Of a stretch of 64,000 nt of DNA, positions 1-64,000 are shown piece after piece (positions within the stretch are counted from its first letter, which is position 1; the number at the start of each line of letters is the position of its first letter). The notes beneath the pieces were generated by a model. The model saw nothing but the letters and a program-made list of their open reading frames with translations, was not told where the DNA came from and searched no databases. Location of the stretch: positions 62,001 to 126,000 of the forward strand of contig NZ_LUKF01000019.1 of assembly GCF_001592755.1 (NCBI RefSeq), read 5' to 3'. The position numbers and the translations under genes were made by a program. This DNA comes from Bdellovibrio bacteriovorus (GTDB lineage: Bacteria > Bdellovibrionota > Bdellovibrionia > Bdellovibrionales > Bdellovibrionaceae).

Positions 1-869
1 AATTTCACCACGAAGCCACGAATGCGGTCTTCATATTGTCCTTTTTCAAGCCGACGCAAGAAATCTTCGTACAGTGTCGGAATGGCTCTGCGGCATTCTT
101 CAAGGCTTTGTAAATCTTGATTGAAAGTTTCTTCAACGGTTAAAGACTTTCGCTCCCATTCGGTCACGACGGCGCGATTGTCTTCGCCCCGTGCAAAGTC
201 ATAAAGTTCTTGAGCGCGCGATCCAAACCAGTTGTGAAGCTCTAATACAGTGTATTTCTGGATGTCACCGCAGGTGTGCAAGCCCAGATCGTGCATCTTC
301 TGCGCCGTCACCTTCCCCACACCAAAAATCTTTTCTACCGGCAGGTCTTTCACGAAAGCAGAAACATCTTGAGGTCGAATGACAAATTGACCGTTCGGCT
401 TTTTCCAATCGCTGGCGATCTTTGCTAAGAACTTATTCGGAGCCACTCCCGCAGAGGCCGTCAGATTCAACTCCGTAAAAATAAGTCGACGGATTTCTTG
501 CGCAATCAAGGTCGCACTGCCACCAAAGAGCTGACAGTCGGTGACATCTAAATAAGCTTCATCAAGCGACAAAGGCTCAATCTTGTTCGTGAATCTTTCA
601 AGAATTTCGCGAACTTTACGGCTTTCATTTTTATATAAGTCGAAATGAGGAGGGATCAAAATCAGATGAGGACACAAACGAACCGCTTGCGAAGACGGCA
701 TTGCTGATCGCACGCCATACTTGCGTGCTTCATAGCTTGCCGTCGTTAAAACGCTTCGGGTGTTGGGTGGACCGCCAATGCCCAAGGCTTTCCCCTTGAG
801 CTCCGGGCGGAACTTCACTTCCACCGCCGCGTAAAAGCAATCCATATCAATGTGAATGATCTTCCTCAT
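1..869 (-). CDS. dinB: DNA polymerase IV (Y-family), 3' end outside the window
   Basis: Translesion DNA polymerase that copies past damaged bases. Reading leftwards from the ATG at 869, the protein opens with the Y-family motif HIDMDCFYAAVE, which holds the first metal-binding Asp. It continues with the substrate-binding PPNTRSVLTTASYEARKYG region and the catalytic SLDEAYLD near 545-565. A helix-hairpin-helix stretch (FGVGKVTAQKMHDLGL) lies near 260-300. About 289 codons are visible and the C-terminal little-finger domain continues past base 1. The gene lies 32 bases behind plsC on the same strand and probably shares its transcript. I see no clear Shine-Dalgarno sequence at the ATG. DinB rather than UmuC is favoured by motif spacing. 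Confidence 0.93.
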   Translation of the reverse strand, partial: MRKIIHIDMDCFYAAVEVKFRPELKGKALGIGGPPNTRSVLTTASYEARKYGVRSAMPSSQAVRLCPHLILIPPHFDLYKNESRKVREILERFTNKIEPLSLDEAYLDVTDCQLFGGSATLIAQEIRRLIFTELNLTASAGVAPNKFLAKIASDWKKPNGQFVIRPQDVSAFVKDLPVEKIFGVGKVTAQKMHDLGLHTCGDIQKYTVLELHNWFGSRAQELYDFARGEDNRAVVTEWERKSLTVEETFNQDLQSLEECRRAIPTLYEDFLRRLEKGQYEDRIRGFVVK

Positions 870-901
870 TTACACATTATTTACATATGTATTTTAAGAA
901 A

Positions 902-1747
902 TCAAGTGGGATCTACCTGCATTTCTGCGGGAGGCTGATCTTCTACTGGAAGACCTTTTACTGGAACAAACTTAGACGCAATCAACGCATGAGCTTTTTC
1001 TGCGATCACACCGCGATCATCTTCGGGAGTCGAATGAATTTGCTCTAAGAATTCGATTTCACCAATCACAGATTTTAAAGTCGCCGCTCTCCACATCGCA
1101 GTAGCAAATGGGATATCTCCGTACCAGCAAACATGATCACGCCATTTCAAGGTGAAATCTTCTCCGTTAATTTTACGGAAGTTAATGACGACCGGCTGAA
1201 TAGGCACACCGGCGTGAGCTGCCGCCATCATCAAAGTCTTTTTAAATGGCAAAACTTTTTCGCCATTGGTGGAAGTCGCTTCTGGATAAAGCACCACACG
1301 GAATCCTTTTTTCAAAGTATTCACGATGGTTTTCATTTCTTCTAAAATGCGCGTGCGACTGCGGCGCTCAACATAAATACAGCCACCCATTTCAGTCAAA
1401 AGACCCAGAAACGGCGTTTCGCGCATTTCATTTGAAGTTACAAAAACCATCGGCGTGCAAGAGGCTAACATCATGATATCGATGAAGCCCATGTGATTAC
1501 TGATAAGAAGAAATTTTTCGTTGTCAGCAGGCTTATTCTTTACCAGAAGTTTTAAGCCCATAGCTTTAATAATCAGACCACTAAAAAACTTTGCGTTTGC
1601 AGAAAACGTCTTCAAACGTTTTTCAGGTGAACGTAGAGCGAAGTGGCAAACAAATGACCAAATCAAAAACGTCAGAATGATTACGATAAAGACTAAAATT
1701 TTAACGACGCCGCGAACGCCCGTAACAATATTTTCCACAGGCCCCAT
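902..1747 (-). CDS. 1-acyl-sn-glycerol-3-phosphate acyltransferase family protein (PlsC-like)
   Basis: Probable phospholipid acyltransferase that adds the second acyl chain to lysophosphatidate at the inner membrane. The 281-residue protein has a membrane segment at about residues 13-35, then the catalytic NHxxxxD motif (N84-H85 to D90). An R-rich substrate segment (VERRSRTR, about 126-133) and a YPEATST motif (E156) follow; the last corresponds to FPEGTRS in classical members. Length and motif order fit the PlsC family. The Pro/Glu-rich tail after residue 260 is not conserved family sequence. The gene sits between a secreted protein gene (32-base gap) and dinB (32-base gap) on one strand. 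Lyso-ornithine-lipid acylation (OlsA) is an alternative, since an OlsB-like gene lies 6.5 kb upstream. Confidence 0.85.
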   Translation of the reverse strand: MGPVENIVTGVRGVVKILVFIVIILTFLIWSFVCHFALRSPEKRLKTFSANAKFFSGLIIKAMGLKLLVKNKPADNEKFLLISNHMGFIDIMMLASCTPMVFVTSNEMRETPFLGLLTEMGGCIYVERRSRTRILEEMKTIVNTLKKGFRVVLYPEATSTNGEKVLPFKKTLMMAAAHAGVPIQPVVINFRKINGEDFTLKWRDHVCWYGDIPFATAMWRAATLKSVIGEIEFLEQIHSTPEDDRGVIAEKAHALIASKFVPVKGLPVEDQPPAEMQVDPT

Positions 1748-1779
1748 TTAAAACCTGTGCGGCAAAAATGGTCAAGAAA

Positions 1780-2343
1780 TCAATTCGCGCAGTCGACTTC
1801 TTCTATCGACAGAATCAAATCGCGGGTAAAAACGCGACCTCGACCCTCGCCCATCACCGTGCCCGCCAGGTTTCCACGCAGGATGGCTGAACCACCACAA
1901 CTTGTTTCAACAACGGCTCCTTGTTGGCCCAAAGATTTTTCAAGTTTTGAGGTTTGCTCTAAAGCTTCGACTTCCAAGGTCTGCTTTACAGACTGCTCTC
2001 CTGCTTTAAAGATTTCCAGATCTACGCGAGCGCGCGTGTTTGCAGGATATGCACGAAGACTTGTTGTTTGATGAGAGTCTGACACGACGATTTTTTTGCC
2101 GGCCGAGGCTTTAAGATTTAAAGCAAAAGTGCAAGTGCCACGGGCGACCCGCTTGTCTTCATCTTTGCGAATATAAAGACCCGTAGGAATTAAAAAACGA
2201 TGAGTCGCAATTTCACGGACTTCGTGAGTTCCCACCGCAGTTTCACAGGCATTGCCCGCAATTTCCACCGTGTCGAGAGTTAATGCTTGCGCCTGCATCA
2301 CACAGAGACTTGTTGCTGCCGCTAAAATAACGCCTTTACCCAT
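1780..2343 (-). CDS. secreted protein of unknown function (possibly DUF4360-like)
   Basis: 187-residue exported protein. The ATG at 2343 was chosen because an AGGGGG Shine-Dalgarno sequence lies just upstream and the protein then starts with a clean signal peptide (MGKGVILAAATSLCVMQAQA). An open frame continues 21 codons further upstream without such support. The mature part has three cysteine positions (ACETAVG, GTCTFALNL, TSCGGSAIL) and a final one near the C-terminus. This pattern recalls the DUF4360 group of small secreted beta-rich proteins, but that is only a resemblance. It follows ppc by 84 bases on the same strand and precedes plsC. Function unknown. Confidence 0.75.
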   Translation of the reverse strand: MGKGVILAAATSLCVMQAQALTLDTVEIAGNACETAVGTHEVREIATHRFLIPTGLYIRKDEDKRVARGTCTFALNLKASAGKKIVVSDSHQTTSLRAYPANTRARVDLEIFKAGEQSVKQTLEVEALEQTSKLEKSLGQQGAVVETSCGGSAILRGNLAGTVMGEGRGRVFTRDLILSIEEVDCAN

Positions 2344-2427
2344 AAATCCCCCTTTTTGTCTGGAGCTTTTTGCCACCAGGACAACCCCTAGTAAAGCGCC
2401 ATTCAAAGAAAGTGCCAGGATACTTTT

Positions 2428-4776
2428 CTATCCCGTGGTCAACATGCCACTGGCAACACCGGTGACAGTTTCCCGAAGCAAAGTGACATCTTTTTCTTTC
2501 AAAGCAATGAGCTGAAGAATATTTAAAGGATGTATTAGCGGCGAGCGAAGCGCGATGCTGGTTTCCAACCAAGGACGATACCACAAAAGGCTTTCTTCAC
2601 CGGTGATTTCGCGTACCGCCAGTCGACATTGTTCGTATTCTTCGGTGAAACGTTGAACCATTTGTTCAGCGACTTCTTTAGGAAGTTCTGAAGAGTGCAG
2701 ATACATCGCAAATATCTCGAGTTCTACTTTTTCCAGGGTGAAGCCCAAAAGTTTAATATAAGAACGAAACAGAGACGATTCTACGAACGCACGAATGAAA
2801 TGAACCTTTCCTTCTTCATTCAAATTTTTCCAGAAACTGCCAACGCCCCACCAGCTTGGAAAAAGAATCCGTGTTTGAGTCCAACATAAAACCCAAGGAA
2901 TCGCGCGCAAGTGCTTAATATCCACGGAGCCTTGTCGCTTTGCCGGGCGAGATCCTAATTTTAAGTCTTTCAAAAAGATGTAAGGTGTCGCCGTTTCAAT
3001 CAGCTGCAAGAAGGCAGGTTCTTTTAAAAGCTCCTGATAGGAATGCTGCACGAACTGAGAAAGTGTTAACAGGTCCTTTCGGGCGCGCGGACTTTCAAAG
3101 CGGTCTTCTCGCTTCTGACTTTGATCGCGAGCCGACTCCAGTCGATCCAACTGACTTCGCAGAATTTCGGACGAGCTGTAATTGCGATAAATCATCTCTC
3201 CTTGGACTGTGACCTTGACCGTGTTCAAGGCAGAATGGGGCCACCACTCCGTTTGCTCTTGGATACTGCCCCCACCCCGTTCTACACTTCCGCCGGAGCC
3301 ATGAAAAAAGACAGGTTCTAAGCCATGGGCCTTAATCACTTTTTCCAGTTCACGAATCGCCGAATAAATTAAAAAGCGAGAAGGAAATGATCCGTTCTCT
3401 TTGGCTGAATCAGAGTATCCCAGCATCACTTCAAATTTCTTCGACCATAAATTTTCAATGTGTTTGCGACGGGTGGAATTTTTTAAAAATTCTTCGACGA
3501 TATTCACGCAAGAGCTGAGGGAATGGGCGCTTTCGAAAAGTGGAATAACCGGAAGTCGGGCTTTTCCCAGATACTTTTCCACAAGCTGAACACCGGCAAT
3601 CAGATCTTTGGCGCTTTCAGTTTGGCTCATAACAAAGCCGCGCACATAGAACCGAGGATCGTTTTCAGAGGCGATCTTGCCCAGCAACTGAAGCATGCGG
3701 GAAATCGCGGATTTCCGCGAGGACACTTTGAGGGCCTCGTGAACCAGCGAGGCTTCTTCTCGCAACTCTAACGGCACCACCAGCCCCGGAAATACTTTTA
3801 GTAAAAGCTTGATCTCGAATAAGACGGAAGACTCTACACCTAAGAATCGACGATAGTCTTCCAATAATTGATCCAAGGTCTTTTGAAGCAATTTAGTTTT
3901 TTTAGAATCGCCAGGCTTTATTCGTTTTAATTGAGAAAGAAGCTTGCGCATGTTTGCAGCTAAACCCAGAAGCTGTTCCATTTCACTTTGATGTTTTCCG
4001 AAAGTATGCTCTAAGGGCTCAAGGTCCTTCATAAAGAAGGAAAATTTGTCTTGAATCCACTGCAATAGAAATTGCCGAGCCATCTGCAAACTTCCCAAAA
4101 GAGTCTTTTCATTCACTCCGGGATGGCCGTCTTTGTCGCCGCCGACCCAAGAGCGAATATAAAAAGGAAGTTTCTGGGAACTTTGTTCAATAAACACACG
4201 CATCACATCTTCGTGCAACGCCAAAGAATAAATATATTCGGCCTCATCCATCACCGAAGGTTTTCGCTGCTTCGACATGGGGATGCGCCAAGTGATTTTC
4301 AAAAGAGCAAACAGTTCTTCCGTGTCCTTATCCTGTTCACTTTCTAAGTGTCTCTCTAAAAGTTTTTGAATCTTTTTAAAATAGTAAATGATGTCAGGGT
4401 TTCGCGACTCCGTCGGGTGCGCTGTCAGAACATGAACAATGTGACCATAACTATGGCCCTCTTCAGAGACGACTTTCGTCTCTTGACGAAGACGGTGTGT
4501 TCGATAAGCCGACTCACATGAATTGATCAGTTCTAACATTAAAGCAAAGGCATGAGCTACGGCATATTGGTCTTGCCTTGGAAGATGGCTCAAATCGTTT
4601 TTAATTTTAAGAAGACCCGGTAGCTTTCCACCATCCTCGGTCTTTACGTATTGACGTAAGGACTCAATACGATCAAATCCCTCTTCACCAAGCTCAGACT
4701 TAATCACCTTTCCCAGTTCGGTGACGGACCAGTTCACAAGATTCGTAAGCTCTTTGGGCAGTTGTTCTGGATTCAT
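2428..4776 (-). CDS. ppc: phosphoenolpyruvate carboxylase, short divergent form
   Basis: Carboxylates phosphoenolpyruvate to oxaloacetate to refill the TCA cycle. At 782 residues it is shorter than the usual 870-960. The catalytic His motif TAHPTE is present (H120), as are VGGDKDGHPGVN (about 210-221) and the C-terminal ALRSP/HPLNILQ block. The PEP-binding loop reads FHGSGGSVERGG (H492-G502) instead of the usual FHGRGG-x-x-GRGG, so one Arg is replaced by Ser494. The C-terminus is MLTTG instead of the usual MRNTG. The start overlaps the ligD stop by four bases (ATGA), which indicates translational coupling in a ku-ligD-ppc operon. The family is certain; kinetics and allostery may differ. Confidence 0.92.
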   Translation of the reverse strand: MNPEQLPKELTNLVNWSVTELGKVIKSELGEEGFDRIESLRQYVKTEDGGKLPGLLKIKNDLSHLPRQDQYAVAHAFALMLELINSCESAYRTHRLRQETKVVSEEGHSYGHIVHVLTAHPTESRNPDIIYYFKKIQKLLERHLESEQDKDTEELFALLKITWRIPMSKQRKPSVMDEAEYIYSLALHEDVMRVFIEQSSQKLPFYIRSWVGGDKDGHPGVNEKTLLGSLQMARQFLLQWIQDKFSFFMKDLEPLEHTFGKHQSEMEQLLGLAANMRKLLSQLKRIKPGDSKKTKLLQKTLDQLLEDYRRFLGVESSVLFEIKLLLKVFPGLVVPLELREEASLVHEALKVSSRKSAISRMLQLLGKIASENDPRFYVRGFVMSQTESAKDLIAGVQLVEKYLGKARLPVIPLFESAHSLSSCVNIVEEFLKNSTRRKHIENLWSKKFEVMLGYSDSAKENGSFPSRFLIYSAIRELEKVIKAHGLEPVFFHGSGGSVERGGGSIQEQTEWWPHSALNTVKVTVQGEMIYRNYSSSEILRSQLDRLESARDQSQKREDRFESPRARKDLLTLSQFVQHSYQELLKEPAFLQLIETATPYIFLKDLKLGSRPAKRQGSVDIKHLRAIPWVLCWTQTRILFPSWWGVGSFWKNLNEEGKVHFIRAFVESSLFRSYIKLLGFTLEKVELEIFAMYLHSSELPKEVAEQMVQRFTEEYEQCRLAVREITGEESLLWYRPWLETSIALRSPLIHPLNILQLIALKEKDVTLLRETVTGVASGMLTTG

Positions 4777-7304
4777 AGAGCCGGCTTTAAGATCGAGATT
4801 TTTTGATTGTACTTAAAATAGTCCTTCCAAGGGTCGACCTTGCGATGTTTAAGGTGTTCAATAGCTTTCTCTAAGGTAAATTGATCGGGCCCTTTGATCT
4901 TTTTTAAATCCTTCCAGTCAATCGGCATTGCCACGGCACTCTTTTCTCGCGCACGAAGCGAATATGGCATCACCGCTGTTGCTCCACGACCGTTACGAAG
5001 ATAATCTACGAAAATCTTTTTATCCCGGGCCTTTTTAGAAATAGTTGTTGTATACATATCGGGATTTCGATGAGCCATTTCCTGCGCCAAAGTTTGCGAA
5101 AAAGACTTGATCTGATCCCAGCTATAAATCGGTGCCACCGGAATATGGACGTGCAAACCTTTGCCTCCCGATACTTTCAGAAAACTTTTTAATCCTAAAT
5201 CGTCTAGTATTTCCTTTAAATCTTCGACGGCTTGAACAACTTGCTTCCACGAGGTCCCCGGTCCCGGATCAAAATCCATGACGATAAGATCGGGATGTTC
5301 CACAGCTTCTCGGCGGGATCCCCACACGTGAATTTCAAAAGCACCCATTTGTGAAAGTGCTAGAAGTCCTTCCGGCGAATCCAAGGTCAGGTACGCCTTC
5401 GTGCCGCTTTTTTCCTTAATGCTGACCGGAGTGATAAACTCGGGCACTGTTCCAGCAATATGCTTTTGGAAAAAGCACTGCTTCGAGGTCCCCTCGGGGC
5501 AACGCAAAAGATTGAGAGGCCGGTCTTTCACGTGCGGAAGAATAAGATCCGCATGATCCTGATAAAATTTAGCGACCTGAATTTTCGTTATCTTTTCCTT
5601 AGCATAAAGAATCTTATCGGGATTTGAGAGCTCTCCTCGAAGATATTCATCAGAGACCTCTTGTCGCTTAGAAACCTTGGCCTTCTTGGCGGTTTTTTTC
5701 TTAGCTGAAGAAGACTCTCCTAAAACCTCTTTTAATGGCTTCGCCTTTTCAATATGAATTTCTTTAGCGGCTTTATCTTCTCGCAGGCCATGAAAGACCG
5801 CGGTTCTTAGAATTTTATCGGAAGTCCAATTCCCGAAGGTCACTTCGGCAACCAGCCCTGGCTTCAACCAATGCGTGCCTCTTTCACGAGGAGATTTAAT
5901 ATCAAAGGGAGATGTCTTTTGTTCTCTTCGCGATAGTTTTTTTAGAATGTCTTCGATTGATTTTTCTGTAAACCCCGTTCCGACTTTTCCAACATAGCGA
6001 AGCTGATCGCCTTCATAGACTCCTAAAAGCAGGGCGCCAAAGGACGCACGCGCGCCCGTTCCTTCAGTGTATCCCCCGATGACGAACTCTTGGTGCAGCT
6101 TGCACTTGGTTTTAACCCAAGAACTGCCACGGCGGGATTGATAAGTGCTATCTTGGTCCTTTGAAATAATACCTTCGAGCTGATAATCACAGGCTTCCTT
6201 AAAAAGATCTTTTCCGAAGCCTGCCATATGTTCACTATAGCGAATCAAAGGTTCATTAAGACCCTCGATGAGTTCTTTTAAAAGTTCTTTTCGTTCGATC
6301 AAAGGACGGTCTCTTAAGTCTTCACCGTCTAAGAAAAGCAGGTCGAAAACATAAAAAACAAGGCTATTCACTTCGTGAGCTTTTAAAGAATTTTGAAGTT
6401 TCTGGAAATCACTTCGGCCTTCTTTATCTAAAACGACGATTTCGCCATCTAAGATGGCGTTGGCGACGGAAAGTTTTTTAAGACTCTTTTCAATACCAGG
6501 ATATTTTTCGGTCCAATCCAAACCACTTCGAGTGTAAAGCTTCAACTTTCCCTTTTCGAAATGGGCTTGGGTTCGATAGCCGTCAAATTTCGTTTCGTGA
6601 ATCCATCTTGTGCCTTCCGGAACGTCAGTCACTAATTCCGCCAGCATGGGCTTAATGAACTCAGGCAGCCCTTTTACTTTTTTCTTTTCTTTGGCTGCTC
6701 TTTTGGCGGGGCTTGCCTGCTTTTTTTTTAAAGGTGATGAAGTCGCTCGTGCTGAACGATGAACATTCCCCTTTTCATCTTCAATGGGAACGACCTCATC
6801 ATTTGGAATTACGTATTCATCAGTTCTTTTTACTAAAAGCCATTGAGATTTGTTGCCACTTGCGGGACGCCCCGTTCTTAAAAGCATCCACTGTCCATGC
6901 AGTTTTTTACCCTTAAGTTTAAATTCCAGGTGTCCTTTCTTAAGACCTTCGCGCACGCTCCCGATAGGCTCCCATGTGCCTGTATCCCAGATGTAAACGC
7001 GCCCGGCCCCGTATTGTTTTTCAGGAATGACGCCTTCGAAGGAACCATAAGAAACCGGATGATCCTCAACTTCCACTGCCAGACGTTTGATTTTGGGATC
7101 GTGTGATGGTCCCTTGGGAACCGCCCAACTTTTTAAAACTCCATTAAACTCTAACCGAAAATCATAATGCAGATGAGAGGCATGATGCTCTTGCACAACA
7201 AACATCAGTGTCTCATCCTTAGCCTTCTTTGTCCGGCGAGGCGTGGATTTAGGTTCGGAAGTAATCTTAAAATCGCGTTTTTTAACGTACTCACGAAGAG
7301 GCAT
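4773..7304 (-). CDS. ligD: ATP-dependent DNA ligase D (phosphoesterase, ligase and polymerase domains)
   Basis: Multi-domain enzyme of bacterial non-homologous end joining. The 843 residues contain, in order, a 3'-phosphoesterase domain (about 30-160, motif HHASHLHYDFRLE), a Lys/Ala-rich linker (about 185-212), an ATP-dependent ligase domain and a primase-polymerase domain. In the ligase the adenylated Lys is K239 in ETKFDGYR, followed by DGEIVVLD. The polymerase domain (about 550-840) has metal ligands in VMDFDPGPG and a KGLHVHIPV motif. This order (PE-LIG-POL) differs from Mycobacterium (POL-PE-LIG) and is common in Proteobacteria-type LigD when POL is C-terminal. It starts 2 bases after the ku stop, so the two are surely co-transcribed. 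No domain looks broken. Confidence 0.96.
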   Translation of the reverse strand: MPLREYVKKRDFKITSEPKSTPRRTKKAKDETLMFVVQEHHASHLHYDFRLEFNGVLKSWAVPKGPSHDPKIKRLAVEVEDHPVSYGSFEGVIPEKQYGAGRVYIWDTGTWEPIGSVREGLKKGHLEFKLKGKKLHGQWMLLRTGRPASGNKSQWLLVKRTDEYVIPNDEVVPIEDEKGNVHRSARATSSPLKKKQASPAKRAAKEKKKVKGLPEFIKPMLAELVTDVPEGTRWIHETKFDGYRTQAHFEKGKLKLYTRSGLDWTEKYPGIEKSLKKLSVANAILDGEIVVLDKEGRSDFQKLQNSLKAHEVNSLVFYVFDLLFLDGEDLRDRPLIERKELLKELIEGLNEPLIRYSEHMAGFGKDLFKEACDYQLEGIISKDQDSTYQSRRGSSWVKTKCKLHQEFVIGGYTEGTGARASFGALLLGVYEGDQLRYVGKVGTGFTEKSIEDILKKLSRREQKTSPFDIKSPRERGTHWLKPGLVAEVTFGNWTSDKILRTAVFHGLREDKAAKEIHIEKAKPLKEVLGESSSAKKKTAKKAKVSKRQEVSDEYLRGELSNPDKILYAKEKITKIQVAKFYQDHADLILPHVKDRPLNLLRCPEGTSKQCFFQKHIAGTVPEFITPVSIKEKSGTKAYLTLDSPEGLLALSQMGAFEIHVWGSRREAVEHPDLIVMDFDPGPGTSWKQVVQAVEDLKEILDDLGLKSFLKVSGGKGLHVHIPVAPIYSWDQIKSFSQTLAQEMAHRNPDMYTTTISKKARDKKIFVDYLRNGRGATAVMPYSLRAREKSAVAMPIDWKDLKKIKGPDQFTLEKAIEHLKHRKVDPWKDYFKYNQKISILKPAL

Positions 7305-7306
7305 AC

Positions 7307-8167
7307 TTACCTCCGACTGGCGTTAGCCGCACGCTTCGTCGGCGCACGGGAAGAAGTTCTTTCCTTCTTGTTTTTGGCTTCGATACTTTTTCTTAAAAGA
7401 GGCAAAAGGTCGACGACGTTCGTAGACTCTTCCACACGCTCTTCTTTCGGAGCTTCTTCGATAAATTTACCTTTACCTTGTTTCACCTTGGCCTGAATCC
7501 GCTTCATTAAGTCTTCATAGTAAGTGTCTTTGTATTTTTCGGGTTTCCATTTGGAAGTCATACCCTTGATTAAATCCTCGGCCATTTTCAGTTCGCGATC
7601 GCTGAAGTTCACTTTTTTATTCACTTCTTTCATGTAATCGACTTCTTTAATGTCCTTCACGGCGTGGGCAAAACGCAAAAGCTCCAAGACAAGATAATCT
7701 CCACGCGCCATGATGGCGCATAGATGTTGCTTTGTGCGGATAACGATTTTAGCGACGGCCACTTTTTTAGTGTGCTCTAAAGCTTCTTTTAAAAGGAAGT
7801 AGCCTTTCTCGGCGCCTTTTTGCGGAGCCAAGTAGTAGGGTTTTTCAAAAAGCATCGTATCGATCTCATCAAGCAAAACAAAATCCTCGATATCAATGGT
7901 CTTTGTTGCTTTGGGATTGGCTCTATCAAAATCCGTGTCGTTCATGACGACGTATTGACCCGATTTGTATTCAAAGCCTTTGACGATACGGTCATAGGGG
8001 ACTTCACGGCCGGTTTTAGCGTTGATCTTTCGATATTGAATATGGGAAAGATCTTTTCCGTCTAGAAGTGAGAAGTGGATGTCTCTGTCCTGCTGGGCAC
8101 TTTGCAGTGAAACGGGAATATTCAAAAGACCGAAGCTGATACTGCCCTTCCAAATATTTGAACGCAT
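7307..8167 (-). CDS. ku: Ku-family DNA end-binding protein
   Basis: Bacterial Ku homodimer that encircles DNA ends and recruits LigD for non-homologous end joining. The start at 8167 is supported by a GGAGG-type Shine-Dalgarno sequence within GATAGGAGGGAGT and by the family N-terminus MRSNIWKGSISFGLLNIPVS. The open frame extends 26 codons upstream without support. Conserved Ku core features are visible through PYYLAPQKGAEKGYFLL and ending near WKPEKYKDTYYEDLM. A basic, low-complexity tail follows (ending KRAANASRR), as in Ku forms with an added DNA-binding extension. It is the first gene of the ku-ligD-ppc group. Confidence 0.96.
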   Translation of the reverse strand: MRSNIWKGSISFGLLNIPVSLQSAQQDRDIHFSLLDGKDLSHIQYRKINAKTGREVPYDRIVKGFEYKSGQYVVMNDTDFDRANPKATKTIDIEDFVLLDEIDTMLFEKPYYLAPQKGAEKGYFLLKEALEHTKKVAVAKIVIRTKQHLCAIMARGDYLVLELLRFAHAVKDIKEVDYMKEVNKKVNFSDRELKMAEDLIKGMTSKWKPEKYKDTYYEDLMKRIQAKVKQGKGKFIEEAPKEERVEESTNVVDLLPLLRKSIEAKNKKERTSSRAPTKRAANASRR

Positions 8168-8273
8168 ACTCCCTCCTATCTCTATAAAAATAGTCGGGAT
8201 CAAGGAAGGACACAAAACGAAGCAAAGGCCTGTGATAAAACTCACATGCCTTCTTAGTGTGACAAATCAAAAA

Positions 8274-9149
8274 CTATACTTGAGTCTCATCCAACTTGAA
8301 CTTTTTCCACAAAGTTCTGTTGAGATCTTCGCGCTGAAGAATTGTTAAAAAGTCGATGCACTGGAACTCACGATCCCACGCGGGTTCTCCCCCCAACGAG
8401 GCGCCAATCTTCAAATAAGCGCGACAAAGAGGTGGAAGAAGTTCTTCGGCTTGGGCTCTCTGAGTCTCCGTGAGAGGGCCGCGAACTTCATCCAAGAAAT
8501 AACTAAGCATAGGCATCGTAAAAGCCAAAGTCGGCCGAGTGCGGAAGTTTGCAAACACACGACCTTCTTCTTCAAAATAGCGAGTCAGTAAGGCGGCATC
8601 ACGCGGATCATCGGTTTTCACCGTCGCACAACCGAATAGAAGTTTCGCCTCGGTGACCGCCATGTATTCTGCAATCCCTTTCCAAAGAAGCGAGATCAGA
8701 ATTCCACGGCGATGATCCTTGTGGATGCACGCGCGCCCCAGTTCAAGCTTCACTCCCGGTTGCTGCATGATATTGCCCATCATGAACTCTTTAGAGGAAT
8801 AAAAGTTCTGAGTGAACAAAGAACAGTTCAAGCGGTAAGTGCCCACAATCTTGTCCGAGCGCTTTTCTTTAATAATCAAGTGATCGCAGTCAAAGTCGAA
8901 TTCATCCACATCCACGCCATGCAGGGCTTTTTTACCCAGCATCTCGCGGTGGAACACTTCATAGCGTAAAGCCAAAGCTTCCTTCAGTTCATCGACATTA
9001 GTGACGGTTTTAATTTCAAAAGGACCCACTTCACTGCGAATTTCAACTTTAGGTTTGAATTTGTGAATACGGTTCAGGCGCAGTTGATAGAATGACTGCA
9101 GATTCAAGGAAACACGCTCAAGGCTGGTATACGCTAGCGAGTTGATCAT
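8274..9149 (-). CDS. OlsB-like GNAT acyltransferase (ornithine lipid / hemolysin-like family)
   Basis: 291-residue protein of the GNAT subgroup that includes OlsB, the enzyme that adds a 3-hydroxy fatty acid to ornithine. Visible features are ALRYEVFHREM (about 79-89), an Asp/Glu-rich DVDEFDFDCDHLI segment (about 100-112), VGTYRLN, and the family signature LELGRACIHKDHR (about 155-167). The C-terminal 80 residues (PMLSYFLDEVRG onward) are typical of the longer hemolysin-like members. The start is supported by GGGGAGGGG a few bases upstream. Distant similarity to autoinducer synthases of the LuxI fold is expected, but nothing here argues for that role. The substrate cannot be read from sequence. 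Confidence 0.75.
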   Translation of the reverse strand: MINSLAYTSLERVSLNLQSFYQLRLNRIHKFKPKVEIRSEVGPFEIKTVTNVDELKEALALRYEVFHREMLGKKALHGVDVDEFDFDCDHLIIKEKRSDKIVGTYRLNCSLFTQNFYSSKEFMMGNIMQQPGVKLELGRACIHKDHRRGILISLLWKGIAEYMAVTEAKLLFGCATVKTDDPRDAALLTRYFEEEGRVFANFRTRPTLAFTMPMLSYFLDEVRGPLTETQRAQAEELLPPLCRAYLKIGASLGGEPAWDREFQCIDFLTILQREDLNRTLWKKFKLDETQV

Positions 9150-9249
9150 AAGGCCCCTCCCCTTTTAATCAACTTCAGTGTAGCGATCTTTAAAATTCAA
9201 AATTGTCAGAAGTCTTTTAGGATTCTGTTGTTGGACACTGACAAAGCTC

Positions 9250-10266
9250 CTACAAGATCAGTGAAGCAGCCTTGTTCAGACGGTCGAAGAGGGATTCCCA
9301 TCTTTCACCCGCTTGATGAGCTTCACGGTAAAACAGAATACAGTCTGGACCTTGGGCGGCCACCTCACGCAGTTTTCCGTAAAACTCCCGCGTCGCTAGC
9401 AGCGGATCGTCGGACAAACGTAAAACCGCATGCGTAGCAATTCCACCTTTGGGTTTTATGATCTTAATGCTTTCGATCTCATCGGGAAGCTGGTTGATTT
9501 TCTGGTTCACTTCCTGAAGGACATCCTCGGCCTTGCGCTGAGGATCCAGACAGACAATCAATGGCACAGGAGGCATGTAATGATGCTTCATATGTCCCGG
9601 GGATTCTCGCTTATCAACTTGTTCTATAAACTCAAAAGTAAAACCCTTATCGCTTAAGACCTTCGCGATATCGGATTTCAGGATATGCCCTCTTCTTAAG
9701 ATGGATAACTCTACTTTTTCAGGACGATGACGGACTAAGAGAACCGTAGACTCGATACCAATTTGGCAATCGCCTCCATCAACCACAAAGACATTTTCAT
9801 TTTTAAATTCAACGCGCACGTGGCTTGCTGAAGTCGGAGACGTACGACCAAACTTATTCGCACTAGGTGCGGCTAGTGGAACACCCACCTGCTGAAGAAG
9901 TTCTAAGGCCAAAGGATGATTCGGCATACGCAATCCGACAGAGTCTAATCCCGAAGTGATCATCAGATTTACGGAAGGATCCCGCGGTAAAATCATCGTT
10001 AAAGGTCCCGGCCAGAAAACTTCGGCCAATGCCTGACTTGCGGGGCCCCAATAGGCTGTCACTTTTTTAGCTTGTTCGATAGAAGCAACGTGCACAATCA
10101 AAGGATCAAAAAAAGGACGCTCTTTCGTAGTAAAAATCTTTTCGATCGCCGAAGGAATGTCGATACGAGCCGCTAAACCGTAAACAGTCTCGGTGGGAAG
10201 TCCAATAACTCCCCCCTCATCCAAGATTGATTTTGCTTTTGCCAATGCCTGGTTCGGCGTCATCAT
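9250..10266 (-). CDS. tsaC: L-threonylcarbamoyladenylate synthase, Sua5 type
   Basis: Makes threonylcarbamoyl-AMP for the t6A37 modification of ANN-decoding tRNAs. The N-terminal YrdC/TsaC domain (about 1-205) shows GGVIGLPTETVYGLAARI and PLIVHVAS. It continues with MPNHPLALELL and AAPSANKFGRTSPTSA. At 338 residues it also carries the C-terminal Sua5 domain, joined by the linker SPGMKHHYMPPVPL (about 223-237; H-P-rich in this family). It follows the ybbP stop by three bases. Two in-frame ATGs (10266, 10263) could serve as start, and no separate Shine-Dalgarno sequence is visible, so reinitiation after ybbP is plausible. Confidence 0.93.
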   Translation of the reverse strand: MMTPNQALAKAKSILDEGGVIGLPTETVYGLAARIDIPSAIEKIFTTKERPFFDPLIVHVASIEQAKKVTAYWGPASQALAEVFWPGPLTMILPRDPSVNLMITSGLDSVGLRMPNHPLALELLQQVGVPLAAPSANKFGRTSPTSASHVRVEFKNENVFVVDGGDCQIGIESTVLLVRHRPEKVELSILRRGHILKSDIAKVLSDKGFTFEFIEQVDKRESPGHMKHHYMPPVPLIVCLDPQRKAEDVLQEVNQKINQLPDEIESIKIIKPKGGIATHAVLRLSDDPLLATREFYGKLREVAAQGPDCILFYREAHQAGERWESLFDRLNKAASLIL

Positions 10267-10269
10267 TGA

Positions 10270-12816
10270 TTATTTTTCCTCGCGCAAGATTCCTAGTGCA
10301 CTCTCTTTTACAATATCTAGGCTTGCAAGGAAAGAAATCAATAAGCTTAAAGCAGTGATAATCAAAACTGATATCAGCGGCTGCGCCCAAGAAAGTTTAA
10401 AGTCGCCTTCAAAAATGAAGGTGTTTAAAGAAAAACTCACGACAATGCTTAAAAGAGCTCCCGTTAAAGCCGAAAGGAAGGATAAGAAGGCAAATTCTAC
10501 AAGAATGAAGCTTGCGACTTCTCCGCCAGAGGCCCCCAAGATTTTAAGCATATTGAGTTCCCAGCGACGAAGTTTGATTTGGCTGCGCACGATGGAGAAA
10601 AGAACAATATACCCGGTTATTAGGGCTAAAGCGGCCATCAGTTCCAGCGACCAACTCATTTTTTCGGCCGTTTTTAGAACATCATCCACCGCGCGAACCA
10701 CATCGATGACCGAGACATTTGAAAACGTCGCCGCGATTTCGTTTTGCAGTTGCGCGCGCTTTTCTTCCGGTAAAAACGGAATCGCTGCAATCCATGTTTT
10801 TGGAGCCTCGTTCAGAACGCCGTTTTGAACCAAGATAAAGAAATTCGGTTGGAAGCTCGTCCATTTTACTTTGCGCAGATTGATGATCTGCCCTTCGACT
10901 TCCACCCCTTGAACGTCAAAGACCAAAGTGTCGCCCACATGAAAACCCATGCGGTCGGCAAAACGCACTTCGACCGATAGTTCAGCCTTGGTTTGGGTAT
11001 CGGGATTGAAGTTTCCAGAAAAAGGTCGACCTTCGACGATATATTCCGAAGTTGAAAGATCATGGCGATAAGAAAGATTGACGCCACGATTGCGGAAGCG
11101 AGCTTCGCGTTCTTCTTCGCGAGTTTTAAAACCTTGTTCTTCAATTTTTCTTTCGTAATCCTGGCCGTTCACTTTCAAGATGCGTGCGCGCACCAACGGC
11201 GAAAGTCCTAAAGCCTGAACTTGGTCTTTATCCAAAACTTGCTGAACGCCTGGAAGTTGTTCATCTTGAATATCAAACATGAAAAGAGAAGGAACTTTTC
11301 CGCGTCCTTCAAATTGAAACTCCGCCTGAAGCGAGTTTTTCAGTTGCGGCAGAATATTAATTAATAAAGCCCCAAGCCCTAATGCGACGAAGATCGCAAG
11401 ACTTGCACCGGCTCTGCGCGAAAGGCTTAAAAAACTGAATCTTAAAAACCAACGGCGGAAGTGTTTTAGCATTCCCGCAAGCTTCACCGTTCCGTAGCCG
11501 ATGATCAGCAAAAGTAAGATGACCGCGATCATCGCTCCCACGAAAGCACTGCCGGTTTTCCAAGAATGAGCCTGATAAACGCTTAAGAAGTAAAAAAGAA
11601 TCAAACTAGGCAAGAACGTCCAATATCTTCTTGTGCCTTCTCCAACCGCGAATTTTTCTTCACTGAAAAGTTTATTCGCACGCAGGTCAAAGATTTTCAC
11701 CAAGAATGGCAAGCTGACGATGAAACTTCCAAAGACCGCCATGAAAAGACAGACCAGCATCGCTTCGGCATTCACGTGGGGTTGCAAATCAAACGGAGTG
11801 AAGCTTGCTAACAATCCACTAAGGACCGGTAAAATCAAATGACTTAAGATCAGAGTCGGAACTGTCGCGATCAACCCCAACAAAGACGCTTGCAGGATAT
11901 AGACACTGACTGCCTGCCAGCTTTGCAAACCCAGGGTTCTTAAGATCGCAATTTCTTTCATCCGCGTCGAAAGGAACAGGCGATAAATATAAGCCGCTCC
12001 TAAAGCCGACATGAAAAGAGCTACGATGGAAACAAGACCAAGATAGTCTGACAAATAACCAAGCTGTCTTCCCGAGTCTTCACCCGCAGAAGAAGGTGTG
12101 TCGACATTCACTGCCGGGTCAGACAAAGCTTGGTACATGCTTTCACGTAAAACCAATTCATCGGTCTGCGCGGGAAGTTTTAGAAGGTACGCTAAAGTAA
12201 AGGTACTGCCGAATTGAAGAAGGCCTGATTTAGGTAAAAGTTCACGGTTGATAAAGATACGTGGCGCCAGATTTGCCGCTCGGAAAGTTTGCGTGGCATC
12301 TTTCTTTACCAAATCCGTGATCTTTAACTTCAGATTCCCCAGAGTGATTTCATCGCCAACATCCAGACCTAATTGAGATTTCAATTCAGGGTAAATCCAA
12401 GTCGTCTCGGACTGCATGATGGATTTTTCAGACGTGTTTTTGATGACGTTTCCAGATTCTAATTCTAACTCTCCATAAAATGGATAAGCTGAATCAATAG
12501 CCTTCACCAAAACCAGACGAGACCCTTTTGCGGAACTGATCATCGCAAAGAATTCATAGACCTTGGATTCTTCTGTGCCGCTCGGGTACACAGCGCGCAT
12601 CTTCTGCACTTCTTCGTCCGTCAACTCGCGACGTGCAGACACGGCTAAATCCGCAGACAGGATGGATTTTGCATTGGCGGTGATCTCTTTTTCTAAAGCT
12701 GTATTGAAAGCTTGAAGAGAAACAAAACCCGTAAGACCTAAACTTAAATTAAAAATAAAAAACAAACCAAAGCGCCAGCTGCGCAGAAGTTCGCGGACTG
12801 CCAGTCTGAATAACAT
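10270..12816 (-). CDS. ybbP: FtsX-like ABC transporter permease, YbbP type
   Basis: Membrane subunit of a putative lipid or lipoprotein-related exporter. The 848 residues have an N-terminal membrane helix (about 15-38) and a large periplasmic MacB-like domain. Two FtsX-like sets of helices follow, around 255-395 and 720-840. Near the middle (about 400-490) lie further hydrophobic segments. This duplicated FtsX layout matches the E. coli YbbP family. The ATG overlaps the ybbA stop by one base (TAATG). With tesA and ybbA it preserves the tesA-ybbA-ybbP neighbourhood, here on one strand, whereas E. coli tesA is transcribed away from ybbA. Substrate unknown. Confidence 0.88.
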   Translation of the reverse strand: MLFRLAVRELLRSWRFGLFFIFNLSLGLTGFVSLQAFNTALEKEITANAKSILSADLAVSARRELTDEEVQKMRAVYPSGTEESKVYEFFAMISSAKGSRLVLVKAIDSAYPFYGELELESGNVIKNTSEKSIMQSETTWIYPELKSQLGLDVGDEITLGNLKLKITDLVKKDATQTFRAANLAPRIFINRELLPKSGLLQFGSTFTLAYLLKLPAQTDELVLRESMYQALSDPAVNVDTPSSAGEDSGRQLGYLSDYLGLVSIVALFMSALGAAYIYRLFLSTRMKEIAILRTLGLQSWQAVSVYILQASLLGLIATVPTLILSHLILPVLSGLLASFTPFDLQPHVNAEAMLVCLFMAVFGSFIVSLPFLVKIFDLRANKLFSEEKFAVGEGTRRYWTFLPSLILFYFLSVYQAHSWKTGSAFVGAMIAVILLLLIIGYGTVKLAGMLKHFRRWFLRFSFLSLSRRAGASLAIFVALGLGALLINILPQLKNSLQAEFQFEGRGKVPSLFMFDIQDEQLPGVQQVLDKDQVQALGLSPLVRARILKVNGQDYERKIEEQGFKTREEEREARFRNRGVNLSYRHDLSTSEYIVEGRPFSGNFNPDTQTKAELSVEVRFADRMGFHVGDTLVFDVQGVEVEGQIINLRKVKWTSFQPNFFILVQNGVLNEAPKTWIAAIPFLPEEKRAQLQNEIAATFSNVSVIDVVRAVDDVLKTAEKMSWSLELMAALALITGYIVLFSIVRSQIKLRRWELNMLKILGASGGEVASFILVEFAFLSFLSALTGALLSIVVSFSLNTFIFEGDFKLSWAQPLISVLIITALSLLISFLASLDIVKESALGILREEK

Positions 12817-13481
12817 TAGACTTCCCTCAAGCGGCCCTCTTCAAGACGAAGAGTCCTTTCGCATTTTTTCGCCAAAGCTTCACTGTGGGTCACCAGAATC
12901 GTGGTGATCTTGTGTTTGCGAATGATATCAAAGAAGACATCCATCACTTTATCACCGGTGTGTGTGTCTAAGTTTCCACTTGGTTCATCGGCCAGAAGTA
13001 TTTTTGGTTTTACCACAAGGGCTCTTGCAATGGCGACTCTTTGGCATTCTCCACCGCTCAACTGACTGGGGAAGTGATTTAAACGATGACCCAAACCTAA
13101 TTCTTCCAAAGCCTCTTTGGCTCTTTCGCGAGGCTTATCCATCTTTAATATCTCAAGAGCCAACATCACATTTTCTAAAGCTGTTAAATGCGCAATCAAA
13201 TGATACTGCTGAAAAACGATCGCAATATTTTGCGCACGAAACAGAGTGATTTCTTGTTCACTCAGAGGTGTCAGGTTCACCTTATCGACCAGAATCTCGC
13301 CACCGTCGGCTCGTTCTAGCCCCGCAAGAATAGAAAGCAATGTCGACTTGCCACTTCCTGATTGTCCGACGATAGAAACAACTTGGCCGGGCTCAATAGA
13401 AACATCCAAACCCTTAAGAACCTGGATTTCTGTTTCGCCTTGGCGAAAACTTTTTCGGACATCGTTAAGAACTAAACTCAC
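12816..13481 (-). CDS. ybbA: ABC transporter ATP-binding protein, YbbA/LolD type
   Basis: ATPase partner of the YbbP permease. The 221 residues show a Walker A motif GQSGSGKST (about 39-47), Q-loop FQQYHL (about 90-95), signature LSGGE (about 141-145), Walker B ILLADEPSGNLD (about 162-173) and H-loop VTHS (about 198-201). This is the MacB/LolD/FtsE branch. The start overlaps the tesA stop by four bases (ATGA), so synthesis is coupled to tesA. LolD is the main alternative name; the genetic context with tesA and a double-FtsX permease argues for YbbA. Confidence 0.9.
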   Translation of the reverse strand: MSLVLNDVRKSFRQGETEIQVLKGLDVSIEPGQVVSIVGQSGSGKSTLLSILAGLERADGGEILVDKVNLTPLSEQEITLFRAQNIAIVFQQYHLIAHLTALENVMLALEILKMDKPRERAKEALEELGLGHRLNHFPSQLSGGECQRVAIARALVVKPKILLADEPSGNLDTHTGDKVMDVFFDIIRKHKITTILVTHSEALAKKCERTLRLEEGRLREV

Positions 13482-14101
13482 AGCTCCCCCTTCAGAACTT
13501 GGAAGATATTTTCGGCAATAATCTTGTGACCTTCTTCGTTGGGATGAATGCCGTCAGCTAAATTGTATTTTGGATTTCCCGCGACTTTGTCTAAGACAAA
13601 CGGAATGAATGTGACTTTATACTTCTTCGCCAGGGATTCGTACATTTTTTTAAACTTGTCAGTGTAGGCAACGCCGTAGTTAGGCGGCATGTAAAGGCCA
13701 CCTAAAATCACACGAACTTTTTGAGAGTTTGCATACTCAATGGCATCTGAAAGATTCTTTTGGCTATCTTCGATTTTTAAACCGCGAAGACCATCGTTCG
13801 CGCCTAAAACTAACAAGACGGCTTCGGGTTTAGATTTGAAAAGCCATTTCATACGAGAAACGCCGGAAGCCGTTGTTGAACCACTGACTCCAGAGTTTAC
13901 AACGGTCCATTCTTTCTTCCCGGCTTCGTGCAATTTTTTTTCAAGAAGAGCAGGATAAGCGGCATCCTTTGCGACACCATAACCCTCGGTGAGTGAGTCA
14001 CCCAATACGATTAATTTTTTCTGCGCGTAAGAAAAAGAGCCTGTAAAAAGAAGAAGAGAGAAAACTAAAATACTTCGACGTGAAAATAAAAAAGGTCTCA
14101 T
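13478..14101 (-). CDS. tesA: SGNH/GDSL esterase, TesA-like (arylesterase / lysophospholipase L1)
   Basis: Periplasmic serine esterase. From the ATG at 14101 the protein starts with a signal peptide (MRPFLFSRRSILVFSLLLF, cleavage after SYA). The SGNH blocks follow: GDSLTEGYG (nucleophile Ser), the Gly block in VVNSGVSGSTTASG, GANDGLRG (Asn), and the DGIHPNEEGH catalytic Asp-His pair near the C-terminus. Length (207) matches TesA. Upstream in-frame codons from a GTG at 14131 would add ten polar residues before the signal peptide and are unlikely. The ATG lies inside the right arm of a 14-bp perfect hairpin followed by a U-rich run. It heads the tesA-ybbA-ybbP-tsaC gene string. Confidence 0.9.
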   Translation of the reverse strand: MRPFLFSRRSILVFSLLLFTGSFSYAQKKLIVLGDSLTEGYGVAKDAAYPALLEKKLHEAGKKEWTVVNSGVSGSTTASGVSRMKWLFKSKPEAVLLVLGANDGLRGLKIEDSQKNLSDAIEYANSQKVRVILGGLYMPPNYGVAYTDKFKKMYESLAKKYKVTFIPFVLDKVAGNPKYNLADGIHPNEEGHKIIAENIFQVLKGEL

Positions 14102-14122
14102 AGAAGAACTATGAGACCTTTT
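14090..14122 (-). terminator. rho-independent terminator overlapping the tesA start
   Basis: A perfect 14-bp inverted repeat (arms 14109-14122 and 14090-14103, loop of five) is followed on the minus strand by a T-rich run (TTTTTTATTTT, about 14082-14093). It lies 45 bases downstream of the RRM gene on the same strand, so it should terminate that transcript. The tesA ATG (14099-14101) lies in the second arm, and the T-run encodes tesA codons 3-6. On the plus strand the stem is followed only by TTTTG, so termination in that direction would be weaker. Confidence 0.8.
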
Positions 14123-14166
14123 GTTAGACACTATGACAAGTCTGACTAAGTCAAACTTCGGGCGTC

Positions 14167-14517
14167 TTAGTTACGAGGACCGCGAGGGCCACCGAAACCA
14201 CGACCACCACCACCGCCGCCACCGCGACCGCCACCGAAGCCACCACGACGAGGACCACCCTCGCGAGGAGCTTGAGGACGAGCCTCAGAAACGTTGATAG
14301 CACGGCCTGAAAGTTCAATGCCGTTTGCTTTTTCGATAGCAGTGTCAGCTGCGTTATCATCAGCCATTTCAACGAAGCCGAAACCTTTTGAACGGCCTGT
14401 TTCTCTGTCCATGATTACTTTTGCTGAATCAACCGCACCGAATTGTGCGAAGTGCTGATGAAGAGCTTCATCGTCTACTGAATAAGGCAAATTGCCTACG
14501 TATAATTTCTTAGCCAC
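14167..14517 (-). CDS. RNA-binding protein with one RRM and a glycine/arginine-rich tail
   Basis: 116-residue single-RRM protein of the type found in cyanobacteria and Deltaproteobacteria-like lineages (often called Rbp). RNP2 is KLYVGNLPYS (about 3-12) and RNP1 is RSKGFGFVEM (about 43-52), both with the aromatic residues needed for RNA stacking. The RRM ends near residue 80, and residues 83-116 are an RGG-like run of Arg, Gly, Pro and Phe. The start has an AGGAGG Shine-Dalgarno sequence seven bases upstream. Upstream there is about 125 bases of leader before yajQ, and a strong terminator follows. A long alternative frame across the repetitive tail is an artefact of its GGN codons. Confidence 0.93.
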   Translation of the reverse strand: MAKKLYVGNLPYSVDDEALHQHFAQFGAVDSAKVIMDRETGRSKGFGFVEMADDNAADTAIEKANGIELSGRAINVSEARPQAPREGGPRRGGFGGGRGGGGGGGRGFGGPRGPRN

Positions 14518-14643
14518 AAAGACCTCCTGTGGATTTCATAAAAACCCGAGGAAGCCTTCGAACCACATAAAATCGAGAACACTCACACGGGAACCTAAAC
14601 TTAATTTAGGCTAGCACAGCCCAAATTCTGTGCAAGCCCAATT

Positions 14644-15129
14644 TTATGCTCTCATATTATTATATTGTAAGGGAACGGGGAAGTTCCCGCCACGTACAAG
14701 TTTGATGCACTCTTGAAGTTCATCAATGCTTTTAGATGTGATCTTAAGTTTATCGTCCGCGATTTGTGGTTGGACTTTCAGTTTGGAGTCTTTAATCAAT
14801 TTTATGATGTCTTTAGCAACTTCGCGGTCAATCCCTTGTACCAAAGTGACCTTCTGGCGCAACATGCGTCCGCCGGCTTCTTCCATCTTCTCAAACTTAA
14901 TGGCCTTAATATCTATGCCGCGTCGATGAAGTTTCGTCTGCAGGATGCTTCCCATGGCCTCAACTTTATAATCGTCTTCCGCCAGCAAAGTGATTTCTTT
15001 TTTATCCCACTGGATCTCAGCTTTACTTCCTTTAAAGTCGTAACGCCCTTCCACCTCTTTACGAGCCTGGTTGATAGCATTATCAACTTCTTGAACATCA
15101 ACTTCCGAAACAATATCAAACGACGGCAT
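14644..15129 (-). CDS. yajQ: YajQ-family nucleotide-binding protein
   Basis: 161-residue protein of the YajQ/DUF520 family, two RRM-like folds known in some species to bind cyclic di-GMP or tRNA. The family N-terminus MPSFDIVSEVDVQEVDNAI and the segment RYDFKGSKAEI (about 29-39) are clear. The central VTLVQGIDREVAKDIIKLIKD stretch and a C-terminal ending of the VPLQYNNMR type complete the match. It starts 18 bases after the SlyD-type gene on the same strand, with a GAGGAAA ribosome-binding site. The two are probably co-transcribed. Whether this copy binds c-di-GMP cannot be told from the sequence. Confidence 0.93.
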   Translation of the reverse strand: MPSFDIVSEVDVQEVDNAINQARKEVEGRYDFKGSKAEIQWDKKEITLLAEDDYKVEAMGSILQTKLHRRGIDIKAIKFEKMEEAGGRMLRQKVTLVQGIDREVAKDIIKLIKDSKLKVQPQIADDKLKITSKSIDELQECIKLVRGGNFPVPLQYNNMRA

Positions 15130-15147
15130 TATTTCCTCATCAACCGA

Positions 15148-15621
15148 TTAGTGACCAGCGTTTCCATGGAGGCCGTGTGGATGCCCATGCAAAACTTCTT
15201 CAGTCGTTGCTTCACGGATCAAAACCATTTCAATCGCAAATTCCAAATCTTGTCCCGCTAGAGGATGATTTCCATCAAGCGTAACAGAGTCGTCTGTGAT
15301 TTTTGAAACACGCACGATGTGAGCGCCGTGACCCAATTCCAAACGAAGGTGTGCGCCGACTTCCAATTGCGGAAGGTGTGCAAGTTCTTGCTTAGGCACA
15401 TCCATGAACATGTTATCTTTCACTTCACCGTAAGCGTCTTTTGCCGCCAACTTTACAGTTTTTTTATCGCCTTCTTTAAGGTCTTTAATTTCTTCTTCCA
15501 ACTTAGGAATGATTTGACCAGAGCCTTCTAGGAACGGAAGTGGTTGTCCCTTTTCAGAAGCATCTAAAACGTTGCCATCAGGTCCTTTTAAAACGTAATT
15601 GAATGCCAAAACTCTTCTCAT
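15148..15621 (-). CDS. slyD: FKBP-type peptidyl-prolyl isomerase, SlyD-like
   Basis: Prolyl isomerase and chaperone. The 157 residues show the FKBP halves (about 1-65 and 130-141) flanking an insert-in-flap domain (about 70-125). The SlyD/FkpB signature DGNHPLAGQDLEF (about 117-129) is intact. The C-terminal tail is His-rich (HGHPHGLHGNAGH), a short version of the metal-binding tail of E. coli SlyD. An AGGAGG Shine-Dalgarno sequence precedes the ATG. It heads the minus-strand slyD-yajQ pair and is divergent from the HNH gene, with a candidate promoter at 15652-15680. Confidence 0.92.
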   Translation of the reverse strand: MRRVLAFNYVLKGPDGNVLDASEKGQPLPFLEGSGQIIPKLEEEIKDLKEGDKKTVKLAAKDAYGEVKDNMFMDVPKQELAHLPQLEVGAHLRLELGHGAHIVRVSKITDDSVTLDGNHPLAGQDLEFAIEMVLIREATTEEVLHGHPHGLHGNAGH

Positions 15622-15651
15622 TTTGATGCCTCCTTGTGGCTTTAAGTTCGC

Positions 15652-15680
15652 GGTATCTCATTGATACTGGCCTTTTTCAA
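15652..15680 (-). promoter_or_regulatory. candidate sigma-70 promoter for slyD-yajQ
   Basis: On the minus strand a TTGAAA -35 (15680-15675), a 17-base spacer and GATACC (15657-15652) as a weak -10 lie about 30 bases before the slyD ATG. The -35 is good and the -10 matches only partly. Confidence 0.4.
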
Positions 15681-15720
15681 CCTATAACACCCAGTTCTTT
15701 TGATTATTTAAGAGAGGGGC

Positions 15721-15750
15721 TTGAAATCTGCTGTCCGACTTCGATATAAT
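15721..15750 (+). promoter_or_regulatory. sigma-70 promoter for the HNH gene
   Basis: TTGAAA (15721-15726) and a perfect TATAAT (15745-15750) are separated by 18 bases. The transcript would begin around 15757, giving a leader of about 25 bases that contains the GGGGGG ribosome-binding site of the gene starting at 15781. Confidence 0.7.
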
Positions 15751-15780
15751 TTAAGATAGGATCGCCTGAGGGGGGAACGC

Positions 15781-16314
15781 ATGATGCACATGTCCTCACT
15801 GAGGTCTTTATTGCTCAACTCCAGTTACGAACCTATGAGGGTTGTAAGTTGGCAAAAGGCCTTGGTATTGTGGTTTCAGGGTAAAGTCGAGATTCTCGAA
15901 TATCACTCTGAGTTTGCTCGGTCTGTTCAACGGAGGTTTCAACTTCCAAGTGTCTTGCGGCTGAAAAGTTACGTAAGACCTCGAACCGCCGGTGCCGTGC
16001 GGTTCTGCCGTGAAAATGTTTATATCCGCGATAATTATACCTGTCAGTACTGCGCTACCAAACTTCCCGCCAAACAGCTCACTTTAGATCACGTTGTTCC
16101 CGCTTCTCAAAATGGCCCAAAAAACTGGACGAATGTCGTTTCGGCTTGTCGAGAGTGCAATCAAAGAAAAGCCAATCGCACACCACGCACAGCAAATATG
16201 CCTTTACTCACAGAGCCGCAAGCACCAAACTGGTTGCCAACATTGCAGCTAGAAATCAGCGAGGATCATGTCCCACCTGATTGGGCGCCCTACCTAAGGC
16301 TGAGTACAGGATAG
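15781..16314 (+). CDS. HNH endonuclease family protein
   Basis: 177-residue protein with an N-terminal segment (SLLLNSSYEPMRVVSWQKAL, about 9-28) typical of the conserved 'HNH endonuclease' family found next to housekeeping genes. The HNH fold follows with zinc-binding pairs C88/C91 and C123/C126 and the catalytic DHVVP (D103-H104). Asn and Arg/Lys residues follow in the second knuckle. The gene has its own good promoter. Despite the name, the cellular role of this family is not established. It does not sit next to a methylase or phage gene, so it is probably not a restriction or homing enzyme. A GNAT gene follows 2 bases after its stop. Confidence 0.85.
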   Translation: MMHMSSLRSLLLNSSYEPMRVVSWQKALVLWFQGKVEILEYHSEFARSVQRRFQLPSVLRLKSYVRPRTAGAVRFCRENVYIRDNYTCQYCATKLPAKQLTLDHVVPASQNGPKNWTNVVSACRECNQRKANRTPRTANMPLLTEPQAPNWLPTLQLEISEDHVPPDWAPYLRLSTG

Positions 16315-16316
16315 AA

Positions 16317-16766
16317 GTGAACTACGAAATCAGACAAATAACCACCCAAGAACTTTTGCCGTTAAGGCAAAAAGTGTTAAAGCCTTTTTTGCGTGTTGAA
16401 GAATGTGAAGTCGACGGCGATTATCTTGAATCCACTTTTCATTTTGGTCTGTATGCGAACGGGAAACTCGCTTCCATTGCGACATTCGTGCAAGAAGCTC
16501 ATCCGAATTTTCCAGCAAAACTTTCTTATCGCTTACGTGGAATGGCGACCGATGCAAACCATCAAGGCCAGGGCTTAGGAGGAAAACTTCTAACTCTCGG
16601 AGAAATTTTTTTGCGAGGGCTTGGTTGCGATTTTCTTTGGTTCAACGCTCGCATTAAAGCGTTTCCGTTTTATGAAAGACTGGGCTTTGAATACTATGGA
16701 CCTCTGTTTGATATCAAGGACATCGGACCCCATAAAGTCATGTACAAGAGTTTGATTCCTCGTTAA
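16317..16766 (+). CDS. GNAT-family N-acetyltransferase
   Basis: 149-residue acetyltransferase of unknown substrate. The acetyl-CoA binding loop MATDANHQGQGLGGKLL (about 76-92; Q-x-x-G-x-G form) and the C-terminal FYERLGFEYYGP motif are clear. The GTG start at 16317 was preferred because AGGA lies five bases upstream and it avoids a 34-base overlap with the HNH gene. A TTG at 16281 in frame would add 12 residues. The 3' end forms part of a hairpin that masks the ribosome-binding site of the next gene, suggesting coupling. Confidence 0.82.
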   Translation: MNYEIRQITTQELLPLRQKVLKPFLRVEECEVDGDYLESTFHFGLYANGKLASIATFVQEAHPNFPAKLSYRLRGMATDANHQGQGLGGKLLTLGEIFLRGLGCDFLWFNARIKAFPFYERLGFEYYGPLFDIKDIGPHKVMYKSLIPR

Positions 16767-16785
16767 CCTCTTCAGAGGAGGAATC
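16754..16785 (+). promoter_or_regulatory. hairpin masking the ribosome-binding site of the deaminase-like gene
   Basis: Perfect 8-bp arms GATTCCTC (16754-16761) and GAGGAATC (16778-16785). The left arm is inside the last codons of the GNAT gene and the right arm contains most of the AGGAGG Shine-Dalgarno sequence for the GTG at 16788. Ribosomes finishing the first gene would open the stem, a classical arrangement for translational coupling. Confidence 0.55.
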
Positions 16786-16787
16786 GA

Positions 16788-18425
16788 GTGAATACGGACG
16801 TTCACAATCAGCTAACCTCAGCACTCACCACGATCATCAGCGAGACCAACGGCATCTCGCTTTCTGACACTATTGATCTTTTAATAACCTCTGATTTGCA
16901 GAATCAACATCCAGAAGCTTTCAAACAAGTTGCTGAATTTAGAGAGTTGTTAAATCGATTTCAAATCAATCAAGTGACAATCAGTGCTTTGTTAAAACAT
17001 CCCGTGTCGGCGGCCTTGGCAGAGTTCTTTAAAAACTTTCCATTGAAATACAATGAAGAACACATCCACCTGACTGGTGCGATCACCGCGGAATACATTT
17101 TCCCCCGTTTGATGAAACTTTTGGAAGGCCCGAACAAAGACATCTACGAAAAAAAGATCAAAGAGGTCTACGGTGATAACGCCTTTCCGATTCGCTCTGT
17201 TCAAGATGTGGAAAAGCTGATCAGCCTTCAAGAGAACGAAGGCTTTTCTCGCTATCTAAAAATCTTGTATCTTCCAAAATTGATTTTTACTTCGCGCGAA
17301 GCCCACAAAGATGCCGCTTTCCATATGGCCGAAGAACTTTACAACAAACACAACGTCGGACGCATTCGTTTGAAGTTTTCTTTGTCTCGTGCAAGTTCTA
17401 GCTCTTCAGAACAAATCCCTGGCATTGACGACGTGACGTCTGAAGACGTGGTGCTTGGTTTGTACGACGGGTTTAAGAAATTCCAAGAAATTCGTCCCGA
17501 TTTTGATTTCATTCTGTCTCCGTCATTTAGAAAAGAAGCCAATCAGTTTGATGCCGATAAATACAAAACGCGCCAAGATCACTTTATGGATCAAGTGAAT
17601 GATTTAGTGGCGATGTTGGATAAATATCCTTTCTTGGTTCGCTATCTTAAAGATGTCGACACGGTTGGTGATGAAAGAGAACTTTACCGCAAAGAGCATT
17701 TCAATGAAATGCAAGCCGGCTTTAGAAAACTTCAGTACCGAGGTTTCAAAATCCGTTCGCATCATGGCGAGACTTGGCACACTCTAAAAAAAGGCATTCA
17801 AGCCGTTGATAACGCCATGAACATCTGGCACATCGACACCTTGGAGCATGGTATTAGTTTGGGTATTAATCCCAACAAGTACTTCCACCACATCTATCAA
17901 GACATCAAAGCGAAGAATAAAAAAGGACTGCCGATTTCGGATAAGGATCCTCTGTATCGCGAGCTTGTCGAATTGGATTGGGGATTTCACCGTTCCGTTC
18001 TAGAAAAACTTTTAAAAGGAACAGCGCTGACGGCCGAAGAGGACATTCTTTTCGTCAAAGCAAAGTTTCACACGGCTCGCGAAGTAGAACATTATCAGCA
18101 CGATGTTTTAAACCGTATGATTCAAAAAGGTGTGACTTTGGTATCGCTGCCTTCTTCAAATAATAAACTGACCGGAAAATTTGAAGATTATAAGGATCAT
18201 CCTTTTTCATGGTGGGAGAAAAAAGGCGTTCAATTGGGTGTCGGCACCGACAACTACGTGACGCTGAATACGAATTTCATCTCCGAAATGTTGATTCTTC
18301 TTTACACCGACGCCGTAAACTTAAAAATTACTAAATTACTTATGGTGACGACGGGCGAAACCCGCCGTCCTTACATCAGTCACCTTCTTTGGAAGATGAG
18401 AAAAAAACTAAGAAAGAACAGCTAG
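16788..18425 (+). CDS. adenosine deaminase-family metal-dependent hydrolase
   Basis: 545-residue amidohydrolase of the adenosine/AMP deaminase superfamily. The first metal motif is EEHIHLTGA (H92, H94), and later come SHHGETW, DTLEHGISLG, and GVGTDNY for the metal-binding Asp. It is about 200 residues longer than ordinary adenosine deaminase, with an extra N-terminal region (1-85) and insertions, and in place of the usual TDDP it has GTDN. A purine deaminase is likely but the substrate is open. The GTG start has AGGAGG six bases upstream inside a hairpin. The stop overlaps the proposed GTG of the AmpG-like gene by one base. Confidence 0.78.
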   Translation: MNTDVHNQLTSALTTIISETNGISLSDTIDLLITSDLQNQHPEAFKQVAEFRELLNRFQINQVTISALLKHPVSAALAEFFKNFPLKYNEEHIHLTGAITAEYIFPRLMKLLEGPNKDIYEKKIKEVYGDNAFPIRSVQDVEKLISLQENEGFSRYLKILYLPKLIFTSREAHKDAAFHMAEELYNKHNVGRIRLKFSLSRASSSSSEQIPGIDDVTSEDVVLGLYDGFKKFQEIRPDFDFILSPSFRKEANQFDADKYKTRQDHFMDQVNDLVAMLDKYPFLVRYLKDVDTVGDERELYRKEHFNEMQAGFRKLQYRGFKIRSHHGETWHTLKKGIQAVDNAMNIWHIDTLEHGISLGINPNKYFHHIYQDIKAKNKKGLPISDKDPLYRELVELDWGFHRSVLEKLLKGTALTAEEDILFVKAKFHTAREVEHYQHDVLNRMIQKGVTLVSLPSSNNKLTGKFEDYKDHPFSWWEKKGVQLGVGTDNYVTLNTNFISEMLILLYTDAVNLKITKLLMVTTGETRRPYISHLLWKMRKKLRKNS

Positions 18426-19753
18426 TGACCGCAACAAAGAAAAAATCGACGAAGCCTTCTTGGACTCAAACCCTTCGCGCCGTAACTCGCCCCAAAGTAG
18501 CTATCATGCTGGCTTTGGGTTTTTCTTCAGGCCTTCCTTTTATGCTTGTCGGAAACACTTTGGGTTTCTGGTTGCGCGAATCTGGAATCACCTTAGCAAC
18601 TATTGGTTTTCTGTCTTGGGTGGGTCTTGCTTACTCTTTAAAGTTTTTGTGGGCTCCTCTTATCGATAAAGCCAATGCCCCCATCATTGGAAAACTTTTG
18701 GGACGCCGTCGTGGATGGATGGTTCTGTCGCAAATCTTAATTGGCGGCGCGCTCTTTGGGATGTCCATCGTGAAGCCTGAAGGCGGATTGATGCTCTTTA
18801 CAGGGCTTGCGGCTTTAGCTGCATTTGCGTCGGCCACTCAAGATATTGTCGTGGATGCTTGGAGGATTGAAGTCTCTGACGCCAGCGAAGATATGGCATT
18901 GCTGTCATCAGCTTATCAGTTAGGCTATCGCGCTTCTTTGCTATTAACTGACGCTATTATTTTGATCGTCGCCGCTTCGGTGGGTTGGGCCGTTTCTTAT
19001 TCGATCATGGGTGCGTTGATGGCCGTGGGTCTTGTAGCAACACTGCTTGCGGTTGAACCGGGAAGAAATCTCACGCAACAACAAACTGGAACTATATGGA
19101 CGGCGCGTGGAATTTTCGACGCCGTTTGTGGCCCTTTCATTGCGTTTTTTAAACAGCATGGAAATAAGGCCCTTTTAATTCTTGCGGCAGTCAGTCTGTA
19201 TCGTCTTTCTGATTTCATGATGGGTCCTATGGCAAATCCTTTCTATGCTGATATCGGCATTACGAAAGAAACCGTGGGCGCCGTTCGTGGTTCCGTGGGC
19301 TTGATTGCTTCTGTTGTTGGCGTAGCTGCTGGCGGGCTTGCCGCTGTTCGATTCGGATTTGTATCCACATTGCTGGTCGGAGCTGTCATCGGCCCGGCTT
19401 CTAATTTAGGTTTCGCACTTTTAGCGTTAATGGGTTCTAGAAACGATGTCTTTACAGCAGCGATGGTAATAGACAATTTTGCTTCTGGTTTTGCGGGCAC
19501 AGCCTTGGTGGGATATATGTCAAGTCTCACAACATTTGGTTACACCGCGACTCAGTACGCTCTTTTGAGTTCTTTCTATGCGTTGCTGGGAAAAGTCTTA
19601 AAAGGCTTTTCGGGAGTTATGGTGCAGACTTTTTCAGAGGGAAAAACCCTTATGGAGGGCTATGCACTTTTCTTTGTCAGCACAGCTCTTGTGGGAATTC
19701 CCGCACTGCTGCTTTGCATTTTGTTGGTTCGAAGCAACAGGGTCGCTAAATAA
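18425..19753 (+). CDS. ampG: AmpG-like major facilitator permease
   Basis: Twelve-helix inner-membrane MFS protein resembling AmpG, which imports anhydro-muropeptides for cell-wall recycling. Family features are LGFSSGLPFMLVGNTLGFWLRE-like first helices (split here at SGLPFMLVG), FLWAPLIDK, and the ATQDIVVDAWRIE motif that follows helix 4. The start is ambiguous. GTG at 18425 overlaps the previous stop, while TTG at 18389 would add 12 mostly charged residues inside the upstream gene; neither has a strong ribosome-binding site. The 442 residues fit the family. A predator that digests prey wall would have clear use for it, but that is inference. A long hairpin follows the stop. Confidence 0.87.
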   Translation: MTATKKKSTKPSWTQTLRAVTRPKVAIMLALGFSSGLPFMLVGNTLGFWLRESGITLATIGFLSWVGLAYSLKFLWAPLIDKANAPIIGKLLGRRRGWMVLSQILIGGALFGMSIVKPEGGLMLFTGLAALAAFASATQDIVVDAWRIEVSDASEDMALLSSAYQLGYRASLLLTDAIILIVAASVGWAVSYSIMGALMAVGLVATLLAVEPGRNLTQQQTGTIWTARGIFDAVCGPFIAFFKQHGNKALLILAAVSLYRLSDFMMGPMANPFYADIGITKETVGAVRGSVGLIASVVGVAAGGLAAVRFGFVSTLLVGAVIGPASNLGFALLALMGSRNDVFTAAMVIDNFASGFAGTALVGYMSSLTTFGYTATQYALLSSFYALLGKVLKGFSGVMVQTFSEGKTLMEGYALFFVSTALVGIPALLLCILLVRSNRVAK

Positions 19754-19782
19754 CAACAAATCTTTCTTTCAGTATTCTGTCA

Positions 19783-19826
19783 TCGCCGCAAACTCAGGAA
19801 GATAATGATTCCTTCCGTTGCGGCGA
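19783..19826. repeat. two-step inverted repeat between ampG and ndh
   Basis: Outer arms TCGCCGCAA (19783-19791) and TTGCGGCGA (19818-19826) are perfect 9-bp complements. Inside them GGAAG (19797-19801) pairs with CTTCC (19812-19816). No T-run follows on either strand, so a simple intrinsic terminator is not indicated; it may be a processing or attenuation structure. Confidence 0.6.
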
Positions 19827-19838
19827 GTGTTAGAATGG

Positions 19839-19854
19839 CCTCGTGCAAACGAGG
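19839..19854 (+). promoter_or_regulatory. GNRA-capped hairpin covering the ndh ribosome-binding site
   Basis: CCTCGT (19839-19844), loop GCAA and ACGAGG (19849-19854) form a 6-bp stem with a stable GNRA tetraloop. The right arm supplies the only Shine-Dalgarno-like sequence (GAGG) for the ATG at 19860. Confidence 0.5.
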
Positions 19855-19859
19855 TTTCT

Positions 19860-21128
19860 ATGTCAGCCAAAAAAGTCGTCATTGTCGGTGGTGGATTTGC
19901 GGGCTTAAAAGCGGCTCGCGCGTTAGGCAACAAAGATGCAGTGTCTGTGACACTTATTGATCGTCGCAACTATCATCTTTTTCAACCTCTTCTTTATCAG
20001 GTCGCCACGGCCGGATTATCTCCTGCGGAAATTTCGGGCCCCATCCGTGGACTTCTGTCAAAGTATCAAAACGTTTCTGTTTTCTTAGACAATGTCAAAA
20101 GCGTGGACCTGCAAAATCGAAAGCTCGAAGTGAGTGATCGCACCGTCGACTATGACTATCTGATTTTAGCTTGCGGAGCCAAGCACAGTTACTTCGCTCA
20201 TCCCGAGTGGGAAGAAAATGCTCCGGGATTGAAAACACTAGAGCAAGCGACGGAAATTCGTCGTCGTCTTTTGATGGCCTTTGAACTTGCAGAAAAAGAA
20301 GAAGATCCCGAAAAACAAAAGCAACATCTGACTTTTGTGATTGTAGGTGGCGGCCCGACAGGTGTTGAGCTTGCCGGCGCTATTGCAGAAATCAGTCGTC
20401 ATACATTGACCGAAGATTTCAGGCACATTGATCCTTCACGTACACGCGTGCTATTGATCGAAGCTGGCAAAAGAATTCTTGCGGCCTTCGATGAATCACT
20501 TTCTCGTCAGGCCGCCCGAGACTTAGAAGATCTGGGCGTGCAAATCTGGACGAACACACGTGTAACAGATGTAAAGCCTACATCTGTTGTTTTGGGAGAT
20601 GAAATCGTAAAAGCTTCGACTATTCTTTGGGCTGCAGGCGTTCAACCTTCAAGCTTAAATAAGTCTTTAGGTGTTCCATTAGATCGCGGCGGTCGCGTGA
20701 TTATCGAAAAAGATTTAAGTCTGAAAGATCATCGCGAAGTTTTCGTACTGGGTGATCAGGCTTGCTATATGGGAGACGATGGAAAGGCTTTACCCGGTTT
20801 AGCGTCTGTAGCTATGCAACAGGGCGAACATGCCGCTCGTGAGATTTTACAAGAGATCAACGGAAAGCCACGGAGCGAATTTAAATATCGAGATAAAGGC
20901 CAAATGGCCACAATCGGTCGAAGAAAAGCCATTGCACAAATCAATCGTCTGAAGTTCAGCGGATTTTTTGCCTGGCTTCTTTGGTTATTCATTCACGTCT
21001 ACTATTTAATTGGATTTAAGAATAAAGTTTTCGTCATCTGGCAGTGGGCTTATGCGTACTTTACATTCAAGCGCGGTGCTCGATTGATTGTTGATAAAGA
21101 GTGGCGATCACAACCCAAGAGCCCGTGA
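19860..21128 (+). CDS. ndh: type II NADH dehydrogenase (NDH-2)
   Basis: Single-subunit, non-proton-pumping NADH:quinone oxidoreductase at the inner membrane. The FAD-binding motif VIVGGGFAGLKAAR is at about 7-20. The quinone-site segment (YQVATAGLSPAEI) follows at about 53-65 and the NADH-binding FVIVGGGPTGVELAG at about 159-173. A second FAD contact is VFVLGDQAC. The C-terminal membrane-anchoring part has hydrophobic and basic stretches (FFAWLLWLFIHVYYLIGF). The ATG at 19860 was chosen because it has GAGG upstream and the protein then starts directly at the Rossmann fold. At 422 residues it has the normal length. It sits alone between ampG and the type III PKS genes. Confidence 0.93.
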   Translation: MSAKKVVIVGGGFAGLKAARALGNKDAVSVTLIDRRNYHLFQPLLYQVATAGLSPAEISGPIRGLLSKYQNVSVFLDNVKSVDLQNRKLEVSDRTVDYDYLILACGAKHSYFAHPEWEENAPGLKTLEQATEIRRRLLMAFELAEKEEDPEKQKQHLTFVIVGGGPTGVELAGAIAEISRHTLTEDFRHIDPSRTRVLLIEAGKRILAAFDESLSRQAARDLEDLGVQIWTNTRVTDVKPTSVVLGDEIVKASTILWAAGVQPSSLNKSLGVPLDRGGRVIIEKDLSLKDHREVFVLGDQACYMGDDGKALPGLASVAMQQGEHAAREILQEINGKPRSEFKYRDKGQMATIGRRKAIAQINRLKFSGFFAWLLWLFIHVYYLIGFKNKVFVIWQWAYAYFTFKRGARLIVDKEWRSQPKSP

Positions 21129-21145
21129 TTCATAACACTGGATCT

Positions 21146-21179
21146 ACCGAAGCTTCAGGTGTTCCTGAAGCATTTCGGT
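21146..21179 (+). repeat. long hairpin directly in front of the type III PKS start
   Basis: ACCGAA plus GCTTCAGG (21146-21159), loop TGTT, then CCTGAAGC, two unpaired bases and TTCGGT (21164-21179) give 14 pairs with one 2-base bulge. The next base begins the ATG at 21180. No T-run follows. Confidence 0.75.
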
Positions 21180-22289
21180 ATGTACTTACAAAACTTTCAC
21201 TCCATACAACCACCCTATCCGAAAAACCAAGGCGACGGTCTTAAGTGGCTGGCTGCCATTTACAAAGCGGCACAAAAAGATCAAGCCTACTCAGAAGAAG
21301 AATACGCAAAACTTCTTTCACGAGTGGCTTGCTCTGAAACGCAGATTGCGACGCGAAGATTCTTTCTTCCGGATTCGCAGCACACTGAATGGGATAAGAA
21401 CCAGATTTATCCGGTGACGCAATCTCCGCGCGGAGTAAGCATGCATCACCGTCACGAGTTCTATCACAAAACAGTGGTCGATCTTTTTAATAAGCTTTAC
21501 GATGCTCGTGGATTTCCCGATGACATTATTCACGTCAGCTGCACCGGATATGTTTCACCCAGTGCCGCACAAATGGTGGCGGTGCGTGCACCGAAACCCG
21601 TGACGGTGACTCATTCCTATCATATGGGCTGTTATGGCGCTTTCCCCGCCTTGCGCATGGCTTCGGGTTTCTTGGCGAATCAAGAAGTGTTAGGAAAAAA
21701 GAAAGCCGTAGATCTGGTTCACACAGAACTTTGCAGCCTGCATTTAAATCCTCAAGATCCGACGCTAGAACAAATGGTGATTCAAAGTCTTTTTGCAGAT
21801 GGCGTGATCGCTTACTCCATGACATCGGAAAAGCCACAAAAGGGATTTAAGGTTCACTCTTTATACGAAGAACTTGTTCCTGAAACTTCAGGTGCCATGG
21901 AGTGGATGGTTTCAGACTGGGGAATGAAAATGACCTTGTCGAAAGACGTCCCAATGATGGTGGGACAAAAGATCTGTGACTTCACACATCGCTGGCTGAA
22001 TGCCCGTGGACTAGATCCGGCAGAAATTTCCAAGAAGGCTCTTTTTGCTGTTCACCCAGGTGGGCCGAAAATTATTGATCAAGTCGTAAAGCAGATGGAT
22101 CTTAAAGATCAGCAAGTGCAAGCCAGTCGGGCCCTTCTAAAAGAGCGTGGCAATATGTCGTCGGCGACTTTGCCCCACCTTTGGGAAAAGATTCTGAATG
22201 ACGACAGCATTCCATCCGGCACTCCGATAATCAGTTATGCCTTCGGCCCAGGACTAACAATCTGTGCAGGACTTATGGAGAAAGTATGA
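21180..22289 (+). CDS. type III polyketide synthase (chalcone/stilbene synthase family)
   Basis: Homodimeric ketosynthase that extends an acyl-CoA starter with malonyl-CoA and cyclises the product. The Cys-His-Asn triad is present, counted from the ATG at 21180: Cys151 in HMGCYGAFPALR, His292 in AVHPGGPKI and Asn325 in GNMSSAT. The C-terminal FGPGLTICAGL loop is also conserved. The 369-residue length fits. A GTG at 21159 in frame is possible but would lie within a strong hairpin. No good ribosome-binding site is visible at either start. The stop overlaps the next ATG by four bases. Bacterial relatives make alkylresorcinols, alkylpyrones or germicidin-like products; the starter cannot be read from sequence. 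Confidence 0.88.
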   Translation: MYLQNFHSIQPPYPKNQGDGLKWLAAIYKAAQKDQAYSEEEYAKLLSRVACSETQIATRRFFLPDSQHTEWDKNQIYPVTQSPRGVSMHHRHEFYHKTVVDLFNKLYDARGFPDDIIHVSCTGYVSPSAAQMVAVRAPKPVTVTHSYHMGCYGAFPALRMASGFLANQEVLGKKKAVDLVHTELCSLHLNPQDPTLEQMVIQSLFADGVIAYSMTSEKPQKGFKVHSLYEELVPETSGAMEWMVSDWGMKMTLSKDVPMMVGQKICDFTHRWLNARGLDPAEISKKALFAVHPGGPKIIDQVVKQMDLKDQQVQASRALLKERGNMSSATLPHLWEKILNDDSIPSGTPIISYAFGPGLTICAGLMEKV

Positions 22290-22783
22290 GCGCGTTTTTG
22301 ATCGTTTCGGCCGTGCAGGGAGCCGCTATTTTATTTGATGAATTTTTCTTTCACCATAAACGTGGACTTCCAAAATGGGAAGTTATCGGTCACCCCATTG
22401 ACACGATGACGGTCATTGCATGCCTACTTTTCCTGGCCTTTACGGAAAGAACGCCAACGACGGAAATTATTTATTACGTGATGGCGACGATTTCATGCAT
22501 CTGTGTCACCAAAGACGAATGGGTGCATAGAAAGTTCTGCTCAGCAGAAGAGATGTGGCTGCACGCCGTTTTATTCATGATGCATCCGTTGTCCTTATTC
22601 GTAGCGATGTACGAATGGGAAGACAGTCGAGCCGCTTTTGTTGCGGTGGCCGGAGGCGTCTTTGTGTTCTTGGTATATCAGGTGATCTATTGGGGATTTC
22701 TTGCCGAACGCCTTCGCAAAGCCCGTATTCAAAATTCTTTTCGCAAAGTGCAGCAAGAAAATGAAGGGCCTGCACCTTCTTAA
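22286..22783 (+). CDS. small histidine-rich integral membrane protein, PKS partner
   Basis: 165-residue protein with about four membrane segments (about 2-18, 40-55, 62-78, 85-105, 115-140 contain the hydrophobic stretches). Conserved-looking His/Asp/Glu clusters lie at the membrane borders: DEFFFHHKRG (about 18-27), GHPIDT (about 35-40), KDEWVHRKFC (about 76-85), EEMWLHAVLF and MHPLS (about 88-104). Such paired His/Glu clusters resemble metal-binding membrane oxidases or hydroxylases, but I do not recognise the family. Its ATG overlaps the PKS stop (ATGA), so it is translated with the PKS and very likely acts on its product. Confidence 0.7.
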   Translation: MSAFLIVSAVQGAAILFDEFFFHHKRGLPKWEVIGHPIDTMTVIACLLFLAFTERTPTTEIIYYVMATISCICVTKDEWVHRKFCSAEEMWLHAVLFMMHPLSLFVAMYEWEDSRAAFVAVAGGVFVFLVYQVIYWGFLAERLRKARIQNSFRKVQQENEGPAPS

Positions 22784-22811
22784 CTGTGGATTTTACCGAA
22801 ATCACATGGGA

Positions 22812-22846
22812 GGCTTTAAGTACCGGAGGGTTCTATGCTTAAAGCC
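22812..22846 (+). repeat. inverted repeat enclosing the ribosome-binding site and start of a GFA gene
   Basis: Perfect 9-bp arms GGCTTTAAG (22812-22820) and CTTAAAGCC (22838-22846). The 17-base loop carries CGGAGGG and the ATG at 22835, and the right arm is codons 2-4 of the gene. Confidence 0.6.
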
Positions 22847-23269
22847 TATCATGGAAGCTGTCATTGCAAGAGAGTTCAATTTGACGTGAACTTAGATGTC
22901 TCTCGCGGGATTCATAAATGCAATTGTACCTACTGTGTGAAAACGAAATATCAGAAAGTCTTCACGAAAGCCGACCAACTCACATTAAAAACCGGTGAAG
23001 ACTCTTTAACGAATTATCACGCCTCCCCGTCAGGCTGGCCTGAAGGTCACATTCATCACTACTTCTGTAAAAACTGTGGCGTGCAAGTCTATTCCAAAGG
23101 TTATTTAGAAATGCCTGAACATGATATTTTCAATGGTTGGTTTTATGCCGTGAACCTTGCGACTATTGATAATGTGACACCGGAAGAAATCATATCCGCG
23201 CCGGTGATTTACGAAGACGGCATTAACGACAATCAATTAAATCCGCCGAAAGAAACGCGACATCTTTAG
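22835..23269 (+). CDS. GFA / CENP-V family zinc protein
   Basis: 144-residue protein of the 'glutathione-dependent formaldehyde-activating' (GFA) superfamily, a small beta fold with two zinc sites. The cysteine set is visible: SCHCKRVQF (C8 and C10), CNCTYCVK (about 30-37) and FCKNCGVQ (about 72-79). The Gly/Tyr-rich tail with FYAVNLATID matches the longer members. The chemical role of most members is unproven; the name should not be read as formaldehyde metabolism. The ATG and its GGAGGG site are enclosed by a perfect inverted repeat. The 3' end overlaps the convergent ATPase gene by four bases. A second GFA gene lies at 32094-32510. Confidence 0.85.
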   Translation: MLKAYHGSCHCKRVQFDVNLDVSRGIHKCNCTYCVKTKYQKVFTKADQLTLKTGEDSLTNYHASPSGWPEGHIHHYFCKNCGVQVYSKGYLEMPEHDIFNGWFYAVNLATIDNVTPEEIISAPVIYEDGINDNQLNPPKETRHL

Positions 23270-23856
23270 GCTTTATTTAAAAGTGAACTTACAAGGCCCA
23301 CGACAAGGGATGTTTTTTCTTTTAGTGTCGCCTGGGCTTTAATTTCTTTAAACCCCGAATGAGGTCCCCAGGTTTCTCGCAACTGATCTTCGCTTTGTTT
23401 GCTTTGTTGATAATCATGAAAGCGCAGTTGATTCACTCCACCGAAGGCTTCCGGTGAAGGCAGTTCCATAAAAAGCACGTGATCAAATTTTGCAAACTCA
23501 TTTTCTCTGGACAGGCCAAATTGCTGCAGAAAATCTTCGGCTCCTAAAGGCCAAAAGCCCGCGCCATCTAAAGACCCTCGGTCAAAAATATATACTTTCG
23601 CCAGCGGATGCTGCCGTGGAATGATTTGCTCTAGACCTGCTTGCACTTGCAGAATCGCTTTTTGGAAAGCCCGGATCTGCTCAACATCACCGTGTTGCGG
23701 GGCCGGAAAACCTCCCGACAGAAGAACGACCGCACTTTCAGGGACTAACGCGACTTGATCTCCAAAGACGCGTTGAAGCTCACGCATCGTGCTGCTTTTT
23801 CCTGAAGAGGGAGCTCCCGTTAGCACAATTTTCAGCGGCTTTTGATTCATGGTCAT
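23266..23856 (-). CDS. AAA/P-loop NTPase of the NadR-like ATPase/kinase group
   Basis: 196-residue soluble P-loop protein. Walker A is TGAPSSGKS (about 13-21); then VPESAVVLLSGGFP (about 38-51), and VYIFDRGSLDGAGFWP (about 90-105), where the Asp of DRG matches the Walker B-like site of the AAA_28/NadR-kinase group. This group includes nucleoside and lipid-associated kinases and Ttd14-like proteins. The start at 23856 has AGGAG seven bases upstream. A second ATG at 23850 is possible. It is monocistronic and convergent with the GFA gene. The substrate is unknown. Confidence 0.7.
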   Translation of the reverse strand: MTMNQKPLKIVLTGAPSSGKSSTMRELQRVFGDQVALVPESAVVLLSGGFPAPQHGDVEQIRAFQKAILQVQAGLEQIIPRQHPLAKVYIFDRGSLDGAGFWPLGAEDFLQQFGLSRENEFAKFDHVLFMELPSPEAFGGVNQLRFHDYQQSKQSEDQLRETWGPHSGFKEIKAQATLKEKTSLVVGLVSSLLNKA

Positions 23857-24035
23857 AACTTCTCCTGATTCTATGCTGAGGCATTCATGAGCTGTCCGCA
23901 ACCATCTTTGTATTTATTCAATGAGATCTAACAAAAGGTGCCCGTCCATCGTCAGATCAACGCCTTCATTTATCTCTGAAAAATCTGAATCTTTGCGCAA
24001 ACGTCTTATAATAAATGCTGAATCGGGAGGTTGAA

Positions 24036-24263
24036 ATGCCTAATAAATTCAAAGTGGGAGATCATGTCTCTTGGAATTCAGAAGCCGGTCGCGTGCGCGG
24101 TAAAATCATCGCCGTCCACTCTAAGGATTTTACCTATAAAGGATACAAACATCATGCTTCTAAAGAAGATCCTCAGTACGAAATCAAAAGCGAAAAAACC
24201 GATCATATCGCGTCTCACAAGGGCTCTGCTTTGCGCAAGGTGAAAAGTTCGGGAAAGCATTAA
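24036..24263 (+). CDS. small TUDOR-like protein, hypervirulence-associated (DUF2945) family
   Basis: 75-residue basic protein with the DUF2945/HVA1 pattern: a first half KFKVGDHVSWNSEAGRVRGK, a central KHHASKEDPQYEIKS, and a closing HKGSALRKV. Such proteins fold as a small SH3/Tudor barrel; the function is not known, despite the name inherited from fungal work. ATG 24036 has GGGAGG seven bases upstream. It ends 17 bases before the DUF488 reading frame and the two probably share a transcript. Confidence 0.82.
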   Translation: MPNKFKVGDHVSWNSEAGRVRGKIIAVHSKDFTYKGYKHHASKEDPQYEIKSEKTDHIASHKGSALRKVKSSGKH

Positions 24264-24280
24264 GCCTGCCGTTTTTTACG

Positions 24281-24802
24281 GTGGGCCACTCTACAAGAAG
24301 CATCGAAGAGTTTGTCGAACTTTTAAAAGTCGCCGAAGTCCAGGTTGTCGTCGACGTGCGAACAGTGCCAAGATCGCGCACCAATCCACAATATAACAAA
24401 GATATTTTACCCAAGAATTTAAAGCCCTTTAATATCGACTATCGCCACATCGCGGAGCTAGGAGGTTTGCGTAGCAAACGTAAAACAATTCCCTTAACTG
24501 AAAATGGATTCTGGCAAAATCAAAGTTTTCATAACTATGCGGACTATGCCCTCTCCGACGAGTTCGTTCATGGATTAGCGAAATTAATTCAGCTCGGCAG
24601 AAAAAAACGTTGCGCCATTATGTGCTCTGAAGCCGTGTGGTGGCGCTGCCATCGACGGATCATTGCAGATTATCTTCTCGCCCATGGAGAAACCGTGTTT
24701 CACCTCATGGGACGTGATCGCGTGGAACCCGCCAAGCTCACCGAAGGAGCTAAAGTTAAATCATCAGAGAAAGTATTCTATCCTGCACCTCAGCCGCTCT
24801 AA
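24281..24802 (+). CDS. DUF488 family protein, start uncertain
   Basis: Member of the DUF488 family of small soluble proteins. Visible family marks are GHSTRSIEEFVELL, VVDVRTVPRSRTNPQYN, the middle YRHIAELGG, and the Cys-containing CSEAVWWRCHRRIIADYL near residue 120-140. Function is unsettled. Family members usually begin a few residues before GHSTRS with a hydrophobic strand. In frame here, the codons before the GTG at 24281 read LPFFT, but no ATG, GTG or TTG begins them. A CTG at 24266 just after the upstream stop is the only candidate that would include the strand. The last codons overlap an 8-bp inverted repeat. Confidence 0.8.
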   Translation: MGHSTRSIEEFVELLKVAEVQVVVDVRTVPRSRTNPQYNKDILPKNLKPFNIDYRHIAELGGLRSKRKTIPLTENGFWQNQSFHNYADYALSDEFVHGLAKLIQLGRKKRCAIMCSEAVWWRCHRRIIADYLLAHGETVFHLMGRDRVEPAKLTEGAKVKSSEKVFYPAPQPL

Positions 24803-24830
24803 GCTTGCGGCCCGAACTTCTTAAGCTTAG
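24799..24830. repeat. inverted repeat after the DUF488 gene
   Basis: Arms CTAAGCTT (24799-24806) and AAGCTTAG (24823-24830) with a 16-base loop. The left arm overlaps the DUF488 stop codon. No T-run follows, so it is only a possible terminator. Confidence 0.4.
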
Positions 24831-24861
24831 TATATTCCCGTCAATCCCCAGCGGAGGCCCT

Positions 24862-25275
24862 ATGGCTGTAAAGAAAAAAGTCTTAAAAGCAAAATCACCA
24901 TCACAAATGATCGACGCCCGAATTAAAGAACTGAGCGACTGGCGAGGCCAAACACTCGGTCAGGTTCGCGAGATCGTGAAAGAGGCCATACCCAATGTCA
25001 CTGAAGAATGGAAGTGGCGTGGAGTCCCTGTTTGGTATTCTGACGGTATGATTTGTACAGGTGAAACGTATAAAGCTGTCGTAAAGATGACTTTTGCCAA
25101 CGGCGCCAAGCTGAAAGACCCCACAGGACTTTTCAACTCAAGTCTTGAAGGCAATGTCCGTCGCGCTATTGATTTCCGCGAGGGTGAAAAAATCAATAAA
25201 CGCGCGCTCAAGGCCTTAATTAAGGAAGCGGCGGCATTGAACAAATCCAAACTAAAAAAGAAAACAAAGTCATGA
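24862..25275 (+). CDS. DUF1801 domain protein
   Basis: 137-residue basic protein with the DUF1801 (YdhG-like) fold. It shows LGQVREIVKEAIPNVTEEWK, the WRGVPVWYSDGMICTGE core (about 51-67), and a C-terminal FREGEKINKRALKALIKEA helix. The start at 24862 follows a clear GGAGG. Both ends are Lys-rich (MAVKKKVLKAK and KSKLKKKTKS), which suggests nucleic-acid or membrane-surface contact, but the family role is not known. A hairpin downstream (25287-25316) separates it from the convergent methyltransferase. Confidence 0.82.
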   Translation: MAVKKKVLKAKSPSQMIDARIKELSDWRGQTLGQVREIVKEAIPNVTEEWKWRGVPVWYSDGMICTGETYKAVVKMTFANGAKLKDPTGLFNSSLEGNVRRAIDFREGEKINKRALKALIKEAAALNKSKLKKKTKS

Positions 25276-25286
25276 TGAATTATCAA

Positions 25287-25316
25287 GACTCAGAAAGTTT
25301 AATTACCTTCTGAGTC
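25287..25316. terminator. hairpin between convergent genes, likely bidirectional terminator
   Basis: Perfect arms GACTCAGAA (25287-25295) and TTCTGAGTC (25308-25316) with a 12-base loop. It lies in the 54-base gap between two convergent genes. Pyrimidine-rich sequence follows on the plus strand, but there is no long uniform T-run. Confidence 0.6.
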
Positions 25317-25329
25317 ATGAGTCTTCTTT

Positions 25330-26022
25330 CTAGGGGCGACTCCAAACATAGCCGTAGCTCACAGGATAGTCTCTGAACTTTTCCCACTTGGGTTTGACTT
25401 TGACCCAATCGTCATTGATCAAACCTTCGTGCATTTCTTCAAGTCTCCAGCCCGCAGCCATCGCGGCTCTGACATGGTCGCTGATAAGATGCAGATTTGT
25501 TTCGATGGCTTTCGAGTTTCCTTCTTTGTCTTTAAAATGGGTCGGCATTCCTGTCATAAAAAAGAAAGGATGCATTCCCACAACGACGAACTTTGCTCCA
25601 GGCTTAGCAAGTCGATGAGCCTCTTCATAGACGGGCTTTAAATTTTTAAGATGTTCATCAACTAAACTCATGACGAGAAGATCATAGTGATTTTCTGAAA
25701 GTCCGGTGGATTCAACACTTCCCAATTTCAGTTTTTGATAAATGTTTTTGGCTTTGGCTTTTTCAAGCATCTCGGGGGTTAAATCCAAACCGTCGATGGT
25801 GTTTACGCCTTTGCTTTTAAGCCAGACTCCGATTCGTCCCGTTCCGCAAGCAAGATCCAGACAAGCTTTCGAGTCATTCCATGACACCGATTTTATCTGA
25901 TGCAATGTCTGAAGATCTAAAAGATCAGGTACTGAGTTTTCATAAGTCTCTGCCCATTCGCCGTAACCTTCTTTAGCAGAAACGGTGGGATAATTTCTTT
26001 GATCAAATTTTTTGAAATCCAT
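25330..26022 (-). CDS. class I SAM-dependent methyltransferase
   Basis: 230-residue methyltransferase with a Rossmann fold. Motif I is CLDLACGTGRIGVWL (about 55-69), the acidic residue after strand 2 is in IDGLDLTPEML, and motif III-like hydrophobic sequence is HYDLLVMSLVDEHL. It belongs to the Methyltransf_11/25 group, which includes UbiE-like and small-molecule enzymes. The substrate is unknown. It is convergent with the DUF1801 gene and its upstream side faces the long gene-free stretch. Confidence 0.83.
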   Translation of the reverse strand: MDFKKFDQRNYPTVSAKEGYGEWAETYENSVPDLLDLQTLHQIKSVSWNDSKACLDLACGTGRIGVWLKSKGVNTIDGLDLTPEMLEKAKAKNIYQKLKLGSVESTGLSENHYDLLVMSLVDEHLKNLKPVYEEAHRLAKPGAKFVVVGMHPFFFMTGMPTHFKDKEGNSKAIETNLHLISDHVRAAMAAGWRLEEMHEGLINDDWVKVKPKWEKFRDYPVSYGYVWSRP

Positions 26023-26432
26023 TTTCTCTCCGAGAAATGAAATATGTATCTATTAGACACGTTAGTATGAAATTTTATTTTTGATTTATTTTTTGCTAGC
26101 GGACTTACATAAATACTCCTTTTCCCAAAATGGGGAATTTAGAGAATGCCTTCTCTAAAGGAGCATTTAGTTTTTTTGGATGCTGATACAGCAACTGGAG
26201 CTTCGCCAAAGCTCAAGACTGAATCTACCTGCATTTTATAAAAGGATCAATCCAAAGTCTCAAACAAAGACTCTGCCGAGGCCCCGGCAGATGCCTCCCG
26301 AAAACCCAGCAGTTGCCGAAATTCCCGCAGACCAGATCCGTCCTAAGTTATTGAAATCACACGATCTATTAGCTGGCATCGCCAGTGCAATACCTCTTTG
26401 TGTAACGCAAACAAATGACAAGGAGATTTAAA
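26023..26432. other. gene-free stretch rich in hairpins
   Basis: 410 bases without a convincing gene. It begins AT-rich, as expected for promoters in both directions. It then carries a nested inverted-repeat block (26111-26168). Further short stems are TGCTG/CAGCA (about 26180-26192), GAGCTT/AAGCTC (about 26198-26214) and CTGCCG/CGGCAG (about 26273-26289). The latter part is Pro/Gln-coding in one frame, but that frame has no ribosome-binding site. The end is the AAGGAG site of the gene at 26433. It may be a long structured leader or a separate small RNA. Confidence 0.45.
26111..26177 (+). ncRNA. possible structured RNA (three-way junction) with terminator-like tail
   Basis: Outer arms AAATACTCC (26111-26119) and GGAGCATTT (26160-26168) pair with one A-C mismatch. 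They enclose two hairpins: TTCCC/GGGAA (about 26122-26137) and a perfect 9-bp stem TTTAGAGAA/TTCTCTAAA (26138-26146 and 26151-26159) with a TGCC loop. A run of seven or eight T follows (26170-26177). No known RNA family is recognised. Confidence 0.35.
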
Positions 26433-26864
26433 ATGAAAACACTTATTGCAACACTTATCGTCCTAGCTTCATTCACTGCAAAAGCTGACGACTTTCAAAA
26501 CGCGGAAGCAAACTACTTACCAATCCCAACTCAGATAGTTTTCAACAATCACATGGATCGCGCGGTCTGGGTGACGATCTATAACTCTATCAGCCGCATC
26601 AGTGATAACGCTTGTTTGCAACCGGGTGAATCTACTTTCTTCACTGGCTACTACCCACCTTTCTTTTATCAAGTTCGCGGCGAAGTGAAAGAAAACTTAG
26701 ACTGTGGTGGTCGTACTTACGATGACATCACCAAAGCAGGAAGAATGACTGGTTGGTATGGCATTGATGCAACGATGTACAGAAAAGGCAATTCGACAGA
26801 AATGGATATTCACGATGGGTACAACCCATTGGGTGGCGCGTACCCAGAATTTAATGAGGAGTAA
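26433..26864 (+). CDS. secreted protein of unknown function
   Basis: 143-residue exported protein. The ATG at 26433 follows AAGGAG, and the protein begins with a standard signal peptide (MKTLIATLIVLASFTAKA, then DDF). The mature part starts with a strand-rich segment IVFNNHMDRAVWVTIYNSI and has two cysteines (NACLQPGE and LDCGGRTY) that may form a disulfide. It is aromatic-rich (TGYYPPFFYQVRG). The opening strands recall the start of small beta-sandwich secreted proteins, but I do not recognise a family. A good terminator follows at 26903, so it appears to be a single-gene transcript. Confidence 0.7.
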   Translation: MKTLIATLIVLASFTAKADDFQNAEANYLPIPTQIVFNNHMDRAVWVTIYNSISRISDNACLQPGESTFFTGYYPPFFYQVRGEVKENLDCGGRTYDDITKAGRMTGWYGIDATMYRKGNSTEMDIHDGYNPLGGAYPEFNEE

Positions 26865-26902
26865 GATATGTAAATACAATCAAAATCCCCGCAAGAGTAA
26901 AG

Positions 26903-26937
26903 CCCTGAGCCGCATCCCGCTCAGGGTTTTGTTTTTA
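26903..26937 (+). terminator. rho-independent terminator
   Basis: CCCTGAGC (26903-26910) pairs with GCTCAGGG (26919-26926) and is followed by TTTTGTTTTT. It lies about 40 bases after the stop of the secreted-protein gene. Confidence 0.88.
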
Positions 26938-27009
26938 ATTAAGACCGTCTCATAAAATTCAACGGTAGCTCTATTGACCACCACTGAAGGCAGAAATAAA
27001 ATTTGTTCT

Positions 27010-27486
27010 ATGAAAATGATTTCACGAGCGCTCGCTTTAATTACATTTGCATTCAGTGCTAATGGGAAAAACCTTCTGACGATCATCCCAGGTAAACGGT
27101 TGAGCGAAGTCTCCATTGGAGATTCTGCCTCTAAGCTTCAAAAGAAAGGCTTCATCAAGGATGACACTCGACAATCTCCTTCCACGACCACATATATGAA
27201 AAAGAAAGACTTATTAGTCCGACTGCAAGACGATAAAGCTGTGCAGATTTGGTTTGAAGGTAAAAACTTGGGTGAACTCAGTCTGAACGGAAAAGCCCTA
27301 CCGGCTAGCGACAACATTGATTCGTTCAAAAATTTCTTCAAAGGTTGTGAAGAGTATCAAGGCTCCGGCGGAAAACTTCTTTACTGCGAAAAACGCGGTA
27401 TCGAAATTACTTCTTCATGCATGAACGGAAGCGGCGTCAAAATTTCAGTTATTGCTCCAACAGAAGTAGAGAAAATTGTAAAATGA
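27010..27486 (+). CDS. secreted protein of unknown function
   Basis: 158-residue protein that starts MKMISRALALITFAFSANG, a short signal peptide. The ATG at 27010 or 27016 is preferred over an upstream in-frame start at 26974 because the latter would place polar sequence before the signal. No good ribosome-binding site is visible. The mature part contains KRLSEVSIGDSASKLQKKGF, reminiscent of small domains that measure a 'scaled' parameter in lipoproteins of unknown role. It has three or four cysteines in the second half (KGCEEY, LYCEKRG, SSCMNG). The stop overlaps the next ATG by four bases. Function unknown. Confidence 0.65.
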   Translation: MKMISRALALITFAFSANGKNLLTIIPGKRLSEVSIGDSASKLQKKGFIKDDTRQSPSTTTYMKKKDLLVRLQDDKAVQIWFEGKNLGELSLNGKALPASDNIDSFKNFFKGCEEYQGSGGKLLYCEKRGIEITSSCMNGSGVKISVIAPTEVEKIVK

Positions 27487-27977
27487 GACTGTCTAAAACG
27501 GCCATCACCATTCTACTTACGACATTGTGCGTGTCAGCTTTCGGCAAAAGCACCAAAAGCGCAAAGGATAAAATGACGACCACGTTTCCTGCTAAGCATA
27601 TCAGCATAACTATCAACCGTCCGAGTGAAGAAGTTTATCAATTCGCCTCTAATCCGGAAAATCTTCCGCAATGGGCGGCGGGTTTGGCGGATGCGACTTT
27701 AAAAAAGTCAGGTGCCGAGTGGGTTACGAACTCCCCTATGGGACAGGTTAAAATTAAATTCGTTGAGAAAAATGCTTACGGTGTTATCGATCACGATGTC
27801 GAGTTGCCTTCAGGGGAAGTCCTCAACAATCCGCTCCGAGTGATAAAAAACTCCTCCGGCAGCGAAGTGATATTCACACTTTTCCGCAGACCCAATATGA
27901 CAGAAGAGATGTTTGCCAAAGACGCCGAGTTGGTAACTAAGGATCTTAAGAAATTAAAATCGATTTTAGAAAAGTAG
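27483..27977 (+). CDS. exported SRPBCC-fold (polyketide cyclase/START-like) protein
   Basis: 164 residues. A signal peptide (MRLSKTAITILLTTLCVSAFG) precedes a SRPBCC domain with the typical opening ISITINRPSEEVYQFASNPENLPQWAAG (read in two parts, about 42-69) and closing TEEMFAKDAELVTKDLKKLK helix. These cavities bind hydrophobic ligands; most stand-alone members are cytoplasmic, so an exported one is less usual. The ATG overlaps the stop of the preceding secreted protein (ATGA), so the two are made together and may act together in the periplasm. Ligand unknown. Confidence 0.75.
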   Translation: MRLSKTAITILLTTLCVSAFGKSTKSAKDKMTTTFPAKHISITINRPSEEVYQFASNPENLPQWAAGLADATLKKSGAEWVTNSPMGQVKIKFVEKNAYGVIDHDVELPSGEVLNNPLRVIKNSSGSEVIFTLFRRPNMTEEMFAKDAELVTKDLKKLKSILEK

Positions 27978-28137
27978 CGATTGAGCTTCGCCTCAACTCG
28001 ACACTTTTGTATATGCTGGTTTCAATAGATAACACTTTGGCAATGTTGACCTCAAACGTAGAGATTCATTTACTGAAAGTGATCAATTTGAGACAAAAGA
28101 TTCAAGTGGATTCAATAAATCAGTACCATCAGTTCTA

Positions 28138-28187
28138 AAACCTCTTTTCTTTAAGGAGGCGGTTGAGCTAAACTCATAAAGAGGTTT
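28138..28187 (+). promoter_or_regulatory. 10-bp inverted repeat holding the ribosome-binding site of the gene at 28196
   Basis: AAACCTCTTT (28138-28147) and AAAGAGGTTT (28178-28187) are perfect complements. The right arm carries GAGG, the nearest Shine-Dalgarno candidate for the ATG at 28196. The 30-base loop holds a stronger AAGGAGG (28153-28159), which is followed only by a TTG-AGC-TAA mini-frame. Confidence 0.5.
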
Positions 28188-28195
28188 ACTAGCGC

Positions 28196-28672
28196 ATGCG
28201 TTCAGTCATTCTCTTCAGCCTTATTGGATTATTCTCTTCCGGCGCCTTTGCCAAAGCAGGTAACCCTGCAATCACAAAACTTGAATTACAATCTGAATCT
28301 TCCATGCAGGAAATCGATGAAAGAGATCTCGAGGCACTTATCGAAGCACTGAATGAATTTATTCAGGCCGATCAAAAATACCGCTCTGATATGGAGCCTA
28401 TTTTCCGAAACATCCGCAGAGAACTTACGAAGCTCAAAGCAAAAGGTCTTTTAAAAATGGAGTTCGACCCTCGTCGTCTTTCTGATGACGATCTTGCAGA
28501 GAAAATTCGCAAGATGACAGCCTACAAAAAGGTCGCGGGACCTTCTGTCTTAGTTAAAACAATTCATGTGGGCATGGTGTGCACGGGTCTTTTAACAGGA
28601 AAATGCGGACGTCTTCCAGAAATTCAGATGCCGCCTCCCGCACCTATCACAAGAGCCACGGGAACAAGATAG
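28196..28672 (+). CDS. secreted protein of unknown function
   Basis: 158-residue protein with a signal peptide (MRSVILFSLIGLFSSGAFA, cleavage before KAGNP). The mature part is charged and helical, with a probable amphipathic helix in EIDERDLEALIEALNEFIQA and a second in RNIRRELTKLKAKGLLKM. It ends with a Pro-rich tail (PEIQMPPPAPITRATG) containing two cysteines just before it (VCTGLLTGKCG). No family recognised. A perfect 10-bp inverted repeat covers its probable ribosome-binding site. The lipoprotein gene follows after 65 bases. Confidence 0.65.
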   Translation: MRSVILFSLIGLFSSGAFAKAGNPAITKLELQSESSMQEIDERDLEALIEALNEFIQADQKYRSDMEPIFRNIRRELTKLKAKGLLKMEFDPRRLSDDDLAEKIRKMTAYKKVAGPSVLVKTIHVGMVCTGLLTGKCGRLPEIQMPPPAPITRATGTR

Positions 28673-28737
28673 TTCAAACTGGTCTGGATTATCTTGAGAC
28701 AGATGGAAAGATTTCCATAAATGCCGATAAGATCTCA

Positions 28738-29526
28738 ATGAAATGGCGCCTACTTTTTATCATCTCGATGGCTCTTATTTTCGCTCATGGCTGCGGCGGA
28801 GGCGGCTCATCTTCAAGTGGCGGTGAAACAGCCCAGCTCTCCTTCGTTCGTTCGGTTTTTTCAGACGGCGTTACCGATTTTTCGGTTCAGGTTTTTTATG
28901 AAACCGGAGCCGAACCCTATGTCGGTAATATCGGACTGACCGCGAATCAAACTTGGGACATCACGAAGTCGAGTTACTCGGCGCTATTCAGTACGCATAC
29001 CGGTCGCACGATCACTGTTCCATCGACGCTGGCGCAAATGACGTCGATAGGAACGCAGAACCAAAGTTCTTGGAGTTCAAGTCAGCTTATTAGTCTTGGA
29101 TCCACCTACGCACAGACGTCAAGTGCCACACAAAGCAAAGTTGCCGTGATTTTTGTTAAGGGCCTTTATGAGGGCAACGCCAATATTCTGGGTCTTCACT
29201 TCACTGGATATCCATTTGTGTTTGTCTTCAAGGATGTTGTCACTTCTGTGGGAGGCGATCCCGTCAGTCAGCGCTATGTTGAGCAAGGGACGGTCGTTCA
29301 CGAAGTGGGACATGCGATTGGTCTGGTGAATCTGGGTTTGCCAATGGTAACGGATCATGAAGATGGCAGTCACGCTCACCATACAACCGACACAGATTGC
29401 GTGATGTATTGGGCAGTAACATCGAAATCCAATGTGCTGAACTCACTCGCAGATTTTATTACGGGCAACCAGTTGAACTTGTTCGGCAGCAAAGCGCTGA
29501 GTGATGGCCGGGCTTATCACCCTTAA
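28738..29526 (+). CDS. putative zinc metalloprotease lipoprotein
   Basis: 262-residue protein. It begins with a lipoprotein-type signal (MKWRLLFIISMALIFAHGC), then a Gly/Ser spacer (GGGGSSSSGG). The catalytic zinc motif is HEVGHAIGLVN (H188, E189, H192), followed by a His/Asp cluster HEDGSHAHH (207-215) and CVMYW (Met-turn-like). Classical metzincins have a third His in HExxHxxGxxH; here that position is Asn198, so the third ligand would come from the His cluster, as I recall from a group of bacterial membrane metalloproteases with HxLGLVN. The ATG at 28738 was chosen for the signal. Substrate unknown; an exported protease suits a predator, as inference. Confidence 0.72.
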   Translation: MKWRLLFIISMALIFAHGCGGGGSSSSGGETAQLSFVRSVFSDGVTDFSVQVFYETGAEPYVGNIGLTANQTWDITKSSYSALFSTHTGRTITVPSTLAQMTSIGTQNQSSWSSSQLISLGSTYAQTSSATQSKVAVIFVKGLYEGNANILGLHFTGYPFVFVFKDVVTSVGGDPVSQRYVEQGTVVHEVGHAIGLVNLGLPMVTDHEDGSHAHHTTDTDCVMYWAVTSKSNVLNSLADFITGNQLNLFGSKALSDGRAYHP

Positions 29527-29651
29527 TCTTGTGGACCTAGCTCCAGCTGTTTTCTATAATTAAAAAGCGAACACACGAATAAAGCCGAACAGAATCTCGT
29601 TAGGTGACTTCGCGCTTCTTTGAGCTATATTACGAACTCACGAGGCAAAAG

Positions 29652-30056
29652 ATGTGTAAAACAATAAAACAAAAGGTTCACTTTAAGGCTCCCCCTGAAG
29701 TGATTTACAGTTTACTCACAGACTCCAAAAAGTATGCGTCCTTAACAGGTAAAAAAGCTAAAATCGGAAAATCAGCCGGAGCTCCATTTTCAGTTTATGG
29801 AGGACAGGCAACAGGAATCATGGTCGAGCTGGTTCGAAATAAAAGAATCGTCCAGGCTTGGAGAGGCCATAGCTTCCCTGAAGGTATATTCTCAATGGCG
29901 ACTTTCAACTTAAAGCCGACCAGTAAAAACGGCACTGAACTTATCCTGATTCATCGAGGCGTGCCTAAGGAAATGATTCCCTCGATTGAGCTGGGATGGC
30001 GCAAATACAACTGGGACCCGATAAGGAGCTATTTGGAAAAACAAGAAGATAAATAG
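29652..30056 (+). CDS. SRPBCC/AHSA1-like protein
   Basis: 134-residue cytoplasmic START-like domain protein. It begins CKTIKQKVHFKAPPEVIYSL, the usual first strand and helix, then GGQATGIMVELVRNKRIVQAWRG in the middle strands and a C-terminal helix ending WDPIRSYLEKQ. This matches the activator-of-Hsp90-homologue-1 (AHSA1) group that appears widely in bacteria with unknown function. The ATG at 29652 has GAGG eight bases upstream; an upstream in-frame start at 29604 is less likely. It is convergent with the GNAT gene at 30077. Confidence 0.82.
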   Translation: MCKTIKQKVHFKAPPEVIYSLLTDSKKYASLTGKKAKIGKSAGAPFSVYGGQATGIMVELVRNKRIVQAWRGHSFPEGIFSMATFNLKPTSKNGTELILIHRGVPKEMIPSIELGWRKYNWDPIRSYLEKQEDK

Positions 30057-30076
30057 GGAATGACGGAAAGAATTTT

Positions 30077-30613
30077 TTAGATTCCAAATTCCGGGGGATA
30101 CTTAACACATCCCGAAGCATCAGCAAGAGCGTTGGGGTAAAGTTCAATCGCCATAAATGCCTCGTCAGGTACATCCATCGGAGCCTTGATATTCCATAAG
30201 GAAGCGGGCTTGTATCCAAATTTTGGATAATACTGCGGATGACCAAGTAAGATAATGGACGTAAATCCAAGCTCCTTAGCGATATCGTGGCCTCGTTTGA
30301 TTAGTAATCCGCCGATACCTTTATTCTGATAAGTGGGCAATACCGACACAGGGCCAAGAGCTAAAGATTTTTGAGATGAGCCATCATCCCGCACAATTTC
30401 AATGGGAGTAAAAAGAATGTGGCCAGCAATTTCATTTCCGACCCCACTCGCAACAAGTGAAAGCCGTGGGATAAAATTTTTCGATTTTCGTAGTTTTTCT
30501 ACCAGAAAAGGTTCTGATCCGTCAGAATGCTCCACATTCTCAAAGGCCTTTTCAATAAGTTTTTGAACTTGCGGAATATCTTCTAAATTTTCTTGTCTGA
30601 TAGTTATATCCAC
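30077..30613 (-). CDS. GNAT acetyltransferase, YhbS-like
   Basis: 178-residue acetyltransferase with the YhbS layout: ITIRQENLEDIPQVQKLIEKAF at the start, GHILFTPIEI, then ALGPVSVLPTYQNKGIGGLL (acetyl-CoA loop), and LGHPQYYPKFGYKPAS. It ends with PPEFGI. The start is decided by the ribosome-binding site: AAGGGG directly touches an ATG at 30619, leaving no spacer, whereas GTG at 30613 has a six-base spacer and begins the conserved sequence. Substrate unknown. It is convergent with the AHSA1-like gene and followed upstream by the tRNA-Ser gene on the same strand. Confidence 0.85.
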   Translation of the reverse strand: MDITIRQENLEDIPQVQKLIEKAFENVEHSDGSEPFLVEKLRKSKNFIPRLSLVASGVGNEIAGHILFTPIEIVRDDGSSQKSLALGPVSVLPTYQNKGIGGLLIKRGHDIAKELGFTSIILLGHPQYYPKFGYKPASLWNIKAPMDVPDEAFMAIELYPNALADASGCVKYPPEFGI

Positions 30614-30746
30614 GTTCATCCCCTTGATCAGTATAGTTGCAAATCATCGCATCGTGCGACTTTTCTCGAACTCTTTCGTTCGAATCGGTCGCCGATGTTC
30701 ATTGTCTCTAGTTCATTTATTACTGGCTTAGTTTGGAATGTGGAAA

Positions 30747-30837
30747 TGGCGGAGAGAGAGAGATTCGAACTCTCGGTAGGCTTGTGACCTACACACGCGT
30801 TCCAGGCGTGCGCCTTCAACCACTCGGCCACCTCTCC
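30747..30837 (-). tRNA. tRNA-Ser, anticodon GGA
   Basis: A 91-base class II tRNA with encoded CCA. The acceptor stem is GGAGAGG with TCTCTCC. The D arm begins TGGCCGAGTGGTTGAAGGC. The anticodon stem-loop is CACGC-CTGGAAC-GCGTG, giving anticodon GGA (Ser, UCC/UCU). A long variable arm (TAGGT...ACCTA type) and T arm GTTCGAATC follow. It has its own promoter upstream. Confidence 0.97.
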
Positions 30838-30861
30838 GGGACAGGAACGTAAAGAAAAGCC

Positions 30862-30890
30862 AAGATAGCATTGCGCTTTGCGCTATGCAA
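30862..30890 (-). promoter_or_regulatory. promoter of tRNA-Ser
   Basis: On the minus strand TTGCAT (30890-30885), 17 bases, then TATCTT (30867-30862), 24 bases before the tRNA 5' end. Confidence 0.65.
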
Positions 30891-30913
30891 GCCTGCGTTT
30901 GAGCAAAAACGAT

Positions 30914-31957
30914 CTAAAGTCCCATAAACTTGAAAGGCTCGCTGGGCTTAAATGCTTTGGCGACATTGCCGGCAAAGGTGTTGCGCTGATCTTTTCCTAA
31001 ATCCAGCTTCAGAACCTTCCCCGTTTTTTCTGAAAAATCGACGTCCTTAAAATCCACCCAGAACGTATTTGGTGTCAGCGCTGACTCAAAAAAATAAAGC
31101 ATGCGGAGGTGATCAGCAACCGTTCGCCAGCGTGTGGAGGAGATGTTGGGTTGATTCGGAGTCGTGATACCAAAAGGAACAGAGACGTTTCTAATCACGC
31201 TAAACACACTGGCGAGCACAACCACGGGGTCTTTACTCTTTGGAATGGCGTTAATATAAAACGAGGCCCTGGCAAAACGATCCGACGCTCGATTCGTCCC
31301 GGGAAGCATGACTGTACCACCAATGTCTTTCCAATAACTTTCTAAGGCGAGCTGCTTTTCAAAAGTGGGAGAGTTCGTCATCACTTGATATTCACGTCCA
31401 TGGTGTATAACAGGCTTTCCTTCAATGTATTCGATGATGGCGCTGTCCCCCGAGGAATCTGAAAGAGATAAATGAAGTGTCGCCAACCGCTCTTGTCCCG
31501 GAACATTCGCGGTAACAATGGTAAATGGTTCCGACTTTAAAGCGTCAACGGCTTCGGCGACGGTGGCATAATTATCTAAAACGTATTGAGCCCACAATGA
31601 AATCGCGAGCCCTGGCTTCTTACTCAGCTTTGGATATTCGGATTCCACCAGCCAAAGTAAGTTGGTCACTAATCCTTTTTCGTTCATTCCATCCGTTGTG
31701 GAAATATCGTAACCAGAGGCAATAACACTTCCATACTTTGATTTCCACTGAACAGAGTTTTTACCCGCCTGCCCGGACCTTTCCATTCCTCTTGGAAAAA
31801 TCCATAGGTTTGTCATGATATCTTCTTTCCAATCCATCGAACGTGCGGTGATGACATTGATTTTTCCATCTAAATAAACGGCGCGTGTACAAGCCTCTGA
31901 CTTTGAATAAGTCAGAAGAAAAACCGTGAAAACAGCCACTAATTTTTGAATTGCCAT
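30914..31957 (-). CDS. exported linear-amide C-N hydrolase (choloylglycine / penicillin V acylase family)
   Basis: 347-residue Ntn hydrolase. A signal peptide (MAIQKLVAVFTVFLLTYSKS-EA) is followed directly by the nucleophile Cys23 in CTRAVYLDG, which becomes the N-terminal catalytic residue after processing. Conserved Ntn residues appear in ARSMDWKED (Asp), in GMNEKGLVTNLLWL, in TNSPTFEKQ (Asn) and in TRWRTVADH (Arg). Relatives cleave penicillin V, bile salts or N-acyl homoserine lactones in the periplasm. The sequence does not show which. An RBS AAAGGAAA precedes the ATG. The 76-base gap to the tRNA holds the tRNA promoter. Confidence 0.87.
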   Translation of the reverse strand: MAIQKLVAVFTVFLLTYSKSEACTRAVYLDGKINVITARSMDWKEDIMTNLWIFPRGMERSGQAGKNSVQWKSKYGSVIASGYDISTTDGMNEKGLVTNLLWLVESEYPKLSKKPGLAISLWAQYVLDNYATVAEAVDALKSEPFTIVTANVPGQERLATLHLSLSDSSGDSAIIEYIEGKPVIHHGREYQVMTNSPTFEKQLALESYWKDIGGTVMLPGTNRASDRFARASFYINAIPKSKDPVVVLASVFSVIRNVSVPFGITTPNQPNISSTRWRTVADHLRMLYFFESALTPNTFWVDFKDVDFSEKTGKVLKLDLGKDQRNTFAGNVAKAFKPSEPFKFMGL

Positions 31958-32093
31958 TTGCGTTTCCTTTTTTCTAAGTCTCAGTAAACTTAAGATCGAT
32001 TATGACTTGTGAATCTTCACCCGTCGTTTAGGAAACACCACTTTGCTAAGACTCACTCTTGCGAAAAAGCAGAAGGCTGCTGCAAACCGACCC

Positions 32094-32510
32094 CTATGGA
32101 CCCACTAAGACATTAGGAAACCACACCTCTTGCCAGCGCTGGGTCTTTACATCTTTGGACAGCTTTTTAGGAGAAACGCTAAGCTCATCAGCAAAATTTG
32201 CTTCAAGCACACGACTATTGACGGCTCCATAAATACCTGTGGAAGCTTTATGAATGACGGCGGTAAGGATGCCGCAGTTTTTGCAGAAAAGAAATTCCGC
32301 CGTCTCGCTCCCCTGCTTATAAAAACCTACAAGGGCTTCGTTGCGGAACTTAATCTTTAGAGATCCTTGAGGATCGGAAACATAAGCGGCATGATGTTTC
32401 ACGCAAAAATCACAGTCGCAGGCTCGAGGTTGAATCGTTTCAGGTGATGCCGTCATCCCTGCCTCCAACTGAATATTCTTACAATGACAAGATCCTTGTA
32501 GCATGTTCAT
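32094..32510 (-). CDS. GFA / CENP-V family zinc protein, second copy
   Basis: 138 residues with the same zinc-binding cysteines as the copy at 22835: GSCHCKNIQLE (C8, C10), ACDCDFCVKHH (about 30-40) and FCKNCGIL (about 75-82). It shares the two-zinc fold but is only distantly similar outside the motifs, so this is an old paralogue and not a recent duplication. Two ATGs (32510, 32504) could start it; no clear ribosome-binding site separates them. It lies 53 bases downstream of the GH15 gene on the same strand and might be read with it. Confidence 0.82.
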   Translation of the reverse strand: MNMLQGSCHCKNIQLEAGMTASPETIQPRACDCDFCVKHHAAYVSDPQGSLKIKFRNEALVGFYKQGSETAEFLFCKNCGILTAVIHKASTGIYGAVNSRVLEANFADELSVSPKKLSKDVKTQRWQEVWFPNVLVGP

Positions 32511-32563
32511 AACGAAAGACTACTCAGGATCCAATTCACAATTCAAGTTTTGTTTCCACAATC

Positions 32564-34366
32564 TTAAAAGAACGCCGGTGCCGTCAAAGCTTTATCAATC
32601 GCAAATGCGCAGTTGATCAGTCCGACGTGACTGTACGTCTGCGGGAAGTTCCCCCATTGGCTTTGAGTTTCAACGTCAAAGTCTTCACTCATAAGACCGA
32701 CGTGATTTTGCGTTTGAATAATGCTTTGAAGAATTTCCTGCGCTTCCTGCGCGCGACCCATTTGGGCTAAGGCTTCGATATACCAAAAACTACAAGCCAA
32801 AAATGCCGACTTCTGATGACCAAAATCATCCGCGTGTTTGTAGCGAAGAAGGAATCCTGGTGAAAGCATCAGTTCCTTTTCAATAGCTTCGATATGTTTC
32901 AACGCGATTTCTTTGGGTTTATCATGAAAGTACCCCAGAGTGATCAGCTGCAAGGCACTCGCATCAAGCTCTTCAGAACCCAATGCCTGAGCATAGGCCT
33001 GTTTTTTCTGCGAGTAACATTTTTCCAGAAGCTCACTTGCATAGTTCATCGCTTTTTCTGCGCGCACTGCGAGCTCTTCATCGTTCATAAGGCGTGCGAC
33101 TTTGCGAACCGCAGCACTCCCCGCCCAATGGAACATCAAAGTGTAAGAATGAATCGCTTGTTTGCCACGGAACTCCCACACACCGTTATCGGGTGTCTCC
33201 ATTGTTTTTTCAATGTAACGCAAAATACTTTTCATCAATCGCACCGAGCTTTGGTCAACTCGTCCCACCAATCGCTCGTCGATAAAAAGTCGAAAGACCG
33301 CCAGAAGGATTTGTCCGTAGGCATCGTGCTGGATCTGCATAGAGGCCTGGTTTCCGACACGCACCGGTTTATTTCCCATGTAACCGTGAAGCTCTAACTC
33401 GATTTCCGTCATCTCTGGTGAGCCATCTATACAGTACACAGGTTGTAATGAAGCAAGATCATGGGGATTTAGGTTTTCGACGAAGTGAGCATACTTTTCC
33501 ATTTCATCGAAATGTCCCAATGAATTTAAAGCCGACAACGTATAGTAAGTATCGCGCAACCAACAGAAACGATAATCCCAGTTTCTGCCTTCATCGTGAA
33601 TCTCTGGAAGACTTGTGGTGCAAGCGGCGATGATACCACCGGTATCTTCATACTGATGAAGTTTCAAAGCTAAAGCGGACCGAATAACTTCTTTTTGAAA
33701 AATATGCGGCAAATGACAGTTTTCAACCCACTTCGTCCAATAATTTTTTGTTCTTTTATAGAAGTCTTCGAAAGTCGCTTGCAGGGGGCCTTCTAAAGGA
33801 ATTCCCCACGATAAAACAAAATATAAATCTTCTGTAACAGTGAATTCTTTTTCTTCGACTATATAGGTGAGCGAAGCATTTGTTGTAAGACGCACGGGTT
33901 GCTCTAAACCTTCATATCGAATGTGATTACTTCCCAACATGACTCGAGGCTGAATTTTCCCGTAATCACCGACAGGATTGCATTTCACCGTGATGCGCGG
34001 ACGACCTGATAATTTTTTAATTTTGCGAAAGAGCATCAAGGGCTTATGATAGCGTTCGAACAAATTGAATCGTGGGGCGAAGTCGATCACCTCAAAGGCA
34101 CCATCTGTTGTTTCGATGCGAGTCGAAAGTATGTTGGTGTTCTTAATATAAGATTGCGACGACGAAAAATTCTTCCCCGACGGTGTGAATGAAAACTGTC
34201 CGCCTTTTTCTGGATCTAGCAGCGGACCAAAAATGAAGCTGGAATCGAATCTTGGCCAGCACAACCAGCTAATATTAGCCTTCGTATCTACTAATGCTGT
34301 GTAGGCGCAGTTGCCTATCAAGCCGTGATCATAACGATGAGGTGAACTAAACGTAGCGCTTTCCAT
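32564..34366 (-). CDS. glycoside hydrolase family 15 protein (glucoamylase / GH15 trehalase)
   Basis: 600-residue GH15 enzyme: an N-terminal beta-sandwich (about 1-230) and an (alpha/alpha)6 barrel. The start segment YDHGLIGNCAYTALVDTKANISWLCWPRFDS (split about 9-40) matches the GH15-like group. The first acid motif is GRNWDYRFCWLRD (about 265-277), and the second lies near SEDFDVETQSQWGNFPQTYSH (about 555-575). Mycobacterial enzymes of this group hydrolyse trehalose, and the gene is divergent from a trehalose synthase-phosphatase, so trehalase activity is plausible. An ATG at 34366 (after a weak GGTCTG site) is preferred over a TTG at 34390. The start lies only 52 bases from the otsAB start. 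Confidence 0.85.
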   Translation of the reverse strand: MESATFSSPHRYDHGLIGNCAYTALVDTKANISWLCWPRFDSSFIFGPLLDPEKGGQFSFTPSGKNFSSSQSYIKNTNILSTRIETTDGAFEVIDFAPRFNLFERYHKPLMLFRKIKKLSGRPRITVKCNPVGDYGKIQPRVMLGSNHIRYEGLEQPVRLTTNASLTYIVEEKEFTVTEDLYFVLSWGIPLEGPLQATFEDFYKRTKNYWTKWVENCHLPHIFQKEVIRSALALKLHQYEDTGGIIAACTTSLPEIHDEGRNWDYRFCWLRDTYYTLSALNSLGHFDEMEKYAHFVENLNPHDLASLQPVYCIDGSPEMTEIELELHGYMGNKPVRVGNQASMQIQHDAYGQILLAVFRLFIDERLVGRVDQSSVRLMKSILRYIEKTMETPDNGVWEFRGKQAIHSYTLMFHWAGSAAVRKVARLMNDEELAVRAEKAMNYASELLEKCYSQKKQAYAQALGSEELDASALQLITLGYFHDKPKEIALKHIEAIEKELMLSPGFLLRYKHADDFGHQKSAFLACSFWYIEALAQMGRAQEAQEILQSIIQTQNHVGLMSEDFDVETQSQWGNFPQTYSHVGLINCAFAIDKALTAPAFF

Positions 34367-34418
34367 TTTCAGACCTTTCTTTGAAACCAAAATCCCATTT
34401 CATTTTCGGAGGACCTTG

Positions 34419-36665
34419 ATGTCAGAAAAACCAAAACGAATTTTTATCAGCAACAGATTGCCATTCAACATCACTGCTGACGGCGAACTGAAAAGAGGTA
34501 GTGGCGGACTTGTCTCTGCGTTGCTCGGAGTCAGTCTTGATGAGCCGTTTGCCTGGTTTGGTTTTGACACCGACAAAGACGAAGCAGAGCGACTGCAAAA
34601 CAAAGTCCGCGAAGCTCACCCTCACTTACAAAGTTATCCTGTTTATATTTCGAAAGAAAGATACGAAAAGTACTATGATGGATTTTCTAACGAAATCATC
34701 TGGCCTCTTTTCCATTATGAAAGTCAATTGACAGGTTTCATTCGTGAAAATTGGGAGGCTTACAAAGAAGCAAACCAAATCATGGCAGATGAAATTGTTA
34801 AAGTGGCAACTGACAAAGATACGATCTGGATACATGACTTCCACTTTCTGCTATTGCCCAAAATGATTCGCGAACGTTTACCCGGTGTGAAGATCGGATT
34901 CTTTCTGCACATTCCGTTTCCAAGTGCTGAGCTGTTTCGGCAGCTTCCCGTGCGCGAAGAACTTCTTTCAGCAATGCTGCATTCAGATCTTATCGGGTTT
35001 CACGAACATTCTTACTTAAGACAATTTACCGTGAGCTTAAAATCCATTTTAGGATTGGATACTTCTTTCTTTAAGGCTGACTTGAATGGACATACGGCCC
35101 ATCTAGGAGTTTACCCAATCAGTATCGAAAGCGACGCCTATAAGGCAAAGGCCTCGTCGCCCGAGGTACAGCAAAAATGTGACTACTATGCAAGCGTCAG
35201 CAATGTTCCCTTCACTCTTTTGGGCGTGGACCGTTTAGATTATACGAAGGGTTTGGTTTTAAAACTGCGCGGCCTTCATCGCGCATTCACTAAATATCCT
35301 GAGCTTATAGGGAAGATTTCTCTTTTACAGATCGCCGTGCCCACGCGAGAAAATGTTCCTGCCTATATGGATCTAAAAAAAGAAATCGAACAGCTGGTCG
35401 GTTCTATCAATGGTCAGTTTGGAACTCCCGAATACATTCCCGTCCACTACATCTTTAAATCTATTTCTGAGGTGGAATTACTGGCTCTCTATCGAAGCTC
35501 CAACGCGGCATTAGTCACAAGCAAGCGGGACGGAATGAATCTTGTCGCCATGGAATATGTCATGGCCCAAGACCTGGAAACGCCAGGATCGTTGATTTTA
35601 AGTGAATTTGCAGGAGCTTCGTCAATGCTCAGCGATGCCCTGATCGTAAACCCTTGGGATGTCGACGCGATCGCCGATGCGATCAAACAGGCGTTTGAAA
35701 TGAGTTTTGAAGAACGCTACGAAAGACTGTCACATCTACAGGAAATTCTTTCTCGTTACTCTTCTACAAAGTGGGCATTGGCTTTTCTAAAGGACCTAGA
35801 ACAAATCACCCAGATCTCAAGCAAGAAGGTCGTAGATATTCAAGCACCGCCTGAATCATGGCCGAAGGCATTACATAAAGCTCTGCAAACAAGAAAAATG
35901 AAAGTCGTTTTAGATTACGACGGCACTGTCGTCGCTTTAGCCAAGCGTCCTGAGTTAGCCACTCTTTTAGAAGAAACAAAACATCTTTTGCTATCACTTC
36001 ATGAAAAAATGGAAGTCTTTGTTATTAGTGGACGCTCTAAGGAATTCTTAGAATCACAGTTTGCGGATATGCCTATTGGTTTAGCGGCAGAACACGGCGC
36101 CTACTTTAAGTTTCCAGGAGAGGCTTGGCAAAGTCGAATCGCTTCAGAAATTCAGGCGTGGTATCCACAAATTGAAAAGGTTATGAATGATTATTCAGAC
36201 CGAGTGCCGTTAGCTTGGGTGGAAAAAAAGAGTGCTTCCTTAGTGTGGCACTTCCGTCAATCACCGGCTGACTTCGCTAATTTCCAAGCTAAAAAGCTGC
36301 ATGATGAACTTCAAATAGGAATGGCGAATGAGCCGGTCTCTATCGCGATGGGTTCAAATATTGTCGAGGCTAAGGCTATTGAGTGCAACAAGGGAAGCTT
36401 CTTGCGCTGGCTTCTTCAGTTAGGAAACACAGACGCGGGTTCAATTATTTGCATCGGTGATGACCGAACGGATGAAGATATGTTCAGAGCTCTGGGAGAG
36501 ACAGGGTTCTCGATTAAAGTGGGGCCAGGCATCACCGAAGCTCATTATCGCTTACGCAATCAGAAAGAAGTTATCGCTTTCCTACATGAACTGGTGATTG
36601 CAAAAGCAAGCATCGTCGCTTCCAAACACTTTGAACAGCGTCGCGAAAACGATGCTACCTATTAA
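34419..36665 (+). CDS. otsAB: bifunctional trehalose-6-phosphate synthase/phosphatase
   Basis: 748-residue fusion that makes trehalose from UDP-glucose and glucose-6-phosphate in two steps. The GT20 synthase domain (about 1-470) has [58 protein letters not shown] and [13 protein letters not shown]. The HAD phosphatase domain (about 485-735) has the nucleophile motif DYDGT (D499, D501) and [12 protein letters not shown] (metal ligands). Both halves look intact. The ATG at 34419 follows GGAGGACCTTG. It is divergent from the GH15 gene with 52 bases between starts, and its 3' end overlaps the mqo stop by 11 bases. Confidence 0.95.
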
Positions 36666-38244
36666 CAATCTTCTTTTCAGCAGGCAGCTCCTTAACTTTA
36701 ATAAATTTAAGTTGAAGCTGCTTGCTGCTCCATTCTCGAGTCCTATTTAAAAGGGCTAAATCACTATTCAGTTTCTTTCCGTAAGAGGGAATGATTTCTT
36801 TAATTTTAGTTTGCCATTCCGGCGTCTGCATACGTCCCTTAAAAGATCTTTCAACTAAAGTGATCATGATCGGAGCCGCGGTTGAAGCCCCCGGCGAAGC
36901 TCCTAAAAGAGCCGCAATGGAGCCGTCTTCGGAACCAACAATTTCGGTACCGAATTCCAGCACGCCGCCTTTTTCTTCGTTCTTCTTTACAATTTGCACT
37001 CGTTGTCCCGCGATCTCTAATTTCCAATCGGCCTTTTCAGCGTTAGGAAAGTATTCACGCAGGGTCGCAATTCGTTCATCTTCGCTCAGCAGAAGTTGCT
37101 CAATCAAATAACGAGTCAGAGGAATATTATCCAACCCCGCTTTTATCATCGGCATTATGTTGCTGGCATTTAAAGACTTGAATAAATCCCACCAAGAACC
37201 GTTCATTAAAAATTTAGTAGAGAAAGTAGCAAAGGGACCAAATAATAAAGCCTTTTTTCCATCAATCACACGAGTGTCTAAATGTGGAACCGACATGGGT
37301 GGCGAGCCCACCGAGGCTTTGCCATAAACTTTAGCCTGATGGCGTTCGATCAGAGCCTCGTTCGTTGTCACCAGCCACTCCCCGCCGACAGAAACTCCTC
37401 CATAACCTTTTGCTTCGGGAATGCCACTTTTTTGCAAAAGCTTCAAGGCGCCTCCGCCAGCGCCGATGAAGACAAACTTCGCCTTATAAGCCTTGTACGA
37501 ATTATTTTCTAAATCTTTGACGATTACATTCCAAGTAGAGTCTTCGTTCCTTTTGATATCGCGCACTTCATGGCGCAAATTGATTTTTACATCGGCATAG
37601 GTGGACATGTGCTCAAAAAAAGCTTTGGTCAAAGATCCAAAGTTGACGTCTGTCCCAATATCCATGCGAGTGGCCGCAATTCTTTGCGTAGAATCACGCC
37701 CCTCCATCACCAAAGGAATCCACTGCCTGATCTCGTCGTGATTTTCTGAGTACTGCATGCCTCTAAAAAGAGGTTCCTGTTGAAGAGCATCGTAACGCTT
37801 TCTCAGATATTTTACATTGTCTTCACCCCAGACAAAACTCATGTGGGGAACGTTGTTTATAAAAATTTTGGGATCGGGAAGAACCTTTTGTTGGACTTGA
37901 TAAGCCCAGAACTGTTTTGAAACTTCAAACGATTCATTAATGTCGACGGCCTTTTTAGTGTTGATACTGCCGTCGGTATTTTCCGGAGTGTAGTTGAGTT
38001 CACAAAATGCGGAATGCCCCGTTCCGGCATTATTCATAGCCGCAGAACTTTCTGCCGCCACCGCATCCAATCTTTCAAAGACTTCCAAACTCATCTTAGG
38101 ATCAAGCTCTTTCAGTAAAGTCCCTAACGTGGCGCTCATAATACCACCGCCAATCAATATGGTGTCGACGGACTTTTCCACTGGCGGGTTGTTTGAACAC
38201 GCCAGCAAGCTGAAGCACAGTAATAACAAAAACAATCTTTTCAT
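36655..38244 (-). CDS. mqo: malate:quinone oxidoreductase with a lipoprotein signal peptide
   Basis: FAD enzyme that oxidises malate to oxaloacetate and passes electrons to quinone. The 529 residues begin with [16 protein letters not shown], a lipobox with Cys16, then a short linker. The Rossmann motif [14 protein letters not shown] follows at about 28-41. The Mqo-specific [21 protein letters not shown] segment (about 68-88) and the C-terminal [14 protein letters not shown] motif (about 440-453) are intact, so this is Mqo and not L-2-hydroxyglutarate oxidase. Ordinary Mqo has no signal peptide. The ATG has AGGAAAAATTT upstream. The signal predicts the protein is exported and lipid-anchored, which is odd for a TCA-cycle enzyme. 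Confidence 0.9.
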
Positions 38245-38325
38245 AAATTTTTCCTGTTATAAGAAAACTTCATGTTCGACTGATTTTGTCAGAATCTAAA
38301 TAGGTATTTTAACATGGCACGCGCA

Positions 38326-40695
38326 CTACGCGCGAACGTAGTGATGAACCATACTGACTAAATCGGCGGAGTTAATAGGTTTCGTCAAATGATCTGTGTA
38401 TCCAACGCTTAGACACTTTCTGCGGACTTCCGCCATCGCATGCGCGGTCAACGCGATGATAGGTTTTTTATAACCTTTTTCACGCAATTGTTGAGTTGCA
38501 GTATAGCCATCCATTTCTGGCATCTGAATATCCATAAGAATGATGTCGTAGTCGCCCTCTAAAGCCTTGGCTTGTGCCACCAATCCATTATCAACAACGT
38601 CAGAGTTTGCTCCCGCTCGCCGTAAGAAATGTTTAATAAGGCGTTGGTTGTCAGGTGTATCGTCAACAACTAAGACTTTAATTCCAGTCAAAGGCTTATC
38701 AGATTCACCACCCGATTCCGTCGATGATAACGGAGCCACCACCGGAATCACGGCCTTTTTCTTTTCCGGTTGATCGGCAATCGTCACTAAGAAGGTACTG
38801 CCTTTGCCCATCTGACTTTCTTTAACAACAACGTCCCCGCCTAACACTCGCGCCAAACGCCGAGAAAGTGAAAGACCCAAGCCTGTGCCACCGAACTTTC
38901 TAGTCACTGAACTGTCGGCTTGCACAAAAACTTCAAAAATTCTTTCATGTTGATCGGGCTGAATACCAATACCGGTATCAATGACTTCAAATGCAGCCAC
39001 TGTCCGGCCATTTTCAGTCTGACCAAAGGTGCGAATAGAAACACTTCCGGAGTGAGTGAATTTAATCGAGTTACTCACAAGATTAATAAGAATTTGCTGC
39101 ACGCGCGTTGGATCTGAGTGAATTTCTGCTGGAGTCGACGGATCACGTTCAAAACCCAGCTTTAAACCTTTCTCTGAAGCATTCACACGCAAAAGAGAAA
39201 TCACATCGTGAGCAACGGTTTCAGGTTTCAAAGGCAGAAACTCTAAGGCCATTTGCCCGGCTTCTACTTTGGAAAGATCCAGAATGTCGTTGATAATCAC
39301 CGTCAGCTGATTCCCGTTTCTTTGCAGGACTTCAAGATAATTTACGCGCTCTTCATAAGGAAGATCAGGATCACGCAAAAGATCGGCAAAACCCATGATG
39401 GCACCCAACGGCGTGCGAATTTCATGAGACATATTTGCCAAGAAGGCGGACTTCAGTTCGTTTGCACGGACGGCTTCGCTTTTAGCAGCTTCAAGATCCT
39501 TTCGGGCCGTCACCCGATCGGTGACATCGATGGCGTGATCATAAACGCCGTAGGGGTTTCCATGAGCGTCTTTAATTTGAATGTAAGTGAAATCAAAATA
39601 GCGTTCTTCAATCGGACCAAATTCAGTGCGACGTATGGGCACAGGGAACTCAACTCCCACAAAAGGTTCTCCGGTTCGGAGTACGTTTTTGACAAGTTCG
39701 CCAAATTGACCAAGTTCAGGCAAAGCTTCTAAGAAAGGGCGACCTTGCAGATCCCGTCCCGGGAAAATTTTCTGATACTCACTGTTCAGCTTTTCAAACA
39801 CCATGTCTTCGCCCACCCACAGGGCCATGGCCGCAGGAGAGACGTGAAAGATGGCATCTAATTTGTGCTGCTCTAATGCGAGCGTCTGTTTTGAAGCTTC
39901 CAATTCCTTTCGCATTTCAACATGCGTAGTTACTTCAGAAGCTAAAACCATAACTCCGTTGATTCTCCCGTCGTCATCGCGACGGGCACTGTATGTTAGA
40001 TTGAAATAACGGATTCGATCTCCTAATGTCACCGGTATCTCGTAGTGATGAGTTGTCACACCTGTGTTATAAACGTCATCAAGAAGCCCGTGCACCTCGA
40101 CAGATTCGGGCTGCGCCTCGCGCACCTTCATCCCGGTCGCATCAAATCCGAGCAGTCTTATATGCGCCTCATTCACGAATTCAAACTGGTGTTCTGGGCC
40201 TCTCAAGATACACACAAGATGAGGTGTATCTTTAAATAGAGAGCGAAAATTACTTCGCTCGTTCTCAACCAGGGCCTTGGCTTTTTCTAAGGCGACTCGA
40301 GACAGAACTTTTTCAGTAACATCCGTACCCTCGATCAAAATACCAACGACATTTCCATGGTCAGAAAGAATAGGCTGATAAGTGAAATCCAAAAATCTCT
40401 CTAGGCGTCCCAAGGCTCCATTAAAATAAACCGGAACCTCCAAACCCTTGTACGGAGTCTTCGTTTGAGAAACAGTATGCAAAATATCCAGAAGACCCTG
40501 CTCTTCCAGTTCGGGCAGAGCTTCTTCGACCCTCTTACCAATAATCTCGTTGTGCCCGATCAATTCAAAAAATTTCTGATTGCCGAATTTAAAAATAAAA
40601 TGCGACCCTTCAACGAACGCCATAAAGGAAGGCGAATTTTGAAATACCTGAATCAACAAGGTTGCGTTAGACTGATCGAAATTAATGGTTTTCAT
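38326..40695 (-). CDS. PAS-domain hybrid histidine kinase with receiver
   Basis: 789-residue cytoplasmic sensor with no membrane segment. Three PAS domains come first (about 12-130, 148-265, 280-400), each followed by the PAC ending with TEKV/TTHV/TDRV. The HisKA domain has the phospho-acceptor H424 in ANMSHEIRTPLG. The HATPase domain has LINLVSNSIKFTH, DTGIGI and GGTGLGLSLS. The receiver has acidic VVDDTPDN, phospho-acceptor D722 in LMDIQMPEMDGY and Lys in TKPINS. No partner response regulator or HPt gene is adjacent. Its start is 142 bases from that of the divergent nitronate monooxygenase gene. The signal sensed is unknown; PAS pockets may bind haem, flavin or small ligands. Confidence 0.92.
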   Translation of the reverse strand: MKTINFDQSNATLLIQVFQNSPSFMAFVEGSHFIFKFGNQKFFELIGHNEIIGKRVEEALPELEEQGLLDILHTVSQTKTPYKGLEVPVYFNGALGRLERFLDFTYQPILSDHGNVVGILIEGTDVTEKVLSRVALEKAKALVENERSNFRSLFKDTPHLVCILRGPEHQFEFVNEAHIRLLGFDATGMKVREAQPESVEVHGLLDDVYNTGVTTHHYEIPVTLGDRIRYFNLTYSARRDDDGRINGVMVLASEVTTHVEMRKELEASKQTLALEQHKLDAIFHVSPAAMALWVGEDMVFEKLNSEYQKIFPGRDLQGRPFLEALPELGQFGELVKNVLRTGEPFVGVEFPVPIRRTEFGPIEERYFDFTYIQIKDAHGNPYGVYDHAIDVTDRVTARKDLEAAKSEAVRANELKSAFLANMSHEIRTPLGAIMGFADLLRDPDLPYEERVNYLEVLQRNGNQLTVIINDILDLSKVEAGQMALEFLPLKPETVAHDVISLLRVNASEKGLKLGFERDPSTPAEIHSDPTRVQQILINLVSNSIKFTHSGSVSIRTFGQTENGRTVAAFEVIDTGIGIQPDQHERIFEVFVQADSSVTRKFGGTGLGLSLSRRLARVLGGDVVVKESQMGKGSTFLVTIADQPEKKKAVIPVVAPLSSTESGGESDKPLTGIKVLVVDDTPDNQRLIKHFLRRAGANSDVVDNGLVAQAKALEGDYDIILMDIQMPEMDGYTATQQLREKGYKKPIIALTAHAMAEVRRKCLSVGYTDHLTKPINSADLVSMVHHYVRA

Positions 40696-40837
40696 GGGGT
40701 CCTCAAGGAGCTAATCATGCGTACCGATTGGGCTCACATGTGTCTTCCGATATTGCTACGTGTCGCCTCTAAGCTCAAAATAAAACCAGTTTGGGGCGTT
40801 ACAATATGGCAAGAAAATAGAACAAACGAGATATTGC

Positions 40838-41914
40838 ATGAAAAATTGGCCTGATAACAGAATTCAAAAGCTCTTTAACATTGACGTTCCTCTGATCCAG
40901 GCTCCAATGGCGGGTGTAGATTCTGTCGAACTTGCGGCAGAAGTTTCTAATGCCGGAGGACTTGGTTCTTTGGCATGCACTCTGTTTTCAGTCACGCAGC
41001 TAAAAGACGAATTTAAAAAACTTCGTTCTTTAACGGCAAGGCCTGTGAATTTGAATTTCTTCTGTCATGAAAATCCAGAGAACACCGAAACCCTGCAAGA
41101 AAAATGGAAAAAGCATCTTAGCAAATACTATATTGAGCTCGGCATTGATCCGAATGCTTCCTATGCAGCTACGACACGTGCTCCGTTTAATGAAGAATAC
41201 TGCTCGGTGGTTGAGGAACTTAGACCGGAAGTCGTCAGCTTTCACTTCGGGCTTCCGGCTGCTGACCTGGTAAAACGACTTCGCCAGGCCGGTTGCAAAA
41301 TTATTTCTTCGGCTACGACCGTTGCGGAAGCGCGATGGTTAGAAGCAAGAGGATGCGACGCCATTATCGCCCAAGGATTCGAAGCCGGTGGACACCGAGG
41401 AAGTTTTCTAACTGACGATATGGCAGCTCAAGTCGGAACAATGGCCTTAGTTCCACAGACAGTGGACGCCGTGAAAATTCCGGTGATTGCGGCCGGAGGA
41501 ATAACGGATGCGCGAGGAATCGCGGCTTCCTTTTTTCTTGGCGCTTGTGGAGCGCAATTAGGCACCGCGTATCTTTTCTGCCCCGAAGCCAAGGTTTCAA
41601 AACTTTACCTGCAAGGGCTTCAGCAGACGACAGATGATCAAACCGTGCTAACGAATGTCTATAGCGGAAAGCCCGCACGCGGAATTCGCAATCGATTCAT
41701 CGAGCAAGAAGGACCTATTTCAGAAATGGCGCCACCATTTCCTTTCGCTAGCCCTGCAGTAAATCCACTAAGAAAAAAATCAGAGGAACTAGGCCTCACA
41801 GATTTCGTGCAGATGTGGTCAGGCCAATCGGCTGCATTAGGCCAGAGCCTTCCGGCTTACGAGCTTACCAAAAAATTGGCACAAGATACTCTCGAGTTAT
41901 TAGGAAACAAATAA
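40838..41914 (+). CDS. nitronate monooxygenase-family flavoprotein
   Basis: 358-residue FMN enzyme with a TIM barrel. The opening IDVPLIQAPMAGVDSVELAAEVSNAGGLGSL (split about 13-43) is the family start, with FMN contacts in VNLNFFCHE, the central VSFHFGLP, and phosphate-binding AGGITDARGIAASFFLGACGAQLGTAYL (split about 220-247). A GGHRG motif (about 181-185) contains the catalytic His used by nitronate monooxygenases of this class. Family members oxidise alkyl nitronates such as propionate-3-nitronate, a toxic nitro-compound. Enoyl-ACP reductase (FabK) is an alternative, but the GGHRG context and length favour NMO. It nearly abuts the convergent gene (7-base gap). Confidence 0.88.
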   Translation: MKNWPDNRIQKLFNIDVPLIQAPMAGVDSVELAAEVSNAGGLGSLACTLFSVTQLKDEFKKLRSLTARPVNLNFFCHENPENTETLQEKWKKHLSKYYIELGIDPNASYAATTRAPFNEEYCSVVEELRPEVVSFHFGLPAADLVKRLRQAGCKIISSATTVAEARWLEARGCDAIIAQGFEAGGHRGSFLTDDMAAQVGTMALVPQTVDAVKIPVIAAGGITDARGIAASFFLGACGAQLGTAYLFCPEAKVSKLYLQGLQQTTDDQTVLTNVYSGKPARGIRNRFIEQEGPISEMAPPFPFASPAVNPLRKKSEELGLTDFVQMWSGQSAALGQSLPAYELTKKLAQDTLELLGNK

Positions 41915-41921
41915 GTCCTGG

Positions 41922-42671
41922 TTATGGTTTCTTAGGAAGAAGGCTTGTCAGATATTCTTCCGTGTATTTAGAAAAGTCTGCTTCGTGAAGTTCAATGTGT
42001 TTCACGATGGCTTGGGCCTCTTCGGACTTTTTTAAAGCCACGCCATAGCGATCAATGACAATGGGTTTCGGATTTAACTGCAAGACGCCTTGATAAGGTT
42101 TAAGCTCGGGCTCCGTGCCCATGGTGTACCGGAATACCAATTCGTCAGAAAAGGCAAAATCCACCCGCTTTGTGGCTACTTTTAAGAAGTTGCTAAGTGG
42201 GGTTCCCACAGTTTCGATTTTCATTTTTCCGGCTTCAGCCAGTTCTTTAATTCCGTCACGCAATTCTACACCTTGAATATTTCCAGCGGTGTATTTTGCA
42301 AGATCAGAAATCTTATTCCACACAATCGGATGATCTTTTCTTTCAATGATCAACCAAGCACTTTTATAAAATAATTTGGTAAAAATAAATTGGTCTGTGT
42401 TCTCAATGGTACGCACCGGAACTAAGCCATCTATTTTGGGATCCTTCACCGCATTCATTTTCGCGCGCGTCCATGAAGGTGCAAAAATGACTTTGATGCC
42501 GTAGCCTTTCTTTTCCAAAACTTTTTTTAGGCTGTAAAAGACCGCGCCATGATCTGGCATCGCTTCACTCATATGAGGTGGAGCTTCGTGAGTAATAAAT
42601 GTAAGAACTTTGGGTTTCGCTAAAGCACCGACGGAAAAGAATAAGCTAAGTACAAGTGTTAGATATAGCAT
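41922..42671 (-). CDS. periplasmic solute-binding protein (SBP family 3-like), no transporter nearby
   Basis: 249-residue exported protein. ATG 42671 gives a signal peptide (MLYLTLVLSLFFSVGALA). A TTG at 42710 would add 13 polar residues. The mature part has the family-3 layout: LTFITHEAPPHMSE at the front, VLEKKGYGIKVIFAPSWTRAK, DGLVPVRTIEN, KLFYKSAWLIIERKD and VDFAFSDELVFRY. No ABC transporter genes are beside it, so it may be a single-domain receptor that reports to a sensor kinase or channel. The ligand is not known; relatives bind polar amino acids. It follows the RadD-like helicase gene, 108 bases downstream on the same strand. Confidence 0.75.
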   Translation of the reverse strand: MLYLTLVLSLFFSVGALAKPKVLTFITHEAPPHMSEAMPDHGAVFYSLKKVLEKKGYGIKVIFAPSWTRAKMNAVKDPKIDGLVPVRTIENTDQFIFTKLFYKSAWLIIERKDHPIVWNKISDLAKYTAGNIQGVELRDGIKELAEAGKMKIETVGTPLSNFLKVATKRVDFAFSDELVFRYTMGTEPELKPYQGVLQLNPKPIVIDRYGVALKKSEEAQAIVKHIELHEADFSKYTEEYLTSLLPKKP

Positions 42672-42779
42672 GGTCTGTTTAGTATGGGTTTTTAACCCAC
42701 TGAAGCTCAAGTTACTTCATCTCAATTGGTAAAAAGCCCAGTCATGATGTCAGTAATTTAATTTTAAGATGGACTCATT

Positions 42780-44504
42780 CTATTCGAAAATTTTTTCGCG
42801 TATGGCCCAAAAGTGTTTCACCTTTCTTGCCACAACAAACAAAGGCTTACGAAACTGAGGAACAAACTTCAGCGCTTCGTCGATACTACGAACGAAGATT
42901 TTCTTTTCAGGCAACCGGTTGTGCATACGAATGAAATTGAAATAAAAGGCATGACAGTTTTCCTGACTGTCTAAATAAAAATACTCAGTTAAAAACTGCG
43001 CACTATGATCGTAATAGCGAACTTCGAGTCGCTCTTGACCTTTTTTATCGTGACCTTTCGTGAAGGTCATAGTTTCAACGTGCAAGACGTGAGCGTCTTT
43101 AAGCGACATTGCCTCTTTTAGCTTTTTATCATTGTCTACTAGGATATTTTCGCACGACTTGCAGCTTCGTGCGGCAATGTCGTTCTCGGTTCCGCATTTC
43201 TCGCAACGCTTGAAACGAAAAAGAAAACCGCAAGCTTCGATCTCTTGGGTGACAGGATCTTCAAAGGCGGCTTTGCACTTTCGCCCGAAATGCTCTTTGA
43301 TTGTTCCGTCGTGATCACGTAGCCCCCAAAAGTGATTGATAGCTCCGCACTGAGGACAAGGGACTTCCACAATTTCTGATTCTTTTGAAGGTTTATCTTC
43401 GTCAATTTCCGGAGAAAATAGATCGTGCCCTTGGCCCGTATAATCCAAAATCAAACAATCTGTTTTTCCCTCGGAAAGACGCAAACCACGGCCGATAATT
43501 TGCTGATAAAGACTGATGGATTCCGTGGGACGTAAGATCGCAATCACGTCGACATGAGGCGCATCAAACCCCGTTGTCAGTACCGACACATTCACTAGAT
43601 ACTTTAATTTGCGATTCTTAAAGGCATCGATAATTTCGTCCCGGTCTGGTCCCGGTGTATCCCCGACGACCAGAGCGGCCACATACGGCGGAAGATTCTT
43701 CATAATCTCGATGGCGTGAGTAACAGAACTTGTAAAAATCATCACACCCTGACGTTCTTTCGCCATGTCGATAATATTTTTAATAATAAGCGGCGTGATG
43801 CGAGATTGATCTTTTAAAACGGCTTCCACTTGGGCCGCAACATAGCTAGTGCCATGAAGCTTCAAACTTGAAAAATCATAACAGGCAACCGGTGAGTCAA
43901 TCTTCACTGGCATCGTCAGGTACTTATTTTTAATCATGTAACGAATGGTCAGTTCATAAATGCACTTTTTAAAAAAACGCTCTTCATCCGTCTGTAAAGT
44001 CTTGGTGTGTTCGTTGTATTGATAAATCCAACCTAAACCCAATCTATATGGTGTCGCGGTCAAACCTAATATACAGATTTCGGGATTTGCCTTTTGCAGC
44101 TTAGAAATCACCTGGAAGTATTGGGTGTCATCCTGAACCGAAACGCGGTGGCACTCATCGATAACTAATAGGGAAAAACTATCAAAAAAATCTTCCGACG
44201 CCCGCGCAATCGATTGAATGCTGCCGAAGATCACTTTTTGATCCATGTCCTTGCGCTGCAAGCCCGCAGAATAAATTCCTGCATCCAATCCAAAAGAAAT
44301 ATATTTAGCGTGATTCTGCTCTACCAATTCTTTAACGTGCGCCAAAACCAAGACACGGCCCTTCGCCAATCGAGCCAGTTCGGCGATAACTAGACTTTTC
44401 CCCGCACCTGTTGGCAAGACGACCACTGCGGGTGTCTTTTCCTTCCTAAAATGTTTCAGCGTGGCCTGAACGGCCTCTTGCTGATAGGGGCGCAGTTTGT
44501 ACAT
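42780..44504 (-). CDS. radD: superfamily 2 helicase, RadD/YejH-like
   Basis: 574-residue SF2 ATPase. Motif I is PTGAGKS (31-37) and motif II is DECH (116-119). Motif III is LTATPYR. Motifs V and VI are seen in TGFDAPHVD and QIIGRGLRLSEGK. The C-terminal third (about 370-460) holds cysteine clusters CPQCG, CKAAF, CGFLFRFKRCEKCG and CKSC, which should bind zinc as in E. coli RadD (YejH), a factor in repair after replication-associated double-strand breaks and crosslinks. Length and order match RadD. An origin as a restriction-enzyme helicase subunit was considered, but no methylase or endonuclease is nearby. No strong ribosome-binding site. Confidence 0.88.
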   Translation of the reverse strand: MYKLRPYQQEAVQATLKHFRKEKTPAVVVLPTGAGKSLVIAELARLAKGRVLVLAHVKELVEQNHAKYISFGLDAGIYSAGLQRKDMDQKVIFGSIQSIARASEDFFDSFSLLVIDECHRVSVQDDTQYFQVISKLQKANPEICILGLTATPYRLGLGWIYQYNEHTKTLQTDEERFFKKCIYELTIRYMIKNKYLTMPVKIDSPVACYDFSSLKLHGTSYVAAQVEAVLKDQSRITPLIIKNIIDMAKERQGVMIFTSSVTHAIEIMKNLPPYVAALVVGDTPGPDRDEIIDAFKNRKLKYLVNVSVLTTGFDAPHVDVIAILRPTESISLYQQIIGRGLRLSEGKTDCLILDYTGQGHDLFSPEIDEDKPSKESEIVEVPCPQCGAINHFWGLRDHDGTIKEHFGRKCKAAFEDPVTQEIEACGFLFRFKRCEKCGTENDIAARSCKSCENILVDNDKKLKEAMSLKDAHVLHVETMTFTKGHDKKGQERLEVRYYDHSAQFLTEYFYLDSQENCHAFYFNFIRMHNRLPEKKIFVRSIDEALKFVPQFRKPLFVVARKVKHFWAIREKIFE

Positions 44505-44580
44505 GAGTCAGCTATACCAAGGCCGTGGGACAAAGGCAATTTTTAGACAGCCTTAAGATTCAAAGTTACTCTTTTGAAGA

Positions 44581-45513
44581 GTGACCAAGTTCCTGTCCCT
44601 TTTCTTTTTAATCCAATTCAGTCTCAGTTTTGCTCATGCGGAAACGAATTGTTATCTTATCAACGAATGCAGTCGCTTTCGTCGTGATCCTTCAAGTCCG
44701 TCTCCGGGAACTCAAATTAAAATCAATCCTTCGGCCGTACCGACGGAAAAAGGATACGGCATCGAAGCTATTTATTTTTCTCAGGAAGCAGATCTTTCTT
44801 TGGTGCGAGGCACGGGTCGCATGGGCGCGGCACTTTCTCCTTCCAATAGTGAAGACACATTTTTTGGTGCACCCGGAATAGAAACAACGGACGAACTTTT
44901 TCAGCGCAAAGATGAAAAACTAAAATATCCGAATCAGAAAATCACGTTAGCGGCCGCCTTCAATTTGTTAGAGCGAAAAGGCAGCGGTCTCAAAAAGTAC
45001 AATCTGAAATTGGGACTCATGGCGAAGTATAACAAGAATAGCTATAACGTCACACCTGGAGGAGGCTTAAGCGGAGCTTTAGGTCCTCTTTCATTTGGCT
45101 ATTCGGTCTACGAGGATCAAACACAATGGGACGCGCGCAGTCTGGGCGGGCCTGCGGAAGAACTTACGAAGTACAAAGTTCAAACTTACAACGTCGGTTT
45201 ATATTTAAACTCTGTGATTCTTAATTACTCCAACATGTTGCTTAAAACCGAAGATGAAAGTTTTGAAGCAAAAATTAATTTGTATACGGCTAGCCTGACA
45301 CTGGGAAAATTTATCTTTACCGCAGCTAAACGCGACGAAGATTCTCCGACACCGGCTTATAATTACGAGACGAAAACGTTGGAATACCAAAAAGTGAAAG
45401 AAGAGTATTTCGGCGGAATTCAGTATACATTGACCCGAAATCTGATGATTGGTGGTCTGTATAACTATTATCTTTTGCGTGAAGGCTCTATCACGGCGAC
45501 TTTATTTTTTTAA
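44581..45513 (+). CDS. putative outer-membrane beta-barrel protein
   Basis: 310-residue exported protein. It begins with a GTG start and a signal peptide (MTKFLSLFFLIQFSLSFAHA). The mature part is Tyr-, Ser- and Gly-rich and alternates polar and hydrophobic residues. It ends with Phe (SITATLFF), as expected for a barrel assembled by BamA. An N-terminal Cys-Cys pair (TNCYLINECSRF) may form a disulfide. No family recognised. It is divergent from radD, 76 bases apart, and convergent with the transglycosylase; the hairpin at 45520-45547 separates them. Confidence 0.65.
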   Translation: MTKFLSLFFLIQFSLSFAHAETNCYLINECSRFRRDPSSPSPGTQIKINPSAVPTEKGYGIEAIYFSQEADLSLVRGTGRMGAALSPSNSEDTFFGAPGIETTDELFQRKDEKLKYPNQKITLAAAFNLLERKGSGLKKYNLKLGLMAKYNKNSYNVTPGGGLSGALGPLSFGYSVYEDQTQWDARSLGGPAEELTKYKVQTYNVGLYLNSVILNYSNMLLKTEDESFEAKINLYTASLTLGKFIFTAAKRDEDSPTPAYNYETKTLEYQKVKEEYFGGIQYTLTRNLMIGGLYNYYLLREGSITATLFF

Positions 45514-45519
45514 GAATTC

Positions 45520-45547
45520 CAGGGCCACTGGGATGTTCATGGCCCTG
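45520..45547. terminator. hairpin between convergent genes
   Basis: Perfect arms CAGGGCCA (45520-45527) and TGGCCCTG (45540-45547), loop of 12. It lies in a 49-base convergent gap. On the minus strand it is followed by TTATTTAAAAAAATAAAG-like AT-rich sequence; on the plus strand there is no T-run. A likely bidirectional terminator. Confidence 0.5.
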
Positions 45548-45562
45548 AAATCCGGTTGAACT

Positions 45563-46294
45563 TTATTTACAAATAGATAGTTTTTTACTTGAGCTTAAAA
45601 TAGTTTGGTACGAGGTTTTGTCTCCCGCGCGCAGAACCGCCCAGTAACGAGCGCCGCCACGCCAGCTGCCACTCACTTTGCCAGCTATACGTCCATCACG
45701 TCCTACCCAGCGATTCAAGATACGAATACCGCAGCTTAGATTTTGCAATGGATCGTGCAAATCTTTTGAAGTTTTAAAGCCGCAACCGTAAGCATTGCCG
45801 CTCTCAATCGAGATTTGCAGCAGACCGCGGCTCACGACACGACGGCCTTGGCTGTCGTTAAATGCCTCCGTGTAAGATGTATTCGTGTTGTAGCTGCTTT
45901 CGAAGCGAACCATGTTAGACATGAGGTGAGTCCAATACTGCTTACGTTGAGCATAACTGAGGTTCTTATAGTTCGGGCAGAAAGTGCTTGCGTCTGCGGG
46001 GATAACATCCAGCATATCCTGACCAAGTCTATCGAGTTCATTGTTAACGTGAGCTGTCCAAGTTTTGCCTGCAGAATTTTTTGCCTCCCAAGAAGGTGTG
46101 ACATCGCTTCCTGATGTTGGTGGCGTCGTAGGTTCTGTGGGTGTCGTTGGAGTTGTCGGTGTGGTTGGTGTTGTTGGTCGCGTGCTTCCTCCTCCTGATG
46201 ATGGAAGACGCTGCCCCATTGCCAAGGCGAATGAGGATTGAAGGATGATAAGACCTGCCAATAAAGTGATTTTGTTGTAGATAGCGTTTTTCAT
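45563..46294 (-). CDS. exported lytic transglycosylase-like protein with Thr-Pro linker
   Basis: 243-residue exported protein. The signal peptide (about 1-25) is followed by a Ser/Gly stretch and a Thr-Pro repeat linker (residues 39-60, TTP repeated). The C-terminal domain has the SLT-like catalytic Glu132 in MVRFESSYN, then SRGLLQISIESG and a cysteine-rich second half (CGFKTSKDLHDPLQNLSCG). Soluble lytic transglycosylases cleave peptidoglycan to 1,6-anhydro products. A four-residue shift in the LLQIS motif fits divergent members. A Thr-Pro spacer would hold the domain away from a membrane or wall. A bulged hairpin lies directly before the ATG. Confidence 0.72.
   Translation of the reverse strand: MKNAIYNKITLLAGLIILQSSFALAMGQRLPSSGGGSTRPTTPTTPTTPTTPTEPTTPPTSGSDVTPSWEAKNSAGKTWTAHVNNELDRLGQDMLDVIPADASTFCPNYKNLSYAQRKQYWTHLMSNMVRFESSYNTNTSYTEAFNDSQGRRVVSRGLLQISIESGNAYGCGFKTSKDLHDPLQNLSCGIRILNRWVGRDGRIAGKVSGSWRGGARYWAVLRAGDKTSYQTILSSSKKLSICK
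46115..46177 (-). repeat. in-frame tandem repeat coding Thr-Thr-Pro
   Basis: Nine-base units of the ACAACACCA type, coding TTP, repeated about five times in the linker of the transglycosylase gene. The units differ at third positions, so it is partly diverged. It may vary in copy number between strains. Confidence 0.75.
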
Positions 46295-46447
46295 ACGTAA
46301 CCCATCGGCGGGCCTTACGCAGAGCTTTACTGTTTTTAAAACTGTCTAAATTGTGATGAGGCTATTATGAACCCGCTCTATATCTTCGAGGGAAATTCGC
46401 CCCTTTTTGCCGGAGTTGAAGAAATTATCGACAGGACCAAATAGCCC

Positions 46448-46476
46448 TTGAATTACAAATAAACTGAATGTAACTA
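46448..46476 (+). promoter_or_regulatory. promoter of the Bcr/CflA efflux gene
   Basis: TTGAAT (46448-46453), 17 bases, TAACTA (46471-46476). It lies 48 bases before the TTG start of the efflux gene. Confidence 0.6.
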
Positions 46477-46490
46477 TCATCGTTACATTC
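46466..46490 (+). promoter_or_regulatory. perfect operator-like palindrome overlapping the efflux promoter
   Basis: Arms GAATGTAAC (46466-46474) and GTTACATTC (46482-46490), each 9 bp, around a 7-base centre. It covers the -10 and the expected start point, as repressor operators of the TetR or MarR type do. Confidence 0.7.
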
Positions 46491-46523
46491 TCTTATCCGC
46501 TCTAGACCTAAGGAATTGCTCCC

Positions 46524-47759
46524 TTGAAAAATGAAAAGCACAGCTCTCTCTCATTGATTTTGATTCTTGGTGCCCTTACCGCATTAAGCCCGTTCTCGAT
46601 CGACATGTATCTTCCTGCATTCCCTAAAATGGCAGAATTCTTTTCTACCAACGTATCCGCAATGTCGTTGTCTTTGTCGAGCTACTTTATCGGCCTAGCA
46701 GTAGGGCAGCTTCTTTATGGTCCGTTACTAGATCGCTTCGGCAGAAAAAAGCCATTGTACTTCGGACTTTTGATTTACATCTTCGCGACGGTGGGATGTT
46801 TTATGTCGAAATCAATGGAATCCTTCGTCCTATTCCGTTTCATTCAAGCCTTCGGAGGCTGTGCCGCAAACGTGGCGGCGATGGCGATGGTGCGCGATTT
46901 CTTTTCTCCTAAAGAAAGTTCTAAGATTTTCTCGTTGTTAGTTTTGATTTTGGGCGTATCGCCGCTACTTGCACCGACAACGGGTGGTTTTTTGTCAGTG
47001 GTGTTTGGCTGGCAATCTATCTTTATTGCTTTGACGATTTTAAGTATCGCCCTTTTCCTGGTGACAGTATTTTTACTTCCGGAGGGACGTGGTGCCGACA
47101 CTTCCCATTCTTTGCGTCCCGGAAAAATTCTTTTGAATTATATTTCCATTATCAAGGATCCGCAGTTTTCGACATATGCTCTTGCCGGATCTGTCGCTTT
47201 CGCAGGGCTCTTTGTTTATCTAGCAGCTTCACCGACCATCTTTATGGAAGTGTTCAAAGTGAGCGAGCAAGCTTACGGATGGATCTTTGGCTTTTTAGCT
47301 GTCGGATTTATCGGCGCCAGCCAGTTCAATATTCCTCTTTCCCGCGTTTATTCTAATGAAAAAATTCTTTTCGCCGCGTTTTCATTTCTCGCGTTCATGG
47401 GCTTTCTTTTCCCGATCGGCGCCGGCAGTGGCTGGTTGGGACTTGCCTCTACGATGGTGATGCTATTTCTTTATCTATCTTCCGTGGGACTTGCTAATCC
47501 CAATGCTGCGGCCCTTGCACTTGCGCCATTTAGTAAAAATGCCGGCAGTGCGGCTGCTTTGCTGGGCTTTTTGCAAATGACGGTGGGATCTTTGGCTTCC
47601 GTTTTTGTGGGTGTTTTTAAAGCCCAAGAGCTTTTCCCGATTTCGGTGATATTTGCAGGAACGGCATTTTTATCTCTTTTCATTTTCATTCTAGGCAGCC
47701 GACGCATCACTAGCAAAGTCGAGGTCAGTGCCGACGATGCTGGATTTGTGACACACTAA
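46524..47759 (+). CDS. Bcr/CflA-family multidrug efflux MFS transporter
   Basis: 411-residue, 12-helix major facilitator of the Bcr/CflA drug:proton antiporter group. Family marks are the first helix with LSPFSIDMYLPAFP, motif A after helix 2 (GPLLDRFGRKKPL), and FRFIQAFGGCAANVAAMAMVRD in helix 4. Antiporter motif C is in SPLLAPTTGGFL (helix 5). The start is TTG at 46524 with AAGGA about 14 bases upstream, a weak arrangement, so expression may be limited. It has its own promoter overlapped by a palindromic operator, pointing to regulation by a ligand-responsive repressor encoded elsewhere. Substrates are unknown; relatives export bicyclomycin, chloramphenicol or sulfonamides. Confidence 0.88.
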   Translation: MKNEKHSSLSLILILGALTALSPFSIDMYLPAFPKMAEFFSTNVSAMSLSLSSYFIGLAVGQLLYGPLLDRFGRKKPLYFGLLIYIFATVGCFMSKSMESFVLFRFIQAFGGCAANVAAMAMVRDFFSPKESSKIFSLLVLILGVSPLLAPTTGGFLSVVFGWQSIFIALTILSIALFLVTVFLLPEGRGADTSHSLRPGKILLNYISIIKDPQFSTYALAGSVAFAGLFVYLAASPTIFMEVFKVSEQAYGWIFGFLAVGFIGASQFNIPLSRVYSNEKILFAAFSFLAFMGFLFPIGAGSGWLGLASTMVMLFLYLSSVGLANPNAAALALAPFSKNAGSAAALLGFLQMTVGSLASVFVGVFKAQELFPISVIFAGTAFLSLFIFILGSRRITSKVEVSADDAGFVTH

Positions 47760-47801
47760 AAGCATTCGCCTTTCTAATTTTTTTGCGTTAACTTGGGGAC
47801 T

Positions 47802-48413
47802 ATGTACTTTGAGTCCAGAATCCCCATCATCTTACAGCTTGGTTTTCGTGAAGAGGCGTTGCCTCAGTTAAAGGCTTATATCGATCTTTTGTGGTCTTCA
47901 AACGAAGAGCTCAATTTGATCAGCCGTAAGATGACCTTTGAAGAGTTGATCGACAATCACATCATCGATTGTCTGCTTCCACTGAAGTACTTTCCGACAA
48001 ATCTAAAAGCAGCGGCTGATTTTGGATCTGGCGGCGGACTGCCTGCCGTTATTTATGCTATCCAGTTTCCGCAGATGCGCTATCATCTTTACGAAAAAAG
48101 TCCGAAGAAGCAGGAATTTCTTACGAAGTGCAAAAGCATCGCCTCGAACTTAGAAATCCACGGAGAAATCCCCAAAGACTTAGAGGCCATTGAAGTTGTA
48201 ACGGCTCGTGGCTTTAAACCTATCGACGTTATTCTTGATGTCAGTCGCACTTACTTCAATAAACAGGGCAAATACTTTTTGCTTAAAGCCCGTAGAGAAA
48301 AGATTGATGAAGAAATGGCTTTGGCACTTAAGAAATTTAAAAATGCCAAAGCCACGATCACACCGTTGGTTTCTCCCGTGCTGGAAGTCGAAAGACACTT
48401 AGTTCAGCTCTAG
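47802..48413 (+). CDS. rsmG: 16S rRNA methyltransferase RsmG (GidB)
   Basis: Methylates N7 of G527 of 16S rRNA in the streptomycin-sensitive loop. The 203 residues show the family opening NEELNLISRKMTFEELIDNHIIDCLLPL (split about 34-61), the SAM motif DFGSGGGLPAVIYA (about 74-87), YEKSPKKQEFL, and VTARGFKPIDVIL. It is slightly divergent from the typical LDVGTGAGFPGI but recognisable. ATG 47802 follows GGGGAC; an upstream TTG at 47793 is possible. It is not beside the usual mnmG-parA genes. The 3' end overlaps the convergent peptidase gene by 15 bases. Confidence 0.85.
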   Translation: MYFESRIPIILQLGFREEALPQLKAYIDLLWSSNEELNLISRKMTFEELIDNHIIDCLLPLKYFPTNLKAAADFGSGGGLPAVIYAIQFPQMRYHLYEKSPKKQEFLTKCKSIASNLEIHGEIPKDLEAIEVVTARGFKPIDVILDVSRTYFNKQGKYFLLKARREKIDEEMALALKKFKNAKATITPLVSPVLEVERHLVQL

Positions 48414-49664
48414 CTTAGACCTTAAATTTTCTATTTCTTCCACTTCTTTAGAGGCGGAAGAAAGGATCTCGCAGCCTTGATCTGTCACCACCACGTCATC
48501 CTCAATGCGCACACCGATTCCGTAATAAGCGGAACTCTTATCGCGGAAATAAAGTCCAGGTTCAACCGTAAAGCTCATTCCCTCAGAAAGTTTGATGGCG
48601 TTTCCGGACTCATCAACGTAAGCCGAAGGGTCATGCACATCCATGCCAATCCAGTGTGAAGTACTGTGAGGCATAAGCTCACTGATTTCACCGGTGATGC
48701 CGGCTTCTTTTAATCCCTCTAGCAAAAACTGCTGGGCCGTCTCATGAAGCGAAGCTAAGGTTCCTCCAGGACGGATCTTTTTTAAAACCTCTTTTTGAGC
48801 CTTAAGCACGATCTCATAAATAGTCTTTTGCTCTTTGCTAAAAGATTTTCCTACTGGCAGAACGCGCGTGATATCCGCGCAGTAACCCTGCCATTCTCCG
48901 GCGGCATCAATAAGAACTGTTTCACCGGATCGCAGATTTCGCTCGGTGGCGCGAGCGTGCAAAGTGGTTCCACGCTCGCCACTGCCGACAATAGTCTCGT
49001 AGGCTGTCCAGTGCATTCCTTGTTTCATAAATTCAGATTCTAGGAAGTTTGCAACATCTCTTTCGGAAGCCCCCAGAAGATTCTTCTGAAAAAGTTCCTG
49101 ATAGACCGCAGAACTTTTTTGCGCGGCCATTCTCATGAAGTCGATTTCATCAGCTTCTTTTTTTTGACGAAGTCTTCCGACCAGTGTTCTTGAATCGCAT
49201 AACGCCAAAGGAATGCTTGTAAAACGGGATCGACGTCGATTCTGAAAAGAGACCTGCTCTAAAAGCGTGCGATCTAGCCACTCACTTCTTCCCACTGGAA
49301 ATGCCAAGCGGTCAAAATCGCGAAGATGATCCTGTAGAATGTCCTGAAGCTTACTAACAGCGGCGAACTCGATATTAAAGAGTTTTTCCTGATCCTCTGA
49401 CATCAATGAATTCACGTCTTCCCAAAGTGCAGAGGCCGCACCAATATGGTCAGAAAGGAAATAAGATTTTTCTCCGGCGACGACTAGATAAGCTTCTGCA
49501 ACCTCGACTCCGCAAAGGTATAGAAAGTCGGAAGCGACTTTGAAACGATACGCGACAGAGTGCGATCTCATGCGAAGCTCTCCGGAAGGAATCACGAAGA
49601 GTGTACGGGAAAACTGACTTCCTAGACTTTGGCGACGATTTGTATATTTCAATGACTGTTCCAT
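48399..49664 (-). CDS. Xaa-Pro aminopeptidase-like M24 metallopeptidase
   Basis: 421-residue aminopeptidase P-type enzyme. The N-terminal AMP_N domain (about 1-170) starts at YTNRRQSL. The pita-bread catalytic domain carries the five dimetal ligands: Asp in DAAGEWQGYCADITR (about 245-259), His in MPHSTSHWIGMDVHD, Glu in FTVEPGLYF and Glu in GVRIEDDVVV. It cuts N-terminal residues before proline. Both domains are complete. It is divergent from the XRE regulator gene (90 bases apart) and convergent with rsmG. PepP is the likely closest relative, but the peptide preference is not visible. Confidence 0.88.
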   Translation of the reverse strand: MEQSLKYTNRRQSLGSQFSRTLFVIPSGELRMRSHSVAYRFKVASDFLYLCGVEVAEAYLVVAGEKSYFLSDHIGAASALWEDVNSLMSEDQEKLFNIEFAAVSKLQDILQDHLRDFDRLAFPVGRSEWLDRTLLEQVSFQNRRRSRFTSIPLALCDSRTLVGRLRQKKEADEIDFMRMAAQKSSAVYQELFQKNLLGASERDVANFLESEFMKQGMHWTAYETIVGSGERGTTLHARATERNLRSGETVLIDAAGEWQGYCADITRVLPVGKSFSKEQKTIYEIVLKAQKEVLKKIRPGGTLASLHETAQQFLLEGLKEAGITGEISELMPHSTSHWIGMDVHDPSAYVDESGNAIKLSEGMSFTVEPGLYFRDKSSAYYGIGVRIEDDVVVTDQGCEILSSASKEVEEIENLRSKLELN

Positions 49665-49754
49665 GTTTAAAGTATCGACTTAAGACACTTTTACCTAAAT
49701 AATCTTATTAAAGGTTCCCTATTTGGGTACTATTTGTGAGACCAAGGAAGACAT

Positions 49755-50474
49755 ATGGAGCACTCTCGATACCTCGACACTATTAAAAAAATCCTTAAAA
49801 CTCGCGAGGTCACTTACAACGAGCTTGCGGCGCATTTGAAAATGACCGAATCAGGCGTAAAAAAAATGTTGAACGCAAAAGATATTTCCTTTCGTCGTAT
49901 TCTGCAGATCTGTGAGGCTTTGGGCATTTTGCCAGGACAGCTATTTTCTTTGTCCGAAAAAAACTTTATTTCGGAAGTCACCCTCTCTAAGCCACAAGAG
50001 GATGCTCTTTTAAAACAAAGATCCTTGCTTGCGGTTTATTGGCGCTTAGCCATTGAAGGCTGCGACCTCAATGAAATAGCAGAACTGCAAAAGATCTCTA
50101 AAGCGGAACTGAAAAAGATTTTAGATAAACTCGTCAGCTTAGAACTTCTTTCTGTCAGACGCGGCATTTATACTCCTCGCCATGTGGGTAAATTCAAATG
50201 GAATGAGGAATCAAACTTAGTGAAAATTTTAAATCAGGAATGGTCAGAACTGACCTTACAAAGAGCTTTAAATAAAAAGAAAGGAGCTTCACATCGTCTT
50301 GTGAGCATGAAGCTTTCTGAAGACTCTTACACTCGCTTACAGCAAGGCCTGGCGAAAGTCCTTGATGAAGCGGTACAAAATTCCGAAAATGAAGAGCTGA
50401 CCCTTTCAAAAAAACAAATGCACAACTTCACCGCGCTGATCGCTACGGTGCCGCAAGGAGTTTTAGACGCTTAG
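49755..50474 (+). CDS. XRE-type helix-turn-helix regulator with winged-helix-like second domain
   Basis: 239-residue DNA-binding protein. Residues 5-65 form an XRE/Cro helix-turn-helix (EVTYNELAAHLKMTESGVKKML; recognition helix TESGVKKML). Residues 90-150 form what looks like a second HTH or winged helix (GCDLNEIAELQKISKAELKKILDKLVSLELLSVRRG). The remaining part has a basic stretch and an amphipathic helix that may dimerise. The Xre start with CEALGILPGQLF is typical. It is monocistronic and overlaps the quinone oxidoreductase 3' end by four bases. Target genes unknown. Confidence 0.75.
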   Translation: MEHSRYLDTIKKILKTREVTYNELAAHLKMTESGVKKMLNAKDISFRRILQICEALGILPGQLFSLSEKNFISEVTLSKPQEDALLKQRSLLAVYWRLAIEGCDLNEIAELQKISKAELKKILDKLVSLELLSVRRGIYTPRHVGKFKWNEESNLVKILNQEWSELTLQRALNKKKGASHRLVSMKLSEDSYTRLQQGLAKVLDEAVQNSENEELTLSKKQMHNFTALIATVPQGVLDA

Positions 50475-51454
50475 TTTTTAACGATCAGAACAATCTTACC
50501 GGTGTGGGCGCTGGATTCCATCAACTCATGGGCTTCCCGAGCCTCATTTAACGGAAAGGTTTTAAAGATCACGGGTTTTAATTTTCCCGCGTTCAATAAA
50601 GGCCACACATTTTTTTCTAAAGCTTGGGCTATGCGTGTCTTTTCTTCTACCGAACGGGACCGCAAAGTTGAACCTGTGATTGTCAGGCGCTTCATCATAA
50701 TTTTTCTAAGATCAATTTCCGCTTTAGTTCCATGCAAAGTTGCGATTTGCACTAAACGTCCTAAATGACCCAGGGCCTCTACGTTACGAATAAAGTAATC
50801 GCCGCCAACCATGTCTAAGATAACGTCGACACCCTTTTCTTGAGTCTGTTGTTTGATAACCTTCACAAAATCTTCATTCTTATAAAGAATGACATGCTTT
50901 GCGCCGATGTCGTGCAAAGCCTTCACGGATTCTTTTTTTCCGGCAGTCGTAAAAACTTCGGCACCAAATTCACGCGCCATCTGAATGGCAGTGGTGCCAA
51001 TGCCACCCGACCCTCCGTGAATTAAAATGCGCTCACCTTTTTTGAGATGACCGCTTTCAAAAACGTTCGTCCATACGGTGAAAAATGTTTCGGGTATCGC
51101 CGCCGCTTGAATCATGTCTAAGGAATTTGGAATGGGAAGACATTGTCCCTCGGGAGCCGCAACATACTCTGCATAACCACCACCCGAAATTAAAGCGCAG
51201 ACTCTGTCGCCGATCTTCCAGCGCGAAACTTTTTCTCCGCAGGCGACAACAGTTCCAGCGACTTCCAAACCTAAAATATCGGAAGCCCCCGGAGGCGGAG
51301 GATAGCTTCCCTGGCGTTGAGCGCAGTCAGGACGATTCACGCCTGCCGCTGCTACTTCAATTAAAACTTCATGAGCGTGAACTTGAGGCTGAGGTCTTTC
51401 AGTGATCTTAAGCACTTCAGGTCCACCAGGAGCAGTCATATCGATTACACGCAT
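50471..51454 (-). CDS. zinc-free NAD(P)H quinone oxidoreductase, PIG3 family
   Basis: 327-residue medium-chain dehydrogenase/reductase lacking the zinc ligands. The family run NRPDCAQRQGSYPPPPGASD (about 41-60) is diagnostic of the TP53I3/PIG3 group; then LGLEVAGTVVACG, and the nucleotide site LIHGGSGGIGTTAIQMA (about 145-161). It reduces quinones with NADPH. The start at 51454 has GGGGAGG with a five-base spacer; a GTG at 51460 would overlap the ribosome-binding site. It is divergent from the small secreted protein gene at 51561. Confidence 0.88.
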   Translation of the reverse strand: MRVIDMTAPGGPEVLKITERPQPQVHAHEVLIEVAAAGVNRPDCAQRQGSYPPPPGASDILGLEVAGTVVACGEKVSRWKIGDRVCALISGGGYAEYVAAPEGQCLPIPNSLDMIQAAAIPETFFTVWTNVFESGHLKKGERILIHGGSGGIGTTAIQMAREFGAEVFTTAGKKESVKALHDIGAKHVILYKNEDFVKVIKQQTQEKGVDVILDMVGGDYFIRNVEALGHLGRLVQIATLHGTKAEIDLRKIMMKRLTITGSTLRSRSVEEKTRIAQALEKNVWPLLNAGKLKPVIFKTFPLNEAREAHELMESSAHTGKIVLIVKN

Positions 51455-51560
51455 ATTCACCTCCCCAGAAACTCGGGATGAGCAGAAACTTACGTCAATT
51501 CTAGGCCAATGGCTAGAGATACCTCGTTAAGTCCTTCGTTGGACGGGCGATAAGTAAAAT

Positions 51561-51941
51561 ATGAACCGCAAGGTCCTTTTCATCATCCTTCTTCTGACAT
51601 CATTTGCGCAGGCTCAAGAAAGTTCTGTGTACACCTGTCGTTTTGAGAATGATCCGCACGGATTTTCGTCAGTGCGCATGAAAAAATATTTTGATGAACA
51701 AGCGAATATGGAATTAGGAAAAGTGGACCTGATTCAAAACTTTATGGTGGTTGAAAGCACGGCTACTAAAGTGTATCAAATCCCCTTATTAGATAATCAA
51801 AGCTTCGTGCAACTGTGGAATTCGGCAAACTTAAGAGTTGACGCGCAACTCCTCTACTCTCAAGGAAGTAAAGAGTTTCGCGCCAACTACGTTAAAAATT
51901 CTGAAAAACAGAAACTTATCTGCGTAGAACTGCGCAATTAA
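51561..51941 (+). CDS. small secreted protein of unknown function
   Basis: 126-residue protein with a signal peptide (MNRKVLFIILLLTSFAQA). The mature part has two cysteines, one near each end (VYTCRFEN and KLICVELRN), and one predicted strand-rich region QVYQIPLLDN-like. No family recognised. There is no clear Shine-Dalgarno sequence at the ATG. The stop overlaps the convergent rnk stop by four bases. Confidence 0.6.
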   Translation: MNRKVLFIILLLTSFAQAQESSVYTCRFENDPHGFSSVRMKKYFDEQANMELGKVDLIQNFMVVESTATKVYQIPLLDNQSFVQLWNSANLRVDAQLLYSQGSKEFRANYVKNSEKQKLICVELRN

Positions 51942-52342
51942 AGGTCCCAACGACCTTCAGCTTCCGGTTGAAATTCAACACTACGTACAGAAAGTTTTTT
52001 CACCGAACCATTGGGCATTTTCCAATCAATAGACTGGCCCTCAGTTAATCCCAACAATGCCATGCCAACAGGAGCCAAAATAGAAATACGCCCCTCCTCT
52101 AGCTTTGCATCTTGCGGATACACCAAAGTCATTTGGCTTTCCTGCCCGGTGGCTTCATCCAAAAACTGCACACGCGAATTCATCGTCACGACATTGCGAG
52201 GAATTTCGGTTTGCGCAATAACGTGAGCCCGTCCAAGTTCTTCTTCCAAAGCCTCGGCCCAAGGACCTTCCACTTGCGACAGCAAAGCCATTAAACGGTG
52301 ATGGTCCTGATCCGTAATAAAAATGCGAGGTTGTGTGCTCAT
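51938..52342 (-). CDS. rnk: GreA/GreB-like C-terminal domain protein (Rnk)
   Basis: 134-residue protein: an N-terminal short coiled coil (about 10-45) and a C-terminal FKBP-like domain shared with GreA/GreB (about 50-134, ISILAPVGMALLGLTEGQSIDW). Rnk binds RNA polymerase through the secondary channel region in E. coli, but lacks the long acidic coiled coil of GreA. In other species it affects nucleoside diphosphate kinase levels. AGGAGG lies eight bases before the ATG. It ends convergent with the secreted protein gene. A run of three hairpins separates it from phnD. Confidence 0.85.
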   Translation of the reverse strand: MSTQPRIFITDQDHHRLMALLSQVEGPWAEALEEELGRAHVIAQTEIPRNVVTMNSRVQFLDEATGQESQMTLVYPQDAKLEEGRISILAPVGMALLGLTEGQSIDWKMPNGSVKKLSVRSVEFQPEAEGRWDL

Positions 52343-52479
52343 GCTTCCTCCTGAAAAGGTAAGAGTTAATTAGTTCATTGAATTTTTAAAATGAGAATGG
52401 AACGAAAAAAGAAACTAAACGGCCATCAGCAGAAATTTTCTGCTGCAACAAAATCTAAGAATGAGATTTTTGAAAGAAA

Positions 52480-52503
52480 GGCGCATAACGGGCATTATAC
52501 GCC
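52480..52503 (-). terminator. intrinsic terminator after the PhnD-type gene
   Basis: On the minus strand GGCGTATAA (52503-52495) pairs with TTATGCGCC (52488-52480), with one mismatch, followed by TTTCTTTC. It lies seven bases after the phnD stop. Two more hairpins (52449-52472 and 52427-52445) follow before rnk. Confidence 0.6.
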
Positions 52504-52510
52504 AATTATT

Positions 52511-53404
52511 TTATTTAACAAGGTCTTGAACATTCTTCCCTATATCTAAAAGAATCTGGCGGACATGATCGTAATCTTTATCCGTACAATCTTTGAAATT
52601 CGTCAAATGATACAGATTTTTTAACGCTTTGGCCCCTTCGGGAGTGGAAGAAAAGCTCTTCATAGCTTCGACAATCTTTTTACGCATCTCCTCTGGAAAG
52701 TCTTTTCTAAAAACAACGGGGTCACTGGGGACCGAATCCGTTTTTTCTAAAATGCGCACTTTTTCATAAATATCGGGAAATTGGGAAATCACCAGACGGC
52801 GGGCATCTTGCGGTACGCCATCTTCAGCAGGCGTATGATAAGTCGCACCTGCGTCGACACGGCCCTGATAAACCATAGTTACAACACTGTCATGTTTCCC
52901 CGCGAAAACAATTTCGCCCAAACGGACATTCGCATCTTTAAGTCGCTTGGCTGGCAAAACATAACCCGAAGTGGATGCTGGATCGACGAACGCGAACTTT
53001 TTTCCATTTAGATCTGAAAGCGAGCGGATTTTGGGATTCTTCGTGATGATTTGTCCCCAGTATTCCGAACGACCTCGATTCACTCCCATCAAAAATGCTT
53101 CTGCTTTGTACTTTTCGTGCGCCAGAATGTAGCCAAAAGGATTCATAATTGCGACGTCGACACGTTGCGATCCCAATCCTTCTACCACCGCAATAAAATT
53201 CACCGGCACTTGCATCTTGATGTGGATACCCGTCTGTTGCTGAATCCAACGCTCTAAAAGTTTCCCATTTTCAGAAAGGACTATGGCGTCTTGCCCCGGA
53301 ACAAGAGCAAATTGCACAGGATGATTCTTAGATCCCAAGTCTTCACGCGCAGTGCAAGAAAGTAAAAAGAATGAGAGGATGAGGGCGAAGATATTCTTCA
53401 ACAC
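52511..53404 (-). CDS. PhnD-like periplasmic binding lipoprotein
   Basis: 297-residue substrate-binding lipoprotein of the phosphate/phosphonate PhnD type. A GTG start (after GGAGAAAG) leads a signal with lipobox LLSC (Cys17). The mature part has VQFALVPGQDAI, then VNFIAVVEGLGSQRVDVAIMNPFGY (split about 62-86) and FAFVDPASTSGYVLPAKRL (about 138-156), the family's ligand-gripping loop. No phnC or phnE genes follow. It is divergent from an HPt-hybrid kinase operon, so it may deliver its ligand to that periplasmic sensor. Ligand unknown (phosphite, phosphonate or other anion). Confidence 0.85.
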   Translation of the reverse strand: MLKNIFALILSFFLLSCTAREDLGSKNHPVQFALVPGQDAIVLSENGKLLERWIQQQTGIHIKMQVPVNFIAVVEGLGSQRVDVAIMNPFGYILAHEKYKAEAFLMGVNRGRSEYWGQIITKNPKIRSLSDLNGKKFAFVDPASTSGYVLPAKRLKDANVRLGEIVFAGKHDSVVTMVYQGRVDAGATYHTPAEDGVPQDARRLVISQFPDIYEKVRILEKTDSVPSDPVVFRKDFPEEMRKKIVEAMKSFSSTPEGAKALKNLYHLTNFKDCTDKDYDHVRQILLDIGKNVQDLVK

Positions 53405-53527
53405 AAGCTTTCTCCGTGAGGATTTCCAACGAAATTCCTCTCGTTATTAAATGTATGCAATAAACACTATTCTAAACTAAAATGCATTGTAAAGCAGAGT
53501 TCATTTCGGGATAAGGAGTGCATGGAA

Positions 53528-53833
53528 ATGTCTAAAGTAACTGTCGAAATCGATGCCGATCTACAAGATCTCATCCCACAGTTTGTCGAGAATCGCAAAA
53601 AAGATATTGAGACTCTCGAGCAGCTTGTGGAAAAAAATGATCTTGTGACTATCGCTCAGCTTGCACACAAAATTAAAGGTGCAGCCGCGGGATATGGTTT
53701 CAATGAATTGAGCGAGCTTGCCGCACAAATGGAAAAAGCCGCTAAAGCCAATGACAGCACTCCACTTAAAGACCTCGTTAAAAAAATGAGAATTCATTTC
53801 CTAAACATCGAAATTCGCTACGTCACGATGTAG
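53528..53833 (+). CDS. histidine phosphotransfer (HPt) protein
   Basis: 101-residue four-helix HPt domain that relays phosphate from a hybrid kinase's receiver to a response regulator. The phospho-accepting His is in IAQLAHKIKGAAAGYGF (His47 when counted from ATG 53528; H49 from ATG 53522), with the family Gly/Ala next to it. AAGGAG lies three bases before the first ATG and nine before the second, so 53528 is preferred. It heads an operon of HPt, hybrid kinase and response regulator. Confidence 0.9.
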   Translation: MSKVTVEIDADLQDLIPQFVENRKKDIETLEQLVEKNDLVTIAQLAHKIKGAAAGYGFNELSELAAQMEKAAKANDSTPLKDLVKKMRIHFLNIEIRYVTM

Positions 53834-53838
53834 GGTTC

Positions 53839-56800
53839 ATGACTCACAGAACGCGCCTTTTTCTTTTCACGACCGCTCTCGTTCTGGGTACTTTACTCAT
53901 CGCGGGAAGCATCGGATATAAGGTGGGCGCTTCGGCCCTCATGCAATCGAGTGTCGATAAGTTAATTCAGGCTCGCATAGCCAAAACAAAAGAACTTACG
54001 CAAGACTTTCAGCATCTCAACAATATGCTGATGGTGATGGCCGAAACGCGACGTCTGCAAAACTTTTTGCAACAATCACCGGCGGACCAAGAAGAAATCC
54101 GTCGGTATTTGCAACGCTCCGGAAGTGAAAGTGGCTGGCGTCCTTTAATCGCTCGCCAATACGAATCTCCTCAAACAGGGGATATTCTTAAGTCCCTTTC
54201 ACAAATGTCGCCTTCCAGTGTTTTTCTTCAGGCGCAGTTTCTTCAAGACGCGCTTCGAGAGAATAAAAATCCACGCGAAGTGGTAGAGCCGTCCCAAGCA
54301 CCGAAGCTTTCGTATTTTAAAAACCACGCAGTCATTCATAATTTCATCTTAAATCAACTGGAGCGGAATCATTTAAGTGACATTCTTCTTATTGATAACG
54401 ATGGAAACGTCGTTTACACCACCAATAAAAAGCTTAATTTAGGTGCGAATTTATTGACTGGAAGTTTTGCTAATACACGCCTATCGCAAGTTTACAAATG
54501 GTCCACAGAAGCACCCAACGCAACGACGAAGTTTTTTGATTTTTCAACTTTGGCGCATTTTTGGCCTGAAAACGTCGCGTTCCTTGCGGCGCCTATTTAC
54601 TCTACTACAAACAACAAGCATCTTGGCGCCTTGGTGTTTCAGATTCCGGTAAAAAGAATTGATGAAATCCTTTCCAACAATCATGATTGGAAGTCTTTAG
54701 GTCTTGGAGCTTCCGGGGAAGTTGTCGCCTACGGCCCTGAAGGTCTTATGCGCAATACATCTCGGTTTTTTTTTGAGAATCCGAACAAGCTGATCGAAGA
54801 TCTTCAAAAACGCCATCCTTCTACCAATGAAGGCGAACTGATTCTTCGCTCGCAGTCGACTTCTATGATTGTGGGACTACCGCAAACTTTACTTAAAGAA
54901 TACTTGGAAATGTCCGAACTCGTGGACCAGGCCGATGACTATGCTGGACATCGTTCTTTAAAATCTATAGGCAAAGTTATTCTTCCGGGTGAAACAACCT
55001 GGATTCTGATGGCAAAAATGGGAATGCAAGATGCCGTGGGCCCTTTAAAAGACCACTTAGGTTCATTGGCTTTGGCATTGTTGTTAATCGTTATAGCTTC
55101 TTTCGCCGCGGCCTACTGGGTTTCTTTAAATCTTTTCCATCCTCTTAAAAAGCTTTCTTACGCTCTTCACCGCTTACGTTCTCACTCATTTGAAAAACTC
55201 TCCGTCCCGCGCAAAGGCGAATTCAAAGGAGTCTTTGAATCTTTCAACGAAGTTTCTGAACATTACAACAGCATTAAGTCGCAAAAAGATTTTTTGGAGA
55301 ATGTTTTTTATTCTCTTCATGAAACATTTTTTATTCTTGAATATTCTGCACCTATTGAAGAGGTTCCCTCACAGCTGACGATTCAGACTTCCAACCCCGC
55401 CGCCGCGGAAGTCTTAGGCGTACCTTCTGCAACACTCAGAGGAACGGATTTACGAAATTGGATTGAGATGGATTATTCGGCCCTTGATAACAAAATCAAG
55501 GAGAGTGCTGACGATGCAGAAATCACTGTTGAAGGATCTCTAAAGCATACTTCGGGTAAGGAAATACCGATTGAGATTTCCTGGTCCCGAGTCAGAGGAG
55601 GCGGCAGCGATAAGATTCTTTTAATTGCGGCTGGTCGAGATATCAGCTGGAAGAAAGAAATCGGCAAAGAGCTTAAGCTCAAAGAAGATCTTTTGAAAGA
55701 GTCCCAATCCCTTTCAAAGACAGGTTCTTTCCGTTGGGAGATTAAAACCGGCGCTTGCGTCTGGTCCGAAGAAGAATACAACCTCCTTGGATTCCAAGCT
55801 GATAAAGTCCGTCCCACTTACAATCTTTTCCGTTCCATGATTATCCCGGAAGACCTGGCACTTTTTGATAATGCTTTAAAATCTTCGCGCGAAAGCATGC
55901 AACCGTTTGACGTCGACCTGCGCGTTAAGAAAAACGGAACCAATGAAATGATTTGGGTCCGCTGCCGGGGCCGCACGGAATATGATCAATATGGAAATCC
56001 TATTTACGTCTATGGCACAACTCAAGACATCACGGAACTTCGCCGAGTCGAGCAATCTTTAATTGCCGCTAAGAACGAAGCTTTAAAATCCTCTCAGGCG
56101 AAATCTGAGTTCTTGGCTCATATGAGTCATGAAATTCGCACTCCTATGAATGCCATCATGGGAATGGCCGATCTGCTTCAAGAGACCAAACTTGATGCCG
56201 ATCAAAAGTATTACGTTAAAATTTTCGTGAAGGCGGGCGAAGTCTTGATGGCACTCATCAATGACATCCTAGATCTTTCGAAAATCGAAGCGGGTGAAGT
56301 CTCGATCGAGAATATTCCTTTTGATCTGAATAAACTGATGGTTGATGTGGAAGATATGATGAAGCCCCGAGCTTTGGAAAAAGCTCTGAGCTATTCCTTC
56401 GAAATTTCTCCGGGTATTTCGCCTTACGTGATGGGAGATCCCAACAAGCTTCGTCAAGTTTTGATCAATCTCGTTGGAAACTCATTAAAGTTCACTCAAC
56501 ACGGTCACATCCGAGTTTCCGTGGCAAAGAATCCTTCTAAAAAGGACACAGTACTTTTCAGTATCAGTGACTCCGGAGTCGGCATCCCCGCCTCGAAGCA
56601 GCATTTAATATTCCAAAAATTCTCTCAAGCCGACAGTTCGGTCACTCGCAAATATGGCGGAACAGGCCTGGGACTTGCGATTTCAAAAAGCTTGATTGAA
56701 CTTATGGGCGGAAAAATTTGGTTTAAGAGCCGTGAAGGCAGTGGAACGACGTTCTTCTTTACCGTCCCCTACCGCGAGCAGGTTTACAATCCAGTGACAC

Positions 56801-57240
56801 ACCAGCCCCTGCCTCTGCAGGGTGGCGAGCTGGACTTTGCCACTCCGAAGCAGCGTGACCCTAATAAGAAAATTAAAATTCTGGTTGCGGATGATACTGA
56901 AGACAACCGCACTCTTTTTACGCACTATCTTAAAAACGGACCGTATGAAATTATTGAAGCCGAGAATGGACTTGAGGCCATAGATAAGATAAAGTCAGGA
57001 CAGTTTGATATTGTCTTTATGGACGTGCAAATGCCTGAGCTTGATGGTTATGCGGCCACTGATGAAATCCGCAAATGGGAAAACGAGAATCACAAAACTC
57101 ACACTCCTATCATTGCCTTAACAGCGCATGCACTTTCAGAGGACAGACAAAAGTCTTTACGAGCGGGTTGCGATGACCACATTGCAAAGCCCTTTAAAAA
57201 AGACACGTTGGTCGGTGTGATTAACAAATATTCTCTGTAA
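53839..57240 (+). CDS. membrane hybrid histidine kinase with periplasmic sensor, two PAS domains and receiver
   Basis: 1133-residue sensor kinase. Membrane helix 1 is at about 6-27 and helix 2 at about 408-430, and between them lies a 380-residue periplasmic dCACHE-like region (contains DNDGNVVYTTNKK). HAMP-like sequence (LNLFHPLKKLSYALHRL) follows at about 430-445. Two PAS domains come next (about 485-610, 625-735), the second ending in VYGTTQDITE. HisKA has H764 in HMSHEIRTPMNA, and the ATPase has INLVGNSLKFTQ and GGTGLGLAISKSL. The C-terminal receiver has D1062 in FMDVQMPELDGY. It starts five bases after the HPt stop. The ligand is unknown; dCACHE domains often bind amino acids or small carboxylates. 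Confidence 0.92.
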   Translation: MTHRTRLFLFTTALVLGTLLIAGSIGYKVGASALMQSSVDKLIQARIAKTKELTQDFQHLNNMLMVMAETRRLQNFLQQSPADQEEIRRYLQRSGSESGWRPLIARQYESPQTGDILKSLSQMSPSSVFLQAQFLQDALRENKNPREVVEPSQAPKLSYFKNHAVIHNFILNQLERNHLSDILLIDNDGNVVYTTNKKLNLGANLLTGSFANTRLSQVYKWSTEAPNATTKFFDFSTLAHFWPENVAFLAAPIYSTTNNKHLGALVFQIPVKRIDEILSNNHDWKSLGLGASGEVVAYGPEGLMRNTSRFFFENPNKLIEDLQKRHPSTNEGELILRSQSTSMIVGLPQTLLKEYLEMSELVDQADDYAGHRSLKSIGKVILPGETTWILMAKMGMQDAVGPLKDHLGSLALALLLIVIASFAAAYWVSLNLFHPLKKLSYALHRLRSHSFEKLSVPRKGEFKGVFESFNEVSEHYNSIKSQKDFLENVFYSLHETFFILEYSAPIEEVPSQLTIQTSNPAAAEVLGVPSATLRGTDLRNWIEMDYSALDNKIKESADDAEITVEGSLKHTSGKEIPIEISWSRVRGGGSDKILLIAAGRDISWKKEIGKELKLKEDLLKESQSLSKTGSFRWEIKTGACVWSEEEYNLLGFQADKVRPTYNLFRSMIIPEDLALFDNALKSSRESMQPFDVDLRVKKNGTNEMIWVRCRGRTEYDQYGNPIYVYGTTQDITELRRVEQSLIAAKNEALKSSQAKSEFLAHMSHEIRTPMNAIMGMADLLQETKLDADQKYYVKIFVKAGEVLMALINDILDLSKIEAGEVSIENIPFDLNKLMVDVEDMMKPRALEKALSYSFEISPGISPYVMGDPNKLRQVLINLVGNSLKFTQHGHIRVSVAKNPSKKDTVLFSISDSGVGIPASKQHLIFQKFSQADSSVTRKYGGTGLGLAISKSLIELMGGKIWFKSREGSGTTFFFTVPYREQVYNPVTHQPLPLQGGELDFATPKQRDPNKKIKILVADDTEDNRTLFTHYLKNGPYEIIEAENGLEAIDKIKSGQFDIVFMDVQMPELDGYAATDEIRKWENENHKTHTPIIALTAHALSEDRQKSLRAGCDDHIAKPFKKDTLVGVINKYSL

Positions 57241-57251
57241 GGAGATTTCTC

Positions 57252-57749
57252 ATGGGCACTGAAGAAAAAAGCCGTCTATTGATCGTTGAAGACGACTCCG
57301 ATATCCGTGAGTTATTAAAACACTTTCTTAAAGAATTTGTGGACGAGATCGTCGAAGCTGAAAACGGCGCGGCGGCACTTGAACACGTAAAAACACAGGA
57401 ATTCGATACCATTCTTTCTGATATCGAAATGCCCCAAATGAACGGACTTAAGTTTTTGGCTTATGTACGCTCTTTGGGTCAGATGACTCCATTTGTGGTA
57501 CTGACAGCTCATGGAGACCACTCTCGGGCCCTCGAAGCGCTTTCGCTGGGCGCTTTTGACTTCATCACCAAAGATTCAAAAAGAAAATTAGTGATCGAAA
57601 GTGTGTGCGCGGCTTTGAAATTCGGTCGCGAAATGAAGTCTTCCAAAAACGATCCGGTTCGTTCAAATCATTTGCGCAAAGTTTACGCGGATATGTCTAA
57701 ATCATCCGAAATGCGCTTAAGAAAAATCATCGAAGAAATGTCATCTTAG
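57252..57749 (+). CDS. single-receiver response regulator with short C-terminal tail
   Basis: 165-residue receiver protein. The acidic pair is VEDDSD (about 12-17), the phospho-acceptor D57 is in TILSDIEMPQMNGLK, the Thr is in VVLTAHGDH and the Lys in ITKDSKRK. After residue 125 there is a short helical tail (ADMSKSSEMRLRKIIEEM) without a recognisable DNA-binding fold, so the protein is probably an output or phosphate-sink component of the relay encoded just upstream. AAGGAG lies nine bases before the ATG. Its gap to the kinase gene is 11 bases. Confidence 0.9.
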   Translation: MGTEEKSRLLIVEDDSDIRELLKHFLKEFVDEIVEAENGAAALEHVKTQEFDTILSDIEMPQMNGLKFLAYVRSLGQMTPFVVLTAHGDHSRALEALSLGAFDFITKDSKRKLVIESVCAALKFGREMKSSKNDPVRSNHLRKVYADMSKSSEMRLRKIIEEMSS

Positions 57750-57758
57750 GAGTCCCTA

Positions 57759-58166
57759 ATGGTTAAAATGGAAGCCCATTATCAAGGTGAAAAACACTGC
57801 GAACTGACGCATGTTCCTTCGGGAGCGCGTATCGGTACAGACGCACCTAAAGATAATAATGGGAAAGGAGAACTTTTCTCTCCCACAGATCTTTTAGGAG
57901 CCGCAACGGGTTCCTGCATGCTCACAGTCATGGCGATTGCCGCGGATAAAGATGGTGTTGAGCTTAAGGGTTCCCGCGTGACTGTGGAAAAAGAAATGGC
58001 TTTGAACCCTCGTCGTGTGGCTAAGCTGCACATTGTTCTGCATCTTCCACAAAGTGTTCCCCACGATTATCGTAAAAAATTAGAAGACATCGCCTTAAAC
58101 TGCCCGGTGAAATTGAGCTTGCATCCGGATTTGCAAACTCCGATTTTATTCCATTACGACATATAG
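57759..58166 (+). CDS. OsmC/Ohr-family peroxide-reducing protein
   Basis: 135-residue OsmC-type protein that reduces organic peroxides through a Cys pair. The first cysteine is Cys53 in GAATGSCMLTVMA and the second Cys115 in IALNCPVKLS, the expected spacing for the YhfA/OsmC branch. The opening ARIGTDAPKDNNGKGELFSPTDLLGAA (split about 23-49) matches the family. It starts nine bases after the response regulator stop and could be the last gene of that operon. The GGAG site overlaps a weak stem. Confidence 0.88.
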   Translation: MVKMEAHYQGEKHCELTHVPSGARIGTDAPKDNNGKGELFSPTDLLGAATGSCMLTVMAIAADKDGVELKGSRVTVEKEMALNPRRVAKLHIVLHLPQSVPHDYRKKLEDIALNCPVKLSLHPDLQTPILFHYDI

Positions 58167-58167
58167 T

Positions 58168-60198
58168 TTACTTCACCAAAACTTGCACTTTCTGCGCAAG
58201 TTTTTGGTTCTGATAAAGTTCAAAGGTGTGACGTCCCGTTTCGGGCGTCCACAAGATAGACTTATTTCCTGCAACTTTTTTTCCGTTGATTTTCCACTGC
58301 AATCCCGCGGGATGTGGTCCTTCCGCCAATAAAGGCATTTTCTGATGACCGCGGGGAATAGCCGGATCCAGTGCCATGATCATACCGTCTTGAGGATACA
58401 CAATGCGAGCTTGAGGATATTTTTCTGGAGGAGTGATTTCTTTCTGTGCCGATGCAAGAGACAGTTTGGCCGAGGGATAGTTGGCGTCTAAAAACGCCAT
58501 CACCTTTTTCCAGATAGGGGCGGCGCCTGTTACTCCCATCACGTTCCACATGGGATCTCCTGAAAAATTTCCGACCCACACTCCGACAGTGAATCGAGAA
58601 TTAAATCCAACACACCAATTATCGCGCATGTCTTTGCTAGTTCCAGTTTTTACAGAAGCCCCTTGGGTGGATAGCGCTGAATCCAATCCAAATCCAAGAG
58701 CACGATTTTCGCTTTGAGCCAGAATGTAAGCCACATCCTGGGCCGTCTGAGCTTTAAAAACTTGTCGTGCCTTAGGTTCGGGATCGTTGGAAGTAAAACG
58801 AAGATCCGTATAGATGCCATTGTTAGCTAAAGTTCGATAAGCCTGAGTAAGATCTTCAAGCGTGACGTCAGCAACTCCCAAAGCCAATGCAGGACCATAG
58901 TGTTCGGGCTCTTTAAGATTTTTAAATCCTAACATCTGAAGACGAGTCCAAAAACTTTCATCGTTAAGAAGTTTAAATACTTTCACGGCAGGGACATTTA
59001 AAGAGGAAGCCAATGCCGTCTTGACCTGCACCCAACCGTAAAACTGCTTATCGTGATTTTGCGGTTTGTAAATGCCTCTTTCAAAAACGATATCAACGGC
59101 AGAGTCTTCAATCCACGAGTTCGGTGTGAGAATATTGTTTTCAAAGGCGGTCGCGTAAAGAAAAGGTTTGAGCGTAGAACCTGCCTGGCGATATGAGCGA
59201 ACTCCGTCTACAAACTTTTTATCCGAGATACCACTTCCTCCTATATACGCCCAAACATTTCCGGTGGCATTCTCAACCACAAGGACGGCGGCATCGTTCA
59301 CATTCTGCGCTTGTAAATTTTGAATCTGCGACTTCACCACCTCTTGAGTATAAGTCTGGACATCCATGTGGACCGTGGACTTAATTTCTCCGCTGACAAA
59401 GTGGGGACTCAACCGCTGCGCCAAATGCAAAGCCACGTTATGTGTCGAGGACTCCAACGTCTTCTTCGCAAGCTCAGCGATAAAAGCCGGAAACTCAGAA
59501 CATAAAGAAGGCTCTTGCCAGCACGCGCGATTTTTCCAGTCCTTCACTCCGGCATTAGGCGATCGAATTAAAACTGCTAGCGCCACGGCCTCTTTCAATG
59601 TCAGTCCTGAAGGAGACTTATTAAATAAAGCCCAAGAAGAAGAAGTGACACCTTTGTATTCACCCCGGAGCGGAATCAAATTTAAATAACTTTCTAGTAT
59701 TTCTTTTTTGGTCCAAGATTTTTCAAGCCTGTAAGCCGAAAGTATTTGTCTCAGCTTGCCCGTCATTCCGGAATATTGAGCCCGATCTGGAGCGATGAGC
59801 TTTAAAAGCTGCATCGTGATTGTACTTCCTCCTCGAGAAGAATCTTTGAAAGATCTTTGATAAAGGCTGGCCACTAACGAAGTTATTGAGACTCCCGTAT
59901 GCTCATAGAAAAATCGATCTTCCGATTTTAAAACTTCGGAGATTAGAACCGGGGAAATATCCGCTAGAGGCGTCCACTGAAAACTTCGATTGTCTTTGTT
60001 TTTACGCCACTGGTGTAAAAGCTTTCCGTCATGGCTTAAAATGTACAAATCTGAGCTTTGATACTGCGTCTTGACCTGCTCGTAGGAACGCAACTTAGGA
60101 AGGGAGTTATAAAAATAAACTCCACTTCCCAATAATACTAAAGCTGTGAAAAGCGCTCCTCCGGCTAGAAACTTTTTTTTCACTCTTGAACCACCCAT
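58168..60198 (-). CDS. pbpC: penicillin-binding protein 1C
   Basis: 676-residue class A PBP. An N-terminal membrane helix (about 10-30) precedes the GT51 glycosyltransferase domain (SEDRFFYEHTGVS and GGSTITMQLLKL). The transpeptidase domain has SxxK in GSTLKPFLYA (about 342-351) and KTGTSKDMRDNWCVGF. The C-terminal BiPBP_C domain (about 580-676) is typical of PBP1C. It is the classical neighbour of the alpha-2-macroglobulin gene, which precedes it. The ATG at 60198 overlaps that gene by 19 bases; a GTG at 60183 overlaps its stop as GTGA and would also give an acceptable N-terminus. PBP1C together with the macroglobulin is thought to repair wall damage from attacking proteases. Confidence 0.93.
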   Translation of the reverse strand: MGGSRVKKKFLAGGALFTALVLLGSGVYFYNSLPKLRSYEQVKTQYQSSDLYILSHDGKLLHQWRKNKDNRSFQWTPLADISPVLISEVLKSEDRFFYEHTGVSITSLVASLYQRSFKDSSRGGSTITMQLLKLIAPDRAQYSGMTGKLRQILSAYRLEKSWTKKEILESYLNLIPLRGEYKGVTSSSWALFNKSPSGLTLKEAVALAVLIRSPNAGVKDWKNRACWQEPSLCSEFPAFIAELAKKTLESSTHNVALHLAQRLSPHFVSGEIKSTVHMDVQTYTQEVVKSQIQNLQAQNVNDAAVLVVENATGNVWAYIGGSGISDKKFVDGVRSYRQAGSTLKPFLYATAFENNILTPNSWIEDSAVDIVFERGIYKPQNHDKQFYGWVQVKTALASSLNVPAVKVFKLLNDESFWTRLQMLGFKNLKEPEHYGPALALGVADVTLEDLTQAYRTLANNGIYTDLRFTSNDPEPKARQVFKAQTAQDVAYILAQSENRALGFGLDSALSTQGASVKTGTSKDMRDNWCVGFNSRFTVGVWVGNFSGDPMWNVMGVTGAAPIWKKVMAFLDANYPSAKLSLASAQKEITPPEKYPQARIVYPQDGMIMALDPAIPRGHQKMPLLAEGPHPAGLQWKINGKKVAGNKSILWTPETGRHTFELYQNQKLAQKVQVLVK

Positions 60199-63100
60199 TG
60201 GCTTTCCGGAAGCTCTGCAAAGATATCGGGACTATACATGGCCTCAACACGACTTGCAGGAAGTTTGTAGGTGCCTGCTTGGTTAAAACGAATAGTGTAT
60301 TCTAAATTCTCTTCACCATTAAACCAGGCCTGATAGAAACGAACCAGCTCTTCTTTTCTTTCCACTGCTGTCGCCCAAGAACTTTGCAAAAGACTGCTGC
60401 TAGCTGGAATAGGATCTTCAATGACCACCCATGTTTGTGGCGCCGACGTCTTCACTTTAATTTGAATCTTCGCAACATCTCCTACACTCCACACACCTTT
60501 TTTCTTTTGTTCCACAGGTGTCACAGTTTTTTCCACATTAAATCCGGCGAACAGAGGTTTCGTGACCGGAGTTGAAACTTTCGCAGACACGGTGATCCAC
60601 GGTTTGCCTTCGCCTTTTTGCTGCCACTGAACTTCGGACTCTTTTTTATTCCATGGAAGAGTCAAAGTTCCTGTGCGGCCCTTGCTCCAATCGTAAGAGG
60701 CTTTTTTTCCTTCAAGTTCGGCCTCGAAAATCCCTTGAACTTTTTCTTTTGAATAAGCCTCTTGAATTTTACGCAAGACTAAACTTCCCCACGCATTGTC
60801 CGTCGTTAACATCCAAGCGCCATTCGTTTGGCGAGCCAAAACACCCTGATACAGTCTTGGGGTGTCGCTTCGCCATTTTTCTGAAGGCAAGGTGGCAAGA
60901 ATCAGACGCAAGATGGAGCTTTCTGAGTCCCGCATCAGCCACGACATAGATTCACGGCCTTCTTCTTTCAACTGAAGCCTTTTCGCCGAGAAGCTAAATC
61001 GACTGCGAAGAAGGTTTTCCAGATCCGTAATCTTTTTATCGCGTTGAGGAATATCCTTTTCCCATAAGTGGATTTGATACCATTCTACTAAGGTATAAAG
61101 TGGCCATTGGTTCGGCTGATAATCTATGGCCGTTAAAAGATCCAAATTCAAACGACGGTAACGAGACAGCGACTCGAAAGCTGAAATCTTTTTTAAAGTC
61201 TCATCACTGCGACTGAAGTTTTCTTCTTCTTTGAGGCGGCCTTCGGCATAGGCCGATAAGGCATCAAGAAGACGGCCTTCCGTTTCTTCACCCAGAGCAA
61301 AGCCTGACTCGTGCGCAATATTCAAAACATAAGAGGTCAGAATCACACTTCCGTGAGCATGAGACGTCGGGAAGTATTTTAATAAACCTTCTTCAGAAAT
61401 ATAGGTTGGCAGTTGATTCGCCAATTTCTGCCACAGCTTTTTATCATTTGTGGAAACGGCTCGAGAGATCTGCTGCTCTAAGCAGTTATAATCATAGTTC
61501 TTCCAGAAATCTTTAATACCCTCAAAAGAACCACCAAGACTCGCACTTGCCTCGATGACGATGGAACTCTTTTCCAGTTCTGCGTCTGCGGGTTGTTTGA
61601 GTGACAGTTTAGAAAACTCGGGCCAAGCTCCCCATTCGCTTTGATAGATTCTAGGCTCACGCAGATTTAAAATCTTTTGCGTTTTTTTCACCTCATCTAA
61701 AACTTTCCCTTGGGCATTTCGCGCCGTCATCACGTATTGGAGTGAACCGGAAGATGGGACTTTGATTCGCCACTGCACCTCTTTAGATTCACCCGAAGCT
61801 AACCTCAGCTTCTGAGGCGTAAAAGAATCTGTTAATGGACTGACCTTTAGGCTCAACTGCAATTCTTGAGTTTGCGTCGAAGCGTTTCTAACTGTGAAAC
61901 CTGCAAGGAATTGATCGCCCTCACGCACGACGGTGGATAGTCCCGGCATTATGATAAGATCTTGTGAGGATTGAATTGATGTAAAACCCGTTCCAAACTG
62001 ATCTTGTCCTTGAAGAGCGATAGCCACGATACGGAAGCTCGTCGTGGAGTCATTCAATGGAACATCAACCTTCGCCTCACCTTGCGCATTGAGTGTGATT
62101 GAAGGATTCCAATAAAGAAGTGTATCAAAAAGTTCACGCCTTAAAGCCCCGCCTCCATCACCGCCAATCGGCAAAGCCTTAAGACCGAAGTGACGTTTAC
62201 CAATCACAAAGGTTTGAGACGTCGCGGTCTGCAGCGTGTGAGCACGCATTTTCATCATCGCTTTTAATAAATCCCAAGAGTTATTATCGCGAAGTTCTAG
62301 CAAACCTTCATCCACTGCTACCAATGCCACTTCACCTTGAGCGGCCAGCTTTCCGTTGGCGTCTTTAACTTGAACGCGCACCTGTGCTTTATCGCGAGCT
62401 TTATAGGATTTGCGGTCTGTCGTCACATCGACTTTTAAAGAATAATCTTTCCAGCCGACTTTGATATTAGTCATGCCCAGTTTAAATGCGGGCTTACCTA
62501 AATCAACCAGAGCCGTGGGCTTTGGATCATTAAGGCGTCCGCGAATGGCAAAGGCCGAAACCACAACATTAGGTGAATACTCCTTTTTGATAGGAAGACG
62601 AATCACGGGGTTCTCGCCTTTAACATCCACCACTTCAGAGTAAAGAACGGAGTCACGTTCCACCGTTAAAAGTACTTTGGCTGAGGGAAACGGAGTGCGC
62701 AATTGAAATTCTGCAGTTTCTCCCGGCTCGTAAGTTTTCTTAAACGGAATCAAATCGGCACGGTCATTGTCGTTTGAACCGAACCATTGAGTTTCTCCGG
62801 GTGCAACGATCCATTGGTTCACGTTTGCCAAGGCCTCTTTGCCGTTCGCATCTTTTGTTGAAACAACCGCTAAGACGGAACCGGTCGCTTTTGTTTTACC
62901 AGCGCAACTAAAAATGCCCTTGTTATTTGTTTCGCCACGACAAAGTTCGCCGATTTTTTTAAATTCTCTGAAATCTTCGTAAGCGTAGAAACCACCGACA
63001 AGACGTTTACGATGTGAATAGTACTGACTTGTATAAAGATCGACTTGAACCTTTTGTTTCTTAAGAGGTCGCTGTTGTAAATCCAAAGCCACGACATCGA

Positions 63101-64000
63101 ACTCGACAAGATTTGGAGTCGCCCACCACGATTTTGCTTTAATACCCAGAATGACTGAAGAAGGCCACATACCAAAGGACCGAATGGCCGTCTGGATTTC
63201 TCCATTAGGGTCTTTAAATTCGACCTCCGTGCGAAGGCGCTGTGGTCCCCCGCCATACTTTAAGTTTTTAACCGGCACTTCCGCGCTTCCCTGAGGGTTG
63301 AGCTTGAATTCAATAACACCACTTTGTGGAATATGACGAGCCCCCTCGTCTTCACCGCTGCGAAAAAGGCCTTCTTTAACCGAACCATTTGCGAACGAAA
63401 AATCCTGGAAGTCATCGTCCTCTGGCAGGAAGGTGTCAGGCTCGACACTCCAACGCATCTTCATCGGAAGACCGGCCGCGGGGCCTCCAGAAAAATAAGT
63501 CCCGCTGACCTGTACTGGAACTTGGGACTCTAAAACATAGTTAGGTTGCGGACTTGATAGACGCACTTGCAAAAGAGGCACGCGGAAGCTCTCGATAGAA
63601 AATTCTCCTACGGACATCGAAATGAGCGGTGTCTCTTTTTCAGCTATCATCGTCCAGCGACCCATTTTTACACCCGAAGGAATGGGCCATTTAATTAAAG
63701 CCGTGCCATTTTTTTTATTCCACTTTAATGGAAGTTTGAAGGATTGCAGACCGGAGTCATGAGAAAGAACCAACGTCGTCGGCCACTCTTTTTCCGTTGG
63801 AAGCGACAAGCCCGACTGGTTTGGTTTTCTGATTACGATCTTTGAAGACAATGTTTCTTCAGGTTTAAATAGCGTACGGTCCAAGATAGCATGCGCGATA
63901 AGAGGCGATGCCGAAGTATTAAACCCTAGTTGGAAGCGCCAAGATTCGATACCGCGGTCCCAAGAAGAATGTGTGAAAGTGAAGTCATCACCCTTTTCCG
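60180..64000 (-). CDS. bacterial alpha-2-macroglobulin (YfhM-like), 5' end outside the window
   Basis: Large periplasmic protease trap. The visible 1270 or so codons run to the right edge with no stop. The upstream codons RGIESWRFQLG and IAHAILDRTLFKPEET, at the edge, match the MG-domain TDR-x-x-Y-K/R-P-GET motif, so an ATG-like start at 63884 is not the true start. MG domains, a bait-region-like stretch and the thioester motif CLEQ (Cys codon at 61482-61484, in YNCLEQQISRA) are present. The C-terminal thioester and receptor-type domains are complete. It precedes pbpC and overlaps it. Signal peptide or lipobox lies outside the window. Confidence 0.9.
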   Translation of the reverse strand, partial: EKGDDFTFTHSSWDRGIESWRFQLGFNTSASPLIAHAILDRTLFKPEETLSSKIVIRKPNQSGLSLPTEKEWPTTLVLSHDSGLQSFKLPLKWNKKNGTALIKWPIPSGVKMGRWTMIAEKETPLISMSVGEFSIESFRVPLLQVRLSSPQPNYVLESQVPVQVSGTYFSGGPAAGLPMKMRWSVEPDTFLPEDDDFQDFSFANGSVKEGLFRSGEDEGARHIPQSGVIEFKLNPQGSAEVPVKNLKYGGGPQRLRTEVEFKDPNGEIQTAIRSFGMWPSSVILGIKAKSWWATPNLVEFDVVALDLQQRPLKKQKVQVDLYTSQYYSHRKRLVGGFYAYEDFREFKKIGELCRGETNNKGIFSCAGKTKATGSVLAVVSTKDANGKEALANVNQWIVAPGETQWFGSNDNDRADLIPFKKTYEPGETAEFQLRTPFPSAKVLLTVERDSVLYSEVVDVKGENPVIRLPIKKEYSPNVVVSAFAIRGRLNDPKPTALVDLGKPAFKLGMTNIKVGWKDYSLKVDVTTDRKSYKARDKAQVRVQVKDANGKLAAQGEVALVAVDEGLLELRDNNSWDLLKAMMKMRAHTLQTATSQTFVIGKRHFGLKALPIGGDGGGALRRELFDTLLYWNPSITLNAQGEAKVDVPLNDSTTSFRIVAIALQGQDQFGTGFTSIQSSQDLIIMPGLSTVVREGDQFLAGFTVRNASTQTQELQLSLKVSPLTDSFTPQKLRLASGESKEVQWRIKVPSSGSLQYVMTARNAQGKVLDEVKKTQKILNLREPRIYQSEWGAWPEFSKLSLKQPADAELEKSSIVIEASASLGGSFEGIKDFWKNYDYNCLEQQISRAVSTNDKKLWQKLANQLPTYISEEGLLKYFPTSHAHGSVILTSYVLNIAHESGFALGEETEGRLLDALSAYAEGRLKEEENFSRSDETLKKISAFESLSRYRRLNLDLLTAIDYQPNQWPLYTLVEWYQIHLWEKDIPQRDKKITDLENLLRSRFSFSAKRLQLKEEGRESMSWLMRDSESSILRLILATLPSEKWRSDTPRLYQGVLARQTNGAWMLTTDNAWGSLVLRKIQEAYSKEKVQGIFEAELEGKKASYDWSKGRTGTLTLPWNKKESEVQWQQKGEGKPWITVSAKVSTPVTKPLFAGFNVEKTVTPVEQKKKGVWSVGDVAKIQIKVKTSAPQTWVVIEDPIPASSSLLQSSWATAVERKEELVRFYQAWFNGEENLEYTIRFNQAGTYKLPASRVEAMYSPDIFAELPESQWVVQE

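Follow-up and report, generated by a model that had tools for sequence, protein, structure and literature searches.

A type III polyketide synthase and a five-helix membrane protein of an unnamed family as putative core of a phenolic-lipid operon in Bdellovibrionota

The locus and its polyketide synthase

The window, i.e., the whole stretch of 64,000 nucleotides analyzed, is part of contig C19 of a 3.66-Mb Bdellovibrio bacteriovorus genome and carries a gene for a type III polyketide synthase (PKS) which overlaps with the gene for a small membrane protein (MEM). The features of the locus are given in window coordinates, and the counts for MEM residues refer to the 52 family members of PKS type.

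19818-21128, + strand: NDH-2, type II NADH dehydrogenase (PF07992 and PF22366), upstream neighbor of PKS
21180-22289, + strand: PKS, type III polyketide synthase of the ArsB/ArsC type (369 aa with the conserved ATG as start)
21630-21632, + strand: catalytic Cys codon (motif HMGCYG, invariant column), position 149 of the aligned reference starting at 21186
21903-21905, + strand: Trp codon at the ArsB-281/ArsC-284 position, aligned to Trp of 3vs9 and Gly of 3vs8
22053-22055, + strand: catalytic His codon (motif HPGGPK, invariant column)
22152-22154, + strand: catalytic Asn codon (motif GNMSSAT, invariant column)
22286-22289, + strand: ATGA shared by the stop of PKS and the start of MEM, seen in the sequence
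22286-22783, + strand: MEM, membrane protein of 165 aa with five helices (AlphaFold2 model), family unnamed and unmatched in Pfam and NCBIfam
22340-22354, + strand: MEM E19-x3-H23, end of helix 1 (E19 in 52/52, H23 in 51/52)
22391-22402, + strand: MEM H36-P-x-D39, start of helix 2 (H36 in 51/52, D39 in 52/52)
22511-22528, + strand: MEM K76-D-E78-x2-H81, after helix 3 (E78 and H81 each in 51/52)
22550-22585, + strand: MEM E89-x3-H93-x6-H100, one face of helix 4 (E89 and H93 each in 52/52, H100 in 50/52)

The PKS open reading frame spans 21159-22289 (+) with an in-frame GTG at 21159 as alternative start, while the ATG at 21180, located 51 nt after the end of the NDH-2 gene, is the conserved start, most same-genus relatives having the same beginning (MYL..). 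Just upstream of NDH-2 and on the same strand, a gene for an MFS/AmpG-like permease (PF07690, PF13000) is found at 18389-19753. A sequence-only reading of the locus had the PKS stop overlapping the ATG of a 165-residue membrane protein, and this is confirmed: at the junction (...GGAGAAAGTATGAGC...) the 4-nt ATGA with the MEM start includes the stop TGA of PKS, and a GGAG resembling a ribosome-binding site is present just 5' of this overlap. As the MEM start overlaps PKS by 4 nt or abuts it directly in most relatives as well, the two genes are likely translationally coupled via this overlap. Promoter and terminator scans returned numbers no different from those for shuffled sequence.

Against the C-terminal model PF02797 (Chal_sti_synt_C) the PKS scores 76.5 bits (cut-off 27), and against the N-terminal model PF00195 17.3 bits, under the cut-off of 27. 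The closest solved structure is the Azotobacter type III PKS 3vs9/3vs8 (E 4.5e-63), and by these matches the enzyme belongs to the ArsB/ArsC class of type III PKSs. The Cys-His-Asn triad, already read as intact from the sequence, is invariant in 30 of 30 PKS relatives. Likewise, all 30 have Trp at the position deciding between resorcinol and pyrone formation, where ArsB carries Trp and gives resorcinols and ArsC carries Gly and gives pyrones (PMC6274091, PMC9927152). Having the ArsB-type Trp in common with Azotobacter ArsB, the PKS is predicted to produce an alkylresorcinol, under a cyclization rule that derives from few enzymes. In Azotobacter, a fatty acid synthase that feeds the PKS is encoded in the ars operon as well (PMC6274091), whereas no fatty acid synthase was seen in the Bdellovibrionota loci read.

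Distribution of the pair and its methyltransferase

Of 291 genomes examined in the phylum, 72 contain both PKS and MEM, 2 have PKS without MEM, 3 have MEM without PKS and 214 lack both (Fisher p about 6e-62, with no correction for common descent), so that PKS and membrane protein indeed form a real unit, as supposed earlier. MEM is encoded within 1.5 kb of 70 of the 75 PKS genes, and in two of the three genomes with MEM alone it is located at a contig edge. In seven genomes, a far weaker synthase of another type was the best match, and none of them has MEM (0/7). Outside the genus, the gene order is PKS, MEM and then an O-methyltransferase of the UbiG family (MT). The tie between PKS and MEM is strong but not absolute. 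Two genomes retain every component in spite of separation, G029 with PKS-MT and MEM on different contigs and G263 with PKS by itself and MEM-MT elsewhere. MEM is not always needed, because G273 has PKS, MT and a UbiA-type gene without MEM, and G049 has PKS alone. A second PKS-MEM locus in one same-genus genome (L087, G003:C12) is decaying, with an in-frame stop in PKS and MEM reduced to about 53 residues. In three loci (L028, L054, L058), a gene of the size of a MarR-like regulator (149-199 aa, judged by eye) adjoins the operon.

A search for the pair in other phyla, as proposed with the sequence-only reading, did not extend its range: no MEM was detected among 291 genomes of one other phylum or among 40 of a second, in searches that had no positive control, and plasmids and viral contigs held no MEM relative. 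The single weak match from beyond the phylum, a 60-aa frame in G383 (E 9e-4), appears to be noise. With MEM as single-sequence query, one locus was found in the genome contigs, so that other phyla may still harbor distant relatives. Hence, in the collections searched, MEM is so far known from Bdellovibrionota alone.

The locus had been described as a two-gene cassette, which does not hold for the relatives, where PKS, MEM and MT stand together and where, in at least four genomes (L053, L054, L055, L056), MEM is fused to MT, the MEM C-terminus running straight into the methyltransferase. The source genome possesses two unlinked MT genes, both UbiG homologues on other contigs and 49-50% identical to an operonic MT.

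G000 (source genome), contig C20, 62619-63353: MT gene L074
G000 (source genome), contig C1, 258139-258861: MT gene L075

All MTs tested (operonic, fused, L074 and L075) reach 140-151 bits against TIGR01983 (cut-off 102.95), with 150.7 bits for L074 and 140.3 bits for L075, scores that assign MT to the UbiG family. In a maximum-likelihood tree, L074 is nested in a supported clade of operonic and fused MTs (99/97) and L075 is placed among operonic and fused MTs without resolution. Unlike E. coli UbiG, which is far away in this tree, the MTs form a separate, distant group belonging to PKS operons. At least one MT is encoded in each of the 20 same-genus genomes with the PKS-MEM pair. Of the four same-genus genomes without the pair, one (G012) has no MT. 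Because the other three do have one, MT may play another role as well. Taken together, a cassette of PKS, MEM and MT is well supported.

UbiA represents a family of aromatic prenyltransferases. A gene of this type follows MT in L055, L081 and L095 (PF01040 match in L055, similarity reading in L081 and L095), which fits an aromatic product and suggests a prenylated product variant.

The MEM family

In agreement with the earlier view of a membrane partner without recognized family, MEM matches nothing in Pfam or NCBIfam at E 1, including any known non-enzymatic family, and scanning 28 relatives with Pfam gave merely scattered weak matches to unrelated membrane models. The MEM profile retrieved two chance matches from the PDB sequences (E about 4). 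By these searches, MEM represents a protein family without name, outside every Pfam and NCBIfam family. Structure prediction, which had been suggested along with the sequence-only reading, succeeded insofar as a confident AlphaFold2 model was obtained (24 relatives, mean pLDDT 94.1), but it gave no structural match hinting at oxygenase chemistry, Foldseek finding none at E 0.001 or better. Bestrophin homologues were dismissed as relatives, as the best Z of 10 in VIA-align is within the range expected for helical bundles.

The model comprises helices at residues 3-26, 30-52, 57-75, 78-84, 87-109 and 115-159, five of them long and the one at 78-84 short. The conserved polar residues D18, E19, H23, E32, H36, D39, K76, D77, E78, H81, E89, H93 and H100 are found where helix 1 ends and helix 2 starts, where helix 3 ends, in the short helix and in the first half of helix 4, and in the model all of them lie on one side of the membrane. 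This side is predicted to be cytosolic because of the bias in Lys/Arg (3, 3 and 6 in two loops and the C-terminal tail on the cluster side versus 1, 1 and 0 on the opposite side) and because of the C-terminal fusion to a cytosolic methyltransferase. Within each helix, the spacings (3, 4 and 11) align the residues along a single face, as in metal sites. The conserved ligand-type residues may form a putative metal site in MEM.

The His/Asp/Glu clusters singled out in the sequence-only reading (DEFFFHHKRG, GHPIDT, KDEWVHR, EEMWLHA and MHPLS) are indeed located at the ends of helices and show the strongest conservation within the family, for which reason these motifs are not due to chance. Among the homologues, His, Glu, Asp or Lys is kept at 11 positions in at least 50 of the 52 PKS-type members, which were separated from solo paralogues by score and inspection. 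The latter, seven proteins without an adjacent PKS (L026, L060, L065, L066, L067, L068, L069), make up a second unnamed family within the phylum in which the His set is partly replaced: H36 is lost and D77 changed to N in 7/7, H81 changed to Y in 6/7 and H23 to N or K in 5/7, whereas D18, R26, E32, D39, K76, E78, E89, H93, H100 and E or D at position 19 are retained. Because they are lost in these PKS-free paralogues, three of the five MEM His residues appear to be tied to the PKS pathway, beyond what the mere fold would ask for. In G105, where the searches revealed no PKS, MEM has D23, G26, Q76, R77, Y100 and R132, and thus is without H23, D77 and H100. Where PKS is present but unlinked (L025, L084), the residue set is intact.

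Classical AlkB-type enzymes, desaturases and fatty acid hydroxylases have three His boxes including HxxHH, and the AOX/COQ7 proteins two ExxH motifs in a four-helix bundle. MEM shares with both groups the placement of carboxylates and His at the end of a membrane helix bundle, a resemblance in working only. Membership in the former group was rejected, as the alignment contains no HxxHH and 28 members gave no match to such a family even at E 10. A carboxylate di-iron protein of the AOX/COQ7 kind was rejected as well, since MEM has one ExxH (E78-H81) and two ExxxH (E19-H23, E89-H93) and no Pfam match. Nor did 28 members give a PF04140 or PF04191 match as expected for a methyltransferase of the ICMT/PEMT kind (BpsB/SrsB type), although the fold of the latter, not among the structural matches listed, may still be shared. 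Of the earlier idea of metal-binding sites as in membrane hydroxylases or desaturases, the membrane-oxygenase part is supported, while the motifs are not of the classical histidine-box type.

Proposed pathway and alternative roles of MEM

Type III PKS, methyltransferase and hydroxylase/oxidoreductase are combined in the Srs system of Streptomyces griseus and the Pkq system of Mycobacterium smegmatis/Streptomyces, which form alkylquinones and polyketide quinones (PMC9927152). Similarly, the operons hidABC of picocyanobacteria and mtr-fdo-PKS of a planctomycete encode PKS, methyltransferase and oxidoreductase for O-methylated alkylresorcinols, and a published tree groups cyanobacterial HidC with ArsB/ArsC (PMC10896814, PMC8086630). 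The Bdellovibrionota operons resemble Srs and Pkq in that, in the relatives, a methyltransferase and one more tailoring protein accompany a PKS carrying the Trp of resorcinol type, and in their membrane-lipid logic. They differ in the UbiG type of MT, the order PKS-MEM-MT, the occasional union of MEM and MT in one polypeptide and the presence of MEM in place of a flavin oxidoreductase, a type of enzyme not seen in the operons read. Also in hidABC and mtr-fdo-PKS the third protein is annotated as oxidoreductase, whereas its Bdellovibrionota counterpart, a membrane protein, belongs to a family without name. The methyltransferase known from Srs, Pkq and Hid cassettes is found with PKS in the relatives and solely unlinked in the source genome. 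The supposition that the partner departs from the usual methyltransferases and oxidoreductases is thus right for the oxidoreductase slot, but the usual methyltransferase is present. Overall, this is a known general kind of pathway, PKS plus methyltransferase plus oxidoreductase, in which a new protein family occupies the place of the oxidizing enzyme. In the literature searched, with subscription papers mostly outside its scope, no description of the PKS unit in Bdellovibrio was found.

An alkylresorcinol does not possess vicinal hydroxyl groups. At the membrane, UbiG acts as methyltransferase on the catechol 2-polyprenyl-6-hydroxyphenol and on a hydroxy-methoxy-benzoquinol (PMC4796655). Because the substrate of a UbiG-type enzyme is a catechol, a ring hydroxylation is to be expected between the PKS and MT steps. 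In known PKS cassettes, the third protein carries out the oxidation (PMC9927152, PMC10896814, PMC8086630). A UbiH-type flavin hydroxylase exceeding the family cut-off was found in none of 24 same-genus genomes, the best matches in the source genome (about 20 bits) being consistent with nucleotide-binding motifs, and no flavin oxidoreductase or hydroxylase was recognized in the neighboring open reading frames read, most of them by eye. By elimination and analogy, the oxygenase role may be assigned to MEM, which could also catalyze another metal-dependent step.

Very probably, the conserved gene set yields a modified phenolic, resorcinol-type membrane lipid. The cytosolic PKS would extend a presumably long-chain acyl starter with malonyl-CoA, and the tetraketide would close to an alkylresorcinol. 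MEM, filling the slot of the flavin oxidoreductase in Srs, Pkq and Hid cassettes, might then bind one or two metal ions and hydroxylate the membrane-bound ring to a catechol or hydroquinone. Finally, MT could O-methylate the new vicinal hydroxyl, resulting in a methoxylated alkylphenol that might be oxidized to a quinone. We slightly favor this scheme as a whole, with PKS and MEM as core of a Bdellovibrionota phenolic-lipid operon leading from alkylresorcinol via metal-dependent hydroxylation by MEM to methylation by MT.

Alternatively, MEM could be a tailoring enzyme of the same pathway other than an oxygenase, employing a metal or acid/base catalysis, such as a decarboxylase/aromatase for alkylresorcylic acid, an isomerase or a product-releasing hydrolase. 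The linkage and conservation evidence is equally compatible with such a function and the ligand pattern is unlike that of any classical oxygenase, but a UbiG-type MT requires the vicinal hydroxyl which is absent from alkylresorcinol. Resorcylic acids are made by known type III PKS relatives (PMC6274091), yet each of the three closest cassettes has an oxidoreductase as third protein (PMC9927152, PMC10896814, PMC8086630), and a non-oxidative role appears unlikely. Quite improbable is a PKS forming alkylpyrones, with MEM and MT modifying a pyrone lipid. Methyltransferases of the BpsB type modify pyrone lipids in Bacillus. Although the closest solved relative ArsC makes pyrones (PMC6274091) and few enzymes underlie the Trp rule, this residue occupies the deciding position throughout the relatives and a phenolic ring is indicated by the UbiG-type MT and the UbiA-type neighbors. 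Least probable of all is a membrane scaffold uniting PKS product and MT without own chemistry, for which the small size of MEM, the overlap of its gene with PKS and the direct fusion to MT would speak, but for which the strictly conserved 5 His and 5-6 Glu/Asp residues would be superfluous, all the more as this set is kept with unlinked PKS and decays where PKS is absent.

Returning to MEM as hydroxylase, it might, as a tentative and somewhat doubtful extension, represent the first member of a new class of metal oxygenases in membranes, very small with five helices in about 150 residues and without kinship to flavin hydroxylases, AOX/COQ7 or AlkB/desaturases. MEM would draw its ligands from ExxxH, HPxD, DExxH and ExxxHx6H motifs, and in the predatory Bdellovibrionota it would help to make a quinone or methoxyphenol lipid of polyketide origin. 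A known phenolic-lipid pathway would then have its oxidizing enzyme replaced by a protein of no recognized family, and the unnamed membrane protein family gains a precise, testable biochemical context.

The NDH-2 gene directly upstream had made a quinone-like lipid imaginable. This adjacency is real and kept in 11 of the 20 same-genus genomes with the pair, but it was found in 0 other loci searched and is limited to part of one genus, so that NDH-2 was rejected as a general part of the PKS unit and its adjacency lends weak support to a respiratory role. What makes a quinone-like product conceivable is the precedent of Pkq and Srs, not NDH-2; polyketide quinones (Pkq) are electron carriers (PMC9927152). 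If MEM does found a new oxygenase class, the Bdellovibrionota UbiG homologues would serve a polyketide lipid rather than ubiquinone. Because the UbiG-type genes fall in the group of PKS-operon MTs, UbiG homology is no evidence for ubiquinone synthesis in the phylum. A passage in PMC13386864, citing Spain et al. 2016, mentions ubiquinone-8 from Bdellovibrio and a genome said to hold three ubiquinone-pathway homologues only, and the placement of L074 and L075 bears on the report as given there.
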